From positions 1 to 26,515 of IMG/VR virus record IMGVR_UViG_3300005647_000021: a stretch of DNA of 26,515 nt; one strand, written 5' to 3'. The position numbers and the translations under genes were made by a program. Below, piece by piece: positions 1-26,515 of this stretch. The DNA comes from a virus. How positions within the stretch are numbered: the stretch's first letter is position 1; every line of letters starts with the position of its first letter. The notes beneath the pieces are model-generated. The model was not told where the DNA came from and searched no databases. It saw nothing but the letters and a program-made list of their open reading frames with translations.

Positions 1-109
1 CAACGTTATGTTTCTTATACCCATCATCGACAAGCATGGAGGCTTGCACAATGTCAGGAAATACGGTGGATGGATCGAAGCCTGTTTTAGTATCTATGTC
101 TATATCCAT
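1..109 (-). CDS. Hypothetical protein, 5' part only (runs off left edge)
   Basis: A reading frame opens at ATG 109 and is still open at the left edge, giving 36 visible codons that begin MDIDIDTKTGFDPSTVFPD. It starts 28 bp after the stop of the upstream tail-fibre gene on the same strand, so it is probably the next gene of the fibre operon. The ribosome binding site is weak. An in-frame TGA lies a few codons upstream, so no longer N-terminus with a standard start is possible. I do not recognise the fragment. Position suggests a structural or fibre-associated protein, which is inference only. Confidence 0.55.
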   Translation of the reverse strand, partial: MDIDIDTKTGFDPSTVFPDIVQASMLVDDGYKKHNV

Positions 110-137
110 GACATAGATAATATCACATCAATTTATT

Positions 138-1643
138 TTAAGCAGATTTATCTAGAATTTTAATTCCAATTGAGAAAAACGTTAAATCTTGAGCTGATGA
201 TGCTGAATGCTCTACATTAATCGCAATTGTACTTGTTCCATCAATTCTAACTGGGCCAGTATTAATACTATTAGTAGTTTCTTGACCAGTAATAATTTCA
301 CGAAGATCTTCGTATGAAGTCAATGCTGATGGTGATACTGATAATCCAACCTTTCTCCAACTACCTGCGGTTGCATCAGTTTCCCATTTAACCATAACAG
401 AAATCTCTACAACTGCATTACCACCAATTGCAGGGAAATCATCTAAATCAAATTCACCAGTGGTGGCATCGAATATAGAATCTGGATCATATATTGTAGT
501 GAATGATCCATCAACAACGGTAATGGTGTTAGAAGGTACGGCTACAAATGTAGTTCCTTCTGCAACCATAAACGCCTGTTCTTGATTTCCTAAATTAATT
601 GTTAATGTATCAACTGCACTTTTAACATTGGATGTTAAACCAGATAGATAGTTTATTTCTGTAGCGGAAACTGAAACATCTTGTAGATCGGCTAATTGAA
701 GGGCTTTAACTTCATATTTACTAGATGTTGTGTTGTATTTTAAAAATGGTGTGGCTGTAGATGGAGCGGTTCCATCATCGACATTCGATAAATCATTTAC
801 ATTAGATGAAGCCACAGAACTTGCAAGAACTAAATCATCAACATATTTTTTAGTAGTGGCATCGAAATTGGTACTTGGTGTTCCCAAGTTAACAATAGAA
901 TTGGTTGCCATATCAATATCACCAGACATTGTACCACCAGATAAATCTAAGAAATTATCATTTAACTCAATGAAATCATCATCAACATATATTTTTAATC
1001 TATTGGCGGTAGTGTCATACCAAACACGTCCTTCGTCAGCACTAGTTGGTTCTATTTTACTAACTGTTATATTACAGATGCCTCGCCATTCACCATTTCT
1101 ATATTCCATAGTAACGACTTCTGGTAAGAATCCCACAGAATTTGGGTTAGAGAAAGCACCTGTTGTGGTGTGTTTGATTTTAATTGTAGATGGTGATAAT
1201 GCATTGTTTGCTGTATTAACAACACGAGTTAATTGCTTCGAACTATTATCAAAAAACAATTCACCATGAACAAAATCTGACGGTGTTCCAGTTGTTACTA
1301 CTGCTACATTCCAAGTCTTTCCTACTGGATCCCATTCATACCATTCAGTATCGGTTAAAATAAAATCAATTCTACAACTCCATTGCTGTCCTTCGGTGGC
1401 GAAAGATGGTTCTGTTGAACCGGAAAAATTTTCTAGTATATTAAGAATATTCTCTGAAAGACGCTCACCATAATTAGGATGCGCTTTACCATAGAGTATT
1501 AAGCTACTATTAGCTGCTATTGCGGTATCATCCAATATTGGACTCAATGGATGCAATGGCCCATTACTGGTAAACTCAGAAATGTTTATCGTCGCATTTT
1601 CTGCAAATGGGTTGGTTTTATTTATCTTGTATGCCATATTCAC
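138..1643 (-). CDS. Modular tail-fibre / virion structural protein
   Basis: A 501-residue protein built like the tail fibres of marine T4-like phages. The N-terminus (about residues 45-75) has the pattern LILYGKAHPNYGERLSENIL followed by an ENFSG segment. The 694-aa neighbour has the same pattern (LILYGQGSFNWGQGIEQNLF), so the two probably share a virion-attachment module. The middle has the common fibre repeat GGTMSGDIDM ... ATTKKYVDD (about 235-270). The last 130 residues are beta-rich and polar and could be the receptor-binding or trimerisation tip. The start is uncertain: GTG 1643 lies 5 nt after a GGA, while ATG 1637 is 11 nt from it. The first 26 bp overlap the preceding small ORF, which suggests translational coupling. 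The fibre class is confident; receptor and position in the virion are not visible. Confidence 0.8.
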   Translation of the reverse strand: MNMAYKINKTNPFAENATINISEFTSNGPLHPLSPILDDTAIAANSSLILYGKAHPNYGERLSENILNILENFSGSTEPSFATEGQQWSCRIDFILTDTEWYEWDPVGKTWNVAVVTTGTPSDFVHGELFFDNSSKQLTRVVNTANNALSPSTIKIKHTTTGAFSNPNSVGFLPEVVTMEYRNGEWRGICNITVSKIEPTSADEGRVWYDTTANRLKIYVDDDFIELNDNFLDLSGGTMSGDIDMATNSIVNLGTPSTNFDATTKKYVDDLVLASSVASSNVNDLSNVDDGTAPSTATPFLKYNTTSSKYEVKALQLADLQDVSVSATEINYLSGLTSNVKSAVDTLTINLGNQEQAFMVAEGTTFVAVPSNTITVVDGSFTTIYDPDSIFDATTGEFDLDDFPAIGGNAVVEISVMVKWETDATAGSWRKVGLSVSPSALTSYEDLREIITGQETTNSINTGPVRIDGTSTIAINVEHSASSAQDLTFFSIGIKILDKSA

Positions 1644-1866
1644 ATAGTTCCATTACTTTAACTTTTTTATCTTTTGATACTTTTATTTTAGTGGGCATTT
1701 CATTACCTTCTATTTTAAAATAGACAGCGGCAAAGCCTTTGGGTAATTTAGATTCCACAGATTTAAGTGAATTTTTATAATTATCAGATTTTATATCTGA
1801 TATATTATTGTTCACCACTGATTGAACAATTCCAGAATCTTTTTCATAAATTAAAATACTATTCAT
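1618..1866 (-). CDS. Small hypothetical protein between two tail-fibre genes
   Basis: An 82-residue protein beginning MNSILIYEKDSGIVQSV. I chose ATG 1866 over a start further upstream: it begins 1 nt after the TAA of the preceding fibre gene and has a GGA 8 nt before it, whereas the earlier start would overlap that gene. The protein is mixed-charge with a Lys-rich C-terminal half and no signal peptide or TM segment. It is sandwiched in one operon between two large fibre genes and overlaps the start of the second. Small genes in this position in T4-like phages are often fibre chaperones or attachment proteins, but nothing in the sequence identifies this one as such. Confidence 0.65.
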   Translation of the reverse strand: MNSILIYEKDSGIVQSVVNNNISDIKSDNYKNSLKSVESKLPKGFAAVYFKIEGNEMPTKIKVSKDKKVKVMELCEYGIQDK

Positions 1867-1867
1867 T

Positions 1868-3952
1868 TTAATATTCCACGTTAAATGTTGCATTATCTAT
1901 AAGAACAGCATCAAATTTTTCAACTATGGTGCCTGTTCTATTGATAGGACCAAATACAAATTCATTTGATGTATTACCGAATCTAAATTCTATTTCCGAT
2001 TGAGCTGCGTTTATTTGGGCCGTGGTTGTAGCGAAATATTGACCAGAATATACATTCTGATAAGTATCCATAGGAATACCCGGCAATACTAAATCTGTCC
2101 ATGCACCTACTGGAACAGCAGAACTTCGATATTGTATATCCACTGGTGCAAATGTAAAAAATCCACTAGACCCTTCACCGCCGCCTGCTACTCTTAATGC
2201 ATAACTAAAAGATATTCGAATTAATACAGTTGCTAAACCAGATGTTTTTATATCAGCTACCGTACTATATGTTTTATTTACTGCATTACTAGTTCCATTA
2301 GTAGGGAACGAATTAAGATTTGCAGTTGAAGTTGGAATGTCAACAAAATTGGATGAAGTTCTCCAAGACGTACCATTTTTCTCTAATGCTAGCCTATTAG
2401 GGCTTACATTTCTACCTATACCTATATAACCCCTACTATCAGCATATTTTTTAGTTATTAGTCTTTCATCTTCGGTTACTTCGACATCGGCATGATCTGT
2501 GGCTCTAGGTTTTGTAATGGTAACTGTGCCATTTTGCTCTAATGTAACTCTTGAATCAGTAGTGCCTGAAGTGTATTCAATCACTGCTGAATCATCTGAA
2601 TTTAAACCAAACTTAGCAAGTCGTGCCCCTGCATTTGAACTTAATGAGACATTTGCACTATCTACTGCTGGGTTTAATCTAATAATATCATCTGATTTTA
2701 GTACTTCAAATGGTTGACTCATAGTTGTCAATCCATCTTTCATTCTAAGTTCACTTAAAATATTAGATCCAGCTTTTTTCTGTAAAACTAAATCATCAAT
2801 ACTGCCAGATCCATTTATTGGTAAAATTGATAATTCAGCTTTCACAGCTTGATTATCTTTAAAGTATAAAATAGATCCAGATGTTGGACTTGTTGATTCT
2901 ATTGTCATAACAGGAAATGCATTTTTTAATGTAATATTTTTAGTAAAATCTACACCAGTATCAGTCATTCTAATTTCATTTTGTGTGGTTCCTGTAACCT
3001 CTGCACCATTAAAAATACCTTTACTAAGAACTAAAACATCAGCAGTTCCTTCTTGACTCAACCAAAATTTTCCTTTGTTACCAGACGAATCTGCTAATAC
3101 AAATTTTGGATCTGTTGTGTTATTAGTTGATTTTGCATAAAATCCAGCATTCGGTTTAGATACTGTAATATCATCTTCAAATATACCATCATCAAATCCA
3201 TTAGCTGCTATTTCAAAATCAACATAATTTTTGGTTGCTAGTGTTTGGCCTGTATCAGATGCTATGGTGGATGGAGTTCGTATCTTACCTTGAGTGGCGT
3301 GAGTTTCGATATATCCATCGTGCATGTGTATAGAGTTTTTAATTGTTTCATTAACACGTTTTTCAAATTTTAGCGTATCTACTCCCGTACCCGCTTCTTG
3401 CTCAACAAACAATCGCCCTTTAACAGCAGATAAATCTTCAAATTGAACATACATTGGAGATAATTCATCTTTACTAATTAATTCTATTCCAGTTCCACCA
3501 TTACCAGCCGGTCGAATAATTTTTACATTTCCGGATAATTCACCACCCTTTAAATCTAAAAATCGTCCTTCACCATCTAATTTCCACACAGCATCTTCCG
3601 TTTCTGTGGCGGCGATGGTACATACGTATAAACGTTTGTTTGATTTATTAAACCATGTTTGTCCTATAACTGGATTTTTTATTCCATATAAATCTGGATT
3701 GGCGGCAACTGGTTCTGGATCTGGTACTTGATCTTCGTCTGGTTGAAGTGGATTTTTTGCTGGACTAGCAAATGATTCCATGATTCTGAACAAGTTTTGT
3801 TCAATTCCTTGACCCCAATTGAAAGAACCTTGTCCATATAGAATCAGATCCGTATCGATATTGGCTGGAGCAACAACAGGACCATTAGTTGTTCCTGCAT
3901 TGACTACAATGGTTTTTGATGCATCTGTTGATGTAATTGAATAAATTGTCAT
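1868..3952 (-). CDS. Large modular tail-fibre / virion structural protein
   Basis: A 694-residue protein and the first gene of the fibre operon behind a perfect late promoter box. Residues about 35-65 carry the LILYGQGSFNWGQ ... ESFASP module also found in the 501-aa fibre gene, followed by a GQTWFNKSNKRLYVC stretch typical of phage fibre N-termini. The long middle has repeated beta-structured units with fibre markers such as GGELSGNVK, LATKNYVD and LITKKYADS. The C-terminal 170 residues differ from the other fibre and are a candidate host-recognition domain. ATG 3952 has a GGGTAG ribosome binding site 6 nt upstream. Class assignment rests on pattern recognition of these modules; no receptor can be inferred. 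Confidence 0.82.
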   Translation of the reverse strand: MTIYSITSTDASKTIVVNAGTTNGPVVAPANIDTDLILYGQGSFNWGQGIEQNLFRIMESFASPAKNPLQPDEDQVPDPEPVAANPDLYGIKNPVIGQTWFNKSNKRLYVCTIAATETEDAVWKLDGEGRFLDLKGGELSGNVKIIRPAGNGGTGIELISKDELSPMYVQFEDLSAVKGRLFVEQEAGTGVDTLKFEKRVNETIKNSIHMHDGYIETHATQGKIRTPSTIASDTGQTLATKNYVDFEIAANGFDDGIFEDDITVSKPNAGFYAKSTNNTTDPKFVLADSSGNKGKFWLSQEGTADVLVLSKGIFNGAEVTGTTQNEIRMTDTGVDFTKNITLKNAFPVMTIESTSPTSGSILYFKDNQAVKAELSILPINGSGSIDDLVLQKKAGSNILSELRMKDGLTTMSQPFEVLKSDDIIRLNPAVDSANVSLSSNAGARLAKFGLNSDDSAVIEYTSGTTDSRVTLEQNGTVTITKPRATDHADVEVTEDERLITKKYADSRGYIGIGRNVSPNRLALEKNGTSWRTSSNFVDIPTSTANLNSFPTNGTSNAVNKTYSTVADIKTSGLATVLIRISFSYALRVAGGGEGSSGFFTFAPVDIQYRSSAVPVGAWTDLVLPGIPMDTYQNVYSGQYFATTTAQINAAQSEIEFRFGNTSNEFVFGPINRTGTIVEKFDAVLIDNATFNVEY

Positions 3953-3964
3953 TAATTTCTACCC

Positions 3965-4004
3965 ATAAGAGTTCTTTTACTTGATTTCAATACTCTTATT
4001 TATA
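3965..4004 (-). promoter_or_regulatory. T4-type late promoter with a dyad leading to the ribosome binding site
   Basis: On the minus strand TATAAATA (4004-3997) exactly matches the T4 late promoter box recognised by gp55-bearing RNA polymerase. It lies 45 bp before the ATG of the 694-aa fibre gene. An 8-bp perfect inverted repeat, ATAAGAGT (3999-3992) and ACTCTTAT (3972-3965), spans the leader. The 5' arm overlaps the end of the promoter box and the 3' arm abuts the GGGTAG ribosome binding site. RNA starting about 6-7 nt after the box would lack the 5' arm. Confidence 0.75.
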
Positions 4005-4016
4005 GATTGATGACTT

Positions 4017-4697
4017 TTATAGCATTAGTTCTTTAACACATTCTTTGGCAGTTGCTCGGATGTTGGGATTAATTTTTAGTTTAGAATTCCATGTTTTCCC
4101 ATCAATTAATTCACTCACAAGCTTTTTGAAATGATTACTCAGTTCATTTTTATAAAATTCCATAAATTTTGAACTATTTAAGATGAGCCACGGACTAAGT
4201 TCTCGTGATGTGATCATTTCAACTAAATCGGCGGGTGTTATTAAATCAAAGAATTCAGAAGTATCAACACCAACCATTTCACAAAAATCTAATATAGTAG
4301 TGACTGATATTTCTATTTGTTTTTCAGGTTTTATAAATTTATCGATGTTATCAATATAATATGAATATGATAATGGATCAGTCCATTCTGATGGCGTTAG
4401 TCCCTTACTACTCATCACTTTTAGATATATATCGATATCAACTAATCCCACTTTTTCTGAAAATGGAATGAATTCAAAACAAGCTTTATAGTAACTGGAT
4501 TCTATAAATGTTTCTAGTGGTGGGACATTATTAAATTTTATTTCCATAAATCTGCAATACAATTCGTATGCTCGTTGACCTAATGCAGTTTTGGATCTAT
4601 CGATTCTAGCCTTAGTTGGACATTCGTGCGCTAGGAAGTATTTTTCTATCTTATACTTTTTGTTGCAATAAGCGCAGTTATATTTAAATGTTTTCAT
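4017..4697 (-). CDS. Conserved-looking protein with N-terminal zinc-finger motif, downstream of gp62
   Basis: A 226-residue protein. Near the N-terminus it has Cys8-x2-Cys11 and His24-x-Cys26 within a basic, aromatic stretch, which looks like a single C2H2/C2HC-type zinc finger. The remaining 200 residues are mainly helical with no motif I recognise. ATG 4697 overlaps the TGA of gp62 by 4 nt (ATGA), so it is the last gene of the gp44 - 98 aa - gp62 operon. In T4 the gene after 62 is regA; this protein is almost twice as long and does not resemble RegA. A DNA- or RNA-binding role would fit the finger and the context but is inference. Confidence 0.7.
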   Translation of the reverse strand: MKTFKYNCAYCNKKYKIEKYFLAHECPTKARIDRSKTALGQRAYELYCRFMEIKFNNVPPLETFIESSYYKACFEFIPFSEKVGLVDIDIYLKVMSSKGLTPSEWTDPLSYSYYIDNIDKFIKPEKQIEISVTTILDFCEMVGVDTSEFFDLITPADLVEMITSRELSPWLILNSSKFMEFYKNELSNHFKKLVSELIDGKTWNSKLKINPNIRATAKECVKELML

Positions 4698-5155
4698 CTA
4701 GTCTTTAATTCTTTTTTCAAATCTCTAATAAATTCTTTTGTTTTTCCTAAATCGTTTGCTAATTCTATAAATGTATCATCATCTAAGATTGGTAATACTT
4801 CTGAGCATCTACGTGATGAATAGTTATAGTATTCGGAAACTACTGTTATCATATGTTTTGTTTTTGGTGCTTCCTTTGTTCTTTTTAACCAATTATATTT
4901 TTGATATTTTCCATTAGTTGATATACTCATCAAATTAATTAATAACTGTTTATGATGATAGAAATCAAATATGTATTTATTTACTGTTTGATTCAAAAGA
5001 TATATCTGTCGCTCGGATTTTGTTCCAGATAACCAGCGCATAATTACAATGGGCTGCATAGCCTTTTCTTCTTCTTCGGAAAAACTTCTAGATTTTAATG
5101 ATATACGTTTTAGAATATCAAATATATCAAACTTATATGTTTTTTTATCTGGCAA
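4694..5155 (-). CDS. 62: Clamp-loader small subunit (gp62-like)
   Basis: A 153-residue protein matching the gp62 pattern of T4-like phages. An N-terminal FDIFDILKRIS segment is followed by PIVIMRWLSGT (about 36-46), a Leu/His/Tyr-rich helical middle, a WLKR segment, and a VVSEYYNYSSRRCSEVL helix near residues 105-121. With gp44 it would form the loader that opens the sliding clamp and places it on primer-template DNA. It begins with TTG, not ATG. The choice is supported by a strong GGAG 8 nt upstream and the absence of another in-frame start nearby. It is shorter than T4 gp62 (187 aa). Position two genes after gp44 supports the call, although an extra ORF separates them, unlike in T4. Confidence 0.75.
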   Translation of the reverse strand: MPDKKTYKFDIFDILKRISLKSRSFSEEEEKAMQPIVIMRWLSGTKSERQIYLLNQTVNKYIFDFYHHKQLLINLMSISTNGKYQKYNWLKRTKEAPKTKHMITVVSEYYNYSSRRCSEVLPILDDDTFIELANDLGKTKEFIRDLKKELKTR

Positions 5156-5169
5156 GATAAAATCTCCAA

Positions 5170-5466
5170 TTACGGTCTTTTAACGACACCCAAAGATTTA
5201 TTACAAAACTTACATAGAATTGAATCATCATCCTGACCCACTAACATATCATGTGGGTGAATACATTCATTAACCATAACCCCTCGGGTTGTAGTTATTC
5301 TATCAATAAGTTTTATTTTTTCTGCCATAAGCTCAAAGATTTTATCTTCTAATTCTTCTAACTCTACATGAAGTTTATCGATATTTTTTTGTTTACGTTT
5401 CCATGAAGCTTTTTCTGGCTTTGATGAAGCTGTTTCTACGGCCTGCTTTTGATCATTTGTAGTCAT
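5170..5466 (-). CDS. Small coiled-coil protein with C-terminal zinc ribbon-like motif
   Basis: A 98-residue protein. Residues about 25-60 form a charged heptad-like helix (KLHVELEELEDKIFELMAEK) predicted to be a coiled coil. The C-terminus has Cys68-x-His70-x-His72 and a later CKFC pair (Cys86, Cys89), consistent with a small zinc site. It lies between gp44 and gp62, which are adjacent in T4, with 4-bp and 14-bp gaps, so it is co-transcribed with the clamp loader. A loader accessory or assembly factor is a reasonable guess from position; the sequence itself does not show a function. Confidence 0.65.
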   Translation of the reverse strand: MTTNDQKQAVETASSKPEKASWKRKQKNIDKLHVELEELEDKIFELMAEKIKLIDRITTTRGVMVNECIHPHDMLVGQDDDSILCKFCNKSLGVVKRP

Positions 5467-5470
5467 TATG

Positions 5471-6412
5471 TTATACCTGCTTTAATTCGATGAACAGTGC
5501 TGCCAGATTTATTTCTGGATCGGCCACCATTGAATGTGTGTATAAGTATTCCGCGATTTTTAATTGTCCAGCTTCCCACTTATCTTGTTTAGAGAACTTC
5601 TTAGATTTATCTAAGTTTTTGTACAAGAATGTATATATTTCTTCTATCTCTTGATTAGAGGCATGTCCACAAACAACTTGTCTAGCCTTAATCCAATCAT
5701 CATTTGTGATGTGGCCCATTAACGTTATACGAAAATCCTCGGTGCTTGTTGCAGCTTTTGCTGCTATATCCATCAAACTATCATCATCAATGCTTTGTTG
5801 AATCGAATTAACAATCTTTCGAATGTCTGGATAACTGGCTGCTACATATAAATCAAGTTGTTCTAAATCAAAATCAATTTCTTCTGAAACTAATATGTTC
5901 GCTACATACTCTGCAATATCATCAGGATCTGCTGCCTTAAATCTAAAATGCTGGCATCTTGATTTAATAGGCTCTTTAATTTTATTTTCGTAATTACCTG
6001 TCAGTATGAATCTTGCTTCGTCAACATATTCTTCCATTAACCTACGCATTACTGCTTGACCGTTGGGTGTAATGTAATCAGCTTCTTCAAGTAAGACTAT
6101 TTTAGTACCATCACCAAATGCGTATGACATTACAAACGAATTTATTTTTTCGCGCATAATATCAACTGAGTTTTCATCAGATGCATTGATAGTGAGAATA
6201 TCGGCTTCGTCAACATTCATCGAATCAATTAATATTTGAGATATTGTTGACTTACCACTACCCTGAATACCTGTGAGTAGTAAATGTGGAATTGATTTTT
6301 CTTTAATGAATGTTTGAAACGCGACTTTGTGAGTCTCATTTTCAAAAATATAATCGTCGATTTTCTTGGGTCTATACTTCTCAACCCATAGTTCTTTGAA
6401 TTTTCTATGCAT
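5471..6412 (-). CDS. 44: Clamp-loader large subunit, AAA+ ATPase (gp44)
   Basis: A 313-residue AAA+ ATPase. Starting from ATG 6412, the N-terminus has the clamp-loader signature LWVEKYRPKKIDDYI. Walker A is GIQGSGKS (48-55), Walker B is IVLLEEAD (105-112), sensor 1 is ILTGN (136-140) and the SRC arginine-finger motif is at 151-153. It would form the ATP-hydrolysing ring that loads the gp45 clamp with gp62. A GTG at 6418 is also in frame, but ATG 6412 has GGTGAG 6 nt upstream. The gene has its own near-perfect sigma70-type promoter, and its ribosome binding site lies in the 3' arm of an 11-bp inverted repeat. T4 gp44 has a similar length (319 aa). Confidence 0.95.
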   Translation of the reverse strand: MHRKFKELWVEKYRPKKIDDYIFENETHKVAFQTFIKEKSIPHLLLTGIQGSGKSTISQILIDSMNVDEADILTINASDENSVDIMREKINSFVMSYAFGDGTKIVLLEEADYITPNGQAVMRRLMEEYVDEARFILTGNYENKIKEPIKSRCQHFRFKAADPDDIAEYVANILVSEEIDFDLEQLDLYVAASYPDIRKIVNSIQQSIDDDSLMDIAAKAATSTEDFRITLMGHITNDDWIKARQVVCGHASNQEIEEIYTFLYKNLDKSKKFSKQDKWEAGQLKIAEYLYTHSMVADPEINLAALFIELKQV

Positions 6413-6416
6413 GAAC

Positions 6417-6465
6417 ACTCACCAGTAAATCATTGAATTATACTGGTGAGTATATTTAATGTCAA
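6417..6465 (-). promoter_or_regulatory. Consensus sigma70 promoter and 11-bp inverted repeat in front of gp44
   Basis: The minus strand carries TTGACA (6465-6460), a 17-bp spacer and TATAAT (6442-6437), which is the full bacterial consensus. Transcription should start near 6430. A perfect inverted repeat, ACTCACCAGTA (6451-6441) and TACTGGTGAGT (6427-6417), with a 13-nt loop, overlaps the -10 box at one end and the GGTGAG ribosome binding site at the other. RNA reading through from the upstream genes could fold and hide the ribosome binding site; promoter-initiated RNA has only the 3' arm. The repeat could also be a protein operator. Confidence 0.85.
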
Positions 6466-6469
6466 TATA

Positions 6470-6796
6470 TTAAACTACTTTATCTATGCCTATTACTTTA
6501 TCTTCGTTTGTTTTCCAGAACGTATCATCGTTTTTTAATTTAATTCCATTTGTCCACATTAAAGGTTCAATTAAAATTCTATCACCAACAACAACTTCTT
6601 TTGTTTTATGGCCTACGGCGATTACTGTTCCCCATTTAGGTGTGGATGTGGAGTCTTCGATATTACCCATAACAACGATACCATTGTCTGTTTGAGTTTC
6701 GAACATTTTTTGACCTTTTGAGTTTGTTACTGTCTTTTCTTCAAATCTAAAAAAAATTTGATTGTGTAGTGGTTTAAGATCCGCTGCTGTTGTCAT
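6470..6796 (-). CDS. GroES/gp31-like co-chaperonin homologue
   Basis: A 108-residue protein with the layout of a Cpn10 co-chaperonin. It opens with ADLKPLHNQIFFRFEE (compare IKPLxDRVLVK). A mid-region NGIVV leads to WGTVIAVGHKTKEVVVGDR (compare GTVVAVG...VKVGDxVL), and it ends EDKVIGID. Co-chaperonins cap the host GroEL chamber; T4 gp31 does this to fold the capsid protein. I chose ATG 6796 because the motif begins directly after it and a GAGAG-type ribosome binding site precedes it. A start at 6883 would add a poorly conserved extension inside the upstream gene. It overlaps that gene by 23 bp. The C-terminal half is the strongest match. A different small beta-barrel fold is possible. Confidence 0.6.
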   Translation of the reverse strand: MTTAADLKPLHNQIFFRFEEKTVTNSKGQKMFETQTDNGIVVMGNIEDSTSTPKWGTVIAVGHKTKEVVVGDRILIEPLMWTNGIKLKNDDTFWKTNEDKVIGIDKVV

Positions 6797-7190
6797 CGTC
6801 TTTATCTCTCTTAATAGTTGGTGGCTTCGCTTTTTGGCGGCCCCTAGTTGATTTCTTATCATTAGATTGTACATCAACATCACTATCTTTCACAACTTCT
6901 TTTTCATTTTCTACATCAGTACTTTCAACTTCTTCGACTAATTTTTCTTCTTTAATTATTCGCTTCTCAGCTTCTGGTTTTTCTGATTTTGTTTTTACTT
7001 CATCTTTTTTAATTTTCTTTCGAGTTGGACCTAGTGCATTCATCTTACGTCGAAGTCTAGCATTAATTCTTTCCTGACGTTCTTGGACTTCAGCAGATGC
7101 TGGCATTTCAGCCATTTGTTGCTTTGCACGTATAAGATCATAATTAACTTCAACACCAGCAGATGTAATATGTTTTGGTTTTCGACTCAT
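6774..7190 (-). CDS. Charged, largely disordered hypothetical protein
   Basis: A 138-residue protein. The first 50 residues look folded or helical (VEVNYDLIRAKQQMAEM, then an Arg-rich RINARLRRKMN). From about residue 55 it is low complexity, with alternating Lys and Glu/Asp runs and a DDDNSSGS end. No signal peptide or TM segment is visible. It sits between the DnaE-like ORF (8-bp gap) and the GroES-like gene (23-bp overlap), so it is part of one operon. I cannot assign a function. The basic, mixed-charge tail could bind nucleic acid or a partner protein, which is inference. Confidence 0.65.
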   Translation of the reverse strand: MSRKPKHITSAGVEVNYDLIRAKQQMAEMPASAEVQERQERINARLRRKMNALGPTRKKIKKDEVKTKSEKPEAEKRIIKEEKLVEEVESTDVENEKEVVKDSDVDVQSNDKKSTRGRQKAKPPTIKRDKDDDNSSGS

Positions 7191-7198
7191 GATTTGAC

Positions 7199-7735
7199 CT
7201 ATCTTATAAATTCATTAAAATCTAGATCATATTCAACACTATCCACATCATGGACTTTCATTAAATACAATACGTATGAGCTTACCGAACTACCTCGGCC
7301 CACACCCCAGACTATATCCTTTTCCTCAAACCTATTTATTATATATAAAATAGCATGTAATACTGGAATTAAATTAAATTCTCGATAAGCGATCATTTCT
7401 TCATCAATTCTATCAATTCTTTTGTTGGTTTCATCGTCAGAGAAGTTAGATTTATCTATTTCGTCTGCAAGTTGTTGATCTATAAGAGATTGTAGATCCA
7501 TATCAATAAAATATTTTGGCAATAACCATTTAGGTGTTATTGATAAGTCTGATTCGCGTGTTGTGATTTTTGCGTCTGATGCAAATTTATTATATTGTCG
7601 TAGATCATCAGTCATTTCATCCACAAACACTTTTCCAGTATTTGCATACTGAATATATTCTTCTATCTCTGACGATGGGACAGTAGTGGTCCCATCATAC
7701 CAAACAATTCTATTACGAACCGAATGATGATTCAT
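7199..7735 (-). CDS. Stand-alone DnaE-like fragment (DNA polymerase III alpha motif without catalytic residues)
   Basis: A 178-residue protein whose last 65 residues align by eye with bacterial DNA polymerase III alpha. The FNLIPVLHAILYIINRF segment corresponds to the GYFLIVxDFIxWxK helix. GVGRGSSVSSYVLYLMKVHD followed by VDSVEYDLDFNEFI corresponds to GPGRGSxAGSLVAYxLxITDxDPLxxxLLFERFL. In DnaE the catalytic DFDxDF motif comes next; here the protein stops exactly before it, so it cannot be a polymerase on its own. I chose ATG 7735 (23-bp overlap with the upstream gene) over 7786 because the latter lacks a ribosome binding site. The N-terminal 110 residues are not recognised. It may be a captured domain re-used for template or clamp binding, or a regulator. 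Confidence 0.6.
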   Translation of the reverse strand: MNHHSVRNRIVWYDGTTTVPSSEIEEYIQYANTGKVFVDEMTDDLRQYNKFASDAKITTRESDLSITPKWLLPKYFIDMDLQSLIDQQLADEIDKSNFSDDETNKRIDRIDEEMIAYREFNLIPVLHAILYIINRFEEKDIVWGVGRGSSVSSYVLYLMKVHDVDSVEYDLDFNEFIR

Positions 7736-8291
7736 ACGATCCGTCAGGTTTAACTTTAGGTGAAACATCAACAAGTCCATCTGCATTAACTGGCTTTAAT
7801 GGATTTTCATTAGGCAATATCACTGATGGCCCTGCTTGTGTTGGTGGTGCTTCATGAATGATCAATGAAGATTGGGCTGGTGCTTGCTGAGCTGGTGCTT
7901 CGTGAATTACTTGTTGCGTTGATGTTTGTTGAACTTTAGATGCAACAGGTTGTTGCACAACCGATGGAGTAGTTTCCAGTGATGCAATCTTATCTCTAAT
8001 TTTTTGCCATTGCTCTGGTGATGGATGCCAATCATCATCTTGCATAGATTCAACACCTTCTATCCATGTTTTTAAATCAGATGCAGATATTTCCTCAACC
8101 TTTGGTTTCGCTTTTTTGCGTGGTGCTCGTTTTTTAGCTGCTGGCTTTTTAGTCTCAGCTTTTACCTTTACTGGCATGTTTGGTTTATCAGATTCAGGAG
8201 TCTTTAATGATTCTTTCAATGTATCTTTAAATGATGGTACGGCTTTCTTTCCAACCTCTGAATTGCTGATAATCTCGTCATTGTCGGTCAT
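7713..8291 (-). CDS. Pro/Gln/Lys-rich hypothetical protein
   Basis: A 192-residue protein with three zones: a basic stretch around residues 45-65 (KKPAAKKRAPRKKAKPK), a short folded-looking helix pair (ASDLKTWIEG, then WHPSPEQWQKIRDKIASL) near 70-107, and a Gln/Pro/Ala-rich linker from about 110 with a twice-repeated IHEAP element. The basic stretch resembles histone H1-like tails and suggests nucleic-acid contact. ATG 8291 overlaps the upstream TGA by 4 nt and has GGAG 7 nt before it. No enzyme motif is visible. A scaffold or DNA-binding accessory in the replication operon is possible but not shown. Confidence 0.65.
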   Translation of the reverse strand: MTDNDEIISNSEVGKKAVPSFKDTLKESLKTPESDKPNMPVKVKAETKKPAAKKRAPRKKAKPKVEEISASDLKTWIEGVESMQDDDWHPSPEQWQKIRDKIASLETTPSVVQQPVASKVQQTSTQQVIHEAPAQQAPAQSSLIIHEAPPTQAGPSVILPNENPLKPVNADGLVDVSPKVKPDGSYESSFGS

Positions 8292-8776
8292 ACAAAATCT
8301 CCTGATAATAATGTGTTTCTAAAATGTTTGTTATATGAATCGGCTGGAGATAAATTAATCCATCGATCTTGATCTATTGGATGACAAAGCATATGACTTT
8401 TACTCATCGATGGAGAGAACGATGTTTCAGATGCATGATAATCCACTGCTTCTATTACGTGCATTTCAACCATTGAGTTATTAAAACCATAACAAAAGCA
8501 ATGAAATTGTTTCCCCAACACCGCTCCTACTTCTGATATATCAAGCTGTGATGTTTCTGGATCTACAATTAATATATTCCATGTTGCTGGTACAATAAAA
8601 TTAAAACCATCTATTAACAATTCTATTGACGGTGCTGTAGTTGCTTCAATGACATTTAATGGTGTAATTATGAAATCTTTCATATCTAAATCCATGACCC
8701 AAAAATATTCTTCCATAATAATAGGACGGATATTATCTATCATTGTTACTGCCTGTGATTCTTGAAATACCAGCAT
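8288..8776 (-). CDS. Hypothetical protein, first gene of the pre-gp44 operon
   Basis: A 162-residue acidic protein without TM segments. It has a hydrophobic beta-rich core (ELLIDGFNFIVPATWNILIVD) and a C-terminal half rich in His, Cys and aromatic residues, including HCFCYGFNN and HMLCHPIDQDRWINLSPAD. The His/Cys clustering could bind a metal. ATG 8776 has an AAAGAG ribosome binding site and lies directly behind an extended -10 promoter. An internal ATG 33 nt later is an alternative. It precedes four further genes and then gp44 on the same strand. I do not recognise the family. Confidence 0.6.
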   Translation of the reverse strand: MLVFQESQAVTMIDNIRPIIMEEYFWVMDLDMKDFIITPLNVIEATTAPSIELLIDGFNFIVPATWNILIVDPETSQLDISEVGAVLGKQFHCFCYGFNNSMVEMHVIEAVDYHASETSFSPSMSKSHMLCHPIDQDRWINLSPADSYNKHFRNTLLSGDFV

Positions 8777-8780
8777 ATTT

Positions 8781-8812
8781 AATTCTCTTTGTAGTTAAAA
8801 GAATTATACCAC
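8781..8812 (-). promoter_or_regulatory. Extended -10 promoter with ribosome-site-covering hairpin
   Basis: The minus strand has TGG-TATAAT (8811-8803), an extended -10 element. A weak TTGATT-like -35 may sit about 18-19 bp upstream. A 9-bp stem (one G-U) can form between 8805-8797, which overlaps the -10 box, and 8789-8781, which contains the AAAGAG ribosome binding site of the next gene, with a 7-nt loop. RNA started near 8796 would lose the 5' arm. Confidence 0.65.
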
Positions 8813-8824
8813 ACACATCACATT

Positions 8825-10348
8825 TTAATCAAATATATCTGAATCCAACCCTTTGAATTTTACGATTTGTTTTTTGTATGGATACTTCGCCTCTTTATAA
8901 AAATTAATGCGCTCTCTACTATGTCTCCTAGAATATTTTAAATCAGCATAAATGTCCAATACTTTTACTTTGTTCTTATCCACATCCATTCGAAGCCCAC
9001 GGCCAATACTTTGCACTGTTTTAATTCCAGACTTTCCAAAATTAATATATGCTAGTGTGAATATACGTTTGATATTTAAGCCTGTGCTTGCTATTTGAGA
9101 TGTTGCTATTAATATAATATCATCTCTGTCTGCGTATTCTGCATATATCTTCTCTCGATCTTTTACTTTATCACTACCAGAAAGAAATACTCCACCTTCA
9201 ATCATATTGGCTAGATCTTTTCCGTATTTAACACCATCTACTAAACATAATACATTTCCATAATTATCTCTGTAATGAACTAGTTTTTGAGCTATCCATG
9301 CCATGTGTTCTTTTGAATTATTATTAAATTTCTTTTCAGATTGATAGTCTGGTAGAAATGTATCTCTAAATTGTTTATAGGTTACTGGCTTCTTTTCTAC
9401 AAGTGATGGTCTAAAACTTTCGAGATACGCATCGTAATGAATGGCTAGATCATGTTCTAACTCATAAATTTCAATATCAAGATTAGACAATAATCCTTTT
9501 TCTATCAAAGTGTGTGCTGGAATATCTATGCGTTCTGGGCCTAATGCCATATGTACAGTCATTTCATCTATTTCTTCTTTTGGCATTGTTCCAGTCACAC
9601 CAAACCGAACTGGAAGATTTCTTCCATGTTTTAATAAAAGTGTTTGGAGTATTGGTCCTTTTACCATATGCGCTTCGTCTACTATCACCGCATGAAAACG
9701 ATCCATTAATTCTGGTTTGTTTTTTAATGATTGCCACGTTGATACTAAATGAATATGATTCAATTCCTTTTTATCTCCGTAATAAACTCCAGCATCTATT
9801 CCCATTAACACATAATCCTTGTGTGTTTGCCTTACCAATGTTTTATTAGGTACTATTGTGATAACATTAAATCCACATGCTTCTTCGTATATTTTAGTTA
9901 AGCATCCGGTTACGTAAGTTTTACCAGATCCGGTGCTGGCTTTTCCGATGCCATTACCATGTTTAATTAACGTATTAATAACGTCCACTTGGTGATCCCT
10001 GAGTATCAGAGGATTGCCATCAGGCCCAGTCATATAATTTAAGTACTGATTATCAATGGGATCCGGTTCGCAAATTTTTGAACGTCTGTTATCGACAAGT
10101 TCTATGTCATACCCAACATCATCAAGATAGGGAACAATTTCATCTAATAAGTGCAGATAGGTGTCACCATTGTCCTTAAAGAACATGATTTTACCGTCCC
10201 ATTGGCCGAGCTTAAATTTTATATTATAAAATCTGGTGGGTGAGAATATTGCGTATTGAGCTTTTAATTTATCTTTGTGTTGGTTTTGCAATCCACGTAC
10301 AGAACAATTAACTTCATCTTTGATTACGAGAGTGCATTTTTTATCCAT
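8825..10348 (-). CDS. uvsW: UvsW-like superfamily 2 helicase
   Basis: A 507-residue SF2 helicase, close to the length of T4 UvsW (503 aa). The N-terminal 110 residues are the small double-stranded-DNA-binding domain. Walker A is ASTGSGKT (137-144), the DEAH box is at 224-227, motif III is GVTGTMP, and motif VI is QSIGRGLRM in the second RecA domain. UvsW remodels branched DNA, removes R-loops and drives the switch from origin-dependent to recombination-dependent replication. ATG 10348 shares its A with the TAA of uvsY (TAATG), so it is translationally coupled. The uvsY-uvsW pairing is as in T4. No frameshift or missing motif was seen. Confidence 0.93.
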   Translation of the reverse strand: MDKKCTLVIKDEVNCSVRGLQNQHKDKLKAQYAIFSPTRFYNIKFKLGQWDGKIMFFKDNGDTYLHLLDEIVPYLDDVGYDIELVDNRRSKICEPDPIDNQYLNYMTGPDGNPLILRDHQVDVINTLIKHGNGIGKASTGSGKTYVTGCLTKIYEEACGFNVITIVPNKTLVRQTHKDYVLMGIDAGVYYGDKKELNHIHLVSTWQSLKNKPELMDRFHAVIVDEAHMVKGPILQTLLLKHGRNLPVRFGVTGTMPKEEIDEMTVHMALGPERIDIPAHTLIEKGLLSNLDIEIYELEHDLAIHYDAYLESFRPSLVEKKPVTYKQFRDTFLPDYQSEKKFNNNSKEHMAWIAQKLVHYRDNYGNVLCLVDGVKYGKDLANMIEGGVFLSGSDKVKDREKIYAEYADRDDIILIATSQIASTGLNIKRIFTLAYINFGKSGIKTVQSIGRGLRMDVDKNKVKVLDIYADLKYSRRHSRERINFYKEAKYPYKKQIVKFKGLDSDIFD

Positions 10349-10806
10349 TATAATGTAATGTCAGAAACATCCGCTACCCTCGCTTTAACAATATTGTTCA
10401 TGGAAAATCCTGCGACTCTCCAGCTTTCGACTGCTGATGCATACATGTCGTGTACCTCTCTTACTTCTAGCATATATCCATGCACTTCTAGGTAAATATC
10501 ATCTGCATCGATGTATTTATTTATCTCTCTTTCTCCGAGGGCAACCTGTGAGCTTTTCTTAATTCCACTATATAATTTTCCTCTAACTTGGGCGACTCTG
10601 GCTTCCATATAGGATAGGATTTTCTTTAATTCATTGTGACGTTCAGAATAAAAAGCATAGTAGGCTGGAATATCGGTGCTGATGCGCTCGATAGTCTTAC
10701 CTTTCATTTTTAAATCAGATTCAAAATTAGCATACTCGTTTTCATAGTATTCCAATACATCTGGGAGCTTTTCAAACTTCCGTCCTAAATTAATATCTCC
10801 TGCCAT
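10348..10806 (-). CDS. uvsY: UvsY-like recombination mediator
   Basis: A 152-residue, mostly helical protein directly upstream of uvsW, as in T4 (UvsY is 137 aa). The pattern fits UvsY: an N-terminal amphipathic helix, a Tyr/Lys-rich middle (YYAFYSERHNELKKIL; RVAQVRGKLYSG), and a C-terminal ESWRVAGFSMNNIVKARV like the T4 GFAIKHIQDMR ending. UvsY loads UvsX recombinase onto gp32-covered single-stranded DNA, and both partners are encoded elsewhere in this window. ATG 10806 follows the preceding TAA immediately. The call rests on synteny plus overall pattern, since UvsY has no sharp catalytic motif. Confidence 0.78.
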   Translation of the reverse strand: MAGDINLGRKFEKLPDVLEYYENEYANFESDLKMKGKTIERISTDIPAYYAFYSERHNELKKILSYMEARVAQVRGKLYSGIKKSSQVALGEREINKYIDADDIYLEVHGYMLEVREVHDMYASAVESWRVAGFSMNNIVKARVADVSDITL

Positions 10807-11316
10807 TTAATGAGCTACCCCTGTATCCATATTTTCTAATATGTCATTCATATCTTCTTCATCCATATCATTAGATATAGAAGCGGCAACATCTTTTCTA
10901 AGCGAATTAAGATGTTTTCTTTTTCTAGCTTTTGGCTCTGCATGATTTACCAAATATTCAAACACTTCATCACTATCATTAGCATCTATTAAATCAGATG
11001 GTACTTGAATTCGAAATTTCTTTCTATATTCAAATTGATCTTGTATATCATTGATTTCTACTATTGAACCATCTTGCAATTGAATGTCAGTACCGACTGG
11101 TGCAGTTATAAATCCTGTGATGATATACACATCTTCGACAGGATCAATAGTATTTAATATTAGTTCGTCACCATCACTTAATATAGAAGTATGAAATAAA
11201 AATTCATTGACGCCTATTATTATAGGCGAAATCAATTCAAAGATTTCTTGTGTGTAATCATCATACTGTTTTTCACGAATGTCAATTTTATGATTAATTT
11301 TATTTGTTATTGTCAT
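10807..11316 (-). CDS. Hypothetical acidic protein upstream of uvsY
   Basis: A 169-residue protein. An N-terminal half with beta-strand character (IIIGVNEFLFHTSILSDGDE; VYIITGFITAPVGTDIQLQD) leads into a charged C-terminal half with a basic patch (KARKRKHLNSLRKD) and a very acidic end (MDEEDMNDILENMD). No TM segment or signal peptide is visible. It overlaps the 3' nucleotidyltransferase fragment by 17 bp, abuts uvsY, and has a GGA ribosome binding site 6 nt before the ATG. A recombination accessory role fits the position only. I do not recognise the family. Confidence 0.62.
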   Translation of the reverse strand: MTITNKINHKIDIREKQYDDYTQEIFELISPIIIGVNEFLFHTSILSDGDELILNTIDPVEDVYIITGFITAPVGTDIQLQDGSIVEINDIQDQFEYRKKFRIQVPSDLIDANDSDEVFEYLVNHAEPKARKRKHLNSLRKDVAASISNDMDEEDMNDILENMDTGVAH

Positions 11317-12010
11317 TTGAATTCCAAATTAAATCTTGTACTTCCATTATAGTCTGTGCCGCTAATTTAACATTAGGTTTGCGGGACAGTTCGGTATTAT
11401 CATACGCTTCTTTTATTTTAATGTCCATAGTATCTGCATATGCTAATATTTCGTCGTATGTGAGAGAGCCATTGCGAATCTCTAACAGCTCTGAAGCATC
11501 ATCTCTGAACACGTTTACTTGTCCTGTAGTAAGTGTTTCGTAGCCCATTCTGAGAAGTCTGACGAGATGCATAGCATTTTTTGTATCATAAAAAAATTCA
11601 GCTTCTAACTTAGCTCGTTTTTCATTTCTATTTTTTTTCCATAACCAATATTTGTCATAGAAATTTTTATCATCTGTCCATTTAGATCTATTTAATTTAA
11701 CAATCGCCTTTGGTTGTCCCAGTGATTCTCTTGAGCCATCAAAATTATCTTTAATCGAACCATCTGGATTAAATAATTTAAATTTATTCCAGTCGTACAT
11801 TCCATACAAATCATTTCCATAACTTATAAATCTATGATTATTGCTGTATGTCATTATATCAAATGTATTCGGCATAACTTTATTATCCGCGAACCACTGA
11901 ATTAAATGAATATAACACTCTTGCCTCGGAATACATAATTTCAAACAATCATTAATATGATTATCTGGAGCATCATACTTGTTTAGCAGATTCTCTAATG
12001 ATATCTCCAT
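11300..12010 (-). CDS. C-terminal part of a split RlaP-like nucleotidyltransferase
   Basis: A 236-residue protein that reads as the C-terminal substrate-binding half of an RlaP-type predicted nucleotidyltransferase. The diagnostic stretch near residues 145-185 is NAMHLVRLLRMGYETLTTGQ followed by VNVFRDDASELLEIRNGSL, as in intact family members. The N-terminal catalytic half is encoded separately at 12985-13524, with a homing endonuclease gene between them. I chose ATG 12010 (MEISLENLLNKYD) rather than 12067 because the extra residues lie in the endonuclease 3' end and look non-native. A GAGAGG about 13 nt upstream is a distant ribosome binding site. It overlaps the endonuclease ORF by 38 bp, so coupling is likely. 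Whether the halves reassemble into one enzyme is unknown. Confidence 0.72.
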   Translation of the reverse strand: MEISLENLLNKYDAPDNHINDCLKLCIPRQECYIHLIQWFADNKVMPNTFDIMTYSNNHRFISYGNDLYGMYDWNKFKLFNPDGSIKDNFDGSRESLGQPKAIVKLNRSKWTDDKNFYDKYWLWKKNRNEKRAKLEAEFFYDTKNAMHLVRLLRMGYETLTTGQVNVFRDDASELLEIRNGSLTYDEILAYADTMDIKIKEAYDNTELSRKPNVKLAAQTIMEVQDLIWNSNDNNK

Positions 12011-12995
12011 AATTTTTTTGCAACCTCTCAAATTGTTTTTTGTTAATTTTAAGAACTCCACTATCAATATAATTATTAATAGTGGAATTTAAATCAATTG
12101 AAAAAATAAAATCACTTATTTCAGAATATCCAATTAATTTACATATTAAATTACTATGATGTTCAATTAATGCATTAAATTTTAACTGAACTATTTTATT
12201 TTTTTGTAATTTTTCAGGTTTTATTTCATAAACTGTATTCAACGATGGTATATAGAAATCTGGCGTATATGCTCTAATATCATTTTTATCATCGGAATAT
12301 TTAACTCTAAAATCTGACGATTCTGCGGAAATTACTATAATATTTGTTGAATACCAATACATGAGATACAACAATTCTAAACTACTTCTAAAATGTATTT
12401 CGTTGAATTTTCCATTTATTCCAAAGCCTGTGCCGAGGGGAGGTGATTTTCCATATGATGGATTGTCTTTACCCTTCAATCCGGTGCCGGGTCTTTTAAC
12501 TCCAAACATTGGATTATCAGTTCCATACAGCCCAGCGTTCCATGATTTTTTACCGTATTGTGGATTTTTTTTGCCTAATTTACCATCACTAAGTTTTTTC
12601 CTACATTCGATAGAACGTTTAGAACCAGTATTTCTTTTTATAATTTTATCTATGCGTTCTTTTGACAATTTAACCCCTGTAAATTGTTTTTTAGTTCTCT
12701 GTCTTGCTTCTAATGAAGTAGTTGCACAAACCTGAGAACAATATTTTGAATATTTTGGATTTATCCACAACGAATTTTTCCCACACCAACATTTTGGTGT
12801 AGTGTGAACATTTTTTGTGATATGCCATATTCTTTGGCTTATAGTCGCATCACTATTTAAATAATGCGTATGTTTTATAATAGATGAAATTAAATCCCCA
12901 CATTTAGAGTTTAAGTTTAAAAGGGGTGCATTTAATTTTCCATCTTTTCGAATTAATTCATTGTTGATTCTAAATAACAACTCATCATTTTTCAT
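11973..12995 (-). CDS. Putative homing endonuclease (PD-(D/E)xK type with NUMOD3-like repeats)
   Basis: A 340-residue basic protein. An N-terminal zinc-finger-like cluster (Cys69, Cys71, Cys86, Cys90) is followed by NUMOD3-type DNA-binding repeats (about 140-185: GKKNPQYGKK, GTDNPMFGVK, GKDNPSYGKS). The C-terminal nuclease domain has FRSSLE (202-207), PDFYIP with Asp246, and YEIKP with Glu257 and Lys259, which is a PD-(D/E)xK arrangement. Such enzymes cut an allele lacking the insertion and spread by repair. The ORF starts 11 bp before the stop of the 5' nucleotidyltransferase half and ends inside the 3' half. The interval is almost entirely coding, which leaves no room for a group I intron core. 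Its local AT content looks higher than its neighbours'. Confidence 0.82.
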   Translation of the reverse strand: MKNDELLFRINNELIRKDGKLNAPLLNLNSKCGDLISSIIKHTHYLNSDATISQRIWHITKNVHTTPKCWCGKNSLWINPKYSKYCSQVCATTSLEARQRTKKQFTGVKLSKERIDKIIKRNTGSKRSIECRKKLSDGKLGKKNPQYGKKSWNAGLYGTDNPMFGVKRPGTGLKGKDNPSYGKSPPLGTGFGINGKFNEIHFRSSLELLYLMYWYSTNIIVISAESSDFRVKYSDDKNDIRAYTPDFYIPSLNTVYEIKPEKLQKNKIVQLKFNALIEHHSNLICKLIGYSEISDFIFSIDLNSTINNYIDSGVLKINKKQFERLQKNYGDIIRESAKQV

Positions 12996-13524
12996 TTTTT
13001 ATATAGTCCAATACTTGATCACCACAATTGTTTTTTATCCATGTATGATCAATATCACCCACTTTCAAAGCTTTTGTTAAAACGGTTGATAATGAATGTA
13101 ATTGATCGGTGTAGTTTACATGTTTTTTTGATGATTTAATTCTTTTTAATTGAGAATCTGCATATCCTGCTGTTGTGAAAGCTATTTTGGATGATAAAAA
13201 ATTGTCCCTACGTGATCTTAATAGCTCATATGCTTCAGTTGATTTTATAATGTCCTGATTGCGTACCCATAACATCTGTACAATATTTGGATTTTGATCC
13301 AGCAATAAGCGCATAAAGTGATTAAGTTCAAAATACTTAGTATCTTCATCTTCAACAACCTCTATTTCCCTAACAGGAAAAAATGGTGTTCTAACATTAA
13401 TTGGATTTCCACAAAAAATTCCGCGCATATCAAGATCTGAAGATGGTATGACTGTTCCATATGCATGACTACCCTCAAGCACTGTACAAATTAAATTAGT
13501 TTCTAATAAATCGTTAGTATTCAT
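12985..13524 (-). CDS. N-terminal catalytic part of a split RlaP-like nucleotidyltransferase
   Basis: A 179-residue protein with the nucleotidyltransferase signature LEGSHAYGTVIPSSDLDMRG: Gly18-Ser19 and the metal-binding pair Asp30 and Asp32. The next block (NVRTPFFPVREIEVVED; YFELNHFMRLLLDQNPNIVQ) follows RlaP-type predicted nucleotidyltransferases. Intact members continue into a C-terminal domain, which here is a separate ORF at 11300-12010. This ORF stops with TGA inside the start of the homing endonuclease gene (11-bp overlap). It begins 6 bp after the lipoprotein gene. The family is associated with adding nucleotides to RNA or other acceptors, but its substrate is unsettled. The split by an endonuclease is the notable feature. 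Confidence 0.78.
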   Translation of the reverse strand: MNTNDLLETNLICTVLEGSHAYGTVIPSSDLDMRGIFCGNPINVRTPFFPVREIEVVEDEDTKYFELNHFMRLLLDQNPNIVQMLWVRNQDIIKSTEAYELLRSRRDNFLSSKIAFTTAGYADSQLKRIKSSKKHVNYTDQLHSLSTVLTKALKVGDIDHTWIKNNCGDQVLDYIKNEK

Positions 13525-13530
13525 ATTATT

Positions 13531-14457
13531 CTATTCAGGTAAATATTCACAAACCGTTTCATCACCATTACTGTCTAAGAAATGGGCATCGCGTTCGCCA
13601 GTTTCCTCTTTAGCGGCTATAAAGAATTCCTGTGCTTCTGATTGTGTTTCAAAATCACCACAATTTTTATCTACAAAAACTGGTTCTGGTTCTTGTTCTT
13701 CAACTACAGGTTCTTCAACTACAGGTTCTTCAACTACAGGTTCTTCAACTACAGGTTCTTCAACTACAGGTTCTTCTATAACTGGTTCTTCGATCATTGA
13801 CTCATCTAAGTTAACATAATTATTTGTTGCGTTGTGCCATTCACATGCGTATTTAAATGAATCATAAAATCCATCTAGATCGAATACATATTGAATTGAC
13901 ACACCATCTTCCATCAATAAAATTCTAAAAATACGATTAGTGAGCATTTGCGGGAGCATATATAATGTATCAGATTCTCTGATTGTATTAGAATATATTC
14001 CCCCTGATTCTTCTACACTAAAAGTAGTGAAGTCAGCTTCACTATTAGCTATCATACTTTCTGTTGCATACATGAGCAACAAATCATCTGGAGTATCATA
14101 GTAAGTAATAATATTAATTTTCGGGGATTGTTCGTTTATTGCACATTCCACTTTCAAACTTGCTTCTATTCCCAATACTTCATTTACACGAGAATTAAAT
14201 GTTCGTGTTGTTCCTTTATAAATTCCAGTACGTAAATCAGGGCCAGCCATAGCATCAATCCAATTATTAAAACGAGCACGAGGAATAAGCTCTCGTTGCT
14301 CACCAATTGGAGCTACTGGAAACGTGGGTATTGATGTTTGGTCAATAGTTGAATCGTCTACGGCTCCAGCCTGTACGCCTGTAGAATCAACCCAATTACA
14401 TCCAGATAATGTCAGGGCCATCAAAAATGTCAATGTTATTGATTTCATTGAAAACAT
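13531..14457 (-). CDS. Predicted lipoprotein with repeat linker and C-terminal Excalibur domain
   Basis: A 308-residue exported protein. The N-terminus is a lipoprotein signal: a hydrophobic stretch ending in the lipobox LSGC with Cys20, so it should be membrane-anchored by lipid. Residues about 25-215 are an unassigned domain with two cysteines. Residues about 223-257 are a Pro-Val-Val-Glu-Glu repeat encoded by 15-bp tandem repeats. The last 45 residues match the Excalibur calcium-binding motif: a CGDFETQSEAQEFF helix, then the Asp-x-Asn-x-Asp loop and CEYLP end. Met4 is an alternative start. The linker resembles one in the neighbouring oxidase. Lipoproteins in phages often alter the host surface or block superinfection; no specific role is shown here. 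Confidence 0.8.
   Translation of the reverse strand: MFSMKSITLTFLMALTLSGCNWVDSTGVQAGAVDDSTIDQTSIPTFPVAPIGEQRELIPRARFNNWIDAMAGPDLRTGIYKGTTRTFNSRVNEVLGIEASLKVECAINEQSPKINIITYYDTPDDLLLMYATESMIANSEADFTTFSVEESGGIYSNTIRESDTLYMLPQMLTNRIFRILLMEDGVSIQYVFDLDGFYDSFKYACEWHNATNNYVNLDESMIEEPVIEEPVVEEPVVEEPVVEEPVVEEPVVEEQEPEPVFVDKNCGDFETQSEAQEFFIAAKEETGERDAHFLDSNGDETVCEYLPE
13696..13770. repeat. 15-bp tandem repeat, five exact copies, coding for a PVVEE linker
   Basis: Five perfect tandem copies of TTCTTCAACTACAGG (plus-strand sense) lie inside the lipoprotein gene, followed by a degenerate copy at 13771-13785. Each adds five residues (Pro-Val-Val-Glu-Glu in cyclic order). The unit length is a multiple of three, so copy-number change lengthens or shortens the linker without a frameshift. 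DNA-level identity suggests recent expansion by slippage. Confidence 0.95.
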
Positions 14458-14484
14458 ACTACTCTATTGTGTAAATAATTCGAT

Positions 14485-14493
14485 ATTATATCA
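14485..14493 (-). promoter_or_regulatory. Candidate extended -10 promoter for the lipoprotein gene
   Basis: The minus strand reads TGA-TATAAT (14493-14485), an extended -10 element. The predicted start near 14478 gives a leader of about 20 nt to ATG 14457. No convincing -35 is seen. The box lies in a near-palindrome (GATATTATATC on the plus strand). Unlike several other promoters here, no strong ribosome-site-covering dyad was found. Confidence 0.45.
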
Positions 14494-14530
14494 TATCTAC
14501 TATTTTTCTAGTAATTAATCTGTGAAATAC

Positions 14531-14566
14531 CTCCTGTTTTTAGATAAATAATGTACAAGGGAGAAT
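14531..14566 (+). promoter_or_regulatory. Candidate late-type promoter and ribosome binding site for the GH16 gene
   Basis: GATAAATA (14543-14550) differs from the T4 late box TATAAATA at one position. It lies 20 bp before the ATG of the GH16 gene, which has a strong AAGGGAG ribosome binding site (14558-14564). A CTCCT at 14531-14535, just upstream of the box, could pair with GGGAG of that site (one G-U) in read-through RNA. Late expression of GH16 is inferred from this single-mismatch box. Confidence 0.45.
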
Positions 14567-14569
14567 ATT

Positions 14570-16087
14570 ATGGCTAAACCAAATCTTAAAGATTCAAAAG
14601 CTAATTTCAAATTAATTTGGAATAGCGAATTTAATGAAAATGAACTAAACCAAGACAAGTGGCGATTTGAAAAAATCCTACCTGATCATAACGACAATCG
14701 TGCTCAAATGTCTCAACATGTAACCAATACTTTTGGTTTCGATACTGATGGCAATAAAAAAGATGGCGCATACCCTTTGGGTAAACGTCATGCTATGTGG
14801 TACGACAAGCACTTAGATAAAACACTAAAGATTCGCGATGGTTCTTTGGTTATGGGTGGATACAAATCTGATGAAGATGATCCAACGATCAAAGATTCAC
14901 ATCACCCATATGAACATCCACGTAATGGGAAAACTGCGGATTTTAGAAAGAAAATTTATACATCGTGGATTGATACTTACGCGATGACATGGGAAGATGG
15001 AGCCGTTCGACCTTCTTCTGAACATTCACCAAACTTTTATTTTCGATATGGCTTCGTAGAATTTGGAGTTAATTTTGAAAATGTACATACTGAGGGGTTT
15101 AGAATATCCGGTTGGTTACTACCTGCTGTTAATCCAAGCGATGAGAATAAATCACTTGTAGGTGGTACATACGATGATGACGATGGTAATGGTGTTGAAT
15201 TAGATGTATGGGAATATGAAAATACTCCAAGTTCAAGAAATCTTTTACTATGTAAAAACATTGGTGCTAATGCAAAGAAAATTCCACCAGTTGATTTAGG
15301 TCCATTTGGAATTGATATGACTAAGGGCGATCATACGATTGCTGTTCATTGGTCTACTGAAGGTACTCGATGGTATGTAGACGGTGTTTTAATTTGCGAA
15401 GATCTAGTTTGTAAAGTTGAAATCGCGATGGCTCTATATCTAACACGAGAAGGTAATTCTGGTGCAAACTCTGGTGGTGGTGTTACTGCCCAACCTCCGT
15501 TTATTCAGAACGATCCGGGTTTATATGCGTATAACTTAGGAACCGAATCAGCAGAAACAATTAATTCTGATGAAGCTCTTATTCATTATGTTCGCGTATG
15601 GCAAGATGAAGATCATGACGGTAATTGGATTGCTCCTAATTGGAGAAATGGTGAAGGTGTTGAAGCTATTGGCGATAAGCCTGTTGCTGCTACTCCATCT
15701 GCTACTCCAGTTACATCTAATGATGCTGAACCACTTGTGATGGAAGATACTGATTCTGAATTTGGATTGAAGATTAATGGAAATGTTTTAACATGGAATC
15801 AAACTCATGATGAAAACAAGTATGACATTAAATTTGATAAAAATGAATATAAAAAATCTGTTAAAGGAACTACTTTTACAATACCTGATTCTTATAAAGA
15901 AGGTACTTATTATGTAACTGCTACTCCATCTAGTAAGAGATTTATTGATTCTAATAAAGTCGAATATTCAAAATCTAATATTGTAGATGAACCAGTAGTA
16001 AATGAACCAACCACCGATACTGAATCGGCTGCTGTTATTATCGCTCAAATCACCAAACTATTGGCGAAGCTTCGCAAGCTGTCCTAA
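14570..16087 (+). CDS. GH16-family glycoside hydrolase with C-terminal Fn3-like domain
   Basis: A 505-residue protein. Residues 13-350 form a GH16 catalytic domain. Landmarks are FKLIWNSEFN at the start, FRYGFVEFGVNF (158-169), the catalytic motif Glu210-Leu-Asp212-Val-Trp-Glu215 (ExDxxE: nucleophile Glu210, acid/base Glu215), and HWSTEGTRWYVDGVLI (260-275). GH16 enzymes cleave beta-1,3/1,4 glucans or galactans such as laminarin, agar and carrageenan; the substrate here cannot be read off. Residues about 395-470 look like a small beta-sandwich (Fn3-like). A DEPVVNEP linker and a basic amphipathic helix end the protein. There is no signal peptide, so it would be virion-borne or released at lysis. 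Its last 30 bp overlap the convergent oxidase gene. Confidence 0.88.
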   Translation: MAKPNLKDSKANFKLIWNSEFNENELNQDKWRFEKILPDHNDNRAQMSQHVTNTFGFDTDGNKKDGAYPLGKRHAMWYDKHLDKTLKIRDGSLVMGGYKSDEDDPTIKDSHHPYEHPRNGKTADFRKKIYTSWIDTYAMTWEDGAVRPSSEHSPNFYFRYGFVEFGVNFENVHTEGFRISGWLLPAVNPSDENKSLVGGTYDDDDGNGVELDVWEYENTPSSRNLLLCKNIGANAKKIPPVDLGPFGIDMTKGDHTIAVHWSTEGTRWYVDGVLICEDLVCKVEIAMALYLTREGNSGANSGGGVTAQPPFIQNDPGLYAYNLGTESAETINSDEALIHYVRVWQDEDHDGNWIAPNWRNGEGVEAIGDKPVAATPSATPVTSNDAEPLVMEDTDSEFGLKINGNVLTWNQTHDENKYDIKFDKNEYKKSVKGTTFTIPDSYKEGTYYVTATPSSKRFIDSNKVEYSKSNIVDEPVVNEPTTDTESAAVIIAQITKLLAKLRKLS

Positions 16088-18784
16088 ACGGATCAGCAAA
16101 CTACCAAGTAGGGATATCAATATAAACATATTGATTGATCCTCTGAATAGAGCACCGTTGCCAGATTTGGTGGCGGTGTTTTCTTCTATATTCGGTTCTT
16201 CAACCACTGGAGTTTCCACTACAGGCACTTCAATATGCACTTCAACTACTGGAGTATTATCAACTACAGGATTGAAATCAGGATTTTTACGGGCTGGTGC
16301 CATATTGCTATCTGTAACAAATGTAGAACCAGTTGTTCTAAACACAACAGACTTTGGTGATGTGTTACCATCAAAATCAAATGCAGCTACTGCATATTCA
16401 TATGTCTGTCCAGCTTCAAGTTCAAATTGATTAAAACCTATACCAGCATCATTACGTCTGCCAATTTCCACACCATTTCTATAAATGATATAACCACTAA
16501 CACCTTTATCATCATAAGATCGGCCCCAAGTCAACGTACCTTCCGATGGTGATGTTTTATACATTCTTAGATCTACAGGTGTAGATGGAATCACTGGATT
16601 AAATACTGACGTAGGATCAATTATATAAGGTTGATCTGACGTTCTTATTTGCTGTGCATCAGTCAAAGTTGAACGTGAACCATCAGTTGCTATCGCAAGA
16701 ACTTGAAACGAATATGTTCTCATTGCCTGCAAATTATCAGCAACATAATAAGTATCATCTGATTTATTTACCAATCGACCATCCCTGAATATTTCATATT
16801 CTTTAGCACCATCTACACTGTTCCAGACAACTTCAAATCGACCGTCGCCTAATTTAGCTAAAGTTAGATTTTCTGGCTTAGCAATAAAATTAACTACTTG
16901 TGCATTGGTGCCAGTAGTAACATCAAATGATATTGAAAATTCAGTATTGGCTTTACCATTAACACCGATAAACCAACTAGTGTCATTCTGTGCTGATATA
17001 ACACACTGATGTTGATCATCAGTGATACTCGCACAAGAATTAAAACCGCTATTATTTGGATCAGTGGGCCACGAGCCATTCTTTACATGAATCGATGCAG
17101 CATTTAAGTTAGTATTAAAGTTAACAGTAAGTGTATGTTCATCATTACCTTTAATTTCGTAATACTCCCAATGATTAGGTCTAGCATTGTTAATCATTAC
17201 ATCACCAGTCTCAACCAATGGGCCACCAAAATTAACTATTGCAGCTTCAGATGGAACACCATTCTTAACAGCGAAAACCATGTAGTGGCCGGGGGGTGCT
17301 AAGAATCTAGACTTGGGTGCAGCAATAGTTGCAACGCCATTAGCCTGACTAATAATCTCACCTTTAACCAATCGTTGATCTTGGCTTTGCGAATGTGTAA
17401 CCGAACTTAATTTAATAAAATTAACTTCTGTAATATCAGTAGATACATTCATATTAAAATAAGTATTGAAGTTTGCTTTTTCTGGTGCTCCAGAAATCAC
17501 AGGACGTTCACCTTTAAACAAATATGGTGGTGAGAATATCTCAGCATTTTGTTCTTCATGATCGAAGGTAAAACAAGGAACACAATATCCACTACCAGCT
17601 AATAACACTCTGGCATCAGGCAACAACAAAGCAACAGAATGATATTGGCGATCAACTTTCATATCATTCATAATTGTCCAATCACCAGTATTTGGATTCC
17701 AAATTTCTGGAGTTACTACACCAGCATTAGGATCATATAAATCTTCACCAGACCAGTTACCACCAGTTGCAAGTACAGAACCATCAGCTAATATTGTTAG
17801 GTTGTGTTGGCGACGACCAAAATTCATTGGTGATGTTTCAGTTACACTACGATTCTTCGTATCAACAATTACAGATGATTTAATAGATGATCCACCACCA
17901 GATATTAGTACTTTATCAGTATCGTATGTTGCGTAACTACCATAACCACGATATGAAGCAAGCTCACCTTCAAGCTCATTAATATCGCGTCTAGGACCAT
18001 TTATCCACTTATCTTTTTCAAAGGTATCATCAGTGTATAAACTATCAACTCTATTGTGTGGCCCTACATAAGCTACAGAACCATCTGACACTACTGATAG
18101 CCATGCATAATCACCAGATAAAACTAATGGTGAATCCAATTCGCCGTTGAATTCACGATATTGTTTATTGTGTTCTAAAATTTCACCGTATGGTGTTGGT
18201 GTGTAAGTTCCACCCAATGTTAAAATTTCACCATTGGGTAGTGAAACAGATGATGCATACCATCGAGCGGCATTTAGGTTATCTGTTGTTGACCATTGAT
18301 TAGTATAAGGATCATAAATGTTACTATTTGATGTTGGGCCGTTTTTTCCACTTACACCAGAATCACCACCAACAAATATAATTCGTCCATCAGTTAAATG
18401 AACACTGCCAGCACAGAACAAATCACCAGTACCTTCTGGATTATATGTTTGCATGTGTTGATTCGTTTTGGGATTCCATACAGTCACACGAGTTTGATTT
18501 CGCTGTGAATCATGAAAGTTTGTTGGTGAACCATCAAATTCAGTATCAAAATCATCTGGTGTTGCATCCCATACAAAAACGTTTCCTGTTGGGAGTACAG
18601 TTGCATGAACAGCCAATACAGGCCAATCATAAACGTCAGACCATTCACCACCTACGATGGCATCTGATTTTTCTCTAGTTATATACTCTGGTATTTCAGC
18701 CAGATTATGTTCTTCCGCTCCATGCGCGAAACAAACACTAGAAATTGCTGAAAGTATCAACACACTAAATATTTTTTTATACAT
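16058..18784 (-). CDS. Secreted AA5-type copper-radical oxidase (galactose/glyoxal oxidase-like) with PPC and Fn3 domains
   Basis: A 908-residue protein starting at ATG 18784. A clean signal peptide ends near CFA (residue 20), which is why I reject the in-frame ATG 18817. Residues 45-430 are a Kelch beta-propeller and 430-520 the galactose-oxidase C-terminal domain (DUF1929-like). All five ligands expected from galactose oxidase align: Cys124 (LFCAG) and Tyr176 (ARWYASS) for the thioether cofactor, Tyr381-His382 (QYHS) and His464 (SVTHS). The galactose-oxidase Trp290 position is Tyr194. Then come a bacterial PPC-like domain (525-628), two Fn3 domains (635-716, 735-818), a Val/Pro/Glu linker (843-868) and a C-terminal TM with a basic end (884-908). 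The family oxidises alcohols or aldehydes and releases hydrogen peroxide. The substrate is unknown. Confidence 0.9.
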   Translation of the reverse strand: MYKKIFSVLILSAISSVCFAHGAEEHNLAEIPEYITREKSDAIVGGEWSDVYDWPVLAVHATVLPTGNVFVWDATPDDFDTEFDGSPTNFHDSQRNQTRVTVWNPKTNQHMQTYNPEGTGDLFCAGSVHLTDGRIIFVGGDSGVSGKNGPTSNSNIYDPYTNQWSTTDNLNAARWYASSVSLPNGEILTLGGTYTPTPYGEILEHNKQYREFNGELDSPLVLSGDYAWLSVVSDGSVAYVGPHNRVDSLYTDDTFEKDKWINGPRRDINELEGELASYRGYGSYATYDTDKVLISGGGSSIKSSVIVDTKNRSVTETSPMNFGRRQHNLTILADGSVLATGGNWSGEDLYDPNAGVVTPEIWNPNTGDWTIMNDMKVDRQYHSVALLLPDARVLLAGSGYCVPCFTFDHEEQNAEIFSPPYLFKGERPVISGAPEKANFNTYFNMNVSTDITEVNFIKLSSVTHSQSQDQRLVKGEIISQANGVATIAAPKSRFLAPPGHYMVFAVKNGVPSEAAIVNFGGPLVETGDVMINNARPNHWEYYEIKGNDEHTLTVNFNTNLNAASIHVKNGSWPTDPNNSGFNSCASITDDQHQCVISAQNDTSWFIGVNGKANTEFSISFDVTTGTNAQVVNFIAKPENLTLAKLGDGRFEVVWNSVDGAKEYEIFRDGRLVNKSDDTYYVADNLQAMRTYSFQVLAIATDGSRSTLTDAQQIRTSDQPYIIDPTSVFNPVIPSTPVDLRMYKTSPSEGTLTWGRSYDDKGVSGYIIYRNGVEIGRRNDAGIGFNQFELEAGQTYEYAVAAFDFDGNTSPKSVVFRTTGSTFVTDSNMAPARKNPDFNPVVDNTPVVEVHIEVPVVETPVVEEPNIEENTATKSGNGALFRGSINMFILISLLGSLLIRLGQLAKLRQ
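16064..16075. repeat. 12-bp palindrome in the convergent gene overlap
   Basis: GCGAAGCTTCGC is a perfect palindrome within the 30-bp 3' overlap of the GH16 and oxidase genes. Because it is in frame on both strands, it encodes Ala-Lys-Leu-Arg at the C-terminus of both proteins (LAKLRKLS and LAKLRQ). No U-tract follows, so a terminator role is doubtful. Confidence 0.9.
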
Positions 18785-18832
18785 TTTTGATAAATTCCCA
18801 TTGTTATCATTTTTCAATACTGTTAGTTTACT

Positions 18833-18869
18833 ACAAAATTAATTATAGTGAGTTTACTATTAATTTTGT
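18833..18869 (-). promoter_or_regulatory. 11-bp inverted repeat around a candidate -10 box for the oxidase gene
   Basis: ACAAAATTAAT (18833-18843) and ATTAATTTTGT (18859-18869) form a perfect 11-bp inverted repeat with a 15-bp spacer in the divergent oxidase-topoisomerase intergenic region. A minus-strand TATAAT (18847-18842) falls at one arm, with no clear -35. The arrangement resembles an operator over a promoter. The oxidase ATG is 58 bp downstream. A direct repeat GTTTACTA occurs at 18826-18833 and 18852-18859. Confidence 0.6.
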
Positions 18870-18985
18870 TGTGTGACACCGTTCATAACTTCAATATTAC
18901 TGCATCGCAACGTATGATATATGATGGTCTGATTTCTCTTTCACCAGTGCATTGTATCATAATCAAATTAAATAACATTAATTAT

Positions 18986-19033
18986 TCATGGTATAATGAC
19001 CACACAAACAAATCAAAATAAATAAAACCATGA
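18986..19033 (+). promoter_or_regulatory. Extended -10 promoter and start-codon dyad of the topoisomerase gene
   Basis: TGG-TATAAT (18989-18997) is an extended -10 element matching the one at 8803-8811. No strong -35 is seen. A perfect 7-bp inverted repeat, TCATGGT (18986-18992) and ACCATGA (19027-19033), has its 5' arm on the promoter and its 3' arm across the ATG. The gene lacks a recognisable Shine-Dalgarno sequence. The rest of the intergenic stretch 18870-18985 shows nothing I can assign. Confidence 0.6.
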
Positions 19034-20901
19034 CAAAGAAGAACACTGCCTATAGCGAAGCTGATATCCAAGTACTCAGTGAAATCGAACATGTACACAA
19101 AAGAAGCTCTGTATATCTTGGTAATACGAGAGAGACAAATTATCAGGTTCCTATTTTTGGAGAAGATTTCTCCATTGAAGAAATAACATTTGTGCCAGCG
19201 GTGAGTAAACTATTTTCTGAGGTAGTTGATAACTCCAATGATGAATTGATTCAATCAAAACCTCGCAAGCCACTAATTAAAATTAATTCAGATGTTGCTA
19301 ATGCAACATTCTCTGTAGAAGATAATGGACGTGGTGTTCCAATTGGTAAACACAAGACTGGAGTTCCCACACCACAAGTTGTTTTCACCACACTACGCTC
19401 TGGGCGAAACTTTAAAGATGATAAAGAAGCTGGTGTAATTGGAACTAATGGTATGGGTGTATCTTTATCGGCGATATGCTCTGAAGAATTTAAAGTAGTG
19501 ATACATCGTGATAATAAACGATATGAACAAGTATTTACAGATGCTACTCGAAAGATCGGCAAACCTAAAGTCACTAGAAAGACAACTAAAAATACTGGTA
19601 CGTTAGTTGAATTTAAATTAAAGGATGATATTTTTTCTAGTGTTATTTTACCAGAACGAATAATTAGAAATCGTGCTATCGAAATGGCTGCTACAAACCC
19701 CGGCCTTACTGTCGATTACAATGGAACCAAATACAATTATAAGCGTGGATTTGATCAACTATTAAATCAACACTTTGGTGATTATTATAGATTTGGTAAT
19801 GATGAATTAGAATTCTTTGTTGTATTCGATACTCACAATAGACCTGAAGAACAAATATTTTCTTGGGTTAATAGCTCTATGCTATACGATGGTGGTTCTT
19901 GTAATACTCAGTTTACCAATGCTTTTTTCGATAAAGTAATGAGTCACCTTGAACGTGAAGCTAAAAGAAAGAAAGTAACAATTAATAGAAACGATGTTAG
20001 ATCTGGATTGTTATTGTTAGGTAATTTAAAAGTCAGTGATCCTCAATATGATTCACAGGCAAAAACAAAAATGACTGGACCATCACTACGAAAAGACTTT
20101 GATGATATTGTTGAAGCTGGATGGAAAGCGTTTGTTAGAAAATATAAAGACTGGTTAACTAGCGTTGTTGATCAGGCAATTAAACGAAGTAATGCAGATG
20201 CAACCAAAAAGGCTGTGGCTGGTAGTAAAAAGAAGCTTGGTCCTATTGATGGTTTCATGGAAGCTAACTCTAAGAAGCGCGATACTTGTCGATTGCTAGT
20301 AACAGAAGGTAACTCAGCTAAAGCTAATATTGTACAATCGAGAAATCCTCCTACGGATGCTGCATATCCACTAAAAGGTAAGATTAACAACGTCTATGGT
20401 ATCTCTGTAGCGGAGCTTTTGAAGATGGGTAAGGTATCTGATCTTATATCTATAATCGGACTTGTGCCGGGTAAGAGAGCGATGCGATCTGAATTAAGAT
20501 ATGGTCAAGTATGTTTTGCAACGGATGCTGACTTGGATGGTGATCATATAACCACTTTATTAGTTAATTTATTCTTTCAGTTTTGGCCTGAGTTGTTCGA
20601 TCCAAAATATCCACCATTCTTTTATAGAATGATTGCTCCTAATGTGGTTGTATCAAAAGGAAAGAAGCGGATTCATATTCCAAATCTAAGTGAGTTTGAA
20701 AAGCAAAAGAAAAAATACTCTGGTTGGGATGTTGAATATATGAAAGGTCTTGGTGGTATGAGTAAGACTGATTGGGATATGATCCTGTCAGGAGAGACTG
20801 ATACATTTATTCCAATAATCAACGAAGGTGATTTCTCAGAATCGTTAGAATTATTATTTGGTCCAGATCCAGATTTAAGAAAGGAATGGTTACGTAACTA
20901 A
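19030..20901 (+). CDS. 39: Type II DNA topoisomerase large subunit (gp39/gp60 fused form)
   Basis: A 623-residue GyrB-like protein. The GHKL ATPase domain has FSEVVDNSNDELIQ (catalytic Glu64, Asn68), VEDNGRGVPIG and IGTNGMGVSLSAICS. The TOPRIM domain has LLVTEGNSAKANI and FATDADLDGDHI, with the metal-binding Glu and Asp residues. T4 divides this subunit into gp39 and gp60; here both parts are in one ORF of roughly the combined length. With gp52, not seen in this window, it would pass DNA strands ahead of the fork. It is one of only two plus-strand genes, has its own extended -10 promoter, and ends at a hairpin terminator facing uvsX. The start is fixed by the conserved N-terminus rather than by a ribosome binding site, which is absent. 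Confidence 0.93.
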   Translation: MTKKNTAYSEADIQVLSEIEHVHKRSSVYLGNTRETNYQVPIFGEDFSIEEITFVPAVSKLFSEVVDNSNDELIQSKPRKPLIKINSDVANATFSVEDNGRGVPIGKHKTGVPTPQVVFTTLRSGRNFKDDKEAGVIGTNGMGVSLSAICSEEFKVVIHRDNKRYEQVFTDATRKIGKPKVTRKTTKNTGTLVEFKLKDDIFSSVILPERIIRNRAIEMAATNPGLTVDYNGTKYNYKRGFDQLLNQHFGDYYRFGNDELEFFVVFDTHNRPEEQIFSWVNSSMLYDGGSCNTQFTNAFFDKVMSHLEREAKRKKVTINRNDVRSGLLLLGNLKVSDPQYDSQAKTKMTGPSLRKDFDDIVEAGWKAFVRKYKDWLTSVVDQAIKRSNADATKKAVAGSKKKLGPIDGFMEANSKKRDTCRLLVTEGNSAKANIVQSRNPPTDAAYPLKGKINNVYGISVAELLKMGKVSDLISIIGLVPGKRAMRSELRYGQVCFATDADLDGDHITTLLVNLFFQFWPELFDPKYPPFFYRMIAPNVVVSKGKKRIHIPNLSEFEKQKKKYSGWDVEYMKGLGGMSKTDWDMILSGETDTFIPIINEGDFSESLELLFGPDPDLRKEWLRN

Positions 20902-20908
20902 TCATTAA

Positions 20909-20932
20909 TTAGCCCACAATTAAGTGGGCTAA
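20909..20932. terminator. Bidirectional hairpin terminator between topoisomerase and uvsX
   Basis: TTAGCCCAC (20909-20917) and GTGGGCTAA (20924-20932) form a perfect 9-bp GC-rich stem with a 6-nt AATTAA loop, 7 bp after the topoisomerase stop and 11 bp before the end of convergent uvsX. It is one of the most GC-rich hairpins in this AT-rich sequence. The flanking T-tracts are modest on both strands. Confidence 0.8.
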
Positions 20933-20943
20933 CATCTTATCGT

Positions 20944-22032
20944 TTATTCGCCTACAGCTTTGTCTTGTCGAAGTTTCTTAGAAGAAAATTTATTTTCTAC
21001 AACTTCTTCTTCTTCATCTTCACCAATAATAGCTTCTAGACTAATGCCAGATTTTTCTTCACACTGTTTTAATACTTCTTCTTGAACAGTGTGAAAGTTT
21101 TTTCGTTGAAATTTTTCGCCACTAGATTCTAATGTATACCACGCACTGACTTTTTTAACTACACCGATATCTTCTGCGATATCCAATAAACCATTATACG
21201 GATCCATACCTGCTTCGTATGGTACTTCAATCGTTACTGATTGAAATGGTCTAGTAAATCTAGTCTTATATCCATAACACTTCATCCGAATACCAGTAAT
21301 TTCTTTGGTTTCTTTATTCTTTAGTGTTAACTTGGATACTAATACAATTTGCGAACAAGCATATTTAATTGCATCAGGAACAATATATAAACCTTCACCA
21401 TTGAGTAGATCTTGATTTTTATAAACATGGGATGTAACAACCATTGTTATATTGGTATTTTTTATATTGTTAGTGAAAGATGATAGCATTGCTTTCAACT
21501 GTTTGTTGCGTTGACCTTGATCACCTTTATTTTCTCCCTTCTTAAATTGTTCTTGCTCAGTATCTGTCATAAGCATACTCAAGCTGTCAATAAAAATGGA
21601 AATCTTTGGTGCATCTGGTCCATCGGCTGGACTGTATTCGTTTTTATAGTCAGTGACTATAGACGAAACGGCCTTTTTACATTCGCCAATGGTATTAACT
21701 GATATTGGAAGATAATTTTCTTCATCTGTATCAACACCCAGCTTTTCAACGAAGCCATCATCCAATGCATTCTCTGTATCAACAGCGATTACTATACCGC
21801 CTGCTAATTGAGTCTCGCGCATTAGATTAACTACGTTGAACGATTTGCCTGAACCAGCAGGCCCACAGAAACACGTAACACGCGCCTGTGGGATGCCATT
21901 TAAGAAAGAGCCAGAAATAACTTTATTCTGAGCATAATTACCAGTGGAAACCCAATAAGCTGGTGGGCTGGATTTTCCATTAGTAATATCTTTCTTATCC
22001 AGATTCTTTTTTTGCTTAGAAAGAAAGCTCAT
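20944..22032 (-). CDS. uvsX: UvsX recombinase (RecA-like)
   Basis: A 362-residue RecA-family recombinase. Walker A is GPAGSGKS (57-64). The catalytic Glu is in AVDTENAL (Glu87). Walker B is ISIFIDSLS (Asp149). The MVVTSHVYKN segment resembles the region after the RecA L1 loop. A Glu-rich stretch near 340 (EDEEEEVVE) precedes a basic C-terminus. UvsX forms the presynaptic filament for strand exchange and recombination-dependent replication, with UvsY and gp32, both encoded here. It starts 2 bp after the gp32 stop with an AAGG 10 nt upstream, so the two form an operon. T4 UvsX is 391 aa. No defect was seen. Confidence 0.94.
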   Translation of the reverse strand: MSFLSKQKKNLDKKDITNGKSSPPAYWVSTGNYAQNKVISGSFLNGIPQARVTCFCGPAGSGKSFNVVNLMRETQLAGGIVIAVDTENALDDGFVEKLGVDTDEENYLPISVNTIGECKKAVSSIVTDYKNEYSPADGPDAPKISIFIDSLSMLMTDTEQEQFKKGENKGDQGQRNKQLKAMLSSFTNNIKNTNITMVVTSHVYKNQDLLNGEGLYIVPDAIKYACSQIVLVSKLTLKNKETKEITGIRMKCYGYKTRFTRPFQSVTIEVPYEAGMDPYNGLLDIAEDIGVVKKVSAWYTLESSGEKFQRKNFHTVQEEVLKQCEEKSGISLEAIIGEDEEEEVVENKFSSKKLRQDKAVGE

Positions 22033-22034
22033 AA

Positions 22035-23024
22035 TTAAGAAGCCTTTTTCTGTGCAGCTCGACGCTCACGAATCTTTCGCAATACTGGATTGTCATCTCC
22101 ATCATCGTCATCATTGTCATCATTGTCATCGTCAGTATCATCAGATTCTTCTGATTTAGCAGAAACTTCAGCAGCAGTTTCTTCTTCCTCAGTTTCTTCT
22201 TCATCTTCAACGACCTTCTTAGCCTTTTTCTTAGGCTTTGCTTTAGCTGCTTTTTTATCTTCAGCCTTAGTATCATCGTCATCAGAATCATCTTTAGAGT
22301 CATTGTAGCTGGTGCCATTTAGCGATGCAGCTAATTTAGCTTCTACAATTTCTAATTTTGGTTCATCTGGTAGGTATTCAGAAAGATCTACCATCGCTTC
22401 ACCTACGACTTCCATTTCTTCGTCAGTAAGTGCTGAATCCCTTCGAGCGAATTTTGTTCCTAGCGTATAGTCAGCCCATTCTCCGTTTTTACTTTTTTTA
22501 ATAATAAAATCGGTTCCTTCTTCGAAGTCATATGGATGAGCATCTAATTCACCATCAGCGAATGCTTGACGAATGATTTTATATACTTGCCAGTTGATAC
22601 TGATTGCTTTAACTTGACCAGTTAAGCTTTCACCATCTTCATCTTCCATAGGATCTTTGCGGATAAGAACTTGACCAATATGTTGGACTTTGCGGTAGTA
22701 CTTTTTACCTTCGTCCTTATTATCTTCGTCATAGAATCCTCTTGAAACATCACATATAGGGCAATCTTTGCCATACATTGTTAAGCAAGGTATGTTTTCA
22801 TTTTTTCCATTAATGTAAAGTCTATGAGATTTCTTTTCGACTAAAAAGAATTTGTTATTATCTTCGTTTAAGTCGGGAAGAAAGCGAACTGTACAGCTTT
22901 CATCAAAGCCCATATTAAAGAAGTTATAATACTTACCAGCCCCGCCGCCACCACCAGTACCGTTACCTTTATCGTCTGAGAATGCATTTTTTAGTGCATC
23001 CATATCTAATTGTTTTCGTGCCAT
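22035..23024 (-). CDS. 32: Single-stranded DNA-binding protein gp32
   Basis: A 329-residue protein. The zinc-binding set His67, Cys80, Cys88, Cys91 matches the T4 gp32 pattern (His64, Cys77, Cys87, Cys90) with a slightly shorter Cys80-Cys88 gap. A VRFLPDLN segment precedes it and the OB-fold core runs to about residue 215. The tail from 245 is strongly acidic (DDSDDDD; EEEETEEEE) with an internal basic block (KAKPKKKAKK). Unusually, it ends in a basic stretch, LRKIRERRAAQKK. gp32 coats single-stranded DNA and recruits replication proteins through its acidic tail. The gene has its own TTGACA-N17-TATCAT promoter and a leader hairpin, and GGAG lies 8 nt before the ATG. uvsX follows immediately. 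Confidence 0.93.
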   Translation of the reverse strand: MARKQLDMDALKNAFSDDKGNGTGGGGGAGKYYNFFNMGFDESCTVRFLPDLNEDNNKFFLVEKKSHRLYINGKNENIPCLTMYGKDCPICDVSRGFYDEDNKDEGKKYYRKVQHIGQVLIRKDPMEDEDGESLTGQVKAISINWQVYKIIRQAFADGELDAHPYDFEEGTDFIIKKSKNGEWADYTLGTKFARRDSALTDEEMEVVGEAMVDLSEYLPDEPKLEIVEAKLAASLNGTSYNDSKDDSDDDDTKAEDKKAAKAKPKKKAKKVVEDEEETEEEETAAEVSAKSEESDDTDDDNDDNDDDDGDDNPVLRKIRERRAAQKKAS

Positions 23025-23026
23025 CT

Positions 23027-23115
23027 AATTGTCTCCAAAATGTCTAGTTATAATCTATTTGAGTTGTGTTTCACATCTCAAAACAGATGATAGACAACTT
23101 TGGGTACTATGTCAA
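23027..23115 (-). promoter_or_regulatory. Promoter and structured leader of gene 32
   Basis: The minus strand has TTGACA (23115-23110), a 17-bp spacer and TATCAT (23092-23087), a strong sigma70-type promoter starting near 23080. The leader opens with a hairpin (23082-23058): TTTGAG/CTCAAA, one A-A mismatch, TGTG/CACA and an AAA loop. In addition AGTTGTCT (23099-23092), on the -10 box, can pair with AGACAATT (23034-23027), which overlaps the GGAG site (8 bp, one G-U). That pairing is possible only in read-through RNA. T4 gene 32 also has a structured 5' leader used for autoregulation. Confidence 0.75.
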
Positions 23116-23143
23116 ATTAAATTTGAATTTTTTTGGGAGGGAG

Positions 23144-23175
23144 TCGATGGCAATTAATTTCTTAAAAACCATCGA
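23144..23175. repeat. 7-bp inverted repeat downstream of the 61-aa gene
   Basis: TCGATGG (23144-23150) and CCATCGA (23169-23175) flank 18 bp, just beyond the stop of the minus-strand 61-aa gene. The large loop and lack of a minus-strand U-tract make a standard terminator doubtful. A plus-strand purine run GGGAGGGAG (23135-23143) sits beside it, in front of an 18-codon plus-strand ORF (23147-23203). The function is unknown. Confidence 0.5.
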
Positions 23176-23186
23176 TTATACATTGC

Positions 23187-23372
23187 TTATTTTTCTATCT
23201 TAGCTAATTCACTTACGTTAAATTCGATTGGATATAGCATACCCCTTACTAAAACAGAAAAACTATGTTTATTTGCTGGTCCACCACAGAGTCTTGGTGC
23301 ATTTGATTTTGTTTCAGCGACGATTACTGCTTCTTTACCCTTAAATGGGCCGCTTATAATATTAATACTCAT
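23187..23372 (-). CDS. Small KOW-like protein
   Basis: A 61-residue protein. Its start, IISGPFKGKEAVIVAETKSN, matches the KOW pattern (GxFKGxxGxV) found in NusG and ribosomal proteins, which binds RNA or RNA polymerase. The rest (SFSVLVRGMLYPIEFNVSEL) could complete a small SH3-like barrel. Such a stand-alone domain could act in transcription or translation control; this is inference from a short motif. ATG 23372 has AGGA 7 nt upstream. A CATAAATA (23412-23405) 33 bp upstream is a one-mismatch late box and the only promoter candidate. It lies between the 94-aa gene and gene 32. Confidence 0.6.
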   Translation of the reverse strand: MSINIISGPFKGKEAVIVAETKSNAPRLCGGPANKHSFSVLVRGMLYPIEFNVSELAKIEK

Positions 23373-23437
23373 GTTATTTTCCTTAAAATTTATTAAATGT
23401 TAAGTATTTATGTGTGTAATGATTAATTAACACTATA

Positions 23438-23722
23438 TTAATCTATATTATCTCTAAATGTTCGCTCTCTAGGCTGTAGTTTCTTAGGTGGATTTTCACG
23501 CGCTTTGGCTCTGGTTATAAATGCAGCAGTTTTTGCTGTCATTTCTTTATTTTTCTTTGCTGCTTTTTCAGCAGAACCAATTACAATATTTGTCAATATT
23601 CGGTTGCGGGTTTTTAAATCCCAAGACTTCCATTTAGCCTTTAGATGATCTGGCAGTCCATCTGGTGCATTGTTAGAAAATGCTGCTGAATTTGTTTGTT
23701 CAATTAAATCGTTAAGTTTCAT
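23438..23722 (-). CDS. Small basic hypothetical protein with its own late promoter
   Basis: A 94-residue, Lys/Arg-rich protein beginning MKLNDLIEQTNSAAFSNNAP. The middle (HLKAKWKSWDLKTRNRILTN) and the Ala/Lys-rich segment after it look helical. The C-terminal 25 residues are basic and Pro-containing (ARENPPKKLQPRERTF). No TM or signal peptide is seen. A perfect TATAAATA late box 33 bp upstream and a GGATAAGAGG ribosome site indicate late expression, so a virion or packaging role is more likely than replication. No family is recognised. Confidence 0.65.
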   Translation of the reverse strand: MKLNDLIEQTNSAAFSNNAPDGLPDHLKAKWKSWDLKTRNRILTNIVIGSAEKAAKKNKEMTAKTAAFITRAKARENPPKKLQPRERTFRDNID

Positions 23723-23725
23723 ACC

Positions 23726-23765
23726 TCTTATCCTAAAACTATGGTTTATTATATTATTTATAAGA
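23726..23765 (-). promoter_or_regulatory. T4-type late promoter for the 94-aa gene
   Basis: The minus strand reads TATAAATA (23762-23755), an exact T4 late box, immediately beyond the stop of the last TM paralogue. TCTTAT (23765-23760), overlapping the box, can pair with ATAAGA (23731-23726) within the GGATAAGAGG ribosome site. The 6-bp stem with a 28-nt loop is weaker than at the other promoters. Confidence 0.7.
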
Positions 23766-23766
23766 A

Positions 23767-24297
23767 TTAATTTTTTGGAACATCAAAAGGACCATATATC
23801 GAAAATATTAAATCACCAGATTTAATATGTTGAGTTCCAACTTCATCGTCATCTCGTTCAATTAAATAATCACCACATACGTGCTGTGAGACTACTCGAA
23901 CTTCAGTAACTGTCTTACCTTGTAGTTCTGGTGTTTCACTCCAATCCCATTGCCAGAACTTCATATCTGTTCTAAAGAATGATCGTGGATCAGATGAAAC
24001 CTTTGGCACTCGTACAAAATCAAATTTTGCAAGATATAATCGGCTGTCGTCTGTTTTTACGTATCCGACTGGACTATTAAAAACAAAACCACAATCTCGT
24101 ATTTTTATGCCTGATGCTGAGTATGTTACTGAAGTGTCGGTTTGTTCGACAACTTTAACTTTAACACTTATAATAACAGGAAACTTACTAACCATATATA
24201 CAGCTAACCACATAATCAATAACATTGCGATTAATGCTTTCCATATATTTTTATTAAACCCAGCTTTTTTTGCTGCGGTCGCATGGGTCTTAGGCAT
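23767..24297 (-). CDS. Exported single-TM protein, paralogue 1 of 3
   Basis: A 176-residue protein. A short Lys-rich N-terminus (AAKKAGFNKNIWK) precedes one TM helix (about 20-44). The remaining 130 residues should lie in the periplasm by the positive-inside rule. Conserved features shared with the two upstream neighbours are a cysteine pair (Cys69 in KIRDC, Cys141 in SQHVC), the motif W115-x-WDWSE, and a GPF ending. The paired cysteines suggest a disulfide. It is the last gene of a four-gene run after the holin-like gene, 6 bp after its neighbour, with AGGA before the ATG. I do not recognise the family. A lysis-timing (antiholin-like) or superinfection-exclusion role would fit the topology and location. 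Confidence 0.75.
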   Translation of the reverse strand: MPKTHATAAKKAGFNKNIWKALIAMLLIMWLAVYMVSKFPVIISVKVKVVEQTDTSVTYSASGIKIRDCGFVFNSPVGYVKTDDSRLYLAKFDFVRVPKVSSDPRSFFRTDMKFWQWDWSETPELQGKTVTEVRVVSQHVCGDYLIERDDDEVGTQHIKSGDLIFSIYGPFDVPKN

Positions 24298-24303
24298 GTT
24301 TAA

Positions 24304-24849
24304 TTATTCCTGATTTACTTTAAATGGACCAATAACAGAGAATCGTAAATCACCAGTGATTGAATGACCACCACGTTCATTGTCTTCGGCAACGATGGCA
24401 TCCGTACCACATACATTTTGCGACAATAATAATACTTCATATGCAGTTTCATCTTTCATTTCTGGTATTTCACTCCAATCCCAACGCCATACACCAAAGT
24501 CTGTTCTGAATGGTGATCTTTCTCTTGAACGATTAACTGATATATCTGGATATCCAAAGTCTGTAATTTTTCGTATACCAAACTCAGTTCTTACGAATCC
24601 AATTGGACTACTTGGAACATAAGCACAATCTCGAATTTTAATTCCAGACACAGCAAGAGAAACTGATGTATCAGTTAATTCAACAACTTCGGCCTTTTGC
24701 CAAACAATAATAGGCAATTTTTTTACAACAGCTATTGCTATCCACATGATAAAGAAAGCAGCTATTATTGACTTCCATATGTTTTTACCAAATCCTGCGT
24801 TATTTGCAGCATCTGCATGTGTATTTGTATTTGATTTTGACTCTGACAT
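24304..24849 (-). CDS. Exported single-TM protein, paralogue 2 of 3
   Basis: A 181-residue protein with the same plan as its neighbours: a polar N-terminus (AANNAGFGKNIWKS), a TM helix at about 28-50, then a periplasmic domain. The shared cores are VVELTDTSVSLAVSGIKIRD-Cys, SPIGFVRTEFGIR, WRWDWSEIPE, LLSQNVC and GDLRFSVIGPFKV. It is most similar to paralogue 1 over the SGIKIRDC region. It starts with a good AGGAG site that overlaps the end of the preceding gene. Divergence between copies while the cysteines and WDWSE are kept suggests selection on the fold rather than a recent duplication. Confidence 0.75.
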   Translation of the reverse strand: MSESKSNTNTHADAANNAGFGKNIWKSIIAAFFIMWIAIAVVKKLPIIVWQKAEVVELTDTSVSLAVSGIKIRDCAYVPSSPIGFVRTEFGIRKITDFGYPDISVNRSRERSPFRTDFGVWRWDWSEIPEMKDETAYEVLLLSQNVCGTDAIVAEDNERGGHSITGDLRFSVIGPFKVNQE

Positions 24850-24852
24850 ATT

Positions 24853-25386
24853 TTACTCCTGTGATAATTTAAATGGACCTACTTCTGTCCATCGTAAATC
24901 ACCAGTAATATTAATTTTTGGATTATTAGTATCTAAATCTACATATTCTACGCCGCCATCACAAGAGTGTTGAACGAACATAGTAACTTCATCATATGAT
25001 TCGTTAAATTTATTTTCACTCCAATCCCAGCGCCACCAACCCGAATTTGCTCGTTTCAAAAAAGATCGTGGGTGTGTATATTCTAAATCAGTTTGTTCTT
25101 CAAACTTAAATGCTGTTATAGGTTCCCACCTTCCATTTTTAATTCGAGCATAGCCACGTTCGCTACCAGCTACATATTGACAATTAAGAATTTTGACAAA
25201 TGACATACTCAATAGTGCGTAATCATCAGTTACCTCGATAATATCTTCCTGTGGTAAAATTACCACTGGCAACCAATATTGAGCGATTGATGCAATCCAC
25301 ATAATCAAACCAAATATTATTATTGATTTCCAAATATTTTTGTTAAAACCTGCCTTTTTAGCAGCTTCAGCGTGTGTGTGTGTCAT
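24853..25386 (-). CDS. Exported single-TM protein, paralogue 3 of 3
   Basis: A 177-residue protein and the first of the three tandem paralogues. It starts 2 bp after the holin-like gene with a strong AAGGAG site. The N-terminus AAKKAGFNKNIWKSI is nearly identical to paralogue 1. The TM helix lies at about 20-45. The periplasmic part is the most diverged copy (KILNC, WWRWDWSE, VQHSC) but keeps both cysteines and the Trp motif. It ends with GDLRWTEVGPFK, like paralogue 2. No catalytic signature is visible. Its function is unassigned; see paralogue 1 for possible roles. Confidence 0.75.
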   Translation of the reverse strand: MTHTHAEAAKKAGFNKNIWKSIIIFGLIMWIASIAQYWLPVVILPQEDIIEVTDDYALLSMSFVKILNCQYVAGSERGYARIKNGRWEPITAFKFEEQTDLEYTHPRSFLKRANSGWWRWDWSENKFNESYDEVTMFVQHSCDGGVEYVDLDTNNPKINITGDLRWTEVGPFKLSQE

Positions 25387-25388
25387 AG

Positions 25389-25901
25389 TTACTCCTTATT
25401 TTCTGTGGGAGTTTCTTCTACTTTCCACTCATCTGTTTCTTGATTGGGGTTATAATGATCATCTGGAGATTCTTCTTGCTTCCAATCATCATTATCAGAT
25501 CTATCTCTACGAGAACGTCTTCCAGAATCAGATCGTCCTTGACGTTGCTCACGCTTATCTTGTCTATCTTGTTTTGATTTAGCATCTTGTTGTGTCATTT
25601 TTCTGATTGCACCAAGTGCTAAATCATATCCAGACTCAAGACCACGAACTCCAAGATATGCTCCCATGCCTGCTAGAGCGCCGATTACAGGTTGACTATC
25701 AACCCAATGAGTTGCGAATAGTGCGAACACAGCACCACTAAATATGGCTCCTATGAACACATATATGGCTTCTAATCTAGAAATTGTTATTGTCTTGCTT
25801 TTGCTGGCTTCCGTTAATTTTTTTAGAACGTTAACGATTGAACCAGCCACTACAATACCAAATATCCAAGAGTTTTCTGATAAGAATGCTATCCAATCCA
25901 T
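25389..25901 (-). CDS. Putative holin (three TM segments, charged C-terminal tail)
   Basis: A 170-residue protein with three hydrophobic segments (about 11-26, 45-63 and 71-86; the third is Gly/Ala-rich: PVIGALAGMGAYLGV) followed by an 80-residue hydrophilic tail rich in Arg, Lys, Asp and Glu. This is the layout of class I holins, which collect in the inner membrane and open it at a set time to release endolysin. In T4 the holin gene t directly follows the distal tail-fibre genes. Here the gene directly follows a tail-fibre gene, which supports the call. The tail is longer than in most class I holins. Another small membrane protein remains possible. ATG 25901 has AAGG 10 nt upstream. Confidence 0.6.
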   Translation of the reverse strand: MDWIAFLSENSWIFGIVVAGSIVNVLKKLTEASKSKTITISRLEAIYVFIGAIFSGAVFALFATHWVDSQPVIGALAGMGAYLGVRGLESGYDLALGAIRKMTQQDAKSKQDRQDKREQRQGRSDSGRRSRRDRSDNDDWKQEESPDDHYNPNQETDEWKVEETPTENKE

Positions 25902-25912
25902 ATTATTTCTAC

Positions 25913-25976
25913 CTTAGTAATTATTATATTTGTATTTATTATTTTAATAGTATATTTACAGATATTAATTATTAAG
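25913..25976 (-). promoter_or_regulatory. Candidate late promoter and long dyad before the holin-like gene
   Basis: The minus strand has AATAAATA (25940-25933), one mismatch from the T4 late box, 32 bp before the holin-like ATG. CTTAATAATTA (25976-25966) and TAATTACTAAG (25923-25913) are complementary at 10 of 11 positions. The 5' arm overlaps the end of the fibre gene and the 3' arm overlaps the AAGG ribosome site. The region is very AT-rich, so chance is a concern. Confidence 0.4.
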
Positions 25977-26515
25977 CACTCCACTCAAGTGTTATTTCAT
26001 TTCCAGATTTAGATGCAATTTTCAAACTATCACCAACATTGCCAACCGACGACGGAAAAATATAAAAATGACTAGCAGCCATAGCGTCTGCTGGCCTAAA
26101 TTCCAAGAAGTTTGTACCGTTTGAACTTTTCTCACCCATTCTCAATCGACCACCAGTACCTGTACCACCATTGATGGTTAATGAAACATCTGCTCCAGTA
26201 TTCCCAAATGCAAACGCTGTTGTTCCGTTGATCTTCATAGCAATTTGCGTAGAAGCAGAAGAATACAATCCTGATCCATTAGTGAATTCAATGCTTGGAT
26301 TTGTTTCATCACCATTATTGGCTTTCAAATCTCGATCACCGTCAACGTAGCCTTTTGTAGTGAATGCTAAGGCATTAGAACTAGACGTTGTGGCGACACC
26401 ACGCATTTCTTTATTAACATCTACACGAGAATTATACATGCTAATATCGGTATCCGTTCCACCAGAAGAATGCTCGCGCCGATGTAACAATCTAGAAGTT
26501 GAAGATTGAATGAAT
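25972..26515 (-). CDS. C-terminal part of a tail-fibre protein (runs off right edge)
   Basis: The frame is open through the right edge, leaving the last 180 residues. They show tail-fibre features: an SNALAFTTKGYVDGD unit like the TKKYVD repeats of the other two fibre genes, Gly/Ser/Thr-rich beta repeats (FTNGSGLYSSASTQ; LTINGGTGTGGRLRMGEKSS), and a C-terminal VGDSLKIASKSGNEITLEWS like the endings of phage fibre and appendage proteins. No start is visible. It is followed by the holin-like gene, as tail-fibre genes are in T4. This is a third fibre gene, about 22 kb from the other two. Confidence 0.75.
   Translation of the reverse strand, partial: FIQSSTSRLLHRREHSSGGTDTDISMYNSRVDVNKEMRGVATTSSSNALAFTTKGYVDGDRDLKANNGDETNPSIEFTNGSGLYSSASTQIAMKINGTTAFAFGNTGADVSLTINGGTGTGGRLRMGEKSSNGTNFLEFRPADAMAASHFYIFPSSVGNVGDSLKIASKSGNEITLEWSA

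Follow-up and report, generated by a model that had tools for sequence, protein, structure and literature searches.

Phage depolymerases and GH16 genes carried by phages as metabolic genes are already known. Viral GH16 laminarinases are reported from kelp-associated phages, and the commonest predicted hosts in that setting include Granulosicoccus (PMC11126160), a bacterium dominant on kelp (PMC9238374). Possible phage precedents for an AA5 copper-radical oxidase are a protein of Pseudomonas phage D6 annotated as "galactose oxidase" (PMC11139720) and a single galactose-oxidase entry listed in a table for the Lake Baikal viral fraction (PMC9611531). Here, we analysed a viral locus where genes for an AA5 oxidase, a GH16 glycosidase and a lipoprotein lie side by side among replication genes, and which very probably represents an accessory island coding for surface proteins of host type.

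Layout of the locus and its junction in related phages

The window, by which the whole analysed stretch of 26,515 nucleotides is meant, is identical over its 26.5-kb length to part of a 43.3-kb IMG/VR record (IMGVR_UViG_3300009073_000022), which runs further left and contains there, from reading of open reading frames, rIIA-like and rIIB-like genes. The window itself encodes gp32, UvsX, UvsW, clamp loader and the large subunit of topoisomerase II, and its nearest UvsX relatives belong to Xanthomonas phage XacN1, Stenotrophomonas phage RAS14 and the CBB/GAP32 jumbo phages; it is a fragment of a T4-related, probably jumbo, phage. The island (13525..20943) occupies 7.4 kb between the N-terminal part of a nucleotidyltransferase gene on the left (12985..13524, minus strand; phrog_388) and the gene of the RecA-like UvsX on the right (20944..22032, minus strand). 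Besides the three genes in question it includes the topoisomerase gene (19030..20901, plus strand), whose product is 67% identical to L091 and 49-53% to those of other phages. In contig L205 this gene is also located close to uvsX, on the strand matching that of the window. Relatives of the topoisomerase, tried as a synteny test, have essentially nothing but topoisomerase in common with the window, and the cassette is missing from them; no group I intron was matched by Rfam in the split nucleotidyltransferase gene.

The gene coordinates given in the initial annotation proved correct, placing the lipoprotein gene at 13531-14457 (minus strand), the GH16 gene at 14570-16087 (plus strand) and the AA5 gene at 16058-18784 (minus strand, ATG at 18784). 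The lipoprotein and GH16 genes are divergent, while those of GH16 and AA5 converge with an overlap of 30 bp. With strands -,+,- the genes are neither co-oriented nor served by a common promoter, so that of the cassette proposed at the outset a single island at a variable junction stands and an operon does not.

The variability of the junction was assessed with 79 UvsX relatives from IMG/VR, 62 of which (some being near-duplicates) have both uvsX and the nucleotidyltransferase gene and keep the order gp32-uvsX-NTase-g152-UvsW onward, collinear with the window. The gap between uvsX and the nucleotidyltransferase gene spans 48-2689 bp in these contigs versus 7.4 kb in the window: it is closed to 48-196 bp in 40 contigs and measures 309-2689 bp in the other 22, where homing endonucleases, ferredoxin-like and unknown genes are found. 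AA5, GH16 or lipoprotein is encoded by none of the 79 contigs (tblastn, E 1e-3), the 62 junction contigs included. The island was seen in one phage only, represented by two records identical over the window that both possibly derive from one assembly. The best reading of these sequence comparisons is that the junction behind uvsX is an insertion-prone spot, at which the phage would have gathered three surface-protein genes of Granulosicoccaceae-type bacteria.

The AA5 oxidase and its sorting-like tail

The AA5 gene (16058..18784, minus strand) codes for 908 amino acids arranged as signal peptide, AA5 core, PPC-like region, two fn3 domains, linker and C-terminal tail. The catalytic core including the early-set domain (17231..18649, minus strand) matches PF09118 at 6e-20 and Glyoxal_oxid_N at 1.5e-10, its best solved relative is galactose oxidase 9g8h (1e-48), and residues C79, Y131, Y336, H337 and H419 in core numbering, forming the Cys-Tyr cofactor and the Tyr/His/His copper ligands, are invariant among 12 sequences. 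These data bear out the assignment made originally, and by sequence the membership of the phage protein in the AA5 family is certain. The second-sphere residue is Tyr (GGTYT), as in aryl-alcohol oxidase 6ryv, and W290 of galactose 6-oxidase is absent. Since the Trp290/Arg330 pair is described as the key indicator of galactose activity (PMC11267884), a galactan substrate appears less likely than the initial annotation assumed. In a tree of 64 rows the phage protein joins two gammaproteobacterial sequences, L071 and L072, with 100/100 support, far from the AA5-like proteins of other phage contigs. Of 48 genomes from the order containing Granulosicoccaceae (the order of G002, a MAG with Granulosicoccaceae in its title), 30 have homologues at E 1e-60, and the best match in this order is full length. 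PHROG 16216 was rejected as a phage AA5 family, as it is better matched by a kelch protein of Myxococcus phage Mx1 that has no copper-site motifs.

Downstream of the core, the two-fn3 region (16331..16879, minus strand) gives a Pfam match of 4.9e-6 for its first domain, and both domains align with those of bacterial L272; it is followed by the linker NPVVDNTPVVEVHIEVPVVETPVVEEP (16178..16270, minus strand) and by the tail (16061..16165, minus strand), in which SGNGALFRG precedes a hydrophobic helix and R/K/R. The hallmarks of GlyGly-CTERM are a glycine-containing motif without Cys, a hydrophobic helix and a basic end (PMC3237569), and by hydropathy SGNGALFRG-INMFILISLLGSLLI-R/K/R conforms to this pattern. 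The homologues L071, L272 and L278 end in clear Gly/Ser, helix and Arg tails. NCBIfam models of GlyGly-CTERM gave no match to the phage tail at E 0.1, but they likewise left homologues with clear tails unmatched, and their miss on the phage tail thus carries no information. In Vibrio cholerae, GlyGly-CTERM proteins reach the surface via rhombosortase and T2SS, as described in work on VesB (PMC6219818). By resemblance and homology, the AA5 tail may be sorted in the same fashion.

The GH16 enzyme, the lipoprotein and the link to one bacterial order

The GH16 gene (14570..16087, plus strand) encodes 505 amino acids. Its Pfam score of 18.1-20.3 bits lies under the gathering cut-off of 22, but the identity proposed earlier is upheld by profile-profile comparison (hhalign E 1e-4) and by homologues in the Granulosicoccaceae-containing order (E 1e-38 to 1e-47), with which it shares an invariant ExDxxE triad located in the motif ELDVWE (E210, D212, E215; 15197..15214, plus strand). 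All six aligned GH16 members match PF00722 (8e-11 at best), and the phage protein is confirmed, as far as sequence can tell, as a divergent GH16 with intact catalytic triad. The nearest solved relative of its profile is the endo-1,3-beta-glucanase 2vy0 (E 2e-5); single-sequence fold prediction gave pLDDT 32. Within the G002 order, 16 of the 48 genomes contained homologues (E 0.01), against 0 of 274 when gammaproteobacteria were sampled more broadly (E 0.001).

The lipoprotein gene (13531..14457, minus strand) codes for 308 amino acids beginning with a lipobox, continuing with a middle domain without known relative and ending with an Excalibur-like C-terminus (13546..13668, minus strand). The attribution of this end to Excalibur is tentative: the motif DSNGDETVCE is present (the domain motif being of DxDxDGxxCE type), but the Pfam score is weak (13.8 bits at a cut-off of 22), with phrog_27159 matching at 6e-4; the domain was also matched in L297. 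The anticipated export of two products and retention of the third was reproduced by signal predictions, namely a lipobox in the lipoprotein, a Sec signal in AA5 and no signal peptide in GH16.

The leader LSGC-NWVDSTGVQ (14371..14409, minus strand) is shared with lipoproteins L303, L305, L306, L307 and L309. Distinct lipoproteins of the Granulosicoccaceae-containing order, and of a second one, have the first residues of the phage protein right after their lipobox. Searching C-x-W-V-D-S-T-G as a degenerate DNA pattern in 369 gammaproteobacterial genomes retrieved five: G154 and G363 from the order of G002, and G060, G199 and G304 from the order of G199. Neither this pattern outside the two orders nor the reversed control pattern anywhere gave a match in this set. 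As the sample contained four genomes of the first order and three of the second, the signature is present in 5 of 7 versus 0 of 362 others, with a hypergeometric P of about 4e-10, a value somewhat optimistic because the order of G199 was noticed post hoc via the AA5 relative L072.

All three genes were initially described as carrying similar Pro/Val/Glu linkers. The similarity is strong for the lipoprotein and AA5, with six and four PVVE-like units respectively, but reduced in GH16 to one short DEPVVNEP (15986..16009, plus strand). In other proteins tested from the window such units are almost absent, appearing as scattered single matches. In the lipoprotein the linker is encoded by a 15-bp tandem repeat of PVVEE (13695..13791, minus strand; TRF 6.5 copies, 95% matches). 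The DNA of the other linkers resembles it no more than expected from synonymous codons (simulated P = 0.64 and 0.65), by which linker homology at the DNA level is rejected and domain shuffling inside the phage is left unsupported. The bacterial GH16 homologues carry similar PPVEEP linkers, suggesting that this linker style is a feature of extracellular proteins of the lineage, that is of the probable host secretome. L272, the closest full-length AA5, has no PVVEE linker. Of the shared origin once proposed, there remains one of sorts, through relatives and signatures in one bacterial order, while origin or shuffling based on linkers is not supported by the DNA simulation.

Each of the three proteins is tied, by sequence relatives or signatures, to the Granulosicoccaceae-containing order, and a marine gammaproteobacterium of this order is most likely the host of the phage; given that gene capture may cross host borders, such assignment is likely but unproven. 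The lipobox signature together with the enzyme homologues offers a sequence-based lead to Granulosicoccaceae-type bacteria as hosts of an otherwise anonymous phage.

Possible function, alternatives and comparison with known systems

The composition of the island suggests that the phage may remodel host surface sugars during and after infection. In the course of infection AA5 would enter the Sec system, its C-terminal tail would be handled by the host in a GlyGly-CTERM/rhombosortase-like way, and the enzyme would be displayed on the host surface, oxidising a primary alcohol of a glycan, either surface-bound or extracellular, or else an aryl alcohol, with production of H2O2. The lipoprotein would sit in the envelope through its lipid anchor, exposing the Excalibur end. 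GH16, devoid of the signal peptide, fn3 and linker that precede the domain in bacterial homologues, presumably stays in the cytoplasm and would cut a beta-glucan-type matrix once released by lysis or when carried on virions. The host glycan coat would consequently be altered, re-adsorption by the same or rival phages reduced and progeny freed from the biofilm matrix. Whether host-type surface enzymes encoded by the phage modify the host glycan coat in this complete form is, in our judgement, evenly balanced; a division of labour in which a copper-radical oxidase, displayed through the sorting route of the host, keeps out competing phages by oxidising the surface glycan, and a lysis-released endo-glycanase opens the matrix to progeny, is considered unlikely.

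Several other explanations account for parts of these observations. The genes may be auxiliary metabolic genes for foraging, through which the infected host uses algal or dissolved polysaccharide such as laminarin-like glucans and so feeds phage replication; the viral GH16 laminarinases reported from kelp-associated phages, with Granulosicoccus among the commonest predicted hosts there (PMC11126160), and the proximity of the GH16 profile to an endo-1,3-beta-glucanase (2vy0) speak for it. Yet the phage GH16 without the signal peptide of its bacterial homologues could act outside the cell before lysis only if leaked or packaged, and the aldehyde and H2O2 produced by AA5 are no food; foraging is considered improbable. 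We are equally doubtful that GH16 is a tail-associated virion depolymerase for entry, with AA5 and the lipoprotein as unrelated neighbouring morons. The missing signal peptide, the C-terminal fn3-like region with its linker, the late-promoter-like GATAAATA 27 bp upstream of the GH16 gene and the location of AA5-like proteins of other phages in virion gene modules are compatible with such a role, but the gene resides among replication genes away from tail genes, and the promoter match is 7/8, of a kind common in the AT-rich DNA here.

Independent acquisition at a hotspot of genes having no joint function is a possibility of rather low probability. Opposite orientations, the unshared promoter, the absence of the set from the other phages compared, and the presence of unrelated genes, homing endonucleases among them, at this junction in relatives agree with hitchhiking cargo. 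Against it, the connection with the cell surface and with a single bacterial order holds for all three genes and not just for one of them. That assembly fused phage and bacterial DNA into a chimera is highly improbable. The sequence does come from one sample, with two records identical over the window, but codon usage of the three genes (GC3 0.205-0.210) and their GC equal those of the phage and differ from the 51-55% GC of the two bacterial homologues measured, implying that acquisition is not recent or that the donor genome is similar; moreover, phage genes enclose the island on both sides, and topoisomerase near uvsX recurs in L205. The best reading is an accessory island whose genes encode surface proteins of host type.

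The claim that no phage with AA5, GH16 and lipoprotein together has been described holds within the records and literature searched. Apart from the same phage, fn3-only matches and distant virion-type AA5s, INPHARED and IMG/VR yielded no close AA5 or GH16 relatives, the IMG/VR scans being based on few peptide patterns that may miss divergent ones. A phage-encoded secreted AA5 with bacterial-type sorting tail is likewise absent from the 50,697 phage records and the literature searched. If the inferred function is true, phages would possess an oxidative route to alter host surface glycans, and if the oxidase is displayed at the surface, this would be a use of AA5 chemistry by phages without earlier description.

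Among described proteins, those of the Granulosicoccaceae-containing order come closest. Bacterial GH16 enzymes (L290, L291, L293-L296) resemble the phage one in ExDxxE, in 33-36% identity and in PPVEEP-type linkers, but are built as signal peptide-fn3-(PPVEEP)n-GH16, whereas in the phage form the signal peptide is missing, as are fn3 and linker on the N-terminal side, and a C-terminal fn3-like region with the DEPVVNEP linker is present. Viral GH16 laminarinases are also phage-borne and come from marine or kelp settings; in the accessible part of PMC11126160 they appear as single metabolic genes without AA5 or lipoprotein partner, unlike the island. As for AA5, bacterial L272 and L071 share the core and copper ligands with the phage enzyme at 43-52% identity, and L272 is homologous over its full length (43%), having in common signal peptide, PPC-like region, two fn3 domains and a tail of Gly/Ser, helix and basic Arg end; in the phage protein the Pro/Val/Glu linker is longer and the glycine motif of the tail weaker. 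GlxA shares the core and copper ligands but is a distant family match. AA5-like proteins of podovirus-like contigs (L067, L069 and L070) exceed the Pfam cut-off for GO-like_E_set and retain all copper ligands, but at 23-26% identity they are devoid of bacterial-type accessory domains and form a separate branch of the tree, and their genes adjoin those of capsid and tail type in virion modules, unlike the phage AA5 gene described here.

The uvsX-nucleotidyltransferase junction and the split nucleotidyltransferase gene

Among the UvsX-relative phage contigs from IMG/VR (L182-L259), the junction between uvsX and the nucleotidyltransferase gene is an insertion hotspot of the window's phage group, where homing endonucleases and accessory genes are inserted. 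The nucleotidyltransferase gene of the window (phrog_388; 11300-13524) is itself interrupted by a NUMOD3/TnsA-like ORF (11973-12995), a relative of which also lies in the same gene in contigs L184 and L222, whereas in other relatives the gene is intact. Rfam search of the split gene returned no intron match.

Polymerase-like ORFs and tandem membrane-protein genes

Short ORFs resembling pieces of DnaE-type DNA polymerase are located in the window's phage at 7199-7786, with matches to phrog_11127 and phrog_405, and in sequence L016 (L016:6910-7497); its DNA polymerase may be split over several genes. In this phage such ORFs co-occur with T4-type clamp loader and gp32. Three tandem paralogous genes (23767-25386) encode single-pass membrane proteins of ~177 aa with 37-49% identity to each other.

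Lipobox signature and AA5-like proteins of other phages

The C-x-W-V-D-S-T-G lipobox signature is found in lipoproteins L303, L305-L307, and L309-L316 and in the window's phage; its bacterial carriers belong to two gammaproteobacterial orders, and it could be used as a host marker.

In three podovirus-like contigs, AA5-like genes (L067:7955-10744, L069:8891-10963, and L070:8684-10735) are surrounded by portal, capsid, and tail-type genes, and their products possess complete copper ligands. These proteins are possibly virion-borne copper-radical oxidases, representing a possible phage use of the AA5 fold separate from that of the window.
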